Made by a program: the position numbers and the translations under genes
Assembly (NCBI GenBank): GCA_020073465.1
Contig: JAIQFC010000002.1
Coordinates: 248,001 to 312,000, forward strand
Length of the DNA: 64,000 nt
Direction of reading: 5' to 3'
DNA from: Terriglobia bacterium
Lineage (GTDB): Bacteria; Acidobacteriota; Terriglobia; Terriglobales; Acidobacteriaceae
The notes under the pieces: model-generated
Database searches by the model: none
What the model saw: only the letters and a program-made list of their open reading frames with translations
Told to the model about the DNA's origin: nothing
Shown here: in pieces, positions 1 through 64,000 of the stretch
Position numbering within the stretch: the stretch's first letter is position 1
Layout: each line of letters begins with the position of its first letter

Positions 1-2014
1 GCCGGACGGCAATGTCGTGGTAGAAGCGGTTCCACTCCGGCAAGCGTGCAGGCAGAAGCTCCAGCAGCGTGCCCACGTCCAGCCGACTCATCAGCCCGAC
101 CACCGCGGAAGCCTGACGCGGCTGCCCCGTGCGCAGAATCTCACGCAACTGCGTCAATGCGGCTGACCCCAACTCCTTGACCAGTTCGATCATGCGGTCG
201 CATTCATCGCGCCGCATGCAGCGGAAGAAGCGGTCGGCCAGATGTTCTGCCCCGGCCAGGCAGGTCCGCCGCAGTACGCCCAGCAATTCCGCTGGCACCG
301 GTTCACACCGTAAAGCTTCTTCGATAAACTCGGGAAGGCGGTTCTCAACGCCCACGCGCGGCCTCAAATCGTTTACCAGCACAGGACGGTGTTTACCCAC
401 CGTCTCCATGCCCGCGCACACTTCGTTCACCGCTGCATAATTCTTAGAGGCGCTCGCCTCCTGGCTGAGCCTCACAAACGCGGCACTCAGCAGGCTCTGC
501 AGCTCGGGATCTTTTTCCACGCTCAACTGCTCGCTCAGCTTACGCAGGGCGCCACCCATCGAAGGTCCACCCAGGCGCGAATACAGATCCGCCAGTTGGC
601 TCAAGCCAATCGCAGTCTTGCGGCGTGGCTCGATATCCCGGGCTCCCAGGCAGCCGTAATAGTTGTCGAGGATTTCCGCGGCCGACTGTTTGTCGTCGCG
701 GTCGAGCAATACTTCCACGAACTGCCGCACGTTCCGCGGAGGAACACACGGAGCCTCATGCGACATCAAAACGCTTTTCTTGCCCGACTCCGGAACCTCT
801 GCCCAGAACATGCGGTCCAGGATGTCGGCGTGCGACTCCACCAGGATCCCGGCCTTGCTCATCTTGTCTTCCTGCAGCTTCAGGATCCCGCGCAACGAGT
901 CCATCTGACGGCTCATGTGCTCCATCATCTGGTGGACAGCGTTGACCTTCACCTCACCCTTCTGGTAACGCTCCAGGGCGAAGCGGATCGCCATGTGTTC
1001 CGCTGCCTTCATCAGCAGCGGAGTGTCTTCCTGCTGCGCATTCGCCTGCGCCGCCAGGCTTCCCAGGAGTTGCTGCAGATTCAGCCGGGTGTTGGGATCG
1101 ACCTCGCTGATTTCTTTCTGTAACTCATCGGTCGCAGACTGCGGATCGGTCTGCACCTGTCCGAATCGTGTCAGCAGTCGGATGGCTTGAATCACTTCCG
1201 CTTCCTGGAGCGGGACGACTCCCCCAGTCCAGGCGGGTGCAGTGCCAGTTCCCGTCCCCGTCCCTGTGCCAGTCCCGGTTCCCGTTCCCGAACCACCCTT
1301 GCCACCGCCGCGGTAATTCGGCACGCTCCCCAACGGCACCATGGGCACTCCACCGGGAGCAGCCTGCCCGCTGCCCGAGTTTGCTCCCTCGGCTGCGGCA
1401 ATCAACTGCAAGAGTTTCTGCGGATCATTCAACCACTGCTTGAACTCGGGCCCCAGCGTCTGCGCGGCGATCTGTGCCGCCACACTGACATCCCCGGTCA
1501 GCGGATCAGCTGCGACAAACTTCACCTCGTTGATTTTAATCGTGCCGTTCTTGCTCGCGTTCAGCGCCTCTTTGATCTGCTTGGCGACATCCTGGGCCTT
1601 CGATCCGGCCAGCGTAAATGCGCGCACCAGGCGCGTGAAATCTTCGACGGTAACGTCTTTGGAAAAATGCAGGCTGGCCAGACCGGCAGCGGTCAGAAGT
1701 TGCGCGAAGCTGCGTTCTGCTTGCCCGGTTTCGAGCGGAATCCCGTCGAGCAGCAGCTTGTTGTCGGAGACGCCCAGCAGGAACCCGGCGTCACCCGCCG
1801 TCGGCAGGCCTTGCTGGAGTTCATTCCACGCGACCTCAAACTGCGCTTCGGTGCGCTTGTGCTCAAAGCCGTACATCCGCGTGTACTTAATGAGGATGTT
1901 CAGGCTGTGCACGAAGGCGCGTGCGGAGGCTGCCCGGTTCTCCTGAGATGTGTTGATGTTGGCGATAAAAAACTCCTGTGCCCGCAGCTCTTCTGAGCTA
2001 GAGGTTAAGACCAA
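1..2014 (-). CDS. Large helical-repeat (HEAT-like) protein, C-terminus outside window
   Basis: The minus strand is open from about 2030 to base 1 without a stop. It encodes a mostly helical protein: an N-terminal region rich in Ala and Leu, a Gly-Thr dipeptide linker encoded at about 1240-1290, then a long series of amphipathic helices of HEAT/ARM character. The plus-strand open frames at 389-1123 and 1187-1996 lie opposite it and have unnatural composition, so I treat them as shadows. The first canonical start is TTG at 2014, with no clear ribosome site. An ATC codon at about 1968 follows AGGAG by six bases and would give the N-terminus IANINTSQENRAAS. No catalytic motif is recognisable, so function is unknown. 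The gene is truncated by the window edge. Confidence 0.6.
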   Translation of the reverse strand, partial: MVLTSSSEELRAQEFFIANINTSQENRAASARAFVHSLNILIKYTRMYGFEHKRTEAQFEVAWNELQQGLPTAGDAGFLLGVSDNKLLLDGIPLETGQAERSFAQLLTAAGLASLHFSKDVTVEDFTRLVRAFTLAGSKAQDVAKQIKEALNASKNGTIKINEVKFVAADPLTGDVSVAAQIAAQTLGPEFKQWLNDPQKLLQLIAAAEGANSGSGQAAPGGVPMVPLGSVPNYRGGGKGGSGTGTGTGTGTGTGTGTAPAWTGGVVPLQEAEVIQAIRLLTRFGQVQTDPQSATDELQKEISEVDPNTRLNLQQLLGSLAAQANAQQEDTPLLMKAAEHMAIRFALERYQKGEVKVNAVHQMMEHMSRQMDSLRGILKLQEDKMSKAGILVESHADILDRMFWAEVPESGKKSVLMSHEAPCVPPRNVRQFVEVLLDRDDKQSAAEILDNYYGCLGARDIEPRRKTAIGLSQLADLYSRLGGPSMGGALRKLSEQLSVEKDPELQSLLSAAFVRLSQEASASKNYAAVNEVCAGMETVGKHRPVLVNDLRPRVGVENRLPEFIEEALRCEPVPAELLGVLRRTCLAGAEHLADRFFRCMRRDECDRMIELVKELGSAALTQLREILRTGQPRQASAVVGLMSRLDVGTLLELLPARLPEWNRFYHDIAVR

Positions 2015-2061
2015 CAGGTAAGGCCCTGCATGTTACGGAGGTAATAACTGTGCGAACGAGA

Positions 2062-2206
2062 GTCGGATGCCCTCCCGTTGTCTTGGGCGACGAAACCCGG
2101 CCAACGCCTCCCCACGAATTGCCCGGGACCCCCTCTGTTCGGGGTGGGCTATGCGCAGTTATGAGGCTCTCGCAGCAATGGTTCGGGATGGGATTCACCC
2201 ACCGAC
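2062..2206 (+). ncRNA. Candidate structured RNA with 6S-like rod architecture
   Basis: This 145-base stretch between divergent genes closes on itself. GTCGG at 2062 pairs with CCGAC ending at 2206, CCCTCCCG (2070-2077) pairs with CGGGATGGG (2184-2192) with one bulge, GCCTC (2106-2110) pairs with GAGGC (2163-2167), and a strong terminal hairpin spans 2121-2149. A rod with closing stem, internal bubbles and capped loop is the layout of 6S RNA, but no conserved 6S bases were verified. A TAATAA box at 2042-2047 would suit plus-strand transcription. The strand is uncertain because such folds are nearly symmetric. Confidence 0.35.
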
Positions 2207-2275
2207 ATCCACCTGCCCGCGGGAGACTGGGAAAACCTGATAGGCTGCTGAAGACTGAGGTTCGAGTTGGCGCCA

Positions 2276-2551
2276 ATGTCGAAACTTCTTGTCTTTACCC
2301 AGCGCGGTTGCCTCTCCTGCGAGCTGTTAAAGGTCTATCTTGAAGCCCGGGGGATCGCCTTCGAAGAGCGCGATATCAGCGCCGATCCCGCGGCCCGCAC
2401 CGAGATGCTCGAAAAGCTCGACAGCAACACCACTCCCACGCTGGTGGTCTTTTCCGGCGAGCAGGCTGAGGTCGTTGTCGGCTTTGATCCCGAACGTCTT
2501 GACCAGTTACTCGCGGAAACGCCATCATCGGATGCGGTGATCGAATCCTGA
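2276..2551 (+). CDS. Glutaredoxin-like thioredoxin-fold protein
   Basis: A 91-residue protein with a thioredoxin fold pattern: the CLSC redox motif near residue 11-14, the cis-proline segment TPTLVV at mid-protein, and the usual beta-alpha-beta length for glutaredoxins. It probably reduces disulfides or glutathione-type mixed disulfides in the cytoplasm. The active site is CxxC with Leu-Ser between, which differs from the classical CPYC, so it belongs to the broader glutaredoxin/NrdH-like group and its electron donor cannot be predicted. I use the ATG at 2276; a TTG at 2267 adds three residues. A DMT transporter gene follows on the same strand. Confidence 0.8.
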   Translation: MSKLLVFTQRGCLSCELLKVYLEARGIAFEERDISADPAARTEMLEKLDSNTTPTLVVFSGEQAEVVVGFDPERLDQLLAETPSSDAVIES

Positions 2552-2638
2552 TCGCCGGAACCTGATCGCCGAAACGACGAGGCCGCAATCCAAGACTCGG
2601 CAAATCTGAAGCCGCATCCTTATCCTCTTCGCGGCTCC

Positions 2639-3583
2639 TTGTTCATCGCCGCCGCCACCTTCCTGTGGGGAGTCTGTGCCGCGCTGGGGCGGGCAGTCTT
2701 CACGGGAAAGTTATCTCTAGGCGGGGCCGCAGTTCGTCCCATCGAGCCGGTCATTCTCTCGCAAACCCGCACCACTTTCTCTTTGATGGTGCTGCTGCCT
2801 ATCCTGCTGGTCGCACGCGGGTGGAGGCAGATCAAGCTTCCTCGTCCCGACCTCATCCAGTGCTTGATTCTGGGCATGTTTGGGGTGGCTGCATCGAATT
2901 ACTTTTATTACGTGGCTATCCAGAAGACGAATGTCGCAATCGCGATCATCCTGCAATACACCGCGCCGGTCTGGGTCCTGCTTTACGTGGTGGCTCGGGG
3001 CCAGCAGAAATTGTCGATGCGAAAGGTTGCAGCCGTCGCGCTGGCCATCACCGGAATCGTGCTGGTGATCGGCATTGTAGGGGCCAACGGCAGCGCGCCT
3101 TCGATCCGGTTGAACTCTTACGGAATCCTCGCTGCCCTCCTGGCCTCCTTCTCCTTCGCCTTCTACAACGTCGGCGGACACAGCATCCTCGCTCGCTATG
3201 ACCGCTGGCGCGTCTTGCTCTGGACTCTGACCTCGGCTGCAGCCTTCTGGATGATCGTGAATCCGCCCTGGAAAATTGCTGCCGCCCACTATGCTGCCGC
3301 GGAATGGGCGTTCCTTTTTTTATTTTCCATGCTCTCGGTGCTCGGCCCGTTCTCGCTCTATTTTCTTGGCCTGCAACATCTCGAGCCCACGCGAGCCATC
3401 ATCGCCAGCTGCCTCGAACCGGTCTTCTCGATCCTGCTGGCAGCGGCGCTGCTGGGTGAGGTCATGCGTCCGATCCAGAGCGTGGGAATTGTGCTGGTTC
3501 TTGCCGCAATCGTGATTGTGCAGCGCCCGACCCGCGGTACCACAAAGCCGGAAGAGCCCGTAATCATCGACCCAGTTGACTGA
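2639..3583 (+). CDS. EamA/DMT-family transporter
   Basis: About 314 residues with ten hydrophobic helices in two repeated halves, the hallmark of the EamA drug/metabolite transporter superfamily of inner-membrane exporters. Helix 1 contains the FLWG segment and the last half contains LEPVFSILLAAALLGE, a typical EamA motif. The substrate is unknown. The TTG at 2639 starts directly at helix 1, leaving no cytoplasmic N-tail. The frame is open upstream to the glutaredoxin stop but has no ATG, GTG or TTG there. An ATC at 2588 preceded by GAGG could start a 17-residue longer protein beginning IQDSANLKPHPYPLRG. The stop codon lies inside the first copy of the downstream heptamer repeat. Confidence 0.82.
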   Translation: MFIAAATFLWGVCAALGRAVFTGKLSLGGAAVRPIEPVILSQTRTTFSLMVLLPILLVARGWRQIKLPRPDLIQCLILGMFGVAASNYFYYVAIQKTNVAIAIILQYTAPVWVLLYVVARGQQKLSMRKVAAVALAITGIVLVIGIVGANGSAPSIRLNSYGILAALLASFSFAFYNVGGHSILARYDRWRVLLWTLTSAAAFWMIVNPPWKIAAAHYAAAEWAFLFLFSMLSVLGPFSLYFLGLQHLEPTRAIIASCLEPVFSILLAAALLGEVMRPIQSVGIVLVLAAIVIVQRPTRGTTKPEEPVIIDPVD

Positions 3584-3687
3584 GAACTGAGAACTGAGAA
3601 CTGAGAACTGAGAACTGAGAACTGAGAACTGAGAACTGAGAACTGAGAACTGAGAACTGAGAACTGAGAACTGAGAACTGAGAACTG
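3580..3687. repeat. Heptamer tandem repeat, about 15 copies of CTGAGAA
   Basis: A perfect or near-perfect run of the seven-base unit CTGAGAA fills the gap between the DMT transporter stop codon and the threonine synthase promoter. Such arrays change copy number by slippage. Degenerate copies of the same heptamer flank the glycosyltransferase gene near 34.4-34.7 kb. Confidence 0.95.
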
Positions 3688-3702
3688 TCCTGCCTCCCCT
3701 GC

Positions 3703-3708
3703 TACACT
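3703..3708 (+). promoter_or_regulatory. -10 box of probable leaderless promoter for threonine synthase
   Basis: TACACT lies nine bases before the ATG at 3718, so a start site six to nine bases downstream of the box would fall at or next to the start codon. No Shine-Dalgarno sequence is present. The -35 region would lie in the heptamer repeats. Confidence 0.4.
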
Positions 3709-3717
3709 TTTTAACGC

Positions 3718-4968
3718 ATGCCTCGACTCACTCACCTCGAATGCACCCGCTGCGGAGAACATTTCCCGGCGGACCGTCCGCAGACCGTTTGTCCGAAGGA
3801 CGCTGGAATTCTCTACGCGCGCTACGACCTGACCTCCATCAAGCGCGCGTTCTCTGCCGCGCGCCTCGCCGGACGCGCGCCCACCATGTGGCGCTATGAC
3901 GCGGTGCTACCCGAAGCCGATCCCGTCTCGCTTGGGGAGGGCTTCACCCCCATGCTGGCCAGCCGCGAGTATCCCAACGTCTTCATCAAAGACGAAGGCC
4001 TGAATCCCACAGGATCCTTTAAGGCGAGAGGCCTTTCGGCGGCGGTCACCATGGCCCGCCAATTTGGATTGAAGAAACTCGCCATCCCCTCCGCCGGAAA
4101 TGCTGCCGGGGCCCTGGCCGCCTACGCCGCGGCCGCGGGACTCGAAGCCCACATCTTCATGCCCAAAGATGTGCCCATCGCCAACCGCGTCGAGTGCGAC
4201 TACTACGGCGCCCAGGTCACACTGGTCGACGGCCTCATCAGCGACTGCGCCCGCAAGGTCGCAGAGCTGAAGGATTCCAAGTCCTGGGAAGACGACGGAT
4301 GGTTCGACGTCTCGACCACGAAAGAGCCCTACCGTGTGGAAGGCAAGAAGACGATGGGCTACGAAGTCGCCGAACAACTCGGCTGGAAGTTGCCGCAGGG
4401 AATCATCTATCCCACAGGCGGTGGCGTCGGGATGCTGGGGATGTGGAAGGCCTTCGACGAAATGCAGGAGCTGGGCTGGATCGGATCTGAACGGCCAAAG
4501 ATGATCACTGTGCAGTCATCCGGTTGCGCGCCCATTGTTAAGGCATGGGATGAAGGCAAACCCGCTTCGGACATGTGGGCGAACGCGGCCACGGTGGCGG
4601 CTGGTCTCCGGGTTCCGAAGGCCTATGGCGACTATTTGATCCTCGACATCTTGAAGAAGAGCAAGGGAACGGCCGTCGCTGCCACCGATGAAGAGATTCT
4701 CGATGCCACGCGCCACTGGGCCAGGGTGGAAGGCATCTTCGCCGCGCCCGAGGGTGGTGCTGCGCTTGCCGCCTACCGCAAGCTCAGGAGCACCGGATTC
4801 TTCAAGCCCGAAGACACAGTCGTCCTCTTCAACACAGGTTCCGGCCTGAAGTATCTGGATGTCCTCGGTGCAAATGTGGCGCGGACCTGCCCTGAGCGAG
4901 CGTCGAAGGGGCCCTCGCCCGCGCAGCCAGCAGCAAGGCAAATCGGCGGCATCATTGGCCCGTACTGA
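3718..4968 (+). CDS. thrC: Threonine synthase
   Basis: A 416-residue PLP enzyme of fold type II that converts O-phosphohomoserine to threonine. An N-terminal zinc-ribbon-like segment (CTRCGEHFPADRPQTVC, residues about 8-25) is typical of one threonine synthase branch. The PLP lysine lies in NPTGSFKARG near residue 100, and the glycine-rich phosphate loop is GGGVGMLG near residue 235. Diaminopropionate ammonia-lyase and threonine dehydratase are less likely because of the N-terminal ribbon and the overall length. The extreme C-terminus (after about residue 385) is Pro/Ala-rich and looks poorly conserved. It has no obvious operon partner apart from the AlaX gene 72 bases downstream. Confidence 0.93.
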   Translation: MPRLTHLECTRCGEHFPADRPQTVCPKDAGILYARYDLTSIKRAFSAARLAGRAPTMWRYDAVLPEADPVSLGEGFTPMLASREYPNVFIKDEGLNPTGSFKARGLSAAVTMARQFGLKKLAIPSAGNAAGALAAYAAAAGLEAHIFMPKDVPIANRVECDYYGAQVTLVDGLISDCARKVAELKDSKSWEDDGWFDVSTTKEPYRVEGKKTMGYEVAEQLGWKLPQGIIYPTGGGVGMLGMWKAFDEMQELGWIGSERPKMITVQSSGCAPIVKAWDEGKPASDMWANAATVAAGLRVPKAYGDYLILDILKKSKGTAVAATDEEILDATRHWARVEGIFAAPEGGAALAAYRKLRSTGFFKPEDTVVLFNTGSGLKYLDVLGANVARTCPERASKGPSPAQPAARQIGGIIGPY

Positions 4969-5048
4969 TCTGGGATTTTCCTTCGTGATCTGTGCCATAA
5001 GGGCTTTACCCGGTGCACCTCTGTGTCCTCTGTGGTTAAGTGGTTAAA

Positions 5049-6287
5049 ATGAATCTCTCCATGACCGACCGCCTCTATTACCACGACTCCTTCCTCTACA
5101 CCTTCGACGCCGAAGTCCGCGAAGTGACCGACAGCCCGCGTCCCGCGCTGATTCTCGACCGCACTGCCTTCTATCCCACCAGCGGCGGCCAGGTCTTCGA
5201 CACGGGCTGGATCATCCCTGGAGTCGACGCAGACACAAAGCTGCGCGTCACCGAAGTGGCCGAAACGGAAGACGGCAAGGTGGTTCACTATCTCGAGGCC
5301 CCGCCTAGGAATCTGCCGCCCGGAACTCGCGTCCGTGGCCTGATAGATCACACTCGCCGCCGGGACCACATGCAGCAACACTCCGGCCAGCACGTACTCT
5401 CTGCCGCTTTCGTGCGGCTGTTCAGTATGCCCACTGTCTCGTTCCACATGGGGGACGATTATTGCTCGATCGATCTCGAGACGGCATCGCTCAGCAGCGA
5501 TCAGATCGAAGCCGCCGAACGCCTGGCCAACGAGATCATCCTGGAGAACCGCAGGGTGGAAATCCGCTACGTCACCCGCGAAGAGGCAGAGAAGTTGGGT
5601 TTGCGCAAGCTGCCGCCAGCCGAGCGCGATGAGTTGCGGCTGATCGATATTCGCGACTTCGATCTCACCGCCTGCGGAGGAACACACGTGCGCCAGACCG
5701 GACAGATCGGCTGCATCCTTCTGCGCAAAAGCGAGAAAGTTCGGCAGGGATGGCGCATCGAATTTGTTGCGGGACAGCGTGCCGTGACCACGGCCCGCCG
5801 CGATTACTCCACACTCACTGAGACGGCGGCGCTGTTCTCCGCGCACATTTATGACGTGCCGCAGCAAGTAAGCAAGTCGCTCGACGAGATCCGATCACTG
5901 CGTAAGCAGCGTGAGCAATCCCAGGAAGAACTCGCCGCCGCGCAGGCTGCGAGCTTGCTGACGGAGACTCCTGAAGTGGATGGCCGCAAGCTGGTGCTGC
6001 GCGTTTTTGCTGACCGCGATCTGAATTTCATCAAGCTGCTGGCCCAGAGGCTGACGCGGCAGCATCCTGCAGTGGTCGCGTTGCTCGCGACCACATTGCC
6101 GCAGCCGTCGCTCGTTTTCGCGCAATCCGTGGGTGGGCCACATGATATGGGCGCACTGATGAAGGAAACCATGGCGAAGCTGGGAGGCCGCGGCGGCGGC
6201 AGCAAGGACATGGCGCAAGGCGGCGCGCCGAAAGCAGAAGGTCTCGAAGCTGTTCTCGCAGCGGCAGCAAATCAACTCAAGCCGTGA
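5049..6287 (+). CDS. AlaX-type alanyl-tRNA editing protein (long form with DHHA1)
   Basis: About 412 residues matching the editing half of alanyl-tRNA synthetase without the aminoacylation domain. It would hydrolyse mischarged Ser- or Gly-tRNA(Ala) in the cytoplasm. The zinc-binding editing motifs are present: HSGQH (HxxxH) near residue 112 and CGGTH (CxxxH) near residue 213. The C-terminal part has a coiled segment and a DHHA1-like end with GGRGGGSKDMAQGG, as in the C-Ala domain. The N-terminal FYPTSGGQ motif is also conserved. I choose ATG 5049; ATG 5061 and an upstream GTG at 5040 are possible. The gene starts right after a CCTCTGTGTCCTCTGTGGTT repeat remnant. Confidence 0.9.
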   Translation: MNLSMTDRLYYHDSFLYTFDAEVREVTDSPRPALILDRTAFYPTSGGQVFDTGWIIPGVDADTKLRVTEVAETEDGKVVHYLEAPPRNLPPGTRVRGLIDHTRRRDHMQQHSGQHVLSAAFVRLFSMPTVSFHMGDDYCSIDLETASLSSDQIEAAERLANEIILENRRVEIRYVTREEAEKLGLRKLPPAERDELRLIDIRDFDLTACGGTHVRQTGQIGCILLRKSEKVRQGWRIEFVAGQRAVTTARRDYSTLTETAALFSAHIYDVPQQVSKSLDEIRSLRKQREQSQEELAAAQAASLLTETPEVDGRKLVLRVFADRDLNFIKLLAQRLTRQHPAVVALLATTLPQPSLVFAQSVGGPHDMGALMKETMAKLGGRGGGSKDMAQGGAPKAEGLEAVLAAAANQLKP

Positions 6288-6336
6288 ACCGGTAGAGGTG
6301 CAGTTTGAGGTCGGGTTCCATCCACATGTCAGGCGT

Positions 6337-6390
6337 CATCCTGAGCGCAGCCGTTCTTCAGGCGGAGCGAAGGATCTCGCGCGGATCGCC
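6337..6390. repeat. Dispersed intergenic repeat (TCATCCTGAGCG family)
   Basis: GTCATCCTGAGCGCAGC followed by a related GCGGAGCGAAGGATCT segment. The same family recurs at about 26773, 27637, 34507, 44999, 56735, 59506 and 63430, always between genes. The rest of the 6288-6488 gap holds only the tRNA promoter. Confidence 0.8.
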
Positions 6391-6438
6391 ACTGCACCCA
6401 AAAGGCAAAATTGCACCACTACCCGTGAACTTGGGAAG

Positions 6439-6467
6439 TTGTTAGCTCCTTGCCGCAGTGATAAGCT
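6439..6467 (+). promoter_or_regulatory. Probable promoter of tRNA-Gly
   Basis: TTGTTA (6439-6444) and TAAGCT (6462-6467) are separated by 17 bases and lie 22 bases before the tRNA, a reasonable sigma-70 arrangement for a tRNA gene. Confidence 0.45.
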
Positions 6468-6488
6468 AGCTGCGTTCGCGCCTTGCGA

Positions 6489-6563
6489 GCGGGAGTAGTT
6501 CAGCGGTAGAACGCCAGCTTCCCAAGCTGGATGTCGCCGGTTCGATCCCGGTCTCCCGCTCCA
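6489..6563 (+). tRNA. tRNA-Gly (anticodon CCC), CCA encoded
   Basis: The acceptor stem GCGGGAG pairs with CTCCCGC, the anticodon arm is CCAGC-TTCCCAA-GCTGG with CCC as the anticodon, and the T arm contains GGTTCGATCCC. The discriminator base is T and CCA is encoded in the DNA. The gene is convergent with the VWFA gene downstream, whose stop is seven bases away. Confidence 0.96.
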
Positions 6564-6569
6564 TTTAAT

Positions 6570-8258
6570 TCACTTTGTTGCGATAGCCGTATTGCCCACC
6601 CTCAACGGAATCTCGAGCGTTCCAATCTTGCTGGTGGAATAATCCATGACGCCGAGGCGCAACCGGTAGGTCCCCGGCGGCAGATTCAGTTCCTGGTGGG
6701 CGGAGATCCCAGTCTTTTGTATTGTTGCGTAGGTCTCGGGCTGCAGGTCCAGTTCCATCGTTTCCGAAGTGTTGGCGGCGGCGTGACTGTTCCTGTCCCA
6801 GGCGATGGCCACCCATTCCAGTTTCGCGTGGTGCAGCCGGTCGTCGCCGCTGAAGGAGATGTCTGGAGCGAAAACGGCGCAGTCCACACGGACCATCGGA
6901 TTCTTGTCGTCCGGAGGCAACACCCTGGCCCGCAACAACAGCATGGTTGATTCCGGCACGCCCGCCTGCATCTCGGCCACGAAGGTTCGATGGGCGGCTT
7001 CGACCAGCGTAGGGTCGTCGCGGGTCGCGTAATATCCGCGGCGATAGTTCAGGGTGAGTCCGGACCGATTCACCTTCACGTCGATGCGCCGCAGCTTGCC
7101 GTTCCAATTCTTGTTCTCGGGGATGTAGGCAAGGGTGTAGTAGGTGGAGCCATGCTCGATGCCGCGTTTCAGCGCTCCCTTCAGGTCGTTGGTGTTGTAG
7201 AACGCTTCGCCGCCGGTCTGATGTGCGATCTCGTCCATGGTGGCTTGAGAGGCAGTCATCGAGCGCGAACTCGAGGCCGAAAGCCCGCGAATGTCGATGG
7301 GATACACCGAGATCTGCGAAGCGGCCAGAAACCCAGAATATTTCTGCATCAGGCCTAGATAGCTTCTGGTGAAGTGGGTCGAATCACCCCGCGATGGAAG
7401 AATTCCCGAAGGGAAGGCCTCCGACAGCCAGAGCAGGTTCTTGCGTCCGGGATAGCCGGAAACCGCGCGTGCTAATTGTCCAAGTCCCTCGAACGTTCTC
7501 TGGGCTCGATCGTCCACGCGAACCTGCTCGACCTCGGTGGCAAACTCCTGCATCATCTGGCCAAAGCTTCTAGGTCCTCCTCGGTCTGTGCCGCTCTGCG
7601 ACGGCGAAAGTCCCTGAGTTGCCATCTGGATTTGCCTGTCCACCGCGGCTCGGTCGGCGTCTGTATCCAGATATGCGGAAGCATTCGGCACAACGTGGTT
7701 CGCGGCTGCCAGCAGTTCGTCGGTGGAGGTGGTGAACCCCGCCATCATGTGAAGGTCCGAGCCTAGCGTGAACAGCGCTGTCCGTTGGCCACGCGGCAGC
7801 GTCTTCAGGAAGTCGATCATCTGCGCTCGGGCATAGAGCTGATCGCTCATCGGCGTGTTGAGGATGTCGAACAGAACTATGTTGACGGCGCTACTGTTTA
7901 CCTGTTTGGGGAAGTTGGTGTATTCGTCGGCAGGCAACTTGATTTCAGGAAGACGAGCGGGTTGCACCGCCGGGAGATGTTCTTCGAAGACTTGAAGTTG
8001 TTGGGGTTTACCGTCTTCCAGCAGCTGAAAGGAATCTCTCTGCAGACCTCGCACCGGCTGGCCGTCGTGTGCGATTGCAACCACATCCACGATCACGAGA
8101 CGTGTGTCGACGTGAAAAACCGGTGTGGGTTCAGAGTTTGCGGCGCCGGGTTTAGCCGCCTCCGGTGGGTTGTTGCTCCCGATGGCGGATGGCGAGTTTT
8201 GCCTCCCCGAACATAGGCAGCAGAGGAGGATGGCTGCCGCCACGTGAGAAAATCTCAT
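6570..8258 (-). CDS. Secreted VWFA-related protein of the acidobacterial type
   Basis: About 562 residues. The N-terminus MRFSHVAAAILLCCLCSG is a signal peptide, possibly a lipoprotein one because of the Cys residues near the end of the hydrophobic core. A segment TRLVIVDVVAIAHDGQPVRGL followed by FQLLEDGKPQQLQVF is the beta-domain that precedes the VWA fold in the acidobacterial VWFA-related family. The VWA core starts at NIVLFDILNTP, where the DxSxS metal site is not classical, and continues through the PGRKNLLWLSEAFPSGI strand. The role is unknown; family members are abundant secreted proteins in Acidobacteriota. ATG 8258 is chosen because it begins the signal peptide. Confidence 0.85.
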   Translation of the reverse strand: MRFSHVAAAILLCCLCSGRQNSPSAIGSNNPPEAAKPGAANSEPTPVFHVDTRLVIVDVVAIAHDGQPVRGLQRDSFQLLEDGKPQQLQVFEEHLPAVQPARLPEIKLPADEYTNFPKQVNSSAVNIVLFDILNTPMSDQLYARAQMIDFLKTLPRGQRTALFTLGSDLHMMAGFTTSTDELLAAANHVVPNASAYLDTDADRAAVDRQIQMATQGLSPSQSGTDRGGPRSFGQMMQEFATEVEQVRVDDRAQRTFEGLGQLARAVSGYPGRKNLLWLSEAFPSGILPSRGDSTHFTRSYLGLMQKYSGFLAASQISVYPIDIRGLSASSSRSMTASQATMDEIAHQTGGEAFYNTNDLKGALKRGIEHGSTYYTLAYIPENKNWNGKLRRIDVKVNRSGLTLNYRRGYYATRDDPTLVEAAHRTFVAEMQAGVPESTMLLLRARVLPPDDKNPMVRVDCAVFAPDISFSGDDRLHHAKLEWVAIAWDRNSHAAANTSETMELDLQPETYATIQKTGISAHQELNLPPGTYRLRLGVMDYSTSKIGTLEIPLRVGNTAIATK

Positions 8259-8502
8259 GATCACGTGCCTCAGACTAATCGACCGTTTGCAGCCGCAGTA
8301 TACCCTGTGACCGGTCATCGGTTTCCTTCCTCAACTCCTCCAGAACTGGGCGCCGGCAACAATGACCGACTCCTCCCTTGCTCCTTCGCGCTTCAACCAG
8401 CGATTCCTCCTACTTTTCTCAGGGAGGCTTGTTGCCCCTCAGCGCCATTGGCTGTACGCTGCTGCAACAACGCTATTCTTTAAGACCATTGCGAGGGAAA
8501 CC

Positions 8503-10467
8503 GTGATCCTGCAGATCTCGCCTACACGAGGACCGAAGCGTTTGTCCTACCCTACCCCGAAAGCAATGGCGGCGGCGTGTCTGGTAGCTGCTGTGCTCCT
8601 TTTTGGCGTGCCAACCTACGCAGGCGCAAGGCAAGGCCAGTCTGCGGTCGACAGGGAATCCGTGCGTGTTGCCCAAGTCGAGCCGCCCAACTGGTGGATC
8701 GGCCTGCCGGATCCCATGCTGATGATCACTGGAGAGAACCTGGCAGGGGTGCGGGTCACGACAAGCACCCCGGGGATTCGAATTGTTCGTACCTTGGAAG
8801 GACGCGATGGCAGGTATCTGTTCGTGTGGCTGCAGATTGGTACCAAGGCAGGCCCGGGCAAGATCGTACTTAGGGTGGCGACCGCGGGCGGGCAGAAGAT
8901 AGTTGAAGTTCCCCTGCAGCGCCGCAATCCCGACGGTCAAGGCAGCAAGCCAGCCGTAGGCTTCAACGGTTTCAGTCCCGATGACGTGATCTACCTCATC
9001 ATGCCGGACCGCTTTGACGATGCCGAGGTCGCCAACGATTTTCCCGGAAGCGCGTACGATCGCAGCGCGCCCAAGGCCTACCACGGCGGCGACCTGCGCG
9101 GCATCGAGAAGCGCTTGCCCTACCTGAAGGACCTGGGCGTGACCACGATCTGGATGACGCCCATCTTTCAGAATGACGACACTCTCCCTACCAGCTATCA
9201 CGGCTACGGTGCGACCGATTTGTACGCGGTTGAGAAACGCCTGGGAACGCTCGACGATTACCGCTCACTGGTGAAGGCGGCGCATCAGTTGGGAATGAAG
9301 GTGTTGCTGGATTGCGTGCCCAACCATATCGGGGTGGCACATCCCTGGGTGGAGCATCCACCGACAGAACACTGGCTGCACGGCAGTTTAGCGAGTCATT
9401 TGCTGACCCACTCCTCTTTTGTGCCGCTGACCGATCCACATTCCACGCCCCAGCAGTGGCGGGACGTGGTCGAGGGCTGGTTCGTCGACTCCATGCCAGA
9501 CATGGGAACGGACGATCCGATCACGGCACAGTACCTTCGTGAGAATGCGATTTGGTGGGTGGAGACCGGGGCGATCGACGGCTTTCGCCTCGACACGTTT
9601 CCTTACGTCGACCGTAAGTTCTGGCACGACTTTCACGCTGAGCTTCACCGCACCTATCCACGATTTCGCACGGTCGGAGAAGTCTTCAATCCCGATCCGA
9701 CCGTGACCGCTTTCTTCGTGGGTGGAAAAACCACGGAGGGCACGGACACGGGAGTCGACACGCTTTTCGATTTCCCCGTGTTCTCAACTATCCGGAAGGT
9801 CATGCTCGAGAACGCTCCTGCCAGCCAACTCCAGACAGTATTGCGTCAGGACTGGATGTTTCCACATCCCGAGAATCTGGTTCCGTTTCTGGGCAATCAC
9901 GATACCCGGCGGTTCATGGGAGAGGCTGGAGCCACGCCGCAGAAGATGAAGCTGGCCTTCTCGCTTTTGCTGACGATGCGAGGGATTCCCCAGATCTACT
10001 CTGGAGACGAGATCGGGATGCCCGGGGGCGACGATCCGGACAACCGGCGCGACTTTCCCGGCGGATTTCCTGGCGACGCGCGCGATGGGTTCACACCTCA
10101 GGGACGTACGGCCGCCGAGCAGGAGATCTTCGCGCACGTTCGCACGCTGCTGCGATTACGAGGCGAACATCCTGCCCTTCGGACCGGGAAGCTCTTCCAA
10201 CTCCACGGTGATGATCAGACCTACGCCTATGTCCGGGAGTATGCGGGAAGCGCCGACGGAAAGCAGAAGCCAGAGCGTCTCTTGATGGTCCTGAACAATG
10301 CGGATCAGCCACGGACCGTTGAGTTCGACCTGACGGACACGCCCGTCGCTTCGGCACGATCGCTGGTCCCGCTCATCGAACCCGAAGTGCCAGCAACCCT
10401 GCAAGGATCGAAAGTCCAGATTCAGGTCGCGGCACGTTCGCTGAGTATTTATCAGGTGCAGGACTGA
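8503..10467 (+). CDS. Secreted GH13 alpha-amylase family protein (neopullulanase/cyclomaltodextrinase-like)
   Basis: About 654 residues. GTG 8503 is preceded by GAGG at six bases and gives a signal peptide (RGPKR n-region, AAACLVAAVLLFGV core, probable cut after TYAGA), so I prefer it to ATG 8362. Next comes a beta-sandwich domain of the cyclomaltodextrinase N-terminal type (WWIGLPDPMLMITGENL), then the GH13 barrel. Conserved regions are visible: DCVPNHIG, GFRLDTFPY with the nucleophile Asp, GEVFN with the acid Glu, and FLGNHDTRR with the third Asp. A C-terminal beta domain follows. It should hydrolyse alpha-1,4-glucans or maltodextrins outside the cytoplasm. Confidence 0.93.
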   Translation: MILQISPTRGPKRLSYPTPKAMAAACLVAAVLLFGVPTYAGARQGQSAVDRESVRVAQVEPPNWWIGLPDPMLMITGENLAGVRVTTSTPGIRIVRTLEGRDGRYLFVWLQIGTKAGPGKIVLRVATAGGQKIVEVPLQRRNPDGQGSKPAVGFNGFSPDDVIYLIMPDRFDDAEVANDFPGSAYDRSAPKAYHGGDLRGIEKRLPYLKDLGVTTIWMTPIFQNDDTLPTSYHGYGATDLYAVEKRLGTLDDYRSLVKAAHQLGMKVLLDCVPNHIGVAHPWVEHPPTEHWLHGSLASHLLTHSSFVPLTDPHSTPQQWRDVVEGWFVDSMPDMGTDDPITAQYLRENAIWWVETGAIDGFRLDTFPYVDRKFWHDFHAELHRTYPRFRTVGEVFNPDPTVTAFFVGGKTTEGTDTGVDTLFDFPVFSTIRKVMLENAPASQLQTVLRQDWMFPHPENLVPFLGNHDTRRFMGEAGATPQKMKLAFSLLLTMRGIPQIYSGDEIGMPGGDDPDNRRDFPGGFPGDARDGFTPQGRTAAEQEIFAHVRTLLRLRGEHPALRTGKLFQLHGDDQTYAYVREYAGSADGKQKPERLLMVLNNADQPRTVEFDLTDTPVASARSLVPLIEPEVPATLQGSKVQIQVAARSLSIYQVQD

Positions 10468-10484
10468 GACCTGGTTCTTCGCCG

Positions 10485-10558
10485 TCAGACCTCGGACCTC
10501 AGACGCCCGACTTTAGGGTCGAGAAGGCTGATGTCTGAGGTCCAAGGTCCGAGGTCAG
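10485..10558. repeat. Inverted repeat after the amylase gene (CTCAGAC/GTCTGAG type)
   Basis: The arm at 10485-10504 pairs with 10533-10558, which carries an extra AAGGTCC. The transcript could form a long hairpin between the amylase and the tonB promoter region, but there is no T-run for a standard terminator. The heptamer CTCAGAC also forms a tandem array near 47.2 kb. The 10468-10828 gap otherwise holds the paired regulator sites. Confidence 0.8.
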
Positions 10559-10667
10559 GAACACCCCCGGCTTTGCCTCTTGTTCGCGTTTCAAGCCCGC
10601 TGTCTCCGCGCATCCTGCGACCCTACGTTGTGGCCGCATCCGCTTACAGTACTTTAGTTTGCGGGAT

Positions 10668-10705
10668 CGTGATCTTGATCACCAAGAACCGTGATGAGGG
10701 GCATT
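10668..10705 (+). promoter_or_regulatory. Tandem Crp/Fnr-type operator upstream of the tonB/oxidoreductase operon
   Basis: Site 1 is CGTGATCTTGATCACC (10668-10683). Site 2 is CGTGATGAGGGGCATT (10690-10705), with an intact left half and a weak right half, starting exactly 22 bp after site 1. The same spacing recurs upstream of usp, gdhA and the CXXCH gene. Confidence 0.5.
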
Positions 10706-10828
10706 TTGTCCACACCCCTACGTCGACGAAGATGTCCTCGGACACCACGGAGATGCGGCCAACAGCCCGCACCCCCAAGCGCCTGAAGAGGCCAGCGCCT
10801 TTCGGCGATGGGACACCGGGAGGATCCG

Positions 10829-11698
10829 ATGAGCACAATTGAGATTCATGAGCCAGAGGTAGAGGAAATCAGGTCCGGAGGCAGCGCCCCCGCGGCTGTG
10901 TTGCCACGGAAGGAGATCGTGGCGACGGCGGCGCCCGCCAGGCCAATGTTCTCGGACAGCCTGCTGGAATTTGGGAAGCAGCGCAGGTACCAGGCCCTTA
11001 CCACGACTTTCTCTTTCTTCCTGAACTGCCTCGCCGTGGGGGTTTTGCTGGTCATCCCCCTGGTTTTCACCGAAGAACTGCCAAAGGCGCAGTTATTGAC
11101 GTTTTTGGTAGCTCCGCCACCGCCGCCTCCGCCACCAGCGCCGGCGGCGCAACCGGTTACCCGCGTCGTGCGCCAGATCGAGACGAATATGCTGTCCAGC
11201 GGACAACTGCGGACCCCTTCGAGAATTCCGCAGAATGTGCAAATGATCAAGGAAGAAGAAGCTCCGCCACCGATGCCGGTGACCGGAGGAGTCGTAGGAG
11301 GCGTGCCCGGAGGGATTCCGGGAGGCCAGCTGGGAGGGGTGATCGGCGGTATCGTCAGTGCCACGTCCAACTTGAGCGCGGTTCCGAAGTTTATCCCGGT
11401 CACGCCGCAGCGGGTGCGCATATCGCAGGGCGTCACAAAGGGGCTACTGATTCATCGTGTGGAGCCCACCTACCCGCCGCTGGCGAAGGCTGCCCGGGTG
11501 CAGGGGGATGTCGTTCTCAAAGCCATTATTAACCGGAACGGCGACATCCAGGATCTGCAACTGGTCAGCGGGCACCCGATGCTGGTGCCGTCGGCGATTG
11601 CAGCAGTGAAGCAGTGGCGTTACAAGCCGTATCTGCTGAACGGGCAACCGGTCGAGGTGGAAACCACGGTGACCGTGATCTTTTCGCTTACGTCGTAA
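10829..11698 (+). CDS. TonB-family energy transducer protein
   Basis: A 289-residue protein with one transmembrane helix (FSFFLNCLAVGVLLVIPLVF, residues about 60-80), a short polyproline stretch (PPPPPPPPAPAA), a Gly/Val-rich linker, and a TonB C-terminal domain (EPTYPPLAKAARVQGDVVLKAII ... KQWRYKPYLLNGQPVE). It probably spans the periplasm and couples the proton motive force to an outer-membrane receptor. No ExbB/ExbD genes are adjacent. ATG 10829 follows GGGAGG at five bases. It is the first gene of a run that continues into osmC and the 2-oxoacid oxidoreductase, an unexpected partnership. Confidence 0.88.
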   Translation: MSTIEIHEPEVEEIRSGGSAPAAVLPRKEIVATAAPARPMFSDSLLEFGKQRRYQALTTTFSFFLNCLAVGVLLVIPLVFTEELPKAQLLTFLVAPPPPPPPPAPAAQPVTRVVRQIETNMLSSGQLRTPSRIPQNVQMIKEEEAPPPMPVTGGVVGGVPGGIPGGQLGGVIGGIVSATSNLSAVPKFIPVTPQRVRISQGVTKGLLIHRVEPTYPPLAKAARVQGDVVLKAIINRNGDIQDLQLVSGHPMLVPSAIAAVKQWRYKPYLLNGQPVEVETTVTVIFSLTS

Positions 11699-11730
11699 GG
11701 GGCGCGTCTTGGGGAGCGCGAGGAGTCAAT

Positions 11731-12216
11731 ATGGCTGCAGAATACATTTACCGCGTTTCAGCCTGGTGGACATCGGGCCGTACTGGACTGGCCAAGTGCG
11801 AGTCTGCTCCCAACGCGATCCACTTCTCCGAGGCTCCGGAACTAGGCGGGCTGGAGGGAAGGTGGACGCCCGAGCAGCTGCTGCTGTGCGCACTTGCAGG
11901 CTGTTTCACGACTACGTTTCAAGCAGTGGCGCGTAGTGCGCAATTCGAGTACACCGATCTGGAAGTCGAAGTCGAAGGCAGTGTCTCCCGGAACAAGGCG
12001 GGATGCAACTTCTCCGAGATCATGCTCCGGCCCAAGCTTACCGTTCATTCGGAAGAGGAGTTTGAGGCAGGTCTCAGCCTATTGCGGAAAACGAAGTCGG
12101 TGTGCATGATTTCGCGCGCGATAACCGTGCCGCAAACGCTGGAGCCGCAGGTGGAGGTGGCTAGAATTCCCGCCAGCGGCTGGACGGCGGATGCGACCGC
12201 AAGACTGAGGGTGTGA
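11731..12216 (+). CDS. OsmC/Ohr-family protein
   Basis: A 161-residue OsmC-fold protein. The two expected reactive cysteines are visible, one in LLLCALAGCFTTTF near residue 53-57 and one in KSVCMISRAI near residue 126. Family members reduce organic hydroperoxides or act as redox/osmotic stress proteins in the cytoplasm. The start ATG 11731 follows AGGAG at six bases. The gap to the tonB-like gene is 32 bases and to the next gene 16 bases, so co-transcription is likely. Substrate preference (Ohr versus OsmC versus YhfA type) cannot be set from the sequence alone. Confidence 0.88.
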   Translation: MAAEYIYRVSAWWTSGRTGLAKCESAPNAIHFSEAPELGGLEGRWTPEQLLLCALAGCFTTTFQAVARSAQFEYTDLEVEVEGSVSRNKAGCNFSEIMLRPKLTVHSEEEFEAGLSLLRKTKSVCMISRAITVPQTLEPQVEVARIPASGWTADATARLRV

Positions 12217-12232
12217 ACAACGGTCGGGGGAA

Positions 12233-12715
12233 ATGGGGGTGGGTATGATGTTTTCCTACAGGCTGGTACGTCTGATCGAAAGCCATGCGGACGCGCTTGC
12301 AGAAGGACTCGAAGAGCGCGTCCAGACATGTCCACAGGTGACCCACTTTCGCCGCGTTCCTCCCCATGAACTACGGGAACGCGTTTACGAGATCTACCGT
12401 CACCTGGGCGAGTGGTTGCTGGGGAAGAACGAGCAGGACATTGAGCATCGCTATCGTGAAATCGGGGCGCGGCGGGCGCGCCAGAAAGTGCCCCTCAGCG
12501 AGGTGGTCCAGGCGATTGTCCTGACCAAGGAGAATCTCTGGGAGTTCCTGAAGAGCGAGGCGGTCATGGACCGGGCCATCGAGATTATGGGGGAGCTCGA
12601 GCTGCTGCAAATGCTGGAGATGTTCTTTGACCGGGCGATTTATTATGCAGCAGTGGGATATGAACAGGAACTTGCGGGCGCAAGCTCAGACGAGCGGGTC
12701 GCGCGAGCCTGTTGA
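12233..12715 (+). CDS. RsbR-type N-terminal sensor-like helical protein
   Basis: A 160-residue all-alpha protein with a pattern like the non-heme globin-type N-terminal domain of RsbR-family stressosome proteins and some histidine kinases (RLIESHADALAEGLEERVQ ... REIYRHLGEWL ... LSEVVQAIVLTKENLWEFL). It is a stand-alone domain without a STAS or kinase part. ATG 12233 or 12245 can serve as start, both after a G-rich stretch. It lies 13 bases before the CoA-transferase start, so it could sense a metabolite or energy state for that operon. The family assignment is from pattern memory and moderately secure. Confidence 0.5.
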   Translation: MGVGMMFSYRLVRLIESHADALAEGLEERVQTCPQVTHFRRVPPHELRERVYEIYRHLGEWLLGKNEQDIEHRYREIGARRARQKVPLSEVVQAIVLTKENLWEFLKSEAVMDRAIEIMGELELLQMLEMFFDRAIYYAAVGYEQELAGASSDERVARAC

Positions 12716-12728
12716 GGAGTGGAAAGAG

Positions 12729-14066
12729 ATGTCGATGTCGTGGGAGATGGACTACAAGTCAAAGCTGAAACTGGCGGACGATGCTTTGTGTTTGGTCGAG
12801 TCGGGGATGCGGGTGTACATCCAGCCGGGGTGCGCCGAGCCGGAGACGCTGGTGGAGGCGCTGATGCGGCGGGCGCCGGAACTGTTTGACGTGGAAATCG
12901 TGCACATGATGACCATGGGGTGCGCTCCCTACGTGGCGCCGGAGATGGCAGGTCACTTCCGTCATAACGCCATGTTCATCGGGTCGAATGTGCGCGCTGC
13001 CGTCGATGAGGGGCGGGCCGACTACACTCCGATCTATCTCTCCGAGATTGAGGCCCTGTTCGAAAGCGGCGCCATGCCCATCGACGTGGCCCTGATCGAA
13101 GTTTCGCCTCCGGATTCCCATGGATTCTGCAGCTTCGGCGTGGGCGTCGATACCACCCTGACTGCGGCCAAGTGCGCCCGTCACGTGGTGGCGCAGATCA
13201 ACGATCAGATGCCCCGCACCTACGGCGACAGCTTCATTCACGTCAGCGACATCGATGCCTTTGTGGAGTCGTCCCGGCCCTTGTGCGCGCTGAAGCGGCC
13301 TCCCCTGACCGAGTTGAACATCAGCATTGCACGCAACGTGGCGGGGTTGATCGAGGACGGAGCAGTGCTGCAGACGGGAATTGGCGGCATCCCGGATGCC
13401 GTGCTGCCCATGCTGATGGACCGCAAGGACCTGGGCGTGCACAGCGAACTGGTGTCGGATGGCGTGATCCCTCTGATCGAGGCCGGAGTGGTGACCGGAG
13501 CGCGGAAGAATTTCAAGCCGCGCAAGATCATTCTGGGTTTCGCACTGGGCACGAAAAACCTGTTCAACTTCCTCGACAACAACCCGATTTTCGAGTTCCA
13601 TCCCACCGCGTACACCAACGATCCCGCGTTCATCGCGCGCAATGACAACATGGTGGCGATTAACTCGGCGCTGGAAGTCGACCTGACCGGGCAGGTGTGT
13701 TCGGACTCGATCGGCAACCATTTCTACAGTGGAATCGGGGGGCAGGTGGACTTCCTCCGCGGTGCTTCGCGGGCGAAGGGCGGCAAGGCCATTATCGCGA
13801 TTTCTTCCACGGCGAAGAACGGAACCATCTCCCGCATTGCTCCCATGCTCAGTCCGGGGGCAGGTGTCGTGACTTCTCGCGGGTTGATCCGCTACGTGGT
13901 AACGGAATATGGCGTGGCGTACCTGCATGGCAAGTCGATTCGCGAACGCGCGAAGTCGCTGATCGAGATTGCGCATCCCAAGTTCCGGCAGGAGCTGTAC
14001 GAATATTGCGAGAAAACGAAGTGGTTGCAGCATCCGCAACCGTCAGTGATGGCCGTATCCAAGTGA
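12729..14066 (+). CDS. Acetyl-CoA hydrolase / CoA-transferase family protein
   Basis: A 445-residue protein of the acetyl-CoA hydrolase/transferase (4-hydroxybutyrate or succinyl-CoA:acetate CoA-transferase) family. Visible family features are GCAEPETLVEAL near the N-terminus, the GIGGIPDAVL motif, HSELVSDGVIPLIEAG with the probable catalytic Glu, and YSGIGGQVDFLRGA in the C-terminal domain. It moves CoA between short-chain acyl groups, or hydrolyses acyl-CoA. ATG 12729 follows GAGGAG. Next to a 2-oxoacid:ferredoxin oxidoreductase, it could recover the acyl-CoA product as a free acid with CoA transfer. The acyl specificity is unknown. Confidence 0.87.
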   Translation: MSMSWEMDYKSKLKLADDALCLVESGMRVYIQPGCAEPETLVEALMRRAPELFDVEIVHMMTMGCAPYVAPEMAGHFRHNAMFIGSNVRAAVDEGRADYTPIYLSEIEALFESGAMPIDVALIEVSPPDSHGFCSFGVGVDTTLTAAKCARHVVAQINDQMPRTYGDSFIHVSDIDAFVESSRPLCALKRPPLTELNISIARNVAGLIEDGAVLQTGIGGIPDAVLPMLMDRKDLGVHSELVSDGVIPLIEAGVVTGARKNFKPRKIILGFALGTKNLFNFLDNNPIFEFHPTAYTNDPAFIARNDNMVAINSALEVDLTGQVCSDSIGNHFYSGIGGQVDFLRGASRAKGGKAIIAISSTAKNGTISRIAPMLSPGAGVVTSRGLIRYVVTEYGVAYLHGKSIRERAKSLIEIAHPKFRQELYEYCEKTKWLQHPQPSVMAVSK

Positions 14067-14072
14067 GGGAAC

Positions 14073-14363
14073 ATGCCAGGAAAAACGGCGAGCCAGGCAC
14101 GGGGCAACATCAGCATCGATGTGGAAGAGTGCAAAGGATGCGGGCTGTGCGTGGAGTCCTGCCCGCCAAAGTGTCTTGAACTTGCGCACGAACTGAGCTC
14201 CTACGGCGTGCATCCGGCCCGCTACACCGGCCAGGGCTGTACCGGATGCGGGATTTGCTTCTACTGCTGCCCGGAACCGGGAGCGATCATCGTCTACCGG
14301 CTGGCGCCGCCGCCCAAGGCGGTTCCCGTCCAGCAAGGAGGCGAACATGCGGCAGCTCTGTAA
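14073..14363 (+). CDS. 2-oxoacid:ferredoxin oxidoreductase, delta (ferredoxin-like) subunit
   Basis: A 96-residue protein with two 4Fe-4S binding motifs, [15 protein letters not shown] and [14 protein letters not shown]. This dicluster ferredoxin domain is the delta subunit of the four-subunit 2-oxoacid oxidoreductases (VOR/KOR type). It passes electrons from the TPP catalytic core to free ferredoxin. Six bases separate it from the CoA-transferase stop, and its end overlaps the alpha subunit start at 14347. Confidence 0.9.
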
Positions 14364-15399
14364 GGGGAACGTCGCGGTCATCAAGGGTGCGGTCCTGGCC
14401 GGTTGTCGCGCCTATTACGGATATCCGATTACTCCCGCGAGCGAGATCGCCGAGGCGGCAGCTTTATATCTGCCTGAAGTCGGCGGAACGTTTGTGCAGG
14501 CGGAGAGTGAGACGGCCTCGATCAACATGGTTTATGGCGCCGCGTCTGCGGGCGTCCGCGTGATGACGGCCTCGTCCGGGCCCGGCCTCAGCCTGATGCA
14601 GGAAGGGATCTCCTATCTGGCCGGAGCCGAGTTGCCGTGCGTGATCGTGGACGTGATGCGCGGGGGGCCGGGCTTGGGCAATATCGCTCCGGAGCAGAGC
14701 GACTACTTCGCGATGGTCAAGGGCGGTGGTCACGGAAACTACCGCAACCTGGTGGTTGCCCCGGCTTCGGTGCAGGAGATGGCGGAACTGACCATCCTGG
14801 CTTTCGAACTGGCGGACAAATACCGCAATCCGGCCATCGTGCTTACGGACGGCTTTGTGGGTCAGATGATGGAGCCGCTCGATCTTGAATATCGTGAGAT
14901 CGTAGCTCCCGAGAAATCCTGGGCAGTGAAAGGCACCGCCGAGACCCGCAAAAACATGGTCACGTCGATCTTCCTGGAACCAGACGACCTGGAAGAGCAC
15001 CAGCGCCGCATGGAAGCGAAGTACGTACGAGCCCAGCAGGCAGAAACTCGCTGCGAAGAATACAGAACGGAAGACGCTGAGTTGCTAGTGGTGGGATTTG
15101 GAATTGTTTCGCGCGTGTTGCGTTCGGCCGTCGATGAAGCGCGGCGGCAGGGAATCAAAGTGGGGTTGTTCCGTCCCATTACCCTGTGGCCTTTCCCCGC
15201 AAAAGAATTAACCGCTGTGGCATCGCGGGTGGAGAAGTTGCTGGTGGTGGAGTTGAGCAACGGGCAGATGGTGGAAGATGTTCGGCTCACTCTGGAAGGC
15301 CGCAAGCCGATTGAATTCTACGGGCGGGTCGGAGGCAACGTGCCGTCCGTGGAGGAGTTGGTCGCCAAGATTGAAGAAAATGCGGCCGCTACGGTCTAG
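14347..15399 (+). CDS. 2-oxoacid:ferredoxin oxidoreductase, alpha subunit
   Basis: A 350-residue alpha subunit of the VorB/KorA type. The pyrimidine-binding N-terminal domain carries [11 protein letters not shown] and the [17 protein letters not shown] region, and [16 protein letters not shown] is typical of branched-chain or 2-oxoglutarate enzymes. The C-terminal transketolase-like domain has [21 protein letters not shown]. With delta, beta and gamma it oxidises a 2-oxoacid and CoA to acyl-CoA, CO2 and reduced ferredoxin. Start ATG 14347 lies inside the end of the delta gene, indicating translational coupling. Isovalerate, 2-oxoglutarate and pyruvate cannot be separated by eye. Confidence 0.9.
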
Positions 15400-15420
15400 A
15401 GAAATCGCGAGGACAACAGC

Positions 15421-16917
15421 ATGGCTGAGGAGCGCGTGAGTGTGGGAGACCTCAAAGTGAGTACCAACGGTTACGAGATCGCGCATTCGAAGTCAGAAGT
15501 TTTCTATCCCGAATATGAGCGCAAGGCGGACCTCAAGCATCAGACGCACTACTGTCCGGGGTGCGGCCACGGGGTGGCTCACAAGCTGATTGCGGAGGCG
15601 ATCGAAGATCTGGGCCTGCAGGATCAGACTATTCTGGTCAGCCCGGTGGGCTGCTCCGTATTCGCCTACTACTATTTCGACGTAGGGAACGTGCAGGTGG
15701 CCCACGGACGGGCTCCTGCCGCAGCCACCGGCCTGAAGCGGGCCTGTCCCGACAAGATCGTCATTGCCTACCAGGGAGACGGTGACCTGGCGGCGATCGG
15801 GACGGCTGAGATTGTGCACGCAGCCAACCGCGGCGAGAAGATCACAGTCTTCTTCGTCAACAATGCGATCTATGGCATGACCGGGGGACAAATGGCCCCG
15901 ACAACACTGGTGGGCCAGAAGAGTACGACGTCGCCGTGGGGACGGCGGCCGGTGAACGAGGGATTCCCGCTACACATGGCTGAGTTGCTCGCCACCCTGG
16001 AAGCTCCCGTCTACATCGAACGCGTGGCGCTCTCCGACAACAAGAACATCATGAAGGCGCGACGCGCGGTACGGAAGGCGCTTGAGATCCAGCGCGCCGG
16101 GACCGGCTTCTCGTTCGTTGAGATTCTTTCTCCCTGCCCAACGATTTGGGGGAAAGATCCTGTCGAGGCGCGGAAGTGGGTGGCGGAGAAGATGATCCCC
16201 AGCTTCCCGCTGAACGTGTTTCGCGACCGGAAGGTGGAGATTCCAACCAATAACGAACCGCCGCGTAAGACCGTCGCGGAACTGGTCGGCGGCGCCAAAC
16301 CGGCAGAGACGTCGCGGCCGCAGCATCGGCATCACTTTCGAGATCTCGGCATCAAGATTGCGGGCTTCGGCGGACAGGGCGTTCTGCTGCTGGGGCAGCT
16401 TCTGGCGGAGACAGGAATGCGGGAGGGACTGGAAGTGAGCTGGCTGCCCTCCTATGGCCCGGAAATGCGCTCCGGCAGCGCGCACTGCCACGTGTGCCTG
16501 TCGAAGGAACGCATTGGATCGCCGCTCATCTCTCGTCCCAACGTATTGGTTGCCATGAACGAACTGTCGCTGCGCAAGTTCGCCGCGCAGGTTCTGCCCG
16601 GAGGCATCATCATTTACGGCCGGGAGCATCTTCCTGAGGACTTGGCGCTCCCGCAGGTGCAGGTCGTCTGCATTCCGGCGTCGGAGATTGCGGACAAGCT
16701 GGGTTCGGCGAAGGTGGCCAACGTGGTGATGATGGGCGCGCTGCTCGAAGAGACCGAGTGCCTCTCTCCCGCGACTGTGATGCAGGTGCTGGAAGCGAAG
16801 GTCAAGAACCCGGCCCTGCTGGAGATCGACCGGAAAGCGCTGGACGCGGGGAGGACCTACATCGATCACATGGTCGCCGTCGGAGCTGTTACTCAGGCCG
16901 ACGGCTTCGCGCAGTAG
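15421..16917 (+). CDS. 2-oxoacid:ferredoxin oxidoreductase, fused beta (TPP) and gamma subunits
   Basis: A 498-residue fusion. Residues about 40-290 are the TPP-binding beta subunit: CPGCGHGVAHK, SPVGCSVFAYYYFD, and the GDGDLAAIG ... NNAIYGMTGGQ cofactor motif. Residues about 310-490 are the gamma domain: IKIAGFGGQGVLLLGQLLAETG, SWLPSYGPEMRSGSAHCHVCLS and SPLISRPNVLVAMNE. In most organisms these are separate genes or gamma sits with alpha, so a beta-gamma fusion is notable. It ends the run that began with the TonB-like gene. Downstream bases 16918-17113 show no gene. Confidence 0.9.
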   Translation: MAEERVSVGDLKVSTNGYEIAHSKSEVFYPEYERKADLKHQTHYCPGCGHGVAHKLIAEAIEDLGLQDQTILVSPVGCSVFAYYYFDVGNVQVAHGRAPAAATGLKRACPDKIVIAYQGDGDLAAIGTAEIVHAANRGEKITVFFVNNAIYGMTGGQMAPTTLVGQKSTTSPWGRRPVNEGFPLHMAELLATLEAPVYIERVALSDNKNIMKARRAVRKALEIQRAGTGFSFVEILSPCPTIWGKDPVEARKWVAEKMIPSFPLNVFRDRKVEIPTNNEPPRKTVAELVGGAKPAETSRPQHRHHFRDLGIKIAGFGGQGVLLLGQLLAETGMREGLEVSWLPSYGPEMRSGSAHCHVCLSKERIGSPLISRPNVLVAMNELSLRKFAAQVLPGGIIIYGREHLPEDLALPQVQVVCIPASEIADKLGSAKVANVVMMGALLEETECLSPATVMQVLEAKVKNPALLEIDRKALDAGRTYIDHMVAVGAVTQADGFAQ

Positions 16918-17113
16918 ACCCAGAAGACTTGCAGGTGGCAACTTCGGTTGCGATACTTCCATCAGCTATCTAGGTGACTCTCGTAACTAGTCTGCATTCC
17001 GCGCGATTCAATACCCTCATATCTTCTGACCGATTTCGACGAGCCTTGCCCAGAGAAAGGCCGCTGTGGAGGGAACAGGTCAGCACTACGATACCCAACG
17101 TCTAGGGAGAGGC

Positions 17114-17950
17114 ATGAAGAGACTGCAGATCGTCTGGATTCTGATGGCACTACTGTTAGCGGCCTCGTCCCTGTCGGCACAGGAGGGGTTCATCTCCGGT
17201 TGGGAGAATCGTGTTCGGTCCACGCTGGCGGAGCAACCCGCCTGGCCGGTACCTCTCTTCGCGCCCTCCTCCGGCCTCACCCAGCTCTTTCGCTACGACT
17301 TGGTTCGTCAAATCACGCCCAGCGAAACTACAACCTGGAACTATGGTTTCAGCAAGGGCGTGAACCTTGTCCCCTGGTACAAAACAGAACTCGACATTCT
17401 TGTTCCCCCCTACATCCAGCACAATTCGACCGCCAAGGATGGCTTCGGAGATTTCAGCATGGTGCTGAAGTACCGGCTGGCCTCCGCCAATGAACAGCAC
17501 GGGTCCTACTCGGTGAGCGCTTCGCTTACGGGCACGGTTCCGACCGGAAGCTACAAGAATGGCAGCCTGGATGCATCGGTCGCTCCCGCCCTTCACGCCG
17601 GCAAGGGCTTCGGGATGTTCGACGTGCAAACGAGCTTGGCGGCGATTCTGCCTACCGGTGACGCGGCGACGCTGGGCCGGCCAGTGGTATGGAACGTGAT
17701 CGCGCAATACAGGATCAAGAAGATCTTCTGGCCCGAGATTGAGAACAACGCCACTTTCTTCCACGGCGGACCAAACGACGGAAGAGTACAGAACTTCATC
17801 AGCCCCGGCATCGTGGTGAGCAAGATCAAGTTGTCGAGCGATCCCAAGAGCCGGCTGGGTCTCATTCTTGGGGTGGGCGAACAGATCGCCACATCGCACT
17901 ATCATGCCTACAATCACGCATTGATTCTGGATGCGCGTTTCGTGTTCTGA
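17114..17950 (+). CDS. Predicted outer-membrane beta-barrel protein
   Basis: A 278-residue protein with a clear signal peptide (KRLQIVWILMALLLAASSLSAQ). The mature part is rich in alternating hydrophobic strands (TTWNYGFSKGVNLVPW, GSYSVSASLTGTVPTGSYK, TSLAAILPTGDAATLGRP) and ends in a C-terminal aromatic residue (ILDARFVF), as beta-barrels do. The VPTGSYKNGS and ILPTGD repeats recall the phenol-degradation MetA-like transporter family, but I cannot confirm it. ATG 17114 follows AGGGAGAGGC; an in-frame GTG at 17066 is unlikely because it lies before the signal peptide. Confidence 0.65.
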   Translation: MKRLQIVWILMALLLAASSLSAQEGFISGWENRVRSTLAEQPAWPVPLFAPSSGLTQLFRYDLVRQITPSETTTWNYGFSKGVNLVPWYKTELDILVPPYIQHNSTAKDGFGDFSMVLKYRLASANEQHGSYSVSASLTGTVPTGSYKNGSLDASVAPALHAGKGFGMFDVQTSLAAILPTGDAATLGRPVVWNVIAQYRIKKIFWPEIENNATFFHGGPNDGRVQNFISPGIVVSKIKLSSDPKSRLGLILGVGEQIATSHYHAYNHALILDARFVF

Positions 17951-18002
17951 GCACGTTGCCGAAATAAGGAACCTCTCAGGAATGAGTGGCTTTCGGTCAA
18001 TG

Positions 18003-18040
18003 TGTGACTGAAATCACAGAAAAAGGTGACAGCGGGCATA
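18003..18040 (+). promoter_or_regulatory. Tandem Crp/Fnr-type operator upstream of usp
   Basis: TGTGACTGAAATCACA (18003-18018) is a perfect palindromic Crp-class site. A second left half, GGTGACAGCGGGCATA, starts 22 bp later at 18025. The sites end 52 bases before the usp start. Confidence 0.6.
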
Positions 18041-18092
18041 GCCGGAGAACCGCGGGAGTGCGAGTGTTGTAGACGGGTGTGGGAGGTGTCCT

Positions 18093-19055
18093 ATGGCACT
18101 CGTCGAAGAGAGAAGCTCTACGCTCGTCGAGAAGAAGACTACCGCTATCTCGTTGAAAAATATATTGTTCGCCACCGATTTCTCATCCACATCGGAGGCG
18201 GCCCTGCCCTACGCCACGGCCATCTGCCGGCGTTTCGGGAGCACACTACACATTGCGCACGTCATTTCTGACGCCAGCCTCCTGCTCATGACCGGAGGCG
18301 TGGACTATGTCAGCATGGGTACCATCTACGAAGACGCGCATACCGAGGCAAAAGAAAAAATTGAGCAGGTTGCGGCGCACTTCGAAGGCATTCAGCACCG
18401 GACTTACGTGCGCCATGGACAGGTTTGGAAGAATCTGGCCAGCATTCTCGAAGAAAATGAGATTGACCTGATCGTGTTGGGCACGCACGGCCGGACCGGA
18501 CTCGGCAAGCTTCTGCTGGGCTCGGTAGCCGAGGACATTCTGCGTCATGCTCCTTGCCCGGTTCTCACGGTTGGTCCGAAGGTTGAGGGAAGGGCCAAGC
18601 TGCCCGCATTCAAAAATGGCGGCGGGGAACTGGCGCCGGTCGAGCTCGAGTTGCGGCAGATTCTCTACGCTACCAACTTCGCACCCGATTCCCTGGCGGT
18701 CGCGCCGGTTGCGGTAAGACTCGCGTCGGAATTCCAGGCGCGCCTCAGCTTGATCCACGTGATTGAGGATTACACACAACTGGGCAGCAAGCCCGGGCCT
18801 ATTGAAGATGGAGTGCGGCGCTTGCAGGAACTGGTGCCAAAGGAAGCGGAACTGCAGTACACGCCCGAGACTATTCTGGAGTTTGGAGATCCGGCCAGGC
18901 GCATCCTACAGACCGCGTGCGAACGCGACGCCGACTTGATTGTCCTCGGCGCGCGAGCCGCCGAGGAATTGGTCGCCACCACGCACCTGCCGTGGAGCAC
19001 GGCGCATCAGGTGCTGGCGAATGCCAAGTGCCCGGTGTTGACGGTCCGAGCTTAA
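18093..19055 (+). CDS. Tandem-domain universal stress protein
   Basis: A 320-residue protein with two UspA domains (residues about 26-165 and 185-318). The first keeps the ATP-binding signature GTHGRTGLGKLLLGSVAED followed by APCPVLTV. The second (LGARAAEELV ... AKCPVLTV) lacks the full glycine motif, so only one domain probably binds ATP. Such proteins appear under starvation, hypoxia or redox stress in the cytoplasm. ATG 18093 follows GGGAGG. A SpoIIE-type phosphatase starts 45 bases downstream, so the two probably share the upstream tandem regulatory site. Confidence 0.92.
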   Translation: MALVEERSSTLVEKKTTAISLKNILFATDFSSTSEAALPYATAICRRFGSTLHIAHVISDASLLLMTGGVDYVSMGTIYEDAHTEAKEKIEQVAAHFEGIQHRTYVRHGQVWKNLASILEENEIDLIVLGTHGRTGLGKLLLGSVAEDILRHAPCPVLTVGPKVEGRAKLPAFKNGGGELAPVELELRQILYATNFAPDSLAVAPVAVRLASEFQARLSLIHVIEDYTQLGSKPGPIEDGVRRLQELVPKEAELQYTPETILEFGDPARRILQTACERDADLIVLGARAAEELVATTHLPWSTAHQVLANAKCPVLTVRA

Positions 19056-19100
19056 GCAGAAGAGAGCCGTTTGGAGGACTGAGCAAGCTTCGCGGGAACC

Positions 19101-20369
19101 ATGACAGCGCTCATTGTTCGCCCCCGGGTCACGAGTTTTCTTCGCCGGCAGCAATCTTACGTCGCCATTGCCGTGGCGATCTATGCCGCCCTGTGGGCTG
19201 CGGGAAACCCCGCCTCGATCGGGCCAACCCTCGTCTATACGCTCACCCTGTGCAATTTCACGGCGGCGATACAGGATCGCCTCGATTCTCTCTACGGCCA
19301 CCGCCCTCCTCTGCGCCGCTGGCTGATCTTCGTAGCTTGTCTGCTCGTCCTGAGTCCAATCGCGGTCATGATCGTCAACATCATCGAATTTCCCCTGCGA
19401 AAGGCGCCGGGACAGCCACTGTGGCAGTTCTTGGAATCGGGCTGGAAGTTTCCCTTCGTCGCCACCATGATCTTCGGGATGGCCTCCCAGCTCTACCGGA
19501 CGACGAAAGCCCGGTTGGAATCGAAGAATCGCGAGCTCGAACAGAAGATAGAAGTGGAGGTCGCCGAGCGCGAACTGCAGGGGCAGGAACTGCAGCAGGC
19601 GCGGGAGATCCAGCAATCGCTGCTGCCGAAACAGATTCCACAAGTCGCGGGCTTCCAGATTGAAGGCGCCTGGGAACCGGCGCGGGTGGTGGGCGGCGAC
19701 TATTTCGATGTCATCAGACTCAGCGACAGCGGGCTGGGAATCTGCATCGCCGACGTCGTGGGCAAAAGCGTGTCGGCGGCGCTGCTCATGGCGAATGTGC
19801 AGGCCAGCGTCCGAGCCTTCGCGTCGGAATCTGCATCTCCGTCGTCACTCTGCACGAAGGTGAATTCTGTCCTGTGTTCCAATATTGCCTCGGGAAAGTT
19901 CGTAACGCTGTTTTACGGTGTGCTCGACGCGGAACGAAACCTGTTCCACTACACGAACGCGGGCCATCCGCACCCGATTCTCATCGGTGCGCATGGGGAA
20001 GCGAAAGAGCTGGAAAACGGTGGCGCGGTGCTGGGTGTATTTCCGGAGTGGAAGTACGAGGATTCAGTGGTTCGCCTTGCTGCAGGCGACCGGCTCCTGC
20101 TGTTCACGGATGGCATCACGGAAGCGTCCGCCCGGGATGGCGAGGAGTTCGGCGAAGAACGTCTCACCAACCTCATGCGAACGCATGCGGGGAAGTCAGC
20201 ATCAGAAATGAAGGTAGCCTTGCTGGCGGAGGTGAATGCCTTCTGTGCGTCCCAGTTCGCGGATGATGCCACCTTGATTGTCGTTTCGGTGTTGGACGGT
20301 CATGACCGTGCCGAAGGCGATCGCGCACCCGCTCACCATGACGCCGGTGCGCTGGTATCCTCTTCGTAG
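19101..20369 (+). CDS. Membrane-bound PP2C/SpoIIE-type serine phosphatase
   Basis: A 422-residue protein. The N-terminal 140 residues contain about four hydrophobic helices (YVAIAVAIYAALWAAG, LIFVACLLVLSPIAVMIVNII, FPFVATMIFGMAS). A coiled segment (RLESKNRELEQKIEVEVAEREL, about 143-165) leads to QAREIQQSLLPKQIP, the linker typical of RsbU/SpoIIE proteins. The phosphatase core has VGGDYFDV, IADVVGKSVSAALLMA, NAGHPHPIL and FTDGITEA, with metal-binding Asp residues. It probably dephosphorylates an anti-sigma antagonist or STAS protein. No STAS gene is adjacent; the RsbR-like protein at 12233 is a possible distant partner. Confidence 0.92.
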   Translation: MTALIVRPRVTSFLRRQQSYVAIAVAIYAALWAAGNPASIGPTLVYTLTLCNFTAAIQDRLDSLYGHRPPLRRWLIFVACLLVLSPIAVMIVNIIEFPLRKAPGQPLWQFLESGWKFPFVATMIFGMASQLYRTTKARLESKNRELEQKIEVEVAERELQGQELQQAREIQQSLLPKQIPQVAGFQIEGAWEPARVVGGDYFDVIRLSDSGLGICIADVVGKSVSAALLMANVQASVRAFASESASPSSLCTKVNSVLCSNIASGKFVTLFYGVLDAERNLFHYTNAGHPHPILIGAHGEAKELENGGAVLGVFPEWKYEDSVVRLAAGDRLLLFTDGITEASARDGEEFGEERLTNLMRTHAGKSASEMKVALLAEVNAFCASQFADDATLIVVSVLDGHDRAEGDRAPAHHDAGALVSSS

Positions 20370-20407
20370 CCGCAGGGCTAGTACGTGGTTGTGCCTAAAA
20401 ATTCATG

Positions 20408-20484
20408 AACCACCAAGGACACGAAGTTACACGAAGGTTGAAGATCAAGGTTTTCCTTCGTGCACCTTAGTGTCCTTGGTGGTT
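20408..20484. repeat. Nested inverted repeat (CCACCAAGGACAC family)
   Basis: AACCACCAAGGACAC (20408-20422) pairs perfectly with 20470-20484, and CACGAAGG with CCTTCGTG inside it. Related pieces appear at 5018-5039, 37372-37440 and 43676-43760. The 20370-20737 gap contains this element and the gdhA operator sites but no gene. Confidence 0.9.
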
Positions 20485-20622
20485 GATTTGTGCTATGTGA
20501 TTCTGCGCATGGGAATCGAAGTGGTCAACAATGCGACTTTTGACGGCCAACTGTGCGCAACCAGTGCTAACATTTGCGCCGTTAGGCACTCCTAAGCACT
20601 TGATGACAAGGGAAGAGCAGCG

Positions 20623-20660
20623 CGTGACAAGGATCACCCCCGCGGGTGAGGAAGGTCACT
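20623..20660 (+). promoter_or_regulatory. Tandem Crp/Fnr-type operator upstream of gdhA
   Basis: CGTGACAAGGATCACC (20623-20638) and GGTGAGGAAGGTCACT (20645-20660) both have recognisable half-sites and start 22 bp apart. They end 77 bases before the gdhA start. Confidence 0.55.
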
Positions 20661-20713
20661 GCGGCTTCTAGGCATACAGTCAGAATTGAGACCGGAATTT
20701 TGTTTCGTCTTAA

Positions 20714-22135
<1,422 letters not shown>

Positions 22136-22151
22136 ACACAGAACATGTGGA

Positions 22152-22190
22152 GACAGCCGCCCTCGGCTGTCTGGCCGGGCAAAGCCCGGC
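22152..22190. repeat. Two adjacent hairpins downstream of gdhA
   Basis: GACAGCC (22152-22158) pairs with GGCTGTC (22165-22171), then GCCGGG-CAAA-GCCCGGC spans about 22174-22190. They lack T-runs and resemble REP palindromes rather than terminators. Confidence 0.7.
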
Positions 22191-22210
22191 AGCGCATGCA
22201 GTATCTCAAA

Positions 22211-22245
22211 AGCGGGGTGGAGAACCATCCACCCCGCTGTTTTTT
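22211..22245 (+). terminator. Rho-independent terminator after gdhA
   Basis: AGCGGGGTGGA pairs with TCCACCCCGCT around a short loop and is followed by TTTTTT. It ends just before the -10 box of the next gene. Confidence 0.92.
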
Positions 22246-22252
22246 GCTCTGA

Positions 22253-22258
22253 TAAAAT
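22253..22258 (+). promoter_or_regulatory. -10 box of probable leaderless promoter for the DinB gene
   Basis: TAAAAT lies seven bases before ATG 22266 and no ribosome site is visible, so the transcript should begin at or within one base of the start codon. Confidence 0.45.
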
Positions 22259-22265
22259 TGCCGCC

Positions 22266-22814
22266 ATGGCGTTGAAGTTCACAACCTCTCACCTCGAGGA
22301 TTCCCTATCCCTGTTTCGCTACTACAAGAAATTGGCAGAGAGAGCGATGGAACAAGTAACCGATGAGCAGCTCTTCTCTGTGCTTGACCCGGAAATGAAC
22401 TCCATTGCCGTGATCGTGAAACATATAGCGGGCAACTCACGGTCCCGCTGGACGGACTTCCTGACCAGCGACGGCGAAAAGCCGGACAGGAACCGGGACG
22501 GCGAGTTTCTGGAACCTCCCGCGACCCGCGAGGCGTTGATGAAAGCGTGGGAATCCGGTTGGAGTTGCTTGTTTTCTGCGCTGGAACCGTTGTCGGATGC
22601 AGACCTGGGCCGCGCGGTGACCATCCGGGGCGAAGCCCATTCCGTTACCCAGGCGATCAACCGCCAACTCGCTCATTACGCATATCATGTCGGGCAGATT
22701 GTATTTCTGGCGAAGCACCTGCAAAACGCCGGATGGAAATCTCTCAGCGTCCCCCGTGGCGCCTCGGCCAAATTCAACCAGCGAGTGGCAGCCGGCGAAG
22801 CCAGCCAGCGGTGA
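22266..22814 (+). CDS. DinB-superfamily protein (DUF1572-like)
   Basis: A 182-residue four-helix protein. The order of KHIAGNSRSRW near residue 45 and QLAHYAYHVGQIV near residue 138-148 gives the His residues that bind a metal in DinB/YfiT proteins, and the length fits the DUF1572 branch. Members may be metal-dependent thiol transferases or hydrolases; the reaction here is unknown. Start ATG 22266 lies close to a -10 box and lacks a Shine-Dalgarno site. A second, unrelated DinB-fold gene is at 36795-37283. Confidence 0.8.
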   Translation: MALKFTTSHLEDSLSLFRYYKKLAERAMEQVTDEQLFSVLDPEMNSIAVIVKHIAGNSRSRWTDFLTSDGEKPDRNRDGEFLEPPATREALMKAWESGWSCLFSALEPLSDADLGRAVTIRGEAHSVTQAINRQLAHYAYHVGQIVFLAKHLQNAGWKSLSVPRGASAKFNQRVAAGEASQR

Positions 22815-22887
22815 GCGGCGTAACCCAGGTGACGTACCGTTCTGGCGACAATGCATGGGGATCGGCATGAGGAGAGGTTATATCGCC

Positions 22888-22975
22888 GGGTGCCCCAGGG
22901 CTCGTGCCCACTCCCATGTCTCGCAAAAGAGGCGAGACCCTCGACTCCGCTCAGGGCAGGCTATGGGGCACCCCA
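22888..22975. repeat. REP palindrome, distal side of RAYT 1
   Basis: GGGTGCCCCAGGGCTCG, then TGTCTCGCAAAAGAGGCGAGACC and a closing GGGGCACCCC. It is related to the palindromes inside and upstream of RAYT 1. The 22815-23027 gap contains only this. Confidence 0.75.
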
Positions 22976-23027
22976 CTTTCATAGAATCCCGATATACCCA
23001 ACGAGATGGAGTGTGGAAGCGATCCAG

Positions 23028-23627
23028 TCACGACGCCGCGGGCCGAACTTTCATCACCAAGAGTTCCGTATCGTTAGTTCGCACCGGACCTGCCTCTCCA
23101 CTGCAATACCAACGAAAGCTGCTCCAGCGCCACTGCTCGGGAGAGGCCACCAACCCGCGTTTGACCGGGTTGCGATGGATGTAGCGCAGCTTTTCGATTC
23201 GCTTGCGCTCCGTCCAGACGTTAAAGTCGTAGAACCGCGCCTGCCAGAATGGATTGGGAACAATTAGGGTGCCCCGAGGGGAAACTAGGGTGCCCCAGGT
23301 CTCGCCGATTTTGCGAGACCTGGGAATGGCGCAAACACCGTTCTCGTCAGCGTAACCCTTCAAGCTGCGGACGAAACCAAGCTTCAATGCCTGAATGGCA
23401 GTTGACAGCGTGGTCCGCTGTGGTTCAGACGCCAGCAAGTGAACGTGTTCAGGCATGACGACATATCCCAACACTGCGAGCCGATAACGGCGGCGCACTC
23501 GTTCCAAGATCTGCAAGAACAAATCACAGCGGGCCGTGCGGCTGAAAAGTGGCTGGCGCCGGTAGCAGCTGAACGTGAGGAAATGTAAATCCGTTCCGCC
23601 GTAGAAGCGGTGAAGATTGTGAGCCAT
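23028..23627 (-). CDS. REP-associated tyrosine transposase (RAYT 1, Y1_Tnp family)
   Basis: About 199 residues. The Y1/HUH core is visible: FLTFSCYRRQPLF, the metal-binding HUH segment MPEHVHLLASEP, and the C-terminal RFYDFNVWTERKRIEKLRYIHRNPVKRGLV. The nucleophile Tyr is probably that in RFYDFNV, as in RAYTs. These are single-copy, domesticated relatives of IS200 transposases that act on REP palindromes. The CDS itself contains a REP copy in frame (about 23269-23330), encoding RSRKIGETWGTLVSPRGTL. ATG 23627 begins the family N-terminus (MAHNLHRFYGGTD); upstream in-frame codons look non-coding. Confidence 0.9.
   Translation of the reverse strand: MAHNLHRFYGGTDLHFLTFSCYRRQPLFSRTARCDLFLQILERVRRRYRLAVLGYVVMPEHVHLLASEPQRTTLSTAIQALKLGFVRSLKGYADENGVCAIPRSRKIGETWGTLVSPRGTLIVPNPFWQARFYDFNVWTERKRIEKLRYIHRNPVKRGLVASPEQWRWSSFRWYCSGEAGPVRTNDTELLVMKVRPAAS
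23269..23330. repeat. REP palindrome inside the RAYT 1 coding region
   Basis: GGTGCCCCAGGTCTCG and CGAGACCTGGG form a hairpin almost identical to the one upstream at about 23692-23732. It lies in frame within the RAYT gene. Confidence 0.85.
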
Positions 23628-23691
23628 ACGCAGAGAGTAGGAAAATCGGGCGGAGATGTCTGTGACGAGTGAACAGCGGAATCGTACGGGC

Positions 23692-23732
23692 CTCCCAGGT
23701 CTCGTAAAACCGGCGAGACCTGGGGCACCCGC
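23692..23732. repeat. REP palindrome upstream of RAYT 1
   Basis: CCAGGTCTCG-TAAAACCGG-CGAGACCTGG followed by GGCACCC. It lies between the RAYT start and the receiver/ATP-grasp gene. Confidence 0.85.
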
Positions 23733-23763
23733 GCTATGATTACTTGACGGACGCAACGCCCTC

Positions 23764-26739
23764 ATGTCTATCCGCCGCATCGCCGAGCCCATCCTCGACG
23801 CCGAAGAGCGCCTCGAAGGCTTCGAAAACCTGATGCCCTTCAAGGTGCACAACATCCTCCTGGTGTCGAGCCTCTACGACTCTTTCATCCTCCGCGAAGA
23901 CGGCCGGCTCAACGAACTGCTGATCGACGAATCTCTCGAACTCAACCTGCAGCAGATTCCTGGCATCACGCATGTTTCCAGTTGCGCTGAAGCGCTCGAT
24001 GTGGCGAGCACCAATCCGCAATTCAACCTGATCGTCACTAACCTCACAGTGGGCGACACGAACGCCGCCGACCTTGCGCGCGAGGTGCGCCGTGCCGGGT
24101 TGGATGTCCCCGTGGTCGTGCTGGCTTACGACTATCGCGAGGTGAAGAACTTCGTGGCGCGCAATCCGGTCACCGACATCGAGCGCATCTTTCTGTGGCA
24201 AGGGAATGCGCGCATCCTGATCGCGCTCGTGAAGTACATCGAAGACAAGCGCAACGTGCTGCACGACACGCGGGCGATGGGCGTTCCCATCCTGCTGGTC
24301 GTCGAAGACAACATCCGCTACTACTCTTCGTTTCTGCCGGTCATTTACACAGAACTAATCAAGCAGTCCCGACGCGTGATCCAGGAAGGTATCAACGTTG
24401 CGCACAAGCTGGTGCGTATGCAGGCGCGTCCCAAGATTCTGCTAAGTTCGAATTTCGAAGACGCCGCACAGTTGGTGCAGGAGTACCGCGACTACCTGTT
24501 CGGCGTAGTCTCCGATGTCGAGTTTCCCTGGGATGGCAAGCTAAGTGCGGAAGCTGGCTTCGAACTTGCGCACATGGTGAAAAGTCTGGTGCCCGACGTG
24601 CCGGTGGTTCTGCAGACCAGCCGAACGGAATTCCGTCCCCGGGCCCACGCCGAGGGATACTCGTTTCTCCGCAAGCGTTCACCGACCCTGCTGCGAGACC
24701 TGCGCCGCATTCTGACCGACCACTTCGGCTTCGGCGACTTCGTGTTCCGCATGCCCGACCAGCGCGAAGTGGGACGAGCCAAGGACCTGAACGAACTGGA
24801 AGAACAGCTGCAAACCGTTCCGGGCGAAAGCCTGATGTATCACGCCCAGAGCAATCACTTTTCGCACTGGCTGATGGCGCGGACGGAGTTTGCGTTGGCA
24901 GCCAAGCTCCGGCCGCGTAAGGTCTCCGATTTCAGCGGTCCTGAGCACCTGCGCCGCGATCTGATCGAGTCGATCAACGAATATCGTCGCGAACAGAGTG
25001 AAGTCTTGATCGGCGACTTCAAGGGCGACACGTTTAAGGCATCGGAATCCAATTTCCTGCGGATCGGGTCGGGATCGCTGGGCGGCAAGGCCCGCGGCCT
25101 GGCCTTCGTCCGACACCTGTTGCGCACGCGCAGGATCACTCGCCGCTTTCCGGGCGTACGTATCGCGGTGCCGCCGGCCGTCGTCCTGGCGACGGACATG
25201 TTTGACCAGTTCCTGGCGGAGAACAATCTGCAGGATTTCGCGTTGCACTGCGACGATGATTCTGAAATCCAGCAGCGCTTCCTCGACTGTCCGCTTCCGG
25301 TTCCGCTGCAGGAGGACCTGAAGCTCTTTCTCGAAGAGGTGAAATACCCGCTGGCCGTGCGGTCTTCGAGTTTGCTGGAGGACTCTCAGTACCAGCCATT
25401 CACCGGCGTATATGAAACCTTCATGCTGGGCAACGAGCGGGCGGGCATCAAGGTGCGGCTCGACGAACTCAGCGAAGCCATCAAGCGCGTTTACGCGTCG
25501 ACCTTCAGCCGGCACGCCAAGGCCTACGTGCGGGCCACGCCGTACCGCCTTGAGGAAGAGAAAATGGCCGTTATCCTGCAGCAGATTGTGGGAACGACGC
25601 ATGGCCAGCGCTTCTATCCAGATTTCTCAGGCGTCGTGCGCTCGCACAATTTCTATCCCGTGGCGCCCATGACGTATGCCGACGGAATCGCCGCGGTTGC
25701 GCTTGGATTGGGCCGTGCGGTCGTGGACGGAGGTAAGTGCCTGGCTTTCTGTCCACGGTACCCGCAGAACCTGCTGCAGTTTTCGTCGGTGGACGACATC
25801 CTGGCGAACTCGCAATCGGAATTCTGGGCCTTGGGGCTCGACGGGTCCCGTGATCCGGGCGCTGCTCATCTCCACGAGACGCGATTTGGGCTCGACGCTG
25901 CCGAAGCCGACGGTACGCTGCAAGCGGTGGGTTCTACCTACTCGGTCGACAACAACGCGGTGTATGACGGCCTGAGCCGCCCGGGAGTTCGCATCGTCAG
26001 CTTCGCACCCATGCTCAAGCACGGCATTTTTCCGCTGGCGACCATTCTCGAAATGCTCGTGCGGGCCGGTGAGGATGCTTTGGGGAATCCGGTCGAGATT
26101 GAATTTGCCGTACGCCTCCCGCGCACGCCGGGAGAAGTGGCCGAGTTTGGATTCCTGCAGATCCGTCCTCTAACCCGTGCGCGGGACCATCAAGAACTGG
26201 CGATGGGAGATATCGAACCAGCACAGCTGGTTTGTCAGAGCACAAAAGTGCTGGGCAACGGTCGCATTGAGAATCTCCATGACGTTGTGGTGGTCGATTC
26301 GCATCGTTTCGAACGCAGCCGCAGCCAGGAGGTGGCAGCAGCCGTGGCTCACTTCAACGCCATTTTGAGTGCGGAAAGCCGTCCGTACTTGCTGATCGGT
26401 GTAGGCCGCTGGGGATCGAACGATCCCTGGCTCGGGATTCCTGTGGAATGGGACGAGATTTCCGGGGCGCGCGCCATCGTGGAGGCCGGATTCCGCGACT
26501 TCCGCGTCACGCCCTCGCAGGGAAGCCACTTCTTCCAGAACCTCACCGCTTTTCAGATCGGATATTTCACCGTGAATCCGGATGCCGGCGAAGGCTCAGT
26601 CGACTGGGAATGGCTCAGCCAGCAGCCCGCCGTCGAAGAAGACGGCTGCGTCCGGCGTCTGCGGTTTGCCGCGCCGCTGCGTGTGGTAATGAACAGCCGC
26701 ACCAGCCAGGGAATGATCTTCAAACCGGAAGGGAACTAG
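23764..26739 (+). CDS. Two receiver-like domains fused to a PEP-synthase-type ATP-grasp domain
   Basis: A 991-residue protein. Residues about 28-160 look like a degenerate receiver domain with no clear phospho-Asp. Residues about 175-320 form a fuller receiver: acidic pair ED at 181-182, candidate phospho-Asp 251 in VVSDVEFP, Thr/Ser near 285 and Lys 304. From about 430 comes the PPDK/PEP-synthase nucleotide domain: GSGSLGGKARGLAF, LAVRSSSLLEDSQYQPFTGVYETF and FYPDFSGVVRSHNFYP. The phosphohistidine swivel and PEP barrel domains are absent. The C-terminal VGRWGSNDPWLGIPVEWDEISGAR is conserved-looking. It may be an ATP-dependent signalling enzyme rather than a PEP synthase. Confidence 0.8.
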   Translation: MSIRRIAEPILDAEERLEGFENLMPFKVHNILLVSSLYDSFILREDGRLNELLIDESLELNLQQIPGITHVSSCAEALDVASTNPQFNLIVTNLTVGDTNAADLAREVRRAGLDVPVVVLAYDYREVKNFVARNPVTDIERIFLWQGNARILIALVKYIEDKRNVLHDTRAMGVPILLVVEDNIRYYSSFLPVIYTELIKQSRRVIQEGINVAHKLVRMQARPKILLSSNFEDAAQLVQEYRDYLFGVVSDVEFPWDGKLSAEAGFELAHMVKSLVPDVPVVLQTSRTEFRPRAHAEGYSFLRKRSPTLLRDLRRILTDHFGFGDFVFRMPDQREVGRAKDLNELEEQLQTVPGESLMYHAQSNHFSHWLMARTEFALAAKLRPRKVSDFSGPEHLRRDLIESINEYRREQSEVLIGDFKGDTFKASESNFLRIGSGSLGGKARGLAFVRHLLRTRRITRRFPGVRIAVPPAVVLATDMFDQFLAENNLQDFALHCDDDSEIQQRFLDCPLPVPLQEDLKLFLEEVKYPLAVRSSSLLEDSQYQPFTGVYETFMLGNERAGIKVRLDELSEAIKRVYASTFSRHAKAYVRATPYRLEEEKMAVILQQIVGTTHGQRFYPDFSGVVRSHNFYPVAPMTYADGIAAVALGLGRAVVDGGKCLAFCPRYPQNLLQFSSVDDILANSQSEFWALGLDGSRDPGAAHLHETRFGLDAAEADGTLQAVGSTYSVDNNAVYDGLSRPGVRIVSFAPMLKHGIFPLATILEMLVRAGEDALGNPVEIEFAVRLPRTPGEVAEFGFLQIRPLTRARDHQELAMGDIEPAQLVCQSTKVLGNGRIENLHDVVVVDSHRFERSRSQEVAAAVAHFNAILSAESRPYLLIGVGRWGSNDPWLGIPVEWDEISGARAIVEAGFRDFRVTPSQGSHFFQNLTAFQIGYFTVNPDAGEGSVDWEWLSQQPAVEEDGCVRRLRFAAPLRVVMNSRTSQGMIFKPEGN

Positions 26740-26772
26740 GAAACTCCGAATACGCCTCCAGACTCCAAAGCT

Positions 26773-26812
26773 CGGTCATTCTGAGCGAAGCGAAGAACCC
26801 CTTGCAGGCCCG
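26773..26812. repeat. Dispersed repeat (TCATTCTGAGCGAAGCGAAG)
   Basis: Another copy of the TCATCCTGAGCG family, in the short gap before the convergent toxin gene. Confidence 0.8.
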
Positions 26813-26922
26813 GGCCAACAGCGGCTTAGAGAGGAGTTTCTACCGCTGCTTCGGGCACTCTTTCAGTCCTTGTGAACGACTTGTTCAGGGATTACTTAAG
26901 AACTATCTGTCGGTGTTCTTCA

Positions 26923-27315
26923 TCATCGAATGACCCGGATGGGGATGCCCAGCTTCAGTTTCTTCCACGACCGGTCAGCCGTGTAGACGGGCGCCTGCAG
27001 CCCGAGTGCAAGAGCCAGGCAAGCCCGGTCCCCAAGCGATAACCCGAGGGATCGAGTTTCCGCAATCAGGCTCCCCGCGGTCTTGGCGTGCTCGGCAGTG
27101 AAGTCCAGAATGTCGGCAAGCGGGCTGAGGGCGGCAGTCCAGGCATCATCAAGATCGATGCCCCGGGCGACCAGCTTGCTTTGCACCTCCGCCAGATTCA
27201 CCGTGCTGCTCACAGCATGAGTGAGGAGACTGGCGGTCAGTGTCTCCGCGCCCGGTTCGCGGTTGAGCACTGCCATGATGGCCGATGCGTCCAGCACGAT
27301 GCTATTCATCGGCAT
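26923..27315 (-). CDS. VapC-type PIN-domain toxin
   Basis: A 130-residue PIN domain with the acidic residues expected for metal-dependent RNA cleavage: D in VLDASAIMAVLN, E in STVNLAEV, D in LSLGDRACLALA and D in VYTADRSWKK. Such toxins cut tRNA or rRNA. It overlaps the 3' end of the upstream AbrB-type antitoxin gene, the usual TA layout. ATG 27315 fits a GAGG nine bases upstream; ATG 27309 is an alternative. Confidence 0.9.
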   Translation of the reverse strand: MPMNSIVLDASAIMAVLNREPGAETLTASLLTHAVSSTVNLAEVQSKLVARGIDLDDAWTAALSPLADILDFTAEHAKTAGSLIAETRSLGLSLGDRACLALALGLQAPVYTADRSWKKLKLGIPIRVIR

Positions 27316-27562
27316 CCCGGGCAGCCTCGCGCCTGCGGTCGGCGATCAGTTCGTCGACCAGCGAGACGCCAGGCTTTACATACTTCCGTACGAGTCGTTG
27401 TGCCCTCTCGATCCGCTTCTTCATGGTCGTGATCCTCAACTCGTCATCCTCGATGCGCAGCACAACTTCATCTCCCGGGTTGATCCCCAGCGCCTTTCGA
27501 AAGGAAGCCGGAATCACTACCCGGCCATTTTCATTTACCCGCAGTCTGGCTTCCGTGCTCAT
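27302..27562 (-). CDS. AbrB/MazE-type antitoxin
   Basis: An 86-residue protein. The N-terminal swapped-hairpin domain (LRVNENGRVVIPASFRKALGINPGDEVVLRI) is of the AbrB/MazE type and should bind operator DNA. The C-terminal basic/helical tail (KKRIERAQRLVRKYV...LVDELIADRR) should bind the PIN toxin. ATG 27562 is used because upstream in-frame residues do not look conserved. The gap from 27563 to 27930 contains a TCATCTTGAGCGAAGC repeat (about 27637) and the nfnA operator. Confidence 0.88.
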   Translation of the reverse strand: MSTEARLRVNENGRVVIPASFRKALGINPGDEVVLRIEDDELRITTMKKRIERAQRLVRKYVKPGVSLVDELIADRRREAARDADE

Positions 27563-27844
27563 GTCACCTCGCAATCGAAATGACAGTATACCACAAGTGT
27601 GACATATATGCATGAGTATGACATAACTCGCAAGATTGTCATCTTGAGCGAAGCGAAAGCCTGCCCTGAGCCCGGCGAAGGGGACCTATGTAACCCCGGC
27701 GAACTTCACGCGTCCTTCGGTCCGCAAAGAACGCGGACCTCAGGATGACGGACCCGGTTTGCCGGACACTCCCGCGTTGGCAGACCGAGCCGTGACCTGA
27801 GCCGGAATCCCTAGCGAAAGGCCTCGTCCTTCCGCACATCGGCA

Positions 27845-27860
27845 TGTGACCTCAATCACA
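27845..27860 (+). promoter_or_regulatory. Crp/Fnr-type operator upstream of nfnA
   Basis: TGTGACCTCAATCACA is a perfect palindromic site 70 bases before the nfnA GTG. Only a weak GCACA half-site lies 22 bp upstream in phase. A second palindrome, AACAC-AATC-GTGTT, is at 27881-27894. Confidence 0.55.
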
Positions 27861-27930
27861 GCCTCCCCAGCAGCGCTCCGAACACAATCGTGTTGTTAGC
27901 AACTCGCATTTCCGAATCTCGCGGAGGCTT

Positions 27931-28821
27931 GTGTTCAAGATCATCCACGCCCAATTCATTGCCCCCGGCATCAAACGGTTCGTCTTGGAAGCTCCTCGGA
28001 TTGCCCGCAGGCAGAAGCCGGGACAATTCGTCATTCTGAGGATCTATGAGGAGGGCGAACGGATTCCGATCACGATCGAGAACTCTGATCCGGCACGGGG
28101 CACAATAAGCATCGTCGTGCAATCGGCAGGGAAGACGACCAACCTTTTAAACACACTCAACACCGGTGACAGCATTCTTGATGTGGTCGGGCCGTTGGGC
28201 AAGCCGTCCGAAATTCAGACGTTCGGCACGGTGGTGGTGGTCGGCGGCGGGGTCGGAACCGCAATGGCGTATCCCACCGCGGCGGCGCTGAAGCGGGCCG
28301 GAAATCGCGTGATCTCGATCGTGGGCGCAAGGAACAAAGAACTGGTGATTCTCGAGCCAGAGATGCGCGCGGTGAGCGATGCCCTGATCATCACGACCGA
28401 CGACGGCAGCTACGCCGACAAAGGCTTTGTAACGGACAAGCTGCGGCAGTTGATTGAGAACGGAACCCGTATTGACCTGGTGCTCGCGGTTGGCCCGATC
28501 GTGATGATGAAAGCCGTTGCTGAGATGACGCGGAAGGAAAACATCCGGACCATGGTCAGCCTCAATCCCATCATGATCGACGGCACGGGAATGTGCGGCG
28601 GCTGCCGCGTGCTGATCGACGGCAAGAGCGAGTTTGCCTGCGTCGACGGCCCCGAGTTCGATGCCCACAAAGTGAATTTCGAAGTACTGGTGCGGCGCAA
28701 TGCCATGTACCGTGAGGCAGAGCAGCGTTCCATGGCGGAGTTCCAGCGGCTGCTGGAGGCAAAGCACACCGGCCAGAAGGTTGAGCAGTCATGTGCTGCA
28801 GCCCGAGGAGCCGAGCGATGA
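27931..28821 (+). CDS. nfnA: NADH-dependent ferredoxin:NADP oxidoreductase subunit NfnA-like (FAD/NAD-binding, 2Fe-2S)
   Basis: A 296-residue protein of the ferredoxin-NADP reductase fold, as in the small subunit of Nfn/sulfide dehydrogenase (SudB). The FAD part has RRQKPGQFVILRIYEEGERIPITI, the NAD part VVVVGGGVGTAMAYPTAAALK, and the C-terminal CGGCRV plus later Cys bind a 2Fe-2S cluster. Start GTG 27931 sits three bases after GCGGAGG. Its stop overlaps the next start by one ATGA, indicating a tight two-gene operon. With NfnB it probably performs electron bifurcation between NADH, NADPH and ferredoxin; orientation in vivo is unknown. Confidence 0.85.
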   Translation: MFKIIHAQFIAPGIKRFVLEAPRIARRQKPGQFVILRIYEEGERIPITIENSDPARGTISIVVQSAGKTTNLLNTLNTGDSILDVVGPLGKPSEIQTFGTVVVVGGGVGTAMAYPTAAALKRAGNRVISIVGARNKELVILEPEMRAVSDALIITTDDGSYADKGFVTDKLRQLIENGTRIDLVLAVGPIVMMKAVAEMTRKENIRTMVSLNPIMIDGTGMCGGCRVLIDGKSEFACVDGPEFDAHKVNFEVLVRRNAMYREAEQRSMAEFQRLLEAKHTGQKVEQSCAAARGAER

Positions 28822-30266
28822 GCCCAACCGCCAAGAAGTCGCTGAACCCACTACTCCCACGCGACCGCATGAAGGTGCCGCGGCAACCGATGCCGGAGCA
28901 GCCAGCCGAGGAGCGTGCGCACAATTTCACCGAAGTCAACCTCGGTTACAGCCCCGAACTAGCGCGGCAGGAGGCCCTGCGCTGCCTGGAATGCGCCAAG
29001 CCGACTTGCACGGATAGTTGTCCTGTAGGTGTGAAGGTCAAGGAATTCGTGGAACTGATCGTGGTTGGCGACTTTCTGGGAGCGGCAGCGAAGATTCGCG
29101 AAGATAACGTGCTGCCCGCCATTACGGGAAGAGTCTGTCCGCAGGAAGATCACTGCGAAGGCAAGTGCCTGTTGTCGAAGAAAGTAAAGCCCTTGGGCAT
29201 CGGCTATCTGGAACGCTTCGTCGCCGACTACGAGCAGCGCATGGGAACTCACATTGTTCCGAACGTGCCGCCGACCGGGAAGAAAGTTGCTGTTGTGGGC
29301 AGTGGTCCCTCCGGCTTGACCGTAGCCGGAGACTTGATCCAGAAAGGCCACAAGGTCCGCGTCTTCGAAGCCCTGCACGAGTTGGGCGGCGTACTGGTCT
29401 ATGGCATCCCTGAATTCCGCCTGCCCAAGCAGATCATCCGCGAGCAACTGGACTACATGCGCGAGATGGGAGTTGAGTTCGAGACCGACGTCGTGGTCGG
29501 AAGAACGGTGACCATCGACGAACTCATGGGCCAAGAAGGCTACGACGCGGTTTTCATCGGCACCGGCGCCGGGCTGCCCCAGTTCATGAACATCCCCGGA
29601 GAGCATTTCAATGGTGTTTATTCGGCGAATGAATTTCTGACCCGGATCAATCTGATGAAGGCGTACAAGTTTCCTGTATATGACGAGCCCATGCTTGATC
29701 TGCATGGAAAAGATGTGGCGGTGATCGGCGGCGGGAACACTGCATTAGACGCGATCCGCTCCGCTCTGCGCTTGGGAGCGCGAAAGGCGTACGTCATCTA
29801 CCGGCGTAGCGAGGCAGAGATGCCCGCGCGAATCGAAGAAGTTCATCATGCCCAGCAGGAGGGCATCGAGTTTCACATGCTGACCGCGCCCGTGGAGTTC
29901 CTTTCCGACGGCAAAGGCTGGCTCCAGGCAGCTCGCTGCGTGCGCATGGAACTGGGAGAGCCGGATTCCTCCGGCCGCAGACGTCCCGTGCCCATTCCGG
30001 GATCAGAGTTTGATATGCCTTTGTCCGTGGCGGTGATTGCGATTGGCACTAGTGCCAACCCCATCGTGCAGAGCACCACGCCCGGCTTAGGCACCAACAA
30101 GCGCGGCTACATCCAAGCCAGCGAGGAAACGCAGCGCACGACACGCAAAGGGGTCTTTGCCGGCGGTGACATTGTGACTGGAAGCGCCACCGTGATTCTG
30201 GCAATGGGAGCGGGACGCCGGGCCGCGAAGTCGATTCACGAATATTTGACCGCCGGCCAGTGGTAA
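28818..30266 (+). CDS. nfnB: Glutamate synthase small-subunit-type NADPH oxidoreductase NfnB-like
   Basis: A 482-residue protein of the GltD/NfnB family. N-terminal Cys motifs CLECAKPTCTDSCPVG and later GRVCPQEDHCEGKC bind 4Fe-4S clusters. The FAD domain has VAVVGSGPSGLTVAGDLIQKGHKVRVFE and the NADPH domain has VAVIGGGNTALDAIRSALRLGA. No GltB gene is present, and pairing with NfnA supports transhydrogenase rather than glutamate synthase. The start ATG at 28818 overlaps the nfnA stop. Together with the ferredoxin-reducing oxidoreductase at 14-17 kb, it could convert reduced ferredoxin into NADPH for GdhA. Confidence 0.87.
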   Translation: MSPTAKKSLNPLLPRDRMKVPRQPMPEQPAEERAHNFTEVNLGYSPELARQEALRCLECAKPTCTDSCPVGVKVKEFVELIVVGDFLGAAAKIREDNVLPAITGRVCPQEDHCEGKCLLSKKVKPLGIGYLERFVADYEQRMGTHIVPNVPPTGKKVAVVGSGPSGLTVAGDLIQKGHKVRVFEALHELGGVLVYGIPEFRLPKQIIREQLDYMREMGVEFETDVVVGRTVTIDELMGQEGYDAVFIGTGAGLPQFMNIPGEHFNGVYSANEFLTRINLMKAYKFPVYDEPMLDLHGKDVAVIGGGNTALDAIRSALRLGARKAYVIYRRSEAEMPARIEEVHHAQQEGIEFHMLTAPVEFLSDGKGWLQAARCVRMELGEPDSSGRRRPVPIPGSEFDMPLSVAVIAIGTSANPIVQSTTPGLGTNKRGYIQASEETQRTTRKGVFAGGDIVTGSATVILAMGAGRRAAKSIHEYLTAGQW

Positions 30267-30285
30267 GTCCGTCCTTTGCGCGCGG

Positions 30286-30323
30286 TGTGATTGCCATCAC
30301 CTCCGGGAGCGACTCTTGTCACT
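30286..30323 (+). promoter_or_regulatory. Tandem Crp/Fnr-type operator upstream of the small Cys protein
   Basis: TGTGATTGCCATCACC (30286-30301) and, 22 bp later, AGCGACTCTTGTCACT (30308-30323) with an intact right half. The sites end 95 bases before the start codon. Confidence 0.45.
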
Positions 30324-30418
30324 GTCTCAGGAACCGTCTTTGTCATCTAATCACGATGTGAGGACGCCGTGCGGAGCGGCACGCGAACTCACGAAAACTC
30401 CTCACGAAGAGGGCGGAT

Positions 30419-30673
30419 ATGGTTAATGATGACGTTGTGAAGTGCCCGCTGTGCGGCGGATTTACCCATGTGGAGAACCAGGAGCTGCTGGCGGCTCTGA
30501 AGCAGCCTAAGATCCGGGAGCAGGTTGAGAAGTATGTTGCCGACCTGCTGGCGTCCCCGCTGGAGGAGTTGGCGGGAGTGGGCGTTGCGAAGCCGGTGGT
30601 CAAGGACTTCCAAAAGGAAGTCCACAGCTGGAATCCCTGCGTGCCCATGTGGAAGAGGAGCGCGAAAGAGTAG
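30419..30673 (+). CDS. Small Cys-containing protein, function unknown
   Basis: An 84-residue protein. It begins MVNDDVVKCPLCGGFTHVE, where CPLCGG looks like half of a zinc knuckle, and has a helical middle (ELLAALKQPKIREQVEKYVADLLASPL) plus a conserved-looking NPCVPMW end with a third Cys. I do not recognise the family. ATG 30419 is preceded by AGAGGGCGG. Its own Crp-class operator suggests it belongs to the same regulon as nfnAB, which lies directly upstream. Confidence 0.65.
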   Translation: MVNDDVVKCPLCGGFTHVENQELLAALKQPKIREQVEKYVADLLASPLEELAGVGVAKPVVKDFQKEVHSWNPCVPMWKRSAKE

Positions 30674-30697
30674 TGTCTCTGGTTGAAGGCGTGCTGA

Positions 30698-30703
30698 GAT
30701 AAT
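30698..30703 (+). promoter_or_regulatory. -10 box of probable leaderless promoter for the aminotransferase
   Basis: GATAAT lies nine bases before ATG 30713, with no ribosome site between. Confidence 0.4.
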
Positions 30704-30712
30704 AACTACAGA

Positions 30713-31957
30713 ATGTCTACACTGTGGAAGTCCCGCTACGCAGTACGGACGCTCGGGGTCAAGAGCTCGGCCATCCGTGAGTTGTTAAAAGTTACCCAAC
30801 GTCCTGAGATCATTTCCTTCGCCGGTGGCCTGCCGGCGCCCGATGTTTTCCCGGTAAAGCGATTCGAGGAAGCCTGCCACAAAGTGTTGACGGAGCACGG
30901 CGCTCAGGCCCTGCAGTACGGCGCCACCGAAGGCTACGAGCCGCTGCGGGAGATGATCGCCAACCGCATGGCCCGCTACGGGATCTTTGCCAAGGCTGAG
31001 AATGTGCTGATCACGTCGGGTTCGCAGCAGGCTCTCGACCTGATCGGGAAGCTCCTCATCAATCCCGGAGACCGCGTCCTGGTCGAAGCACCCACCTACC
31101 TCGGAGCCCTGCAGGCCTTCGATGTATACGGAGCACAATATGTGTCCGTGCCCGTCGACGACGATGGCTTGCTCACCGCGCACCTGGAAACCTCTCTGCG
31201 CTCCGGTCCCAAGTTCATGTATGTGTTGCCCAACTTCCAGAATCCTGCGGGCGTGACCTTATCCGCACAGCGGCGGCATGATCTGATCATGCTGGCAGAC
31301 AAGTACGGCATTCCCATCATCGAAGACGATCCCTACGGCCAGCTACGCTACGAGGGAGAGCACCTGACGCCGCTGGTTGTGCTGGATCGCGAAAACCTGC
31401 GCCGGGATGACGGGTTCACACTGGGCAATGTCATCTACCTGAGCACGTTCTCAAAGACGCTGGCGCCCGGAATCCGTTTGGCATGGATGGTCGCGCCCGA
31501 TGATGTCATCTCGAAGCTTGTGCAGCTCAAGCAGGGCGCAGACCTCCATACCTCGACCTTCAACCAGTTCGTTGCTTACGAGGTCGCCCGCGATGGATTT
31601 TTAGACGAGCACGTGAGGCTGATTCGCCAGGTCTACCGCGAGCGCCGCGACGTGATGCTGCAGGCGCTCGAGACCTTCTTCCCCCCGGAAGTTACCTGGA
31701 CGCATCCCAAGGGAGGCTTATTCCTTTGGGCTACCATGCCCGACGGCACGGACTGCCAGGCGCTGTTCCGCGCGGCCTTGGCGGAAAACGTCGCCTTTGT
31801 GCCCGGAGACAGTTTCTACGCCAATAACGGTCATGAGGGCGGCCGGCACATGCGGTTGAACTTCTCCTTCTCGCAGCCGGAACAGATCCGCGAAGGAATC
31901 CGCCGTCTGTCCATTGCCGTGAAGATGCAATTGCGCTCCACGCACGTGACCGTGTGA
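30713..31957 (+). CDS. PLP-dependent aminotransferase, 2-aminoadipate/MocR-type class I
   Basis: A 414-residue fold type I aminotransferase. It begins near SSAIRELLKVTQRPEIISFAGGLPAP, which is typical of the 2-aminoadipate transaminase (LysN-like) and valine/aromatic group. The PLP lysine lies in STFSKTLAPGIRLAW, the PLP-phosphate and pyridine residues in TSGSQQALD and EDDPYGQL, and the NFQNPAG motif is conserved. It lacks a GntR head. It likely transfers amino groups between a broad set of amino acids and 2-oxoglutarate. The exact substrate is unknown. Confidence 0.9.
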   Translation: MSTLWKSRYAVRTLGVKSSAIRELLKVTQRPEIISFAGGLPAPDVFPVKRFEEACHKVLTEHGAQALQYGATEGYEPLREMIANRMARYGIFAKAENVLITSGSQQALDLIGKLLINPGDRVLVEAPTYLGALQAFDVYGAQYVSVPVDDDGLLTAHLETSLRSGPKFMYVLPNFQNPAGVTLSAQRRHDLIMLADKYGIPIIEDDPYGQLRYEGEHLTPLVVLDRENLRRDDGFTLGNVIYLSTFSKTLAPGIRLAWMVAPDDVISKLVQLKQGADLHTSTFNQFVAYEVARDGFLDEHVRLIRQVYRERRDVMLQALETFFPPEVTWTHPKGGLFLWATMPDGTDCQALFRAALAENVAFVPGDSFYANNGHEGGRHMRLNFSFSQPEQIREGIRRLSIAVKMQLRSTHVTV

Positions 31958-32057
31958 AGGCGAAAACAGACCTCGGACCTCAAGAAGATGCCCCCCGCCA
32001 CAAATGAGTCTTCCTGAGGCCTGACGGCTGATCGCTATTGGGATATGTTTCATAAAC

Positions 32058-32130
32058 AGTTTTGAAAGGGCACGGCTTCCAGCCGTGCCGTAAAGAGCCC
32101 CCAAGAATCAGGGCTTCAGCCCCTGAGGTC
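32058..32130. repeat. Palindromic intergenic elements
   Basis: GGCACGGCTTCCAGCCGTGCC and AGGGCTTCAGCCCCT are adjacent short palindromes of REP type. The 31958-32306 gap contains these, a CAGACCTCGGACCTCA fragment and the paired operator below. Confidence 0.75.
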
Positions 32131-32171
32131 CGACCAACATACCATCGGCAGCAATGTAGGAAACGCGTTTT

Positions 32172-32209
32172 GGTGACTGTGGTCACAATTTGCGGTGATG
32201 CAGGGCACC
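32172..32209 (+). promoter_or_regulatory. Tandem Crp/Fnr-type operator upstream of the CXXCH protein
   Basis: GGTGACTGTGGTCACA (32172-32187) and GGTGATGCAGGGCACC (32194-32209), start to start 22 bp, ending 97 bases before the ATG. Confidence 0.55.
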
Positions 32210-32306
32210 GCGTTTCTGGAGCCACTCTCACAGACTAAAGATGCGTGGGGTGCGTCCGCCTTGGACGTTGGGCCGGCCAAACGAGGACGCGGCCAGGAGG
32301 TGACCT

Positions 32307-32873
32307 ATGTCAGCCACAGTTCTGATTGCGCTCGTTGTCCTGGTGCTGGCGGTGGGACTCTTCATGTCGGGTGCCATTCCAGCTGTGCGTGCCTTCTTTG
32401 GCTATCGCGGGAAACGAATCGTTACCTGCCCCGAGACCCACAAACCTGTATCAGTCGAGGTCGACGCGAAAGAAGCCGCGATTGGCGCATTCTTGAGGGA
32501 GCCGACGCTGCGGCTCAACCAGTGTTCGCGGTGGCCCGAGCGTCAGGACTGCGGCCAGGATTGTCTGCAGCAGATTGAGGCCGATCCTGAGAAGTGCCTG
32601 GTGTGGAATATCGTCTCAAAGTGGTATGAAGGAAAAAGTTGCGCGTTCTGCCACAAACCCATCGGTCCACTGCATCATCTGGATCATGCACCTGCCTTGT
32701 TGGGGCCTGATTTCAAGACTACCGAGTGGAAGCGAATGCGGCCCGAACAGCTTCCTGAAGTGTTTGCGACGCATCAACCCGTCTGCTGGAACTGCCACAT
32801 CGCTGAGACCTTCAGACGTCTGCATCCCGAACTCGTGACCAACCGGAAGCCGGAAGTGAAGCGGATGGGGTGA
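32307..32873 (+). CDS. Membrane-anchored protein with two CXXCH motifs (possible cytochrome c)
   Basis: A 188-residue protein. An N-terminal hydrophobic helix (VLIALVVLVLAVGLFMSGAIPAV) is a membrane anchor, followed by a soluble part with many Cys: CPETHK, CSRWPERQDCGQDC, then CAFCHK near residue 112 and CWNCHI near residue 158. Two CXXCH sequences are the signature of covalent heme c attachment if the domain faces the periplasm. Zinc binding is the alternative. AGGAGG six bases upstream fixes ATG 32307. Its tandem Crp-class operator groups it with redox genes. I do not recognise a named family. Confidence 0.7.
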   Translation: MSATVLIALVVLVLAVGLFMSGAIPAVRAFFGYRGKRIVTCPETHKPVSVEVDAKEAAIGAFLREPTLRLNQCSRWPERQDCGQDCLQQIEADPEKCLVWNIVSKWYEGKSCAFCHKPIGPLHHLDHAPALLGPDFKTTEWKRMRPEQLPEVFATHQPVCWNCHIAETFRRLHPELVTNRKPEVKRMG

Positions 32874-32949
32874 TCATTTCGTGCGAAGCGGCCGCGGGCT
32901 GATCCCAACACGCAGCGTTGTTCAAGCAGGCCTGGGCGAACCAACCGGA

Positions 32950-33789
32950 TTACGGATGCCGGTGCAGCACGTGCGTGGCGATGTCTGGCCAAAATTCGCG
33001 GAACACGTTCGTCAGCGCGTCCCGGCCAATCGCGTATCCATACCTCGTGGCGAGCGCCCCGGCCGTCCGGCTCTTGCTGGGGTAATACGCGATCGAGATT
33101 CCTTGCGCCATGCCCCTACCCAGAAGTTCGGAGATATTGAAGCTATTGTGTCCGTGATAGTCGGGTGTGATCGCAATGCGAGAAGCTGAATAAGCAGCGC
33201 GCTTCCAGAAGCCGCCCTTACCCATGGCGTAGTACCGCTCGTCCTGATGGAACACTGAAGGTAGTGCGAAGATGACGAGGTAGTTGCCGTCCGTCTTGTC
33301 GAGACAGCCTCGCCAGTAGTATCTCCCATATCCGGCAATGCCTTTCCCGAGCTGCGGGTGCGCATTGGACCCCTCAGCCATGAGCGAGGTGATACCCACG
33401 AAGACAAAAGACGAGTAATCGAAACTGTTCCGGGTCGCGATCATGAAGGCCTGCTTCGGCGTGGGCGGAGGTGGGTGTGCGCCGGCGCTGACCGCGCGGA
33501 AATTGGGCATCACGCCCAGGATTCGCTTGGGTTGCTGTTTGTCGGGAGTGCCCTGATCCGCAGGCTCCACACTTTGGCCTGGAGCTTTCGCATCGGACCG
33601 TTGGGTATTGCCGCCAGCGCTCGATGTCCCAGATGGTTCCGGCGGAGAGGCCTGCTGGGGGCTATGCGTATCAGGCGACGACGTTTCAGCAGATTCCGGA
33701 GTTACGGCTGGCGCCAGGGATAAACCGCGCTCTTGCGCCCACAAAGTTTGTACGAACAGAATAAGAACCAGCGACAGAAACGAACGCAA
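32950..33789 (-). CDS. Secreted protein of unknown function
   Basis: A 279-residue protein with a signal peptide (RSFLSLVLILFVQTLWAQ), a Pro/Ser/Gln-rich low-complexity stretch (about residues 30-90), and a conserved-looking C-terminal domain (PPTPKQAFMIATRNSFDYSSFVFVGI ... GRYYWRGCLDKTDGNYLV ... HQDERYYAMGKGGFWKRAAYSASRI) that resembles hypothetical acidobacterial envelope proteins. The start is TTG 33789 after GGGGGAAG. No function can be assigned. It is convergent with the CXXCH gene. Confidence 0.7.
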   Translation of the reverse strand: MRSFLSLVLILFVQTLWAQERGLSLAPAVTPESAETSSPDTHSPQQASPPEPSGTSSAGGNTQRSDAKAPGQSVEPADQGTPDKQQPKRILGVMPNFRAVSAGAHPPPPTPKQAFMIATRNSFDYSSFVFVGITSLMAEGSNAHPQLGKGIAGYGRYYWRGCLDKTDGNYLVIFALPSVFHQDERYYAMGKGGFWKRAAYSASRIAITPDYHGHNSFNISELLGRGMAQGISIAYYPSKSRTAGALATRYGYAIGRDALTNVFREFWPDIATHVLHRHP

Positions 33790-34185
33790 GCAGTATCTTC
33801 CCCCTCTGTATGTTGAGATGCGAATGCTTCAGCTGAGTTTTCCGTTTTCCATTCCGATTCCGGCAACGGTAATCCTTCCCCAATTCGACCCTGAAAACAC
33901 CATCTTGTCTGAATTCAAATCCTACCGGCACCAGAAGAGTAGTTTGGTCATTCTAGCAGTCAGGCTCCGCAAGCTCGTCCATAGCATCGAGGACAGGCAA
34001 AGGCTTGCCGACCATCGAAATAATCCGGGGCATCCATTCCTGCATCGGGATAGATGCACCGAGGCTATAACGGTTGCCTACCACAAGGCAATAAGGGGCA
34101 CGTTACTATAGGAACGGGCAATCACGGCCAACCGCACGAGGCTAAGTTGGTCGAAAATACAACGATCTCATACGCGAGGGAACAT
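33790..34185. other. Intergenic region without recognised gene
   Basis: About 400 bases. A plus-strand open frame around 33820-34111 has no homology I recognise, no ribosome site and unusual composition, so I do not call it. The end carries GAGGGAACAT, the ribosome site of the next gene. Confidence 0.6.
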
Positions 34186-34431
34186 ATGGCAGAACCAACG
34201 TACGAGGAACTCAAGGCACGCCTGTCACAGTTGGAAAAGGAAGTAGAGACCAAGAAACGCAGCGGCGACCTGATCTTTAAGGTCGGCGAAAAAGGCGGCG
34301 TCAGTGTGTACGGGCTGGGCCGTTTTCCCGTCACCCTGTACTACGAGCAATGGAACCGGCTGTTGGGCGCCGCTGAGGACATCAAGACCTTTATGGAAGA
34401 TAACAAGTCCAGGCTGAAGCTGAAGGAGTAG
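34186..34431 (+). CDS. Small protein of unknown function
   Basis: An 81-residue protein: an acidic/basic coiled N-terminus (TYEELKARLSQLEKEVETKKR) followed by a short beta segment (DLIFKVGEKGGVSVYGLGRFPVTLYYEQWNRLL) and a helical end. The KVGEKGGVSVYGLGRFPVTLY part recurs in small acidobacterial and cyanobacterial proteins as far as I recall, but no function is known. ATG 34186 follows GAGGGA. It may be a protein-binding module. Confidence 0.7.
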   Translation: MAEPTYEELKARLSQLEKEVETKKRSGDLIFKVGEKGGVSVYGLGRFPVTLYYEQWNRLLGAAEDIKTFMEDNKSRLKLKE

Positions 34432-34438
34432 GAGAGCA

Positions 34439-34722
34439 AGTTCTCAGTTCTCGGTTCTCAGTAAACCCAACTGTTCTGGCGTCGCTCGCAGCCGCCTTGA
34501 TGAGGCGTCATGTTGAGCGCAGCCGTCCTTCAGGCGGAGCGAAGCATCCCGCGCGCATCTCGTCAGTTGTGAAACGACACCGGCCCCGGCTGTCCCCGGA
34601 ATTGCTTCCGGAATGACTAGAACCAAGAACCGAGAACTACGAACCGAAACTGACACTGACAACTGCGAACTGCGAACTGCCCTGTTACTTCCGGGATGAC
34701 TGAGAACCGGGAACTGAGAACT
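34439..34722. repeat. Inverted degenerate heptamer repeats around an intergenic segment
   Basis: The arm at 34439-34462 is the reverse complement of 34699-34722 with one mismatch over 24 bases. Both are made of CTGAGAA-type heptamers, with more degenerate copies at 34620-34680. A TCATGTTGAGCGCAGC repeat copy lies inside at about 34507. No gene is present in 34432-34748. Confidence 0.85.
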
Positions 34723-34734
34723 GGTTTTTCACGC

Positions 34735-34740
34735 TATAAT
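34735..34740 (+). promoter_or_regulatory. -10 box of probable leaderless promoter for the glycosyltransferase
   Basis: TATAAT, a perfect -10 hexamer, lies eight bases before GTG 34749 and no ribosome site fits between them. Confidence 0.5.
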
Positions 34741-34748
34741 AAAAAAAC

Positions 34749-35726
34749 GTGCCCAAGTACTCCATAGTCGTCCCACTGCACAACGAGCAGGAGAACGTCA
34801 CCGACCTCTACGACCGCCTGAAAGCGGTGATGGAGGCGCACGGGGAAAGCTTCGAAATCGTGCTGGTGGACGACGGCTCCAGCGACCACACCTTTGCCAT
34901 GCTGCGCGAAATCGCGGCTGTGGACAGCCGTGTGACGGTCGTGAAGTTGCGCCGCAACTTTGGACAGACCGCCGGCCTGGCTGCCGGTTTCGACCATGCC
35001 CGCGGAGAGTACATCATCGCCATGGATGGCGATTTGCAGCATGATCCTGCCGACATCCCGATATTTCTGGAAAAGATTGCGGCGGGGTACGACATCGTCA
35101 GCGGCTGGCGCAAAGTGCGCGTGGACAACTTCTGGATGCGGCGTATTCCTTCGCGCATTGCCAACTGGATGATGGCTAAGCTGAGCGGCGTCGATATTCA
35201 TGATTTCGGCACCACCTTCAAGGCCTACCGGCGCGACATTCTGGAGCAGGTGCCGCTGTACGGCGAGTTGCACCGGTTTATTCCGGCTCTGGCTTCGTGG
35301 CATGGAGCGTCGATTTGCGAAGTGCCCATCCGCAATGTGAACCGCGAACGCGGGGTCTCACATTATGGGATCACCCGCACCTTCCGCGTGTTTTTTGATC
35401 TTCTGACGATCCGATTCCTGCTGCGCTATCTCTCGCGGCCCCTGCACTTCTTTGGCACGTTCGGTATGGTCAGCATTTTTGGTGGCAGCGGCATCGTGGT
35501 CTGGCTGGCAGCGGAGAAGTTCCTGCGCCATGTGCCGGTGATGGCCGACCACGGACCGCTCATGATGGCAGCTCTCGGCCTGCTGCTCGGTGGCCTGAAC
35601 CTGCTCGCCATCGGTCTGCTGGGCGAAATGCAGGTTCGCCACTACCACGAGCCCAGCCGACGGGCACCCTACTCCGTCGACCGCGTGCTTCGTTCGCAAA
35701 ACGAAGAACACAGCGTCTCCGAGTAA
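34749..35726 (+). CDS. Family 2 glycosyltransferase, dolichyl/polyprenyl-phosphate type
   Basis: A 325-residue membrane-associated glycosyltransferase. The GT-A domain shows SIVVPLHNEQENV, EIVLVDDGSSDHT and MDGDLQHDP (the DxD-type nucleotide-sugar/metal site), and FGTTFKAYRRDI. The C-terminal part has two transmembrane helices (about 235-260 and 275-300). This layout matches polyprenol-phosphate mannose/glucose synthases and ArnC-like enzymes that charge lipid carriers for envelope glycan assembly. The sugar is unknown. Start is GTG 34749. Confidence 0.9.
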   Translation: MPKYSIVVPLHNEQENVTDLYDRLKAVMEAHGESFEIVLVDDGSSDHTFAMLREIAAVDSRVTVVKLRRNFGQTAGLAAGFDHARGEYIIAMDGDLQHDPADIPIFLEKIAAGYDIVSGWRKVRVDNFWMRRIPSRIANWMMAKLSGVDIHDFGTTFKAYRRDILEQVPLYGELHRFIPALASWHGASICEVPIRNVNRERGVSHYGITRTFRVFFDLLTIRFLLRYLSRPLHFFGTFGMVSIFGGSGIVVWLAAEKFLRHVPVMADHGPLMMAALGLLLGGLNLLAIGLLGEMQVRHYHEPSRRAPYSVDRVLRSQNEEHSVSE

Positions 35727-36128
35727 GAGACACTAGCTTTTCTTAGCGTTCTTGACGGCGTTCCTTCGCGAACTTTGCGGTTCAATGCTTTTTTCCTGAT
35801 AAGTTTTCCACAGTCGAATCCCCACCGTGTGACATCCGCCCTTTTCGTCCACAGGGACCCATCCCCTACTCTGGAAGGGTAGGTGCCGGATGTAAAGCCG
35901 CGCGGTCCTAGGAAACCCCCGGCCCCCGCAACCTCCCCACGTGAGTGAGGGACAGAGGGACATCTGCTCAGGGCGCGTCAGTGAGGCTACCCTGGATAGC
36001 CCAGGGCTGGCGCCCGTTGTTGGGAGTGATCACTTCCATGTTAGAAAGCAGGCCACAAAGGCCGGAAAAAAGGGAACGCACCAGGAAAACGACAACGAGA
36101 AGGATCGGTTAAGCTAAACGACAACCAG
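35727..36128. other. Intergenic region between glycosyltransferase and RAYT 2 REPs
   Basis: About 400 bases with a TTCTTAGCGTTC...CGAACTTTGCGG repeat remnant (about 35738-35785). I see no supported gene. A 76-residue minus-strand open frame at 35733-35963 has no sign of selection. Confidence 0.55.
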
Positions 36129-36132
36129 ATGA

Positions 36133-36226
36133 AAGGTCCCGGAGGGACCACCGCCAATAGCCCACCCCTTCAGGGGGGTAATCATCAACCCGTTGTCACC
36201 AGTCCCGGAGGGACGACTGCAAGGCC
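36133..36226. repeat. REP palindromes upstream of RAYT 2 (GTCCCGGAGGGAC family)
   Basis: GGTCCCGGAGGGACC starts at about 36137, CACCCCTTCAGGGGGG follows, then AGTCCCGGAGGGACGACT at about 36209-36226. The same family reappears after the gene and as a cluster at 41724-41925. Confidence 0.85.
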
Positions 36227-36230
36227 CGCC

Positions 36231-36677
36231 ATGTCGCACACCTACGTTTCCGACCTGGTGCACTGCGTCTTCTCCACCAAAGGCCGCCGCAATGCGATAA
36301 AGCCCGAGAAACTCCCCCAACTCTGGTCCTACCTGGGAGGCATTGCCCGAAAAAACGGATTCAAGGCAATTGCGATTGGCGGAACGGAAAATCATGTGCA
36401 CATCCTCCTGTTCCTTCCTGCAACCATGCCGCTGGCGAAGGCGATGCAGTTGCTGAAAGGCGGCTCTTCCAAGTGGATGAATGACACCGCTCCGGGCGAC
36501 TTCGCATGGCAGGAGGGTTATGGCGCCTTCACCGTGGGAATTTCCCAGCAGACCAACACCACCGCCTATATCAATTCTCAGGCTGAGCATCATCGCACGC
36601 ACGGCTTCGAGGACGAATTCCTCGCGTTCCTGAAGAAGCACGCCATCGAGTACGATCCAAAGTACGTTTGGGGATAG
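36231..36677 (+). CDS. IS200/RAYT-type transposase (RAYT 2)
   Basis: A 148-residue Y1 transposase of IS200-like size. The HUH motif is in GGTENHVHILLFLP, the core begins YVSDLVHCVFSTKGRR, and the catalytic Tyr region appears as WQEGYGAFTVG. Insertion-sequence hallmarks such as a TnpB partner are absent, and REP palindromes flank it, so it is probably a domesticated RAYT. ATG 36231 begins the family N-terminus (MSHTYVSDLV); an upstream in-frame ATG at 36129 reads through REP DNA. Confidence 0.88.
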   Translation: MSHTYVSDLVHCVFSTKGRRNAIKPEKLPQLWSYLGGIARKNGFKAIAIGGTENHVHILLFLPATMPLAKAMQLLKGGSSKWMNDTAPGDFAWQEGYGAFTVGISQQTNTTAYINSQAEHHRTHGFEDEFLAFLKKHAIEYDPKYVWG

Positions 36678-36687
36678 GGAAGGATTT

Positions 36688-36780
36688 CAGTGGTCCCTCC
36701 GGGACTGGGCGGAGGCCCCTGGCCTTTCCCACCGCTGAAGCGGTGGGCTATTTTCGGCCGTGCCTCCGGCACGAAACGCT
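36688..36780. repeat. REP palindromes downstream of RAYT 2
   Basis: GGTCCCTCCGGGAC, then CCCACCGCTGAAGCGGTGGG and GCCGTGCCTCCGGCACG. They match the upstream and 41.7 kb elements in inverse orientation. Confidence 0.85.
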
Positions 36781-36794
36781 GAACATCTCAACAG

Positions 36795-37283
36795 TCAACT
36801 CCACCGCGGGGCGGGTTGGCCGTCGCGCAGCCAGATGATGAAATCGGCCATGGGCGGCGTGCCGCCCAATTCGCGCAGGCGGGTTGCGTTCTGTCCGCGA
36901 TGATAGTGGCTGTGCATCGCGCACTGCGTCAGCGCAAGGCGCACGCTGATCTTCAGCGGCGGTTTGAACCACGGCACCTCGACTAATTCCTCCATGCGGC
37001 CCTCATCCGTATTCTTCAATCGCTCACACAATTCTTCGAGACCCTGCCGCCCGTACCTCTTCAGATCCGACATACTGGGGAAGTCTTCCAGCTTCTTGAA
37101 GGCGAACTCAGGCCGCAGCGGAGCAGTCACCCACAAGAACCCATGCTGCACCAGGTGGATGTGGAGCAGGCGTTCTGCGATTGCCTTGTCGTCAAGCGTC
37201 CCAGGATGCGCCTCAAATGCGCGCCAGTGCTCCGCGTCAGCCCATTCCTGATGCCGGTAAAGCTCGTCGAGATATGAGTTCAT
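36795..37283 (-). CDS. DinB-family protein
   Basis: A 162-residue four-helix bundle protein. The expected His residues are in RHQEWADAEHW, LLHIHLVQHGFLW and SHYHRGQNATRL (the last is the typical C-terminal DinB motif). These metal-dependent enzymes include thiol-S-transferases. ATG 37283 is chosen; upstream in-frame residues lack conservation. It is distinct from the gene at 22266. Confidence 0.85.
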   Translation of the reverse strand: MNSYLDELYRHQEWADAEHWRAFEAHPGTLDDKAIAERLLHIHLVQHGFLWVTAPLRPEFAFKKLEDFPSMSDLKRYGRQGLEELCERLKNTDEGRMEELVEVPWFKPPLKISVRLALTQCAMHSHYHRGQNATRLRELGGTPPMADFIIWLRDGQPAPRWS

Positions 37284-37371
37284 AATCTTCTCCAGGATCA
37301 CGTCGTGGGAAAGGTGCCCCTGCAGTTTACCCTCGTCTGATGCGGTAGGGGTGCAGTTGCTGAACTCGAGC

Positions 37372-37440
37372 ACGAAGGACGTACACGAAGGAAACCGCAG
37401 AAGCCAAAACCTTCGTGCAACCTTGTGTCCTCGTGATTCA
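37372..37440. repeat. Inverted CACGAAGG/CCTTCGTG intergenic element
   Basis: CACGAAGGACGTACACGAAGG pairs in part with CCTTCGTGCAACCTTGTGTC. It belongs to the same family as 20408-20484. A TATAAT box at 37518-37523 and a GAGGAG ribosome site at 37541 precede the next gene. Confidence 0.75.
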
Positions 37441-37555
37441 TTGTTCGTTGTTCTTCTTCGTGAACCCGACCCACCATCGGCAATCCCCGGCGCACAGATC
37501 GCTCACGAATTGGGGCGTATAATGTGCCGTTTGCCGTTGCGAGGAGTTTGCCGTC

Positions 37556-38749
37556 ATGGAAAAAGCCACTCAGTACGAACTGCGCCTTGCCGGACGCATG
37601 TCGAGGCTGGGCACCGAAACCGCCTTCGAGGTCCTGAACAAGGCGCGTGCCCTGGAACGTCAGGGGAAGAACATCATCCACCTGGAAATTGGCGAACCGG
37701 ATTTTGATACTCCGTCGAACGTGGTGGAGGCCGGGGTGGGAGCCTTGCGCAAGGGCTGGACCCACTATGGGCCCTCGGCGGGTCTGCCTGACCTGCGCCA
37801 GGCTCTGGCCGAATACGTCAGCCGTACGCGCGGCGTGAAGGTCACAAGTGATGAGGTGGTGGTTGTTCCCGGCGGAAAGCCCATTATTTTCTTTACGATC
37901 CTGTCTTTGATTGATGAGGGAGATGAGGTCATTTATCCCAACCCGGGTTTTCCGATCTACGAGTCGATGATCCGTTACGTGGGCGGGCACGCGATGCCCA
38001 TCCAACTGCGCGAGGAACGCGACTTCTCGCTTGACGTAAGCGAGTTGGCGTCTCTCATCAGCGACCGCACCAAGCTGATCATCCTGAATTCGCCGCAAAA
38101 TCCGACTGGCGGCGTGCTGGCGCGCCGGGACATCGAGCGAATCGCCGACGCAATCGGCGATCGCAACATCCTGGTGCTCTCAGACGAAATTTACAGCCGC
38201 TTGCTCTTTGACGGCGGACAGCACTTTTCCATCATGACGGTTCCGGGGATGCAGGAACGCACTATTCTGCTCGACGGGTTCTCGAAGACCTATGCCATGA
38301 CGGGGTGGCGCATGGGCTATGGGGTGATGCGTCCGGACCTCGCGGTACACATCACGCGATTGATGACCAACTCGAATTCATGCACGGCGAGCTTTACACA
38401 GGTGGCGGGTATTGAGGCGATTCGCGGCGATCAGAGTTCGGTGGATCGCATGCGCGATGAGTTTCAACGCCGGCGCGACGTGTTTGTCGCAGGATTGAAC
38501 AAGATCAAAGGCTTCTCATGCCGCTTACCCAAGGGCGCGTTCTATGTGTTTCCCAACGTGACGGCGACCGGATGGAAATCCAAGCCCCTGGCTGATGCGC
38601 TTCTTGAACAGGCAGGGGTGGCGGCGCTCTCGGGGACTGCATTTGGCGAGTTCGGCGAAGGCTACCTGCGCTTCAGCGTCGCCAACTCGCTGGAGAACCT
38701 GCAGGGAGCCCTGGACCGCATTCAGGAGTGGACGAAGAAGAACCTGTAA
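37556..38749 (+). CDS. Aspartate/aromatic-type class I aminotransferase
   Basis: A 397-residue PLP aminotransferase. It shows HLEIGEPDFDTP near the N-terminus, the SPQNPTGGVLARRD motif, LSDEIYSRL with the PLP-pyridine Asp, and the Schiff-base Lys in LDGFSKTYAMTGWRMGYG. The FxxTFSKT spacing and length fit the AspC/Tat subgroup used for aspartate, alanine or aromatic amino acid transamination. The exact substrate cannot be set. ATG 37556 follows GAGGAG. It precedes a PPOX-domain gene by 33 bases, so the two may be co-transcribed. Confidence 0.9.
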   Translation: MEKATQYELRLAGRMSRLGTETAFEVLNKARALERQGKNIIHLEIGEPDFDTPSNVVEAGVGALRKGWTHYGPSAGLPDLRQALAEYVSRTRGVKVTSDEVVVVPGGKPIIFFTILSLIDEGDEVIYPNPGFPIYESMIRYVGGHAMPIQLREERDFSLDVSELASLISDRTKLIILNSPQNPTGGVLARRDIERIADAIGDRNILVLSDEIYSRLLFDGGQHFSIMTVPGMQERTILLDGFSKTYAMTGWRMGYGVMRPDLAVHITRLMTNSNSCTASFTQVAGIEAIRGDQSSVDRMRDEFQRRRDVFVAGLNKIKGFSCRLPKGAFYVFPNVTATGWKSKPLADALLEQAGVAALSGTAFGEFGEGYLRFSVANSLENLQGALDRIQEWTKKNL

Positions 38750-38782
38750 CTGATATCGTTCTCTTCTCGTGCGGGGTGCCGC

Positions 38783-39292
38783 ATGCCAACGACCAAAACC
38801 CCGAAGCCGAAGGCCAGCCGTCCGCACATGCCCGGGTATGGCCTGCCCTCAGGCAACGAGGGACTGCTTCCCTGGACCTGGGCGGAGCAGCGCCTGAAGA
38901 AATCGCACAACTATTGGATTACGACCGTGAAGCCTGACGGTTCCCCGCACACCATGGTCGTCTGGGGCCTGTGGCTGGATGGGCGCCTGCTGTTCAGCAC
39001 GGGCAGCAAGTCGCGCAAGGCAAGAAATCTGGCAGAGAATCCGAACTGCGTCGTGTGCACCGAGCATGCGCATGAGGCAGTCATTGTCGAAGGCATCGCG
39101 GAGGTTGCCGACGTCGCGGCTCGCCGTAAGCTCCTGGCAAGGTACAATGGCAAGTACAACTTCGACATGTCCTCGATGAAGGATGACATCCTGTCGATGA
39201 AAGAGCCGGTCTTTGCCGTGCGGCCGCGGGTTGTGTTCGGCCAGTGGGAGAAAGAATTTATCGGCAAAACCACCCGCTGGAAGTTCGAGTAG
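38783..39292 (+). CDS. Pyridoxamine 5'-phosphate oxidase-family flavin protein
   Basis: A 169-residue split beta-barrel protein of the PPOX family. Core strands include NYWITTVKPDGSPHTMVVWGLW, RLLFSTGSKSRKARNLAENPNCVVCTE and EAVIVEGIAEVAD. It should bind FMN or F420 and may reduce a small substrate; the vitamin B6 oxidase itself is not implied. Its basic N-terminus (TKTPKPKASRP) looks disordered. ATG 38783 is used. Confidence 0.85.
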   Translation: MPTTKTPKPKASRPHMPGYGLPSGNEGLLPWTWAEQRLKKSHNYWITTVKPDGSPHTMVVWGLWLDGRLLFSTGSKSRKARNLAENPNCVVCTEHAHEAVIVEGIAEVADVAARRKLLARYNGKYNFDMSSMKDDILSMKEPVFAVRPRVVFGQWEKEFIGKTTRWKFE

Positions 39293-39301
39293 GGTGTACA
39301 T

Positions 39302-39461
39302 GTGGCGCGGGCGCCCTCGCCCGCGAAACCTGTCCAGCGTCTCTTGTTGTGGCAACCCCTTGCCTGCAAAACCCCGAGTCGGCCGTGGGCCAATTTGGAA
39401 ACTGTTCTATTACCCCTGAATCCGGTTCCTAGCGCTTCGCGGGCGAGGGCGCCCGCGCCAC
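39302..39461. repeat. MITE-like element with perfect 26-bp inverted ends
   Basis: Bases 39302-39327 are the exact reverse complement of 39436-39461. Each arm itself folds (GCGGGC-GCCCTC-GCCCGC), and 108 bases lie between them without an ORF. The downstream arm touches the transketolase regulatory site. It could be a small non-autonomous element or two REPs in tail-to-tail order. Confidence 0.85.
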
Positions 39462-39497
39462 ACAACCTGGTCACCCACAATTGTGATTCCCGTCACA
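39460..39497 (+). promoter_or_regulatory. Crp/Fnr-type operator upstream of transketolase
   Basis: TGTGATTCCCGTCACA (39482-39497) is a perfect site. A right half, ACACAACCTGGTCACC at 39460-39475, lies 22 bp before it. The perfect site ends 78 bases before the start. TATAGC at about 39529 could be the -10 box. Confidence 0.5.
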
Positions 39498-39575
39498 GCC
39501 TCTCCTCCAGCCAACGCCTTACCCTCCGTATAGCTCGTTGTGCGCGCCTTTTGGCAGGCGCCGGGAGGGTAAACC

Positions 39576-41645
39576 GTGGCTCTGATCGATTCCGCCAGCG
39601 GTAAACCTATTCGGGATTATTCCACTGAAGAACTAAGAGACGCAGCTAACCTGATGCGTGGCTATGACTTGGTGGTTCTGCACGCTGCCGGGTCGGGCCA
39701 TGCCGGCGGCACTCTTTCTGCCATGGACATCACCGCCGCCCTGTACCTTAAGGTCGCGAACCACGATCCCCACAATCCTTTCTGGGATGGCCGTGACCGC
39801 ATCATCTGGTCGACTGGGCACAAGGCCCCGAACCTCTATCTCGGGCTGGCGTTTGCCGGATTTTTCCCGGTTGACCAAGTCGTCACCCTTCGCAAGTTGG
39901 GATCGCCCTACCAAGGCCATCCCCATTGGCTCAAGTTGCCGGGCGTCGAAGTCTCCACCGGCTCGTTGGGGCAGGGATTGAGTATTGCGGTGGGCCTTGC
40001 GCTGGCGGCCAAAATGGACAAGAAGCCTCACAAGATCTTCTGCCTGATGGGCGATGGCGAACAGCAGGAAGGGCAGATCTGGGAAGCGGCAATGGAGGCC
40101 GGACACTTCAAGCTCGACAACGTGATCGGCATCGTCGACTGCAACCGCCTGCAGATTGATGGCTGGGTCAAGGATGTGATGGACGTTGAACCGCTGGCCG
40201 CAAAGTATCTCAGCTTTGGCTGGGACGTCCTGCGCATCGACGGGCACAACATGGAACAGATTGTGGATGCCCTGCAGCAGGCGAAGGCTGGCGTCGGCAA
40301 GCCGGTGCTCATTCTCGCCGACACCGTCAAAGGCAAGGGCGTCAGCTTCATGCAGGATCAGGCGGGCTGGCATGGGAAGTCGCCGAATCTTGACGAGCTG
40401 AAAAAGGGGCTGGAGGAACTTGGTCTCAGCCAGCGCATTCCGGTCGAGCAGTTGCTCGAGAAAGCAAAGCAGTATCAGGTGGAGGTAGAGTGCAAGCTCG
40501 ATGCCAAGATGCCGAAGTTTACGCGCGACTATTGGTGGAACGCCGGCGACAAGATGAAGGTGAAGATGGAGCCCACGCGCAAGGGCTTCGGACAATCGCT
40601 GGCGGAGAATGGCGATGACGAGCGCGTCGTGTGTCTCGGCTTGGACATTTCCGGATCAATCACCATCAGCGATTTCTATGCCAACAAGCCCGGGCGCAAG
40701 AACCGGTGGATCAGCATGGGGATCGCCGAGCAGTCCGCCACGTCCGCCGCGGCGGGTCTGGCCAAGGAAGGGAAGTTGCCCGTGCTTGGCACATACGCCA
40801 CGTTTGCCGCAGCCCGAAATCTGGATCAGATTCGGACATCCGTCTGCTACGGCAACTTCAATGTGATGATTGCGGGGGCTCACGGCGGCGTGTCGGTGGG
40901 ACCGGATGGCGCCACCCACCAGGCTCTGGAAGACTTGTTCGCCATGGAAGGTCTGCCGAACATGTCGGTGGTGGTTCCCTGCGACGTGGTCGAAACTCGC
41001 AAGGCTACGAACTACCTGTTGCTGAAGCATGTCGGCCCGAAATACATCCGCTTCGCACGCGAGGCCACGCCCATCGTCAGCGATGAGAAGACTCCGTTTG
41101 TCTTCGGCCAGGCCAACGTGATCCGCCTGCGCCGCGAGGGACCGGACTTTTTGCAGGCTTTCGACACGACGCTGGCATCGTCGTACCAGAACGAGAACGA
41201 AGACTTGAGCATCATCGCCTGCGGACCCATGGTGCCAGAGGCCATGCGCGCAGCCTACATCCTGAAGAGCGACTTCGGATACGAGACTCGCGTCATCAAC
41301 CTGCATACGCTCAAGCCGATCGATACCGAAGCCATTATCCGCGCGGCTCACGATACTGGACTCGTGATCACCGCCGAGGAGCATCAGATCGGAGCACTGG
41401 CGTGGCGGGTGAGCGCGGTCCTCACAGAGAGCCCGCAACTCTACGGGTTGCCTGTGATCACGGGAGCCATCGGAGTGAAGGACCGTTTTGGCGATTCCGG
41501 GGCGCCCTGGGAACTGATCAAGGAATTCGAGGTGAGCGCCGAGCACATTGCGCAGAAGGCTGTCGAGTTGATCGCGATCAGAAAGAAGCGCCTGGCGGAG
41601 CAGAAGGAAGAGCGTGAGCATCTCTTCTTCGCGGGAATGCGCTAG
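39576..41645 (+). CDS. tkt: Transketolase
   Basis: A 689-residue transketolase that exchanges two-carbon ketol units between pentose and other sugar phosphates. The TPP/metal site GDGEQQEGQIWEA and NRLQIDG are visible, followed by the PYR domain with the catalytic Glu in the ISMGIAEQSA region and the C-terminal domain. The two halves are in one chain, as in the full enzyme, rather than split subunits. Start GTG 39576 follows GGGAGG. The upstream palindrome TGTGATTCCCGTCACA puts it in the proposed redox regulon. Confidence 0.93.
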   Translation: MALIDSASGKPIRDYSTEELRDAANLMRGYDLVVLHAAGSGHAGGTLSAMDITAALYLKVANHDPHNPFWDGRDRIIWSTGHKAPNLYLGLAFAGFFPVDQVVTLRKLGSPYQGHPHWLKLPGVEVSTGSLGQGLSIAVGLALAAKMDKKPHKIFCLMGDGEQQEGQIWEAAMEAGHFKLDNVIGIVDCNRLQIDGWVKDVMDVEPLAAKYLSFGWDVLRIDGHNMEQIVDALQQAKAGVGKPVLILADTVKGKGVSFMQDQAGWHGKSPNLDELKKGLEELGLSQRIPVEQLLEKAKQYQVEVECKLDAKMPKFTRDYWWNAGDKMKVKMEPTRKGFGQSLAENGDDERVVCLGLDISGSITISDFYANKPGRKNRWISMGIAEQSATSAAAGLAKEGKLPVLGTYATFAAARNLDQIRTSVCYGNFNVMIAGAHGGVSVGPDGATHQALEDLFAMEGLPNMSVVVPCDVVETRKATNYLLLKHVGPKYIRFAREATPIVSDEKTPFVFGQANVIRLRREGPDFLQAFDTTLASSYQNENEDLSIIACGPMVPEAMRAAYILKSDFGYETRVINLHTLKPIDTEAIIRAAHDTGLVITAEEHQIGALAWRVSAVLTESPQLYGLPVITGAIGVKDRFGDSGAPWELIKEFEVSAEHIAQKAVELIAIRKKRLAEQKEEREHLFFAGMR

Positions 41646-41723
41646 CAGCTGGCTCCCTGCACGCGTGGAGTCTCGGTGGTTAGTTCCCGGTTAGCATCTG
41701 GAAGAATCAGGGTACGTATCGCA

Positions 41724-41925
41724 CCGTCCCGGAGGGACGGCTGAAAATAGCCCGCCACTTCAGCGGGTAAGCCGCCCTTTCGACCTCGTGGCGTAGGCAC
41801 GATTGAAATCATCGGAATGTGCTCACAGTTTCAGCCGTCCCTAACGGGACGGAATCCCATTTAACCAAGTCTTCCCGGCGTTGAAACGCCGGGCTATTCT
41901 CAGGCGTCCCTTCGGGACGCTTGCA
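41724..41925. repeat. Cluster of REP palindromes of the RAYT 2 family
   Basis: CCGTCCCGGAGGGACGG (41724-41740), CCCGCCACTTCAGCGGG, CCGTCCC-TAA-CGGGACGG, CCCGGCGTT-GAA-ACGCCGGG and GCGTCCC-TTC-GGGACGC follow one another. They match the palindromes around RAYT 2, 5 kb away. Confidence 0.85.
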
Positions 41926-41976
41926 TTTCGTGAAAGCTGCGATTTCGCATAACAGCGCGCACGGCGGTTGATCCCG

Positions 41977-41982
41977 TATGAT
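41977..41982 (+). promoter_or_regulatory. -10 box upstream of the hydroxyacid dehydrogenase
   Basis: TATGAT lies seven bases before an ATG (41990) that opens a 16-codon frame ending at 42040, just before the dehydrogenase. The short frame could be a leaderless upstream ORF. Confidence 0.3.
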
Positions 41983-42054
41983 ATTTTCGATGGTCTGCAC
42001 CGCGGGGTGCGGTGTGCACGACTCGATTCGTCTGCAGTGATTCCACAGAAGAAC

Positions 42055-43164
42055 ATGAAGAAGAAATTCCGCGTATTTGCCACCTGCGATATTGGGGAAG
42101 CGATCGACTTGCTGCGCAACCGGGGGTACGAGGTGGAAGTCTATCCCCAGCCGGAGGCGCCGCCGAAGAGCCTGATCGTTGAGAAGGTGAAATCAGGCAT
42201 TGACGGCCTGATCACGACCTTACGGGACCAGATCGATGCCGAAGTTTTCAGGGCGGGCAAGAGCCACTTGAAGGTGGTGGCGCAGATCGCAGTCGGCTTC
42301 GACAACATCAATCGCGCTGACGCCAACCGCTACAAGATTCCCTTCACGCACACTGCCGACGTGCTGACCGAGGCGACGGCGGAGTTTGCCTTCTTCATGC
42401 TGGGCTCGCTGGCGCGCCGGATGTGGCCAGCCGAGCACCTCACGCGCGAGAACCAGTGGGGATACTGGCATCCTTACCTGCCATTCCTGGGCGACGAAGT
42501 CACGGGCAAGATTGTCGCGGTTATCGGGACGGGAAGGATCGGGCTGGCATTCATCAAGAAATGCGTGGGCTTCGATCTGAACATCCTGTGTTACGACCCG
42601 GCCTACGAAAACCATGACTATGTGAAAACGATCCAGGAGATCGCCAATCTTCGCCACGCGCGCGGTCTCAGCCGGGAACGGGCGTGGATCAAGTATGTGT
42701 CGTTCGAGGAAGCGCTGCGCCATGCCGACTTCGTCAGCGTGCATGTTCCTCTGCTGCGCGCCGGCGAAAGCAAGACACCCACCTATCACCTGTTCAACGA
42801 GCAGACACTGCGGCTGATGAAACCCACTGCGATGCTGGTCAACACTTCGCGGGGGCCGGTCGTCGATGAGACCGCACTGGCGCGTGCCCTGCGGGAGAAT
42901 TGGATCGCCGGGGCCGCGCTCGATGTCTACGCGACCGAGCCGCTCCCCACAGATTCACCGTTGCGCGACCCCGCCATTGCTGACCGATGCCGTCTGATGC
43001 CCCACTTCGCTAGCGCAGCGCGCATCACAAGGTTGTCCACCGACCCTAACAAGGGGATGGCGGGCCGTTGCGTGCAAGGACTCATTGACGTGCTGGAAGA
43101 GAACTACGGCGGCGACATCATGAAGATGCCGTATGTGGTGAATAAAGAGGCCTTCGGCAAGTAG
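42055..43164 (+). CDS. D-isomer-specific 2-hydroxyacid dehydrogenase
   Basis: A 369-residue NAD-dependent D-2-hydroxyacid dehydrogenase. The catalytic set is visible: Arg in LVNTSRGPVVDE, Glu in DVYATEPLP, and His in LMPHFASAARITR. The Rossmann motif is VIGTGRIGLAFIKK. It interconverts a D-2-hydroxyacid with its 2-oxoacid; glycerate/glyoxylate, lactate or 3-phosphoglycerate cannot be separated. ATG 42055 starts the fold (KKKFRVFATCDIG); an upstream ATG at 41968 would add an unconvincing extension. Confidence 0.88.
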   Translation: MKKKFRVFATCDIGEAIDLLRNRGYEVEVYPQPEAPPKSLIVEKVKSGIDGLITTLRDQIDAEVFRAGKSHLKVVAQIAVGFDNINRADANRYKIPFTHTADVLTEATAEFAFFMLGSLARRMWPAEHLTRENQWGYWHPYLPFLGDEVTGKIVAVIGTGRIGLAFIKKCVGFDLNILCYDPAYENHDYVKTIQEIANLRHARGLSRERAWIKYVSFEEALRHADFVSVHVPLLRAGESKTPTYHLFNEQTLRLMKPTAMLVNTSRGPVVDETALARALRENWIAGAALDVYATEPLPTDSPLRDPAIADRCRLMPHFASAARITRLSTDPNKGMAGRCVQGLIDVLEENYGGDIMKMPYVVNKEAFGK

Positions 43165-43217
43165 TGAGCGGAGAGACACTACGGGGCGTCGGCGGGACGG
43201 AACAATTCCAAGCATGA

Positions 43218-43390
43218 TGTCATCCCGAAGGCGGCGAAGCCGGGTGAGGGACCTTACGTCAGCCGGCCGGGTCGATGCTGTGAGCTGGAACCATTCAGAA
43301 GCACGCGGCAGCAACATACTCGTCCACAGCATCGACGGTCCGCGCCAACCTAAGGTCCCTCACCCTGCTTCGCCGGGTTCGGGATGACAA
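43218..43390. repeat. Long inverted repeat, about 39-bp arms (TCATCCCGAA type)
   Basis: Arms about 43218-43256 and 43351-43390 are reverse complements with about three mismatches. They read TGTCATCCCGAA...GTGAGGGACCTTA. The 95 bases between carry no gene. The 43165-43471 gap contains only this element. Confidence 0.85.
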
Positions 43391-43471
43391 TCCTCGAGTT
43401 CTGGTCACCTCATTGCGCACTTCTCTTCGGTGGAGGCGTGGTGAATAATCTAGCCTGGCCTCGGGTGAGAA

Positions 43472-43669
43472 ATGATTAAACAATTTCTGCTGCTGGTTGC
43501 CATGATCGCCGTCGTGCTGGCGGCGCTGCTGTTCAGCCTCTATATCCTCGACCTGGTCAAGCTTGCGGACCTGCAGACTGACATGAGAAGGCTGTTTTCC
43601 CTGATGGGGATTGCCGCGGTAGCAGGAGTGTTGATCATGCTGCTGACCAAGGCCGCAGAGAAGAAGTAG
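43472..43669 (+). CDS. Small two-helix membrane protein
   Basis: A 65-residue protein with two hydrophobic helices (FLLLVAMIAVVLAALLFSLYILDL and LMGIAAVAGVLIMLLT) separated by a short charged turn (KLADLQTDMRR) and a basic tail (KAAEKK). Start ATG 43472 follows GGTGAG. The function is unknown; the size fits many small inner-membrane proteins. It precedes an aminotransferase gene by about 130 bases with a repeat in between. Confidence 0.65.
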   Translation: MIKQFLLLVAMIAVVLAALLFSLYILDLVKLADLQTDMRRLFSLMGIAAVAGVLIMLLTKAAEKK

Positions 43670-43783
43670 TTTCCAAGGGCGCCACGGATCTGCACGGATT
43701 CACAGGGATAAAACAGAAGGGCCTCAGGAAATTCGTGAAGATTCGTGAAAATCCGTATCTGCCTTTTGTCGTTTCCCGGTTGT

Positions 43784-43789
43784 TATGAT
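43784..43789 (+). promoter_or_regulatory. -10 box of probable leaderless promoter for the third aminotransferase
   Basis: TATGAT lies nine bases before ATG 43799 and no ribosome site is visible. Confidence 0.4.
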
Positions 43790-43798
43790 GAGCCACGC

Positions 43799-44962
43799 AT
43801 GTTCTCCACTCGCACCAACTGGAAGCTGGCGCAGAACCGCTTCACGCAGGCGCTGGAACAGGTGCGGGCTGCCGGTGCCAGGCTTCTCGACCTCGCAGCG
43901 TCAAACCCAACCCGAGTAGGGCTCCAGTACGATACGCCGGCGATTCTGGCGGCGCTAGCCGATCCCCGTGCAACGCACTACGATCCGCAGTCGAAAGGTC
44001 TGCGTGAGGCTCGCGAAGCGGTGGCTGGATACTACCGCGAACAGCATCGAATTCCTGCCTTCGACGCTGAGCAACTGATTTTGACCACCAGCACCAGCGA
44101 GGGTTATTCCTACGTCTTCCGGCTGTTGTGCAATGCTGGCGACGAATTGCTCGTGCCCAAGCCGAGCTACCCCCTGTTCGATTTTTTGGCCGATCTCGAG
44201 GATGTCCGGCTGGTGCCCTATCCGCTGATCTACGATCACGGATGGCAGATGGACTTTCCTTCACTAGAGAAGGCAGTTACGCCGCGGACGCGCGGCGTGG
44301 TGGTTGTTCATCCCAACAATCCGACGGGTTCCTATGTACAGGAGCACGAACTCGAGTTGCTGAACAAGTTCTGCGGCGAACACCGGCTGGCATTGATTGC
44401 CGATGAAGTCTTTCTCGATTATGCGCATGACGCGAAGCCGCGCCAGAGTTTTGCGGCGAACCGCGAGGTGCTGACGTTTACGCTCAGCGGATTGTCCAAG
44501 ATTGCGGCACTGCCGCAGATGAAAGTCGCATGGGTTGCGACCAGCGGGCCTGAATCCGAAGCGGCGCTGGCGCGGCTGGAGATCATTGCCGACACCTACC
44601 TTTCGATGAATGCTCCCATTCAATGGGCGACTCCGGCGCTGCTCGGGATGCGGAGGAATATTCAAGAACAGTTGCAGAATAGAGTGCTCGGCAATCTGGC
44701 TGAACTTGACCGCCAGCTCGCACCGCAGAAGACGTGCCAAGGCTTGAGCATGGAAGGTGGATGGTACGCGATTCTGCGCGTGCCGGTAACGAAGTCTGAC
44801 GAGGAGCTGGCCATAGAACTGCTACGAGCGAAATCGGTGCTGGTGCATCCCGGGCATTTTTTTGATTTTCCAAGTGACGGATACCTGGTGCTCAGCCTGA
44901 TCACGCCGAAAGAGGAATTTAGCGAGGGCGTGCGCAGGATCCTGGATGTTCTGAGCTCCTAG
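43799..44962 (+). CDS. Class I PLP-dependent aminotransferase
   Basis: A 387-residue aminotransferase. The PLP-phosphate loop is around TTSTSEGYSYVFRLL, VVHPNNPTGSY is the conserved Asn motif, LIADEVFLDYAHD supplies the PLP-pyridine Asp, and the Schiff-base Lys is probably in FTLSGLSKIAALPQMKVAW. This SGLSK variant is found in a branch of aspartate-type transaminases with poorly defined substrates. Start ATG 43799 is chosen because it follows the -10 box and begins the family N-terminus. Confidence 0.88.
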   Translation: MFSTRTNWKLAQNRFTQALEQVRAAGARLLDLAASNPTRVGLQYDTPAILAALADPRATHYDPQSKGLREAREAVAGYYREQHRIPAFDAEQLILTTSTSEGYSYVFRLLCNAGDELLVPKPSYPLFDFLADLEDVRLVPYPLIYDHGWQMDFPSLEKAVTPRTRGVVVVHPNNPTGSYVQEHELELLNKFCGEHRLALIADEVFLDYAHDAKPRQSFAANREVLTFTLSGLSKIAALPQMKVAWVATSGPESEAALARLEIIADTYLSMNAPIQWATPALLGMRRNIQEQLQNRVLGNLAELDRQLAPQKTCQGLSMEGGWYAILRVPVTKSDEELAIELLRAKSVLVHPGHFFDFPSDGYLVLSLITPKEEFSEGVRRILDVLSS

Positions 44963-44998
44963 TTGTGGTGTTCCGAAATTCGCAGCATAAGTATGGGC

Positions 44999-45075
44999 TG
45001 TCATCTTGAGCGAAGCGAAAGACCTCTGCATTGAGCAGTCAATTGCATGGTCCTTTGCTTTGCTCAGGATGACAG
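44999..45075. repeat. Inverted pair of TCATCTTGAGCGAAGC repeats
   Basis: TGTCATCTTGAGCGAAGCGA (44999 on) and its partner ending AGGATGACAGG (about 45075) form a hairpin of about 26-bp arms. It is a back-to-back copy of the dispersed family seen elsewhere. Confidence 0.8.
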
Positions 45076-45166
45076 GGTGGATGTATGCCACGTATTTCCG
45101 GGACAGCACACTAGCTGCACACACAGCAGCGTGGCGGATACCATCCTGCTGATGGAGAACGAGTCA

Positions 45167-45919
45167 ATGATTACCACGATTGAGCACGAAGGCGTGCGGG
45201 AGTTGCGCCTGAGCCGTCCACCGGCGAATGCGTTGTCTCCGGAACTGATAGCCACACTGAAACGTGCGGTTGAGGACGGACCACGTCAGGGCATCGGAGC
45301 ACTGGTGCTCTCCGGATCGCCTGGAATGTTCTCCGCTGGCCTGGACGTGCCGCTTTTACTGACGCTGGACCGTACCGCGATGGCTAAGATGTGGCGTGAT
45401 TTCTACGGACTCTTGGGAACCCTGGCATGTTCGCCGATACCGGTTGCGGCGGCGATTACGGGCCACGCCCCCGCGGGAGGGGCAGTGCTGGCACTGTTCT
45501 GCGACTGGAGAGTAATGGCGGAAGGGAATTGGAAAGTCGGGCTTAACGAAGTGCAGGTCGGTCTGACTCTGCCGCCAGTGATTTTCCAGGCATTCAGGCG
45601 GCAGGTGGGATCGCGGAACGCTTCGCGAGCGGTAAGCGGCGCGTTGTTCTCACCTGCGGAGGCGGAAGCCATCGGATTCGTCGAGGAGCTGGCGCCGCCA
45701 GACTTCGTCGTCGCCCGTGCGGTAGAGTGGTGCAAGAGCCTGCTGGTGCTTCCACGGCAAGCGATGCTATCCACCCGGACACAGGCCCGCTCGGACCTGG
45801 TGGATATCTTCAACCGGGGGGTCGAGCGCGAAATCGCGGAGATCGTCGAAATGTGGTGGACTCCGGAAGTGCAGACAGCGCTGCGCGGCTTCGCGGAGAG
45901 GTTGGGCAAGAAGAAGTGA
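45167..45919 (+). CDS. Enoyl-CoA hydratase/isomerase-family protein
   Basis: A 250-residue crotonase-fold protein. The oxyanion-hole segments are SGSPGMFSAGLDVPLLL and GHAPAGGAVLALFCDWRV. The second catalytic Glu of classical hydratases is not obvious (LNEVQVGLTLPP has one Glu), so the enzyme could be an isomerase or another crotonase member. ATG 45167 is preferred over ATG 45152 because GGAG lies nine bases upstream of it. The substrate is unknown. Confidence 0.85.
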   Translation: MITTIEHEGVRELRLSRPPANALSPELIATLKRAVEDGPRQGIGALVLSGSPGMFSAGLDVPLLLTLDRTAMAKMWRDFYGLLGTLACSPIPVAAAITGHAPAGGAVLALFCDWRVMAEGNWKVGLNEVQVGLTLPPVIFQAFRRQVGSRNASRAVSGALFSPAEAEAIGFVEELAPPDFVVARAVEWCKSLLVLPRQAMLSTRTQARSDLVDIFNRGVEREIAEIVEMWWTPEVQTALRGFAERLGKKK

Positions 45920-45932
45920 GCGAAGGACTTCC

Positions 45933-46568
45933 TCAGCGCTTGATGAGGAACGGGTTCGTCAGGCGCTCTTCGCCGATCGTCGTGACTGGACCATGGCCGG
46001 GGATGACGACAGTTTCGTCGGGCAAGGCGAGAACGGTGTCGTGCAGCGATCGCATGATCTTCTGATACGATCCGCCCGGCAGATCGGTACGTCCAATGGA
46101 GCCGGCGAACAGCGTGTCGCCAGCGATCAGTGTCTTCTCGGTGGGAAAATAGAGGCAGATGCTTCCTTCCGTGTGCCCGGGCGTCTGCATTACGCTGGCG
46201 GTGAGCGAGCCCGCGCTCACGGTCTCGCCGCTGGCGATGCTGTGGTCGATTTCCACTTTGTCGGGTGTGGCCATGCCGATCCATGCGGCCTGCACATCGA
46301 GCATCTTCAGCAGGGCGTAGTCGTTTTGGTTCAGAAGGATCGGGGCGCCGGTCGCAGTTCGCAGCTTCATCGCTCCGCCGACATGGTCGATGTGGGCGTG
46401 GGTAATCACAATCTGCTTCACCTGCAGACCGTGTTTGCGGATGATGGCAAGAACGTCTTCAATATCATCGCCTGGATCGATGACCATCGCCTCGTGCGTG
46501 GTCTCATCCCCGATGATTGAGCAATTACACTGGAGCGGGCCGACGGGCAGCATTTCGTGAATCATCAT
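45933..46568 (-). CDS. MBL-fold metallo-hydrolase (glyoxalase II-like)
   Basis: A 211-residue beta-lactamase-fold hydrolase. The zinc motif THAHIDHVGG, the later His in TPGHTEGS and Asp in IAGDTLFAGSIGRTD, and the last His in IPGHGPVTTIG complete the binuclear site. The short form with GRTDLPGGS recalls hydroxyacylglutathione hydrolase-like and ethylmalonic-protein-like enzymes. The thioester substrate is unknown. ATG 46568 is the first of two adjacent ATG codons. Confidence 0.9.
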   Translation of the reverse strand: MMIHEMLPVGPLQCNCSIIGDETTHEAMVIDPGDDIEDVLAIIRKHGLQVKQIVITHAHIDHVGGAMKLRTATGAPILLNQNDYALLKMLDVQAAWIGMATPDKVEIDHSIASGETVSAGSLTASVMQTPGHTEGSICLYFPTEKTLIAGDTLFAGSIGRTDLPGGSYQKIMRSLHDTVLALPDETVVIPGHGPVTTIGEERLTNPFLIKR

Positions 46569-46722
46569 TCCATTGTACGAGTCCCGGAGTCGGGAGCACC
46601 CAGGGCAGCGACAAGGATGCCACGAGCGGCCAACCGCCGGTGGGAATGAAAAGACTGGTCTGGCACTTGCCGCGCCGCCGCTCCGGCGAGACAATACCAG
46701 CCACGTGCTTGGGGAGGTTCGT

Positions 46723-47151
46723 GTGTCCGATCGAAAATACCGTCAACATGGTTATCAGGACCGCGGGGAAGAACCGCGCAAGGGGGGCGAGAAGTCAGGC
46801 CAGGCGCCACCGAAAAGGGACAACACCTTCGGGCCCAGGCCGGTCAATTTGCCCGGTACGCGGGCAGTATCGCGGTGCACACAGTGCGGCACGGTGCTGC
46901 AAACTTCTCCCGGCGACAAGTGTCCGAAGTGCGGTTTCGAGCTGCACTCCTGCAAGCAGTGCATGTACTTCGATCCGGGGAGCCGGTTTGAATGCATGCA
47001 GCCGGTGCCTGAGCGAATCGCCAAGAAGGATGCGCGCAACGAATGCGCGTTGTATGAGATTCGGGTGACCCGGGAGAAAGAGACTTCCACTCCGGCGAGC
47101 TTACGGCCCAACGACGCGCGGCAGGCGTTTGAGAATCTGTTCAAGAAGTAA
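46723..47151 (+). CDS. Small zinc-ribbon protein of unknown function
   Basis: A 142-residue protein. The first 50 residues are basic and disordered (DRKYRQHGYQDRGEEPRKGGEK). A Cys-rich middle part has CTQCGTVLQ, CPKCGFELHSCKQCMYFD and later FECMQP and ECALYE, an arrangement of at least eight Cys that should bind two zincs. The C-terminal end is FENLFKK. GTG 46723 follows GGGGAGG at five bases. The gene is divergent from the metallo-hydrolase. It may act in nucleic acid binding, but there is no direct evidence. Confidence 0.7.
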   Translation: MSDRKYRQHGYQDRGEEPRKGGEKSGQAPPKRDNTFGPRPVNLPGTRAVSRCTQCGTVLQTSPGDKCPKCGFELHSCKQCMYFDPGSRFECMQPVPERIAKKDARNECALYEIRVTREKETSTPASLRPNDARQAFENLFKK

Positions 47152-47155
47152 GAGT

Positions 47156-47213
47156 CTCAGACCTCAGACCTCAGACCTCAGACCTCAGACCTCAGACCTC
47201 AGACCTCAGACTT
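47156..47213. repeat. Heptamer tandem repeat, about eight copies of CTCAGAC
   Basis: CTCAGAC repeats between the zinc-ribbon gene and the convergent SDR gene, followed by the inverse GAGGTCTGACGTCTGAGGTC near 47232-47252. The same unit builds the inverted repeat at 10485-10558. Confidence 0.95.
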
Positions 47214-47257
47214 CCCGATTTTGCTGAGGCCCGAGGTCTGACGTCTGAGGTCCAGCT

Positions 47258-47980
47258 CTACGGTTTCTGCGTCGGCCTCAGCAGAATCTCACTGACAAAC
47301 GATTGCGGCGCCTGGGTCACCAGCATGGCTACCGCGTGGGCCACATCCTCGGGCTGGAGCATCTTGCGTGGATCTTTGCCGGCGTGCGGGCTTAATTCGG
47401 TATCGACGGAGCCGGGACAAACGATGCTCACCCGGATGTTATGGCCGCGAAGTTCTTCGGCCACCGAGTAACTCAGCCCATTCAGCCCCCACTTCGAGGC
47501 GGCATAGGCGGCGCCATTCGGCAGAGCGTTCTTCCCGGCGAGGGAAGAAATGTTGATGATGTGCCCGGAGTAGGCATGAATCATCATGGGGGCAAATGCG
47601 CGGATGGCGTAGTAGACGCCACGCAGGTTGGTGTTGAGGATGCGCTCCCAGTCTTCCGGAAGCAGCATGTGGAGCGGGTCATGGAAGCCCCCAACTCCGG
47701 CATTGTTCACCAGGACATCGGTGCGCCCGAAGGTGGCCTGGACGCGCGCTGCGGCGTGCTCCAGTTGATGCATCTCCATGACATCGCATGCAACGACTTC
47801 GGCCCGGCCTCCGGCTTCGGTGATGTCCCTCGCCGTGGCTTGGAGATCCGATGGCGTGCGTCCACACAACACGGCGGCTGCGCCCATGCTGGCCAGTTTG
47901 CGCGCAATGGCCGCGCCGATGCCGCGGCCGGCTCCGGTAACCACGGCGACCTGCCCGTCCAAAGGTTGCCTGGTGTCCAT
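47258..47980 (-). CDS. Short-chain dehydrogenase/reductase
   Basis: A 240-residue classical SDR. The NAD(P) motif is VTGAGRGIGAAIARKL, the structural motif is NNAGVGG, and the catalytic Ser, Tyr and Lys lie in INISSLAG and YAASKWGLNG. It resembles FabG-like 3-ketoacyl or sugar/alcohol reductases. The substrate is unknown. ATG 47980 is preceded by GGAGG nine bases upstream. It is convergent with the zinc-ribbon gene. Confidence 0.9.
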   Translation of the reverse strand: MDTRQPLDGQVAVVTGAGRGIGAAIARKLASMGAAAVLCGRTPSDLQATARDITEAGGRAEVVACDVMEMHQLEHAAARVQATFGRTDVLVNNAGVGGFHDPLHMLLPEDWERILNTNLRGVYYAIRAFAPMMIHAYSGHIINISSLAGKNALPNGAAYAASKWGLNGLSYSVAEELRGHNIRVSIVCPGSVDTELSPHAGKDPRKMLQPEDVAHAVAMLVTQAPQSFVSEILLRPTQKP

Positions 47981-48116
47981 TAGAAAAAACCTCCGCGAGT
48001 CGGGTTGACCCGTGCGCGTGGCCTGCGGCAGGCCATCCGCCAGGGCCGGTACTCGCATCTTAAACAATAATGAGGAGGATGACACGGAAGTGGCTTGCCT
48101 TCGTTGGGAGAGGTAC

Positions 48117-48122
48117 TTATAA
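48117..48122 (+). promoter_or_regulatory. -10 box upstream of the TPR-like secreted protein
   Basis: TATAAT lies about 200 bases before the next plus-strand start (48322), giving a long leader. A GC-rich region (CGGGGCCCCCTGCCAGG) follows in the leader. The 47981-48321 gap holds no gene. Confidence 0.4.
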
Positions 48123-48321
48123 TCCCGCCAACCGGGAATAAAGGGTCAACCGCCTGTGATGTCGCAGGTTACCCCTGTTCTCGGGGCCCCCTGCCAGGAA
48201 GCCCCGGCATTCCAAAGCAGGATCCAGAGCACAAGCGGTCCAGGCGGAATGCAGTCATTGCAGTCGCAAGAGAATACGTTTCCCGAAGAGCCATTTCCCG
48301 AAGATCCGAGGAGCCATACTG

Positions 48322-49635
48322 ATGAAAAAGATTCTGGTCACGGTTGTGCTTGGGTTCGCTGTAGTAGCAACCGCTCAGGATGCTGCGCAGCCGGCGCAGC
48401 AACCAGCACAAGGACAGCCGGCGGCGCCTGCGTCTCAGGCGCCGGTCATTAAAGATCCTGCCGAGTACAACGCCTACGTAGGCGCAGTGCAGCAGACGGA
48501 TGCCACCGCGAAGATCAGCGGCCTGGAAGCGTTTATCACCCAGTACCCCAACAGCGTCATGAAGAACCAGGCGCTGGAAATCCTGATGGGCGCTTACCAG
48601 CAGACGGGGAACGCGCAAAAAACCACGGACACGGCTGTGAAGTTGGTGACGGCCGACACCTGCAACGTGCGAGCACTGGCTCTGCTGGCATACTTCGACC
48701 GCCTGAGGGCTCAGGGCGGCGACCCGAATGCGGCGCAGCTTTTGGCTGATGCCAATAAATACGGGAAGCAGGGGGATGATTGCCTGCCGAAGTTCAATCC
48801 CGAAGGCACAAAGCCAGAAGACCTCAAAAAGATGAAGGAGCAGATGGCGGGCATCTTCGGAGCCGCCGAAGGGATTGCTTGCCTTCAGGCCAAAGATTAC
48901 GCTTGCGCGATCACGAAGCTGAAGTCAGTCGTTGACGCGAACCCGCAAGATTTCAGCGTGGTATATCCGCTGGCCTTGGCATATCTAACCCCTGTTGATC
49001 CCAAGACGCCGGTCGACCCGGCCAATGCAGTCCCGGGCATCTGGACCGCAGCCCGGGCGGCGGCGATCGCTCCTGCGCAGGCTCAAGCGCAGATTGAGAA
49101 GTACGCGCGTTCGCAATACATCCATTTCCACGGCGGAGATGACGGGTGGGCTGACATAATCGCTGCCGCCAAGGCTAACGCAGCGCAACCTCCGATTAAA
49201 CCTGCACCGACTCCGGCCGAGCAGGCGCACAAGATGGTGCAGGAGACGACGCCGGATAAGATGGACTTCGCGCAGTGGGAGTTCGTCCTCTCCAACGGCA
49301 CGCAGGAGGATCAGGACACGGTCTGGAATGCCATCAAGGGCAAGGCAGTGCAGATGAATGGCACGGTCATCTCCGTGACGGCCACGCAATTCCAGATCGC
49401 CGGCAGTTCGGACGACATCGAGGCCAAGAAGGCAGACATTACGCTGAATTTCGAAGATTCAGTTCCAGTCAAAATGCAGCCGAAAGAGGGAGCAAGCTTC
49501 GACTTCCAGGGTGAGCCAGCTTCTTACACGGCGAATCCGTTCATGATGGTGATGGACAAGGGGAGACTGCTGAAGGCGGCTGCGCCGCCGCCGGCCAAGA
49601 AGCCTCCAGTGCGCCGCAAGCCCGCGGCCCACTGA
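48322..49635 (+). CDS. Secreted TPR-like protein of unknown function
   Basis: A 437-residue protein. It begins with a signal peptide (KKILVTVVLGFAVVATAQ), a Gln/Ala/Pro-rich low-complexity stretch, then helical repeats of TPR style (EYNAYVGAVQQTDATAKISGLEAFITQYPNSVMKNQALEILMGAYQQTGN, ACAITKLKSVVDANPQDFSVVYPLALAYL), and a beta-rich end (AVQMNGTVISVTATQFQIAG) with a basic tail KKPPVRRKPAAH. It is a periplasmic or outer-membrane protein, of the kind common in acidobacterial genomes. ATG 48322 follows GAGGAG. A terminator follows at 49661. Confidence 0.75.
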   Translation: MKKILVTVVLGFAVVATAQDAAQPAQQPAQGQPAAPASQAPVIKDPAEYNAYVGAVQQTDATAKISGLEAFITQYPNSVMKNQALEILMGAYQQTGNAQKTTDTAVKLVTADTCNVRALALLAYFDRLRAQGGDPNAAQLLADANKYGKQGDDCLPKFNPEGTKPEDLKKMKEQMAGIFGAAEGIACLQAKDYACAITKLKSVVDANPQDFSVVYPLALAYLTPVDPKTPVDPANAVPGIWTAARAAAIAPAQAQAQIEKYARSQYIHFHGGDDGWADIIAAAKANAAQPPIKPAPTPAEQAHKMVQETTPDKMDFAQWEFVLSNGTQEDQDTVWNAIKGKAVQMNGTVISVTATQFQIAGSSDDIEAKKADITLNFEDSVPVKMQPKEGASFDFQGEPASYTANPFMMVMDKGRLLKAAAPPPAKKPPVRRKPAAH

Positions 49636-49660
49636 AGGGTTTGGATTCAAGGTAAAGGAA

Positions 49661-49690
49661 AGGCAGCCCGAAAGGGCTGCCTTAATTTTT
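49661..49690 (+). terminator. Rho-independent terminator
   Basis: AGGCAGCCC pairs with GGGCTGCCT around GAAA, followed by TAATTTTT. It ends the secreted protein transcript before the convergent Fis-like gene. Confidence 0.9.
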
Positions 49691-49729
49691 GGGGCGCACC
49701 GGAACAGAAGAAAGGCGCTCAACCCACAG

Positions 49730-50008
49730 CTAGCGCACTACCTTCTTCTCCAGGGTCATCGGCCGCGCGCTGCGTGGCGGGCGCTTGACTCCATCCCGCA
49801 GTTGACGAACGTCAATCTTGAGCTCGTTGATGGTGCGGCTCAGGGTGTTGCGGTGCATGCCCAGCTCCCGCGCCGCGCGGCACTGGTTGCCCTTGTTCTC
49901 CTGGAGCACGGTCAGGATGAACCTCTTCTTGAACTCGCGCACACCTTCCGAGTAGAGGATGTTGCTTTTGTACATCTGAAGGATGAGTGCTTCCAATTGA
50001 TCTTTCAC
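49730..50008 (-). CDS. Fis-family DNA-binding protein
   Basis: A 92-residue protein. The C-terminal half carries a Fis-type helix-turn-helix (KGNQCRAARELGMHRNTLSRTINELK), as in the DNA-binding domains of NtrC-type regulators and nucleoid protein Fis. The N-terminal helix (LEALILQMYKSNILYSEGVREFKKRFILTVLQE) should dimerise. Basic C-terminal residues follow. The start is GTG 50008. It is the last gene of the purC-cvpA-fis run on the minus strand. Confidence 0.85.
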   Translation of the reverse strand: MKDQLEALILQMYKSNILYSEGVREFKKRFILTVLQENKGNQCRAARELGMHRNTLSRTINELKIDVRQLRDGVKRPPRSARPMTLEKKVVR

Positions 50009-50048
50009 AGTGCGTCTCTCTTTTCTCGCAGTCTAATTTTTTTCGCAT

Positions 50049-50597
50049 CTACTTCGGACGGGAGGCGGGACTGCCCGTCAAGTTCTGCGGGGCGCGATGA
50101 AGCAGATCCAAACCCTGATAAAAACGAGCCCGGAGCGGCGAGGGTGCAAGCCAGATGGCGGCTCTGCCCACGACCAGGAAGTACGGCGCCAGCTCGGAGT
50201 TCTCCAGCATCTTCGAAGTCGGCGTGAACGCTGTCATTCCCATCAGGATCACCGCCACCATCAGCCCGCCCTTCAGCAACCCCAAGACTCCGCCGAGAAA
50301 ACGGTCAAATCCACTAAGCCCGGCTTCTTTCATCACCCAGCGCGCGACCTTTGCCGCTGCTCCGAACAGGAGCACGATCGCAAAAAAGATGATCAGGAAG
50401 CCCAGGATCTCAGCCAGCCATACGTTCCTCAAAAAAGTAGCGAGCCAGGCCGCCATGTGCTCGTACTGCCACGCGGCGACGATGTAGCCAATCACCAGGC
50501 CGGCAATGGTCAAGGCTTCCGCAAAGAATCCCTGAATGGCGGCCGAAACCACGTTCAAGACAATCAAGCCAAGAATGAACCAATCCGCCGGGCTCAT
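50049..50597 (-). CDS. CvpA-family membrane protein
   Basis: A 182-residue inner-membrane protein with four hydrophobic helices (WFILGLIVLNVVSAAIQGFFAEALTIAGLVIGYIVAA, ILGFLIIFFAIVLLFGAAAKV and FLGGVLGLLKGGLMVAVILMG) and the CvpA-type core. CvpA-like proteins are involved in colicin V export in E. coli and in envelope homeostasis. The gene lies 27 bases after purC, so the two are co-transcribed, a frequent arrangement with purine genes. ATG 50597 follows GGGAGAG. Confidence 0.88.
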   Translation of the reverse strand: MSPADWFILGLIVLNVVSAAIQGFFAEALTIAGLVIGYIVAAWQYEHMAAWLATFLRNVWLAEILGFLIIFFAIVLLFGAAAKVARWVMKEAGLSGFDRFLGGVLGLLKGGLMVAVILMGMTAFTPTSKMLENSELAPYFLVVGRAAIWLAPSPLRARFYQGLDLLHRAPQNLTGSPASRPK

Positions 50598-50624
50598 GAC
50601 GCTCTCCCGCCGGGGGCAGTCAGG

Positions 50625-51536
50625 TTATACATCCAGCTTGCGCCCCGTAAGCTGGAAGTAAGCCTCAAGATACTTTTCGCTGGTGTGCTGCGCGACCTCT
50701 GCCGGCAGGGCCGGGGCAGGCGGTTGCTTGTTCCAGCGAATCTCTTCAAGGTAATCGCGCACATATTGCTTGTCGTAGGATTCCTGCGACCGGCCGGGCG
50801 CGTACTTGTCCGCCGGCCAGAAGCGGGATGAATCGGGCGTGAGTACTTCGTCGGCCAGGGTAATGCCCTTGGCAGTGCGCCCGAACTCGAACTTCGTGTC
50901 GGCAATGATAATGCCACGCTCCCGCGCGTAGGCGGCGGCTTTCCTGTAAATCTTCAGCGTGATGTCACGCAGGCGGGTCGCGGTTTCTTCGCCGACGATC
51001 TTCGTCATCTGTTCGAAGGATATGTTCTCATCGTGTCCGCTGACTGCCTTGGTTGCAGGCGTGAAGATGGGTTCGGGGAAGGCATCGGACTCCTTGAGTC
51101 CTGAGGGCAAGTCGATGCCGCAGACCTTTCCTGTCGCTTTGTATTCCTTCCACGCAGATCCAGAAATGTAACCGCGGACCACGCACTCTACAGGGAACAT
51201 TTCGGCGCGCCGCACCAGCATGGAACGGCCGTTCAGCCGGTCGGCGTACTTACGGACCACTTGCGGGTACCGCTCAACATCGGCCGTGATCACATGGTTG
51301 GGAACAATGTCGGAAAGAAAATCAAACCAGAACAGCGAAATCTGGCTCAGCACGCGTCCCTTATGGGGGATGCCCGAGGCCAGGATGTAGTCAAAGGCCG
51401 AAATGCGGTCGGTCGCCACAAACAGGAGATGCTCATTATCGAGATAGTAAACGTCCCGAACCTTGCCGCTGGCGTGGAGCTGGAGATCAGGGAAATCAGT
51501 CTGGAGAAGGACGGGATCAAGAAGTTTGGGGCTCAT
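50625..51536 (-). CDS. purC: Phosphoribosylaminoimidazole-succinocarboxamide synthase
   Basis: A 303-residue SAICAR synthetase for de novo purine synthesis: it joins CAIR and aspartate with ATP. Visible features are [27 protein letters not shown], the [16 protein letters not shown] segment, [10 protein letters not shown] and [15 protein letters not shown]. Length matches the longer form found in many bacteria. It heads the purC-cvpA-fis group. ATG 51536 is the start. Confidence 0.96.
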
Positions 51537-51760
51537 AGAGAAATCTTACAGGCAAGGAGCGTGGCGTATTCTAGCTGGTCAAAAAAATTTGTCAACGGCT
51601 GTGATCACAACGCTTCCAAGCCTGCTCTATCTCACTGAGGGGAAAAACGTTGACACAGGGACGGCTGGCTAGAAACGTAGGCTGGGCGGGCGTTTCGTTG
51701 AGTGCGGGTTGTGGAAAAGCTGAGGAGGGAAGTGGATATCAGGGACGGCACGTTCGGCTG
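51537..51760. other. Intergenic region
   Basis: Between purC and the ParE remnant. TGTGATCACA at about 51600 is a palindrome without the N6 spacing of the regulon sites. No gene is visible. Confidence 0.5.
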
Positions 51761-52046
51761 TTAGAACTTCGCCGGCCAGCGGCGAGCTGCGTCGAAGACG
51801 CGAAGTACCTCTACAGCACCCTCGCGAACGCGATAGGGAATTATGTAGGGCGTGCCCGGCACAATCAGTTCGCGTGTACCAGGAACCCTGCCCGGCCGAC
51901 CCAATCCAGGATGCCTCCGCAGCCCTTCCACCGTCTTTCTGATCGTTGACACCACTCGAGCTGCAGCCAGCGGCTTATCGCGCGCAATGTATTCGGCCTC
52001 GGGCATTTAAGTTGGCCAGAGCCGTTCGAAGCCACCTAACGCGCAC
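51761..52046 (-). pseudogene. Frameshifted RelE/ParE-type toxin
   Basis: The larger part (51761-52006) encodes EAEYIARDKPLAAARVVSTIRK ... VREGAVEVLRVFDAARRWP, a ParE/RelE-type toxin body. The missing N-terminus, VRVRWLRTALANLNA, is in another frame starting at GTG 52046, which overlaps the antitoxin end as TA genes usually do. Removing one C from the CCC at about 52001-52003 would join them into ANLNAEAEYIARD. So a one-base insertion, real or a homopolymer error, breaks the gene. Confidence 0.8.
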
Positions 52047-52284
52047 GCCGGGTCCATTTCCCCATAGTTCTACGGACCTCCGCCTCGCTGGCAAATTCGC
52101 CGCGGTCCGCTTCGAGGACCGCCTTCTTCGTTTCCTCGATTTGCCACTGATTCAGCGTGACATATTCCCGGATCGCCTCCGCTGCGACAAACGAGCGGCT
52201 GCGACTAGTGGCCTTGGATAGCCGGTCGAGCTGCTGATTAAGTTTGGCATCGAGACGCAGGGTGAGGACGGATGATTCCCCCAT
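52036..52284 (-). CDS. Ribbon-helix-helix (CopG-type) antitoxin
   Basis: An 82-residue protein. The N-terminal SSVLTLRLDAKLNQQLDRLSKATSRSRSFVAAEAIREYV is a ribbon-helix-helix domain, which binds operator DNA as a dimer. The C-terminal helical tail (NQWQIEETKKAVLEADRGEFASEAEVRRTMGKW) should bind the ParE toxin. ATG 52284 follows GAGG. It is intact although the toxin gene beside it is not. Confidence 0.88.
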   Translation of the reverse strand: MGESSVLTLRLDAKLNQQLDRLSKATSRSRSFVAAEAIREYVTLNQWQIEETKKAVLEADRGEFASEAEVRRTMGKWTRRAR

Positions 52285-52353
52285 AGCATCTACCTCGCTG
52301 TATACATGTTGCATCACACGTATTCAGTTGTATTGCAGGGAATAAGCCTCGCG

Positions 52354-56259
<3,906 letters not shown>

Positions 56260-56818
56260 CGTGAACTCCTTGGAAAAGCAGTGGCCAGGGGCCAGTGGTC
56301 AGTGGCCAGATAGGCTACGTCCGGCGCGCGGTTAGCCGCTAACTCGCAGGGCAACGCGTGTCCTCCAGCGTGGACGGGCACGGGTTTACCAGTCAGATTC
56401 CTCCGCAACCGAATACGGTGCATGCCTCGACCATGCCGTCCCCAGGCTGGAGAGGGCGGGCACAAATTTAAGCTACTGTAACGGTGAAATCGGGGTGGGG
56501 TCAAGCAATATAACACCATATATTGTATGGCCTTGCGCCCGACCGCGCTGGGTTGCACACGCACTGCAGCATCTGCCTGGTTCACGGGTGAGGGAAGGAA
56601 GAGGTGGGAGAACCGCGAGAGCTCTCAAATGCTACTGCGGTGAGGTGTCGACTGCAACAAGAAAAGCGCTACATCGACATTGTGCCGCGCGGAGAGAATG
56701 CCTTGACACGCCAGTGGTGAGCCAACGAGCGCAGGGGTCCTTCGACTTCGCCGAGGCATTCGCTTCGCGAATGCCTCGGCTGCGCTCAGGATGACAGCTT
56801 TGAGTGGGAGTGGCCTTC
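56260..56818. other. Intergenic region with dispersed repeats
   Basis: About 560 bases between two minus-strand genes. It contains a duplicated CAGTGGCCA (about 56278-56310), an AT-rich stretch with CACCATATATTGTATGG, and a TCATCCTGAGCG-family pair (about 56735-56800). No gene is supported. Confidence 0.6.
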
Positions 56819-58195
56819 TTACTTCTCTCCCAGCTTTTCGAAGAACACGCAAATCGTTTCGATCCCGCGGTAGAAGTTCGGGATGTGGAACTTCTCGTTG
56901 GGGGCGTGCAGGTTGTCGTCGGGGAGGCCGAAGCCCATCATGACGCTGGGAATCTTCAGCACATCCTGGAAGTCGGTCACGATGGGAATCGAACCGCCGG
57001 AACGGATGAACACGGTGTCCTTCTTGAAGACGTCATGCAGCGCTTCGGTTGCAGCCTTGATGTACTTGTTGTCCGTGCCCACGACGCAGGCGGGGCCCTT
57101 GCTCCAGATCTTGATCTTAGTTTCAATGCCCTTGGGCGTGAGCTTCTTTACGTAGGCGGTGTACTTCTTGAGGACTTCGTCGGGATCCTGGTTGGGCACC
57201 ATGCGCATGGAGACTTTCGCCGCTGCCTTGGCGGGAATCACGGTCTTAGCTCCTGGCGCCGTGAAGCCGCCGGGCATGCCGTGGACTTCGAGAGTGGGGC
57301 GCGCCCAGGTGCGATAGAGCACGGAATAACCGGGCTCTCCGGTAAGGACCTTCGATCCGACTTCGGTCTTGCGATAGTGCTCCTCGTTGAAGGGAAGGCG
57401 CTTCCAGGCTTTCAGTTCGTCTTTCGTCGGTGCTTTCACGCCCTTGTAGAAGCCGGGGATCAGGACCTTGCCCTTCGAGTCCTTCAACTTGCTGATGATC
57501 TCAATCAGCGCAAAGAAAGGATTGGGCGCGGCTCCGCCGTACATGCCGGAATGCAGGTCGGTCTTCGCGCCAAAGGCTTCAATCTCGGTATAGACCAGGC
57601 CGCGCAGGCCAACGCACAGTGTGGGAAGGTCGGGCGCGAACAGTTCGGTGTCGCAGACCAGGGCGAAATCGGCTTTCAGCCTGGCTTTCTGCTTGCGGAT
57701 GTATTCGGCGATCGACTCGCCGCCGACTTCTTCTTCGCCTTCGAAAATAATCTTCACGTTCAGCGGCAGCTTGCCGCCGCCGGTCTGCATGAGGGCTTCG
57801 AGGGCTTTGATTTCCATCCAGAGCTGGCCTTTGTCGTCGACAGCGCCGCGGGCGTAGATGTTGTTGTTGCGCTCGGTGGGCTCGAACGGCGGCGTGTGCC
57901 ATTCATCCAGCGGGTCGGGCGGTTGGACGTCGTAGTGGGCGTAGCAAAGAACCGTGGGCTTGCCGGCGGCGTGGAGCCAGTCGGCGTAGATGAGGGGATG
58001 TCCCTTGGTGGGGATGACCTCGACGTTCTCCATGCCGATGCGACGCAGCTCATTGGCCACGAAGTCGGCGGCTTTTTGAATGTCGGGCTTATGCTCATCC
58101 AGCGTGCTGACGCTGGGGATGCGGAGGAGATCTTTCAGTTCACTGAGGAAACGCTGCTGATTACTACGGGCAAACTCAACTGCGGAGGAGGCCAT
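56819..58195 (-). CDS. M20-family dipeptidase/carboxypeptidase-type peptidase
   Basis: A 458-residue metallopeptidase. Metal ligands and catalytic residues lie in CYAHYDVQP, ARGAVDDKGQLW, FEGEEEVGGES, LVCDTELFAP and MMGFGLPDDNLHAPNEKF. The lid domain (GGLHSGMYGGA-like region DLHSGMYGGAAPNP) is present. It should cleave dipeptides or acyl-amino acids in the cytoplasm; there is no signal peptide if ATG 58195 (after AAGGACC) is used. Upstream in-frame residues look non-coding and overlap the next gene. Confidence 0.92.
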   Translation of the reverse strand: MASSAVEFARSNQQRFLSELKDLLRIPSVSTLDEHKPDIQKAADFVANELRRIGMENVEVIPTKGHPLIYADWLHAAGKPTVLCYAHYDVQPPDPLDEWHTPPFEPTERNNNIYARGAVDDKGQLWMEIKALEALMQTGGGKLPLNVKIIFEGEEEVGGESIAEYIRKQKARLKADFALVCDTELFAPDLPTLCVGLRGLVYTEIEAFGAKTDLHSGMYGGAAPNPFFALIEIISKLKDSKGKVLIPGFYKGVKAPTKDELKAWKRLPFNEEHYRKTEVGSKVLTGEPGYSVLYRTWARPTLEVHGMPGGFTAPGAKTVIPAKAAAKVSMRMVPNQDPDEVLKKYTAYVKKLTPKGIETKIKIWSKGPACVVGTDNKYIKAATEALHDVFKKDTVFIRSGGSIPIVTDFQDVLKIPSVMMGFGLPDDNLHAPNEKFHIPNFYRGIETICVFFEKLGEK

Positions 58196-58319
58196 AGGAT
58201 TGGTCCTTTCTTGTAAGGAAATCGAGGACTGCGGATACGGGGCCTGCGGAAACGCACCAGTATACCGCGAAGGAAAGGCGGGTGCCGAGGACAGGGCTGG
58301 AAGAGGAGCAAGCGGGTCT

Positions 58320-59381
58320 CTACGACAGCGGTCCGGAGGAAGCGAATCTGGCAGGTGAAAATGGGGCAAGGTCGAAGGCTGGCTGAACTCCGTTGATTAC
58401 ATCGGCCATGACCTGCGCTGTGATGGGAGCGAGCAGAATTCCGTCACGAAAATGGCCTGTCGCCACGTAGTAGCCGGGAGTTGGGGTCGCCCCGAGGATG
58501 GGCAGGGCGTCGGGTGTTCCGGGACGGAGGCCGGCCCAGTCCTCGAGGATTTTGGCGTTCTGAAGTTCAGGAACTAGGGCGACTGCAGCCCGGTGCAGAC
58601 GCTGAATCGTGGCAACATCGGTGCGCTTGTCGAAGCCAGCTTCCTCGACGGTTGCGCCGGCCAGAAGGCGTCCGTCGCTGCGCGGTATGAGATAGACGTC
58701 GGGAGTGCGGATTACGTGTTTGAGCAATGAGCGCGACGGCATCGCCAGGCAGAGCATTTGCCCTTTTACCGGGCGGGTCGGGAAGGCGTGAGGGGCGATT
58801 TGTCCAGACCATGCACCGGCGCAGTTCACGACCTTAGGGGCGAGGAATCTTGTTCTTGCTGTGGTGACGCCGGAGGCGTAGCCGCCGGACTGGTTGACGG
58901 CTGTGGCGGGATCGCCGGAAGAGAAGTCGATGCCGCAGTTCTTCGCGGTCTGCAATGCTGCTGCCGTGAGCGCGCGCGGATCGACGCTGCGTTCTCTGAG
59001 ATCGAAGGCGGGACGGCTCTGCTCGGCGAGGGCAGGTTCCAGTTCCGGGAGCGAGACGGGGTTTGTAAAGTGGCTTGTATGTCCGGGGGACGGGAACAGG
59101 ATCGTGCCGTGGTCACGAAGGTCCACCTTCTTGCGCGATTCCACTTCCAACTCGTAGGCGAACTCGGGATACATCCGCGCGCTGGCCGTTGCCAGCAACC
59201 GCAGGGCGGCGGGTGTCTCGACGAGGCAGTCGACCAGCATTCCACCGGCGGCGTGGGACGCTTCGCGTCCGGGTTCGCCACGCTCGACTATCAGAACCTT
59301 GGCTCCGCGTTTGTGCAGCGCAATGGAGAGGGAGAGGCCGATGATGCCGCCGCCGATGACAATGACGTCCCAAGTCTTCAC
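58320..59381 (-). CDS. thiO: FAD-dependent glycine/D-amino acid oxidase-like protein
   Basis: A 353-residue flavoprotein. The N-terminal Rossmann motif is VIVIGGGIIGLSLSIALHKRGAKVLIVERGEPGREASHAAGGM. The C-terminal ATGHFRDGILLAPIT is typical of glycine oxidase ThiO, which makes iminoacetate for the thiazole of thiamin, or D-amino acid oxidases. Other thi genes are not in the window, so the symbol is tentative. Start GTG 59381. Confidence 0.8.
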   Translation of the reverse strand: MKTWDVIVIGGGIIGLSLSIALHKRGAKVLIVERGEPGREASHAAGGMLVDCLVETPAALRLLATASARMYPEFAYELEVESRKKVDLRDHGTILFPSPGHTSHFTNPVSLPELEPALAEQSRPAFDLRERSVDPRALTAAALQTAKNCGIDFSSGDPATAVNQSGGYASGVTTARTRFLAPKVVNCAGAWSGQIAPHAFPTRPVKGQMLCLAMPSRSLLKHVIRTPDVYLIPRSDGRLLAGATVEEAGFDKRTDVATIQRLHRAAVALVPELQNAKILEDWAGLRPGTPDALPILGATPTPGYYVATGHFRDGILLAPITAQVMADVINGVQPAFDLAPFSPARFASSGPLS

Positions 59382-59505
59382 CTCCGCATTGTAAAAGAGG
59401 CGGGGCGGAGAGAACGGTTGACGGACGGGTGTTGGGGCATCTCTAGCGGGATCTGCAAGGTTAAACGATGCTTCAAGCGGATCCCTGAGATAGTGCGCGC
59501 GAGAT

Positions 59506-59572
59506 CCCTTCGGCTTCGCTCAGGGCAGGCTCTTCGCTCCGCCTGACGAACGGCTCCGCTCAGGATGACGCC
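59506..59572. repeat. TCATCCTGAGCG-family repeat pair
   Basis: CGGCTTCGCTCAGGGCAGGC and CCGCTCAGGATGACGCC form two linked copies in the 59382-59745 gap. A TATAAT box at about 59655 precedes the next gene. Confidence 0.75.
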
Positions 59573-59745
59573 ACTTGTGAGTTGTGTTGCTCCCGTTACT
59601 TTCGTTACCCGTGCGGAACACCGCCGGTTATGCCTGTTTGCCTTTCCGCCCCCTATAATCCGGTCAAACCCACAAAGTGTGGGCGGGAGGTTGCTCCGCC
59701 GTGTTGTGCGTCGCGGATGGCGGCGGGTTGTGGGCAAGCGGCCTG

Positions 59746-61941
59746 ATGGCGAATACGAAACATAATCCGGGCGGACCGACTGGCACCACATCGCCGTGGA
59801 TTTACTCTCCTGCGCTAGATTTGATCGTTGGCTGCGGAGCCTGGTCGGCCCCGCTTTTGCTGATCTCTTACTTCTCGATTGCATCGAGCGCCCGTGCCTG
59901 GTCGGTCGCCTTCTATGCCTTGGCGCTTTTTTTCAACTACCCGCACTACATGGCGACACTCTATCGCGCCTACCATCGCGCGGAAGATTTTCAGAAATAC
60001 CGCATCTTCACGGTGCACACGACGGCCCTGATTGCACTGACGCTGGTATTGGCGCACTCGTGGGTGCGAATTCTCCCGTGGATTTTCACCGTCTATCTGA
60101 CCTGGAGTCCGTGGCACTACAGCGGGCAGAATTACGGATTGTTCATGATGTTTGCTCGCCGTGCCGGGGCCAAACCGAGTGAAGCCACGCGCCGCGCGCT
60201 TTACGGGGCCTTCGTGGTTTCGTACTTGATGTTGTTCCTGGGCTTCCATACCGGGCCTTCTGCCGATCCGCTTTTCATTTCTCTCGGAATCCCGGCGATC
60301 GTCAGCCGGTGGGAGCAGATCCTGCTGGCTGCAGCGTTCGTACCGCTGGCAGCATTTGGGCTCTCGCGGCTGGCGCGGGAGACGGGCTGGCGCAAGCTGC
60401 TCCCTTCACTCACCCTGTTCTCATCGCAGTTCCTGTGGTTCCTGTTGCCGGCGGGGATTTCGCTGATCAAAGGTCTGGAAATCCCGCAGAGCCGTTACAG
60501 TTCGGGCGTGCTGGCCGTGATGCACTCGGCCCAATATCTGTGGATCACCAGCTACTATGCTCGCCGTGAGGCCTCTGGAGACGGGAAGCGGACCTGGCGT
60601 GCCTGGGCTTACTTCGCGGTGCTGGTTGCGGGCGGGATCGCGCTGTTTGTTCCCGGACCCTGGCTCGCCAGCCGCGTGTTCCACCATGACTTCACCGCCA
60701 GCTTCCTGATCTTCACCGCGCTGGTAAACATTCATCACTTCATCCTGGATGGGGCGATCTGGAAGTTACGCGATGGACGGATCGCGGCGCTCCTGCTGAA
60801 TTCGCGCGATCGCCTTTCGGGTGCGGCCTCGGAAGCGGGCAGCCGGTTGTCCTCAGCATGGCGCTGGCTGGCGGGCAGCACTGCCGGCGCGCACTGGTTG
60901 CGGATCGGAGCGGCTCTAGTGCTGCTGGTGTGGGGGAGTGTCGACCAGGTCCGCTATTATCTTTCGCTCCGCGCCGACAACCTGCAGGACCTGCGCCGCG
61001 CGGCAGCGCTGAATGCGTTTGATACCCCGGTGCAGATGCGTCTAGGGCGGCAAGAGCTTGACGCGGGTCATGCGCAGCCTGCGGAAGCTGCGTGGCGAAA
61101 GGCGATACAGGCGAACCCAGCCGATCCGGCGCCGCGGCATGCACTTTTGAAGTTGCTCGTCGATCAGAAACGTTTCGACGAAGCGCTAGAGCTGACGCAG
61201 GCGTCGCTGAAGTACGCGCCGCAGGATGCCAGCCTGCTGGTGGACCGCGGACTGCTCTCCCTGCAACGCGGGCAGGCCGACGCGGCGGTGGCGGACTGGA
61301 ACGAGGCGCTGGCGATCGATCCGTCGCGGCTTACGGTGCACCTGTATTTGGCCTACGAACTGGAGCGCGAAGGAAAGTTCCGGGATGCGGCTGGGCATTA
61401 CAACACATTTCTGGAGAAGATTGCGCGACAACCGGGGCAAGCGCGTCCGGAACCCGACAAGCTGATTGCGGTCGTGCTGCGCATGGCCGATTGCCAGGCA
61501 CGCGCTTCACAACCCGAGCAGGCAGTGAAGTCGTATCACATGGCGGAAACGCTGGCCGCGCAGACAAAGCAAAGCAAGCTCGAGAGTGTGGCCGATGTCA
61601 ACGAGGCCGTGCTGCAGGCCAAGGCCGGGAAGCTGGGGGAGGCGATGACGCTGTACCAGCACGCGCTGAGCCTGGATGACTCGATTGGTGACAAGCACGC
61701 CTCTGCCGAGGACTGGGCCGCTTACGGGCGCTTCCTGGACGAGACAGGATATGCTGCGCGGCTGACGTATGCCTGCCTGGTGAAGGCAGAGGGTTTGGCG
61801 CGATCGGTGCCGGACCCTTCGCTGGCGGAGAGTCTGGCCAGCGGAAGGAAGCAGATGGAGAAGCGAGTGGGCGCGGAGAGTGCGGCGTTGCGGCGCAATC
61901 CCGAGCCCGCCTTGCAGGAGGCATTGGCGCTGCGACGCTGA
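59746..61941 (+). CDS. Multi-pass membrane protein with C-terminal TPR repeats
   Basis: A 731-residue protein. The N-terminal 430 residues hold about ten membrane helices with conserved-looking His motifs: FNYPHYMATLYRAYHRA, LTWSPWHYSGQNYGLFMM and VNIHHFILDGAIWKLRDGR. The HxxxH and HHxxxD pattern recalls membrane enzymes with a di-iron or His cluster, such as carotenoid cleavage-type or hydroxylase-like proteins, but no family is certain. Residues about 450-720 are TPR repeats (HALLKLLVDQKRFDEALELTQASLKYAPQDASLLVDRGLL). The start ATG 59746 is inferred; GTG 59677 is possible. Confidence 0.75.
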   Translation: MANTKHNPGGPTGTTSPWIYSPALDLIVGCGAWSAPLLLISYFSIASSARAWSVAFYALALFFNYPHYMATLYRAYHRAEDFQKYRIFTVHTTALIALTLVLAHSWVRILPWIFTVYLTWSPWHYSGQNYGLFMMFARRAGAKPSEATRRALYGAFVVSYLMLFLGFHTGPSADPLFISLGIPAIVSRWEQILLAAAFVPLAAFGLSRLARETGWRKLLPSLTLFSSQFLWFLLPAGISLIKGLEIPQSRYSSGVLAVMHSAQYLWITSYYARREASGDGKRTWRAWAYFAVLVAGGIALFVPGPWLASRVFHHDFTASFLIFTALVNIHHFILDGAIWKLRDGRIAALLLNSRDRLSGAASEAGSRLSSAWRWLAGSTAGAHWLRIGAALVLLVWGSVDQVRYYLSLRADNLQDLRRAAALNAFDTPVQMRLGRQELDAGHAQPAEAAWRKAIQANPADPAPRHALLKLLVDQKRFDEALELTQASLKYAPQDASLLVDRGLLSLQRGQADAAVADWNEALAIDPSRLTVHLYLAYELEREGKFRDAAGHYNTFLEKIARQPGQARPEPDKLIAVVLRMADCQARASQPEQAVKSYHMAETLAAQTKQSKLESVADVNEAVLQAKAGKLGEAMTLYQHALSLDDSIGDKHASAEDWAAYGRFLDETGYAARLTYACLVKAEGLARSVPDPSLAESLASGRKQMEKRVGAESAALRRNPEPALQEALALRR

Positions 61942-62038
61942 CCGATGGCATCCCGCGAGCTAATTGACACTGCGGTTGTGCTGCTGAACAATAAATAGAT
62001 ACTGGCATTCTCTTTTTTCTTCCTAAGGAGGAAGATCC

Positions 62039-62854
62039 ATGTCCGACGAAGGGCAACACATCGTTACCGAACATCAGTCCAACGCGGGGAAGTGGATTCT
62101 CACGCTGCTGGCCGTAGTTTTTGTTGCGGCGTCCGGCTACGCCCACTACGCCATGCACAGTCGCATGGAAGAACTGAGCAAGGATCTCAGCGTCAGCCAA
62201 AACCAGGTGGCCGAACTGCAGAATCGGATGCAGAATTCGGAAGCGTCCGAAGAGGCACTCGGTCAGAGGCTTGGCATGACCAAGAAAGAACTGGCCGAGC
62301 GCACGGCGCAGTTGCGCGCCGAACAAAAGGCTGCGGAGAGCCGGCTGGAGAAAGAACAGAAAGAGCAGATTAGCCAGGTTACGGGGGACATCGCGGGCGT
62401 GAAGACCGACGTTGGCGGAGTCAAGACTGACGTGGCCTCTACCAAGGCCGATCTTGAAGCCACCAAGGCGAAGTTGCAGAGTACGATCGGCGATTTGGGG
62501 ATGCAGAGCGGTCTGATTGCACACACGCGGGATGACCTGGAAATCCTCAAACACAGGGGCGACCGCAACTACTACGAGTTCACGCTGCTGAGAGGGGCCA
62601 AGCCCCAGCCGGTCTCGACCGTGAGCTTGCAGCTCAAGAAGGCCGATGCCAAGAAGGGCAAGTTCACAATGAATGTGACGGCCGACGACAAGACGATCGA
62701 GAAGAAGGACCGGAACATCGCGGAGCCGATCCAGTTCTACTCCGGACGCGAGCACCTGCTCTTTGAGTTGGTGGTTTGGAACGTGGACAAGAACAAGGCC
62801 ACGGGCTACCTGAGCACGCCGAAGGGAGCGCCCACGCCGGTGACTGCCAATTGA
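62039..62854 (+). CDS. Membrane-anchored coiled-coil protein of unknown function
   Basis: A 271-residue protein. A transmembrane helix (WILTLLAVVFVAASGYAHYA, about 20-40) is followed by a long coiled coil (about 45-160, MEELSKDLSVSQNQVAELQNRMQ ... VKTDVASTKADLEATKAKLQ), then a C-terminal beta domain (NYYEFTLLRGAKPQPVSTVSLQLKKADAKKGKFTMNVTADD). AGGAGG lies before ATG 62039. It overlaps the next gene by four bases (TTGA), so they form one unit. The role could be periplasmic scaffolding. Confidence 0.7.
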   Translation: MSDEGQHIVTEHQSNAGKWILTLLAVVFVAASGYAHYAMHSRMEELSKDLSVSQNQVAELQNRMQNSEASEEALGQRLGMTKKELAERTAQLRAEQKAAESRLEKEQKEQISQVTGDIAGVKTDVGGVKTDVASTKADLEATKAKLQSTIGDLGMQSGLIAHTRDDLEILKHRGDRNYYEFTLLRGAKPQPVSTVSLQLKKADAKKGKFTMNVTADDKTIEKKDRNIAEPIQFYSGREHLLFELVVWNVDKNKATGYLSTPKGAPTPVTAN

Positions 62855-63390
62855 AGGAAGCGTTCTTTCCCGCCGGTGGGCATGTGCTGCTGCAGATTGC
62901 TCTGCGCACCGGCGTGATTTACCTGCTCGTCCTGATCGGTGTTCGTCTCAGTGGCAAGCGTGAGGTTGGACAGATGACCCCGTTCGACCTCACGCTCCTG
63001 TTGCTTCTCTCCAACTCCGTGCAGAACGCGATGACTGGACCGGACACCTCGCTGCTCGGTGGCGTTGCCGCTGCGTGCACCTTGCTTGTTCTCAACTACC
63101 TCGTCGCCGACTTGTCCGGGGCCAATCGCCGCTTCCGGCGCTTCATCCAGGGAGAACCCACCCTACTGGTTCACGATGGAAAGATCATCGAGGCCCACAT
63201 GGCGAAGGAGCATGTCAGCATGGATGAACTGCAACGGGCTCTGCGCGAGCACGGGATTGGCGAGTATCACGAGGTTGCCTTGGCGGTGCTGGAAGTCGAT
63301 GGCTCGATCAGCTGTCTGAAATATGACGAGATCAAGCCGGATGCCAGCACGCACCTGGTCCGGCGAAGGTTCATTCAGAAGAAGCAATAG
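62851..63390 (+). CDS. DUF421/YetF-family membrane protein
   Basis: A 179-residue protein. Three hydrophobic helices (VLLQIALRTGVIYLLVLIGVRLSGKREVGQ, LLLLLSNSVQNAM, GGVAAACTLLVLNYLVADL) are followed by a cytoplasmic domain (GEPTLLVHDGKIIEAHMAKEHVSMDELQRALREHGIGEYHEVALAVLEVDGSISCLKYDE), the YetF-type soluble part. The GKREVGQMTPFDL motif is diagnostic of DUF421. Its function is not established. The start is TTG 62851 overlapping the upstream stop, or GTG 62884. Confidence 0.9.
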   Translation: MKEAFFPAGGHVLLQIALRTGVIYLLVLIGVRLSGKREVGQMTPFDLTLLLLLSNSVQNAMTGPDTSLLGGVAAACTLLVLNYLVADLSGANRRFRRFIQGEPTLLVHDGKIIEAHMAKEHVSMDELQRALREHGIGEYHEVALAVLEVDGSISCLKYDEIKPDASTHLVRRRFIQKKQ

Positions 63391-63399
63391 GCTGCAAGC

Positions 63400-63478
63400 A
63401 ACCGCCGAGCCTTGCTCGGCCGGACAGCCGAGAGCCTGCCCTGAGCGAAGTCGAAGGGGCGGCTGTCCCCACACGAGT
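63400..63478. repeat. Repeat with GGACAGCC hairpin and TGAGCGAAG copy
   Basis: CGGCCGGACAGCCGAG, CCTGCCCTGAGCGAAGTCGA and GGCGGCTGTCCCC form an imperfect long hairpin between convergent genes. Confidence 0.7.
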
Positions 63479-64000
63479 TCACTCGATTGCGAGAAATTTC
63501 ACACACACGGGCGCGGGCACGTCCAGTACCTGTCCCGTGGGTGTAAGCTTCCCGCTCTTCGCATCAATCCGAAAGACGACGATGCTGTTCGACTCCTGAT
63601 TGGCCGCGAACAGCAGCGATCCAGTCGGATCAATCTCGAAGTTGCGCGGTGTCTTGCCTTGGGTGGGAACATCCTGGACCACCGTCAATGTCCCCTTGTG
63701 CTCATCGATGGCAAAGACGGCGATGCTATCGTGGCCGCGGTTGGACGCATACAGAAACCTCCCAGAAGGGTGCACCTGCACTTCGGCATCGTCGTTGTGC
63801 CCTGAAAACTCTTTGGGGAGGGTTGAAATCGTCTGCAAAGATTGCAGCACGCCTTTGGCAGCATCGTAGGTGAAAACTGTCACAGTGGACTGCAGTTCGC
63901 TGATCACGTATGCGAACTTGCCATTGGGATGAAAGGCGAAGTGCCGCGGCCCGGCCCCGTCTTTAAGCTTTGCGAATTTTGGATCGTTGGGCGTGAGCGA
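63479..64000 (-). CDS. Lactonase/6-phosphogluconolactonase-family beta-propeller protein, 5' end outside window
   Basis: At least 174 residues. Repeated blades are visible ([60 protein letters not shown], and upstream [18 protein letters not shown]). The [10 protein letters not shown] and FAANQES forms are typical of the seven-blade lactonase family (6-phosphogluconolactonase and related). The frame stays open to base 64000, so the start is beyond the window. Whether it acts on sugar lactones in the cytoplasm or is secreted cannot be judged without the N-terminus. Confidence 0.88.

Follow-up and report, generated by a model that had tools for sequence, protein, structure and literature searches.

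The REP-associated tyrosine transposase (RAYT) gene of the window, the 64,000-nucleotide stretch of soil-Acidobacterium DNA analysed here, carries a REP palindrome in frame, of the same type as the REPs that flank the gene. Comparison with relatives suggests an old insertion of a REP into a floppy loop of the protein, where it has been kept as DNA. In our view, a REP of the flanking family was probably inserted into the linker in an ancestor, kept as a hairpin, renewed from other REPs and is one case of a lineage-wide habit.

The RAYT gene and its internal REP

The features of the locus are collected in Table 1. The gene is read on the minus strand from an ATG at 23627 to a stop codon at 23028-23030, and its product scores 104.9 bits against NF047646, the NCBI model for REP-associated tyrosine transposases (cut-off 80), in addition to matching PF01797. 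Residues H61, H63, K82, W128 and Y149 are invariant in an alignment of 33 rows. Among them, H61 and H63 supply the HUH motif and Y149, which we take to be the catalytic residue, supplies the tyrosine in YIHxNP, the two features by which RAYT/TnpAREP proteins are recognized. The gene is also flanked by REPs, as in other members of this group (23693-23730 and 22888-22974). With the conserved core residues all present, the catalytic core of this REP-bearing RAYT appears, on alignment grounds, to be intact.

Table 1. Positions within the window of the RAYT gene, its linker and the associated REP elements.
Feature	Position	Strand	Details
RAYT (REP-associated tyrosine transposase) gene	23028..23627	minus	199 aa; NF047646, PF01797, alignment
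Linker, residues 92-126, between helix alphaC and strand beta4; holds the REP	23250..23354	minus	AlphaFold2 model and 4ER8 alignment
Internal REP, 37 nt	23288..23324	minus	arms 23294-23305 / 23313-23324; read in the gene as PRSRKIGETWGT
Duplicated REP foot, lengthens the linker further	23262..23296	minus	14-nt copies 23262-23275 and 23283-23296, 93% alike
Upstream REP, inverted relative to the internal REP	23693..23730	plus	65 bp 5' of the start codon
Downstream compound element	22888..22974	plus	related inner REP palindrome 22918-22938, further short repeat, outer arms GGGTGCCCC/GGGGCACCCC

The stem of the internal REP comprises 12 bp with 100% complementarity. Its core corresponds to 12 codons, and the element supplies the residues PRSRKIGETWGT of the 199-aa protein, with the GGTGC foot on the strand opposite the coding strand. 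Over 38 nt, the segment 23288-23325 and the upstream REP show 95% complementarity. As RNA (36 nt), the internal REP folds with a predicted energy of -25.7 kcal/mol (z -6.3). The pattern AGGTCTCG-N3..20-CGAGACCT had two sites in the 5.9-Mb assembly, both at the RAYT gene (control 0), and the wider class GGTGCCCCA-N18..30-TGGG had 59 sites with many stem sequences (reversed-pattern control 1). Repeated short hairpin families, as expected of REPs, are therefore present in the genome (59 sites, 50 of them well paired), and the foot reads GGGTGC here instead of carrying the GT[AG]G tetranucleotide of canonical REPs. These data confirm the in-frame palindrome reported in the preliminary description, whose interval of 23028-23732 took in the gene and the upstream REP, with edges off by a few bases. 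Its assignment of the internal segment to the RAYT's own flanking REP type is likewise supported by the near-identical flanking copy.

An AlphaFold2 model based on a 33-row alignment (mean pLDDT 80.3) places helix alphaC at residues 74-91, strand beta4 at 128-137 and the Y149-bearing helix at 140-156. The linker that holds the REP is modelled as a floppy, low-confidence loop outside the catalytic core, with pLDDT values of 49-58 in ten-residue blocks over the insert (residues 91-120) and of mostly 85-97 in the core blocks. When aligned with the E. coli TnpAREP structure 4ER8, residues W94-Q95 of the latter correspond to W128-Q129 of the window RAYT. The insert adjoins a recognition region, because REP contacts were mapped around beta4, according to the accessible part of PMC8266576.

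Distribution of REPs in RAYT linkers

RAYT proteins were matched by protein similarity in 168 of 200 family genomes, and the named relatives are Acidobacteriota MAGs, including Candidatus Sulfotelmatobacter and Acidobacteriaceae. For a survey of linkers, the N- and C-terminal halves of RAYTs were paired, giving 148 distinct pairs and leaving out 9 N-only and 17 C-only halves. A palindrome score of at least 10 was reached by 14 of the 148 linkers and by none of the equal-size windows taken from the two gene halves (0/148 and 0/148), while a score of at least 9 was reached by 18 of 148 linkers, one of which (L086) is not a REP, versus 0 and 1 half-gene windows. Some of these linkers were found only via REP patterns; excluding those six, 13 of 142 are positive, in a set that is itself drawn towards the window's relatives. 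Targeted patterns for the REP foot detected one orientation in 8 of 398 genomes (9 places, among which L176 shows no palindrome in the stretch seen and L172 is broken) and the other orientation in 3 of 398 (5 places), with no hits for the reversed-pattern controls. The REPs in RAYT linkers occur in both orientations and comprise about six stem types, namely GTCTCGC (the window's), CTTCTCG, TTCTCGCGC, CTCAAGCC, CTCATCGC and CCTGTCGC. In the linker of L181 (G193:C47), REP units are repeated in tandem, in frame and in sense orientation, and a second REP-bearing match is situated 405 bp away. In the RAYT of L050, a REP is located near the C-terminal end of the open frame, not in the linker.

For 137 of the 148 RAYT pairs, aligned without the linker, a quick tree was built with SH-aLRT support and no bootstrap; the pairs omitted were nine short halves, one near-duplicate and the long branch L016, and the degenerate REP of L069 was scored as absent. 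The window RAYT falls within a clade of nine with an SH-aLRT value of 100 in this quick, unbootstrapped tree. In seven of the nine, a REP occupies the same position in the same frame, its 12-bp stem being perfect in five and carrying one mismatched pair in two (L171 and L092); L069 has the degenerate copy, and L094 has none, so that the REP is not essential to the RAYT. A REP is also carried by L129, whose N-terminal half is broken and which is not in the tree. Outside the clade, REPs are scattered: 18 of the 137 rows are positive, at least 13 state changes are needed, and 119 RAYTs are scored without a linker REP (counting the degenerate copy of L069 as absent). The genus codes of the carriers include g1, g24 and g77.

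The preliminary description had proposed that a REP was inserted into the gene and tolerated. Its absence from the 119 tree RAYTs and the intact core residues agree with this. In the homologue alignment suggested there as a check, most RAYTs lack the extra codons, yet close homologues of several genera have them. By parsimony the insertion would therefore be older than the window genome, and an insertion private to this genome is rejected, since seven of the nine clade RAYTs have the REP at the same place. What was named in advance as contrary evidence, namely these codons in homologues with no REP in their vicinity, was not observed: the clade members that were read have REPs nearby.

Conservation of the REP at the nucleotide level

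In the seven clade members the REP is read as P-[RMT]-S-R-[KN]-x-[GS]-E-T-W-G-[TI], and the codons on either side of it (7-16 residues before and 6-13 after) are unalignable by eye. Among codons for the same residue, synonymous differences amount to 10% in the REP (18/179) compared to 55% (670/1218) and 53% (486/915) in the two gene halves, as counted over 21 non-independent pairs from seven related sequences. The lowest value among 116 twelve-codon windows elsewhere in the gene is 38.5%. The amino-acid difference in the REP is not unusual (22%, versus 31% and 20% in the halves). Given low synonymous change together with usual amino-acid change, the constraint acts on the DNA and not on the peptide; within the clade, the REP is thus conserved as DNA, not as protein, and selection, conversion by other REPs and template switching are candidate causes.

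Three forms of one stem pair occur, in which one side falls in a codon for Arg, Met or Thr and the other in the Thr codons ACC, ACA and ACG. Covariation is confined to one of the 12 pairs and is equalled in score by 25 of 500 shuffles; with so few informative pairs, it was rejected as proof. The unpaired foot is conserved in the clade as well (GGC in 7/7 and ACC in 6/7). Of 19 loci, the REP finder failed to detect the internal REP in 10 and gave no flank in two more, so that the identity with flanking REPs was computed for seven. In three of these, the internal and flanking REPs are identical over the whole hairpin (L090, 31/31; L130, 37/37; L168, 29/29), and the arms are identical in five of the seven compared by script, differing in L089 (22/24 bases) and L177 (18/24). 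The internal REPs of L089, L092, L093 and L171 differ from their flanks at stem pair 4 or 5 (as read by eye in the last three), and the internal and upstream copies of the window differ by one stem base. REP renewal is therefore not continuous, and continuous homogenization with the flanking REPs was rejected as the sole cause of the conservation.

REPs in other genes of the same genome

An in-frame REP is not special to the RAYT, since REPs lie in frame in unrelated genes of the window genome, and the idea of its uniqueness to the RAYT was rejected. From the 59 REP-like sites, 28 ORFs of at least about 265 aa were listed, a limit that misses shorter genes, and 20 were taken to Pfam, which gave a domain for 10 and none for the other 10. 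Four proteins with an in-frame REP scored above their NCBIfam cut-offs. In acetolactate synthase (L025), the REP lies within residues 331-393, a segment unaligned to 6lpi that has 63 residues in place of 39. In the glyQ product (L266), residues 251-288 face two residues of 1j5w. The REP residues of the murC product (L242) add no length relative to 29zm, which leaves the DNA palindrome and the frame as the grounds for this case, and the REP in recN (L264) is located just after the best-matching stretch. Further in-frame REPs were found in genes encoding an ABC ATPase, a pyruvate dehydrogenase E1-like protein, an NDH2-like protein and a beta-lactamase-fold protein. The REPs of L228 and L256 are situated ahead of the domain, possibly even upstream of the true start. 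That of L240 falls beyond the matched segments shown, and a search of NCBIfam at 1e-20 gave nothing.

The corresponding glyQ and murC loops of genus relatives (L272-L317) hold other REPs, with an exact foot in 2 of 22 and 2 of 12, respectively, and REP-like remnants were recognized by eye in several more; 23 glyQ and 13 murC loops were read, each set including the window genome, with a regular expression and, for degenerate copies, by eye. Of the 50 well-paired REPs in the genome, which are related to one another and are not 50 independent cases, 44 are open in all six frames, compared to 18% of composition shuffles.

Origin and upkeep of the internal REP

The parsimonious course would be that the ancestor of the clade received a REP of the flanking family in the alphaC-beta4 linker, with its foot against the reading direction. 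Such an insert could survive in the gene because it is stop-free in all six frames and because the linker is predicted to be floppy and outside the catalytic core. Since the insertion, the nucleic-acid hairpin and the GGTGC foot would have been kept as the surrounding codons drifted beyond alignment. Most likely, the internal REP still acts as one of the RAYT's REPs and is occasionally renewed by copying or conversion from other REPs, to which repair of the palindrome would add, and possibly selection too. The window case is probably one of a lineage-wide habit in which REPs become part of proteins.

A purely mutational upkeep, in which an element of no function is kept near-perfect through template switching inside the palindrome together with conversion from other REPs, deserves tentative consideration. 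Template switching creates and maintains hairpins, as reported in the accessible part of PMC8794818, and the identity of internal and flanking copies in three loci, along with the single mismatched pairs of L171 and L092, would suit such a process. The conserved unpaired foot counts against correction within the palindrome, which cannot explain it, whereas conversion can. It is rather unlikely that the internal REP is regulatory or self-targeting, as the preliminary description had suggested, with an mRNA hairpin or binding of the RAYT to its own gene limiting expression. The stable coding-strand hairpin, the membership in the RAYT's own REP family and the conservation at the DNA level would all fit, as would the presence of an inverted upstream REP, at a start-to-start distance of about 360-510 nt, in the eight loci for which both an antisense internal and a sense upstream REP were read (the window, L173, L171, L089, L093, L168, L130 and L170). 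This proposal is weakened, however, because acetolactate synthase, murC, glyQ and other genes, including unrelated housekeeping genes, hold in-frame REPs. The two orientations of linker REPs and the 119 of 137 RAYTs scored without one also speak against it, and translating ribosomes would open a hairpin inside the coding region.

We give little chance to the internal REP being a break or joining point that, together with the upstream or downstream REP, lets the gene be halved. L070, L071, L004 and L024 are N-terminal halves that terminate at a REP and have no C-terminal half, and in L070 and L071 the internal REP is followed by unrelated DNA and the upstream REP is present. However, just four of the nine N-only pieces end at a REP, and L070 and L071 are accounted for just as well by a simple deletion between direct REPs; REP-bounded movement of half-genes was rejected as a claim, as it is not separable from deletion. 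Equally doubtful is the related idea that the internal REP works in cis, bracketing the HUH half together with the inverted upstream REP, so that the RAYT cuts its own gene; if true, the transposase would be self-limiting, and the half-RAYTs of L070 and L071 would be its products. Finally, an ordinary protein sequence that is palindromic by accident has practically no claim to belief. The frame is kept and the core residues are intact, as such a sequence would allow, but a near-identical element lies outside the gene, about six REP types occupy the same linker in other RAYTs, and the nearly frozen synonymous sites in the REP rule it out. The old, occasionally renewed insertion of a flanking-type REP remains the reading that we prefer.

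Comparison with known systems

In outline, in-frame REPs in RAYT genes (since 2018) and intragenic REPs generally are already known. In the accessible part of Quentin et al. 2018 (PMC6006769), in-frame REPs within tnpAREP genes, between the HUH and Y motifs, are described as a unique feature of subclass 2.4, whose members have the motifs NH[IFV]H, WQ and YIxNNP and whose insertion domain follows beta3 and precedes alphaC; some members of subclass 2.8 are said to carry the insertion as well. Set against that description, the EHVH and YIHRNP of the window RAYT do not fit, the WQ does, and the insert (residues 92-126) lies between alphaC and beta4 instead. The E. coli TnpAREP/REP system (4ER8) belongs to the same family, with a shorter alphaC-beta4 stretch than in the window RAYT and, per the accessible text of PMC8266576, a GTAG foot on the REP in place of GGTGC.

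Di Nocera et al. 2013 (PMC3733652) reported, in the portion available, REPs within many unrelated ORFs, including recB of two Xanthomonas species with different REPs at about the same site. The REPs described here likewise lie inside unrelated genes; the tags differ, being GTAG or CGTC there and GGTGC here, and no RAYT gene is named as an intragenic target in that portion. The same source places an acidobacterial TIRYT group in Koribacter, Terriglobus, Acidobacterium and Granulicella, with long TIRs unrelated to GTAG REPs. By that description, the group resembles our case in consisting of tyrosine transposases of Acidobacteria flanked by inverted repeats; an internal copy such as that of the window RAYT is not mentioned in the available account. 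Rickettsia palindromic elements (RPEs), also covered in the part of PMC3733652 at hand, are in-frame components of ORFs whose proteins are likely functional; they end in CGTC, and a dedicated transposase is apparently lacking. A palindrome in frame in several unrelated genes is common to both systems, whereas the CGTC end tag is absent from 23288-23324 on either strand and a RAYT is present alongside here.

In the open-access literature, as far as its accessible text extends, we found no earlier report of a REP site between alphaC and beta4 or of a test of nucleotide-level conservation. The new elements are the nucleotide conservation within the clade, the different insert site and the repeated gain of linker REPs. 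With them, in-frame insertion of REPs is extended to a RAYT in which two of the motifs of subclass 2.4 are missing and the insert occupies another position in the fold. They also give a measurable indication that the nucleotide sequence of a REP can be maintained across deep divergence even where it codes for protein. As it combines RAYTs with stop-free REPs in several proteins, the window genome is a tractable setting for how palindromic repeats enter proteins, the same question that arises in Rickettsia, for which the available source gives no known dedicated transposase.

Additional repeats and an upstream motif

A second short repeat, of the CCTGAGCGNAGTCGAAGG type, occurs 44 times in exact form in the genome (control 0). 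A related form is located within the downstream REP element at about 22938-22961, and the repeat was also seen by eye in the acetolactate synthase insert (L025), with L072 listed too. Upstream of the RAYT gene, GTCACAGAC is situated about 32 nt before the start (23658-23666, minus strand). This motif, which might be a promoter or an operator, is exact in 21 of 136 RAYT upstream regions and was never found in more than one region in any of 200 shuffles, and TCACAGAC is present in 31 of the 136.
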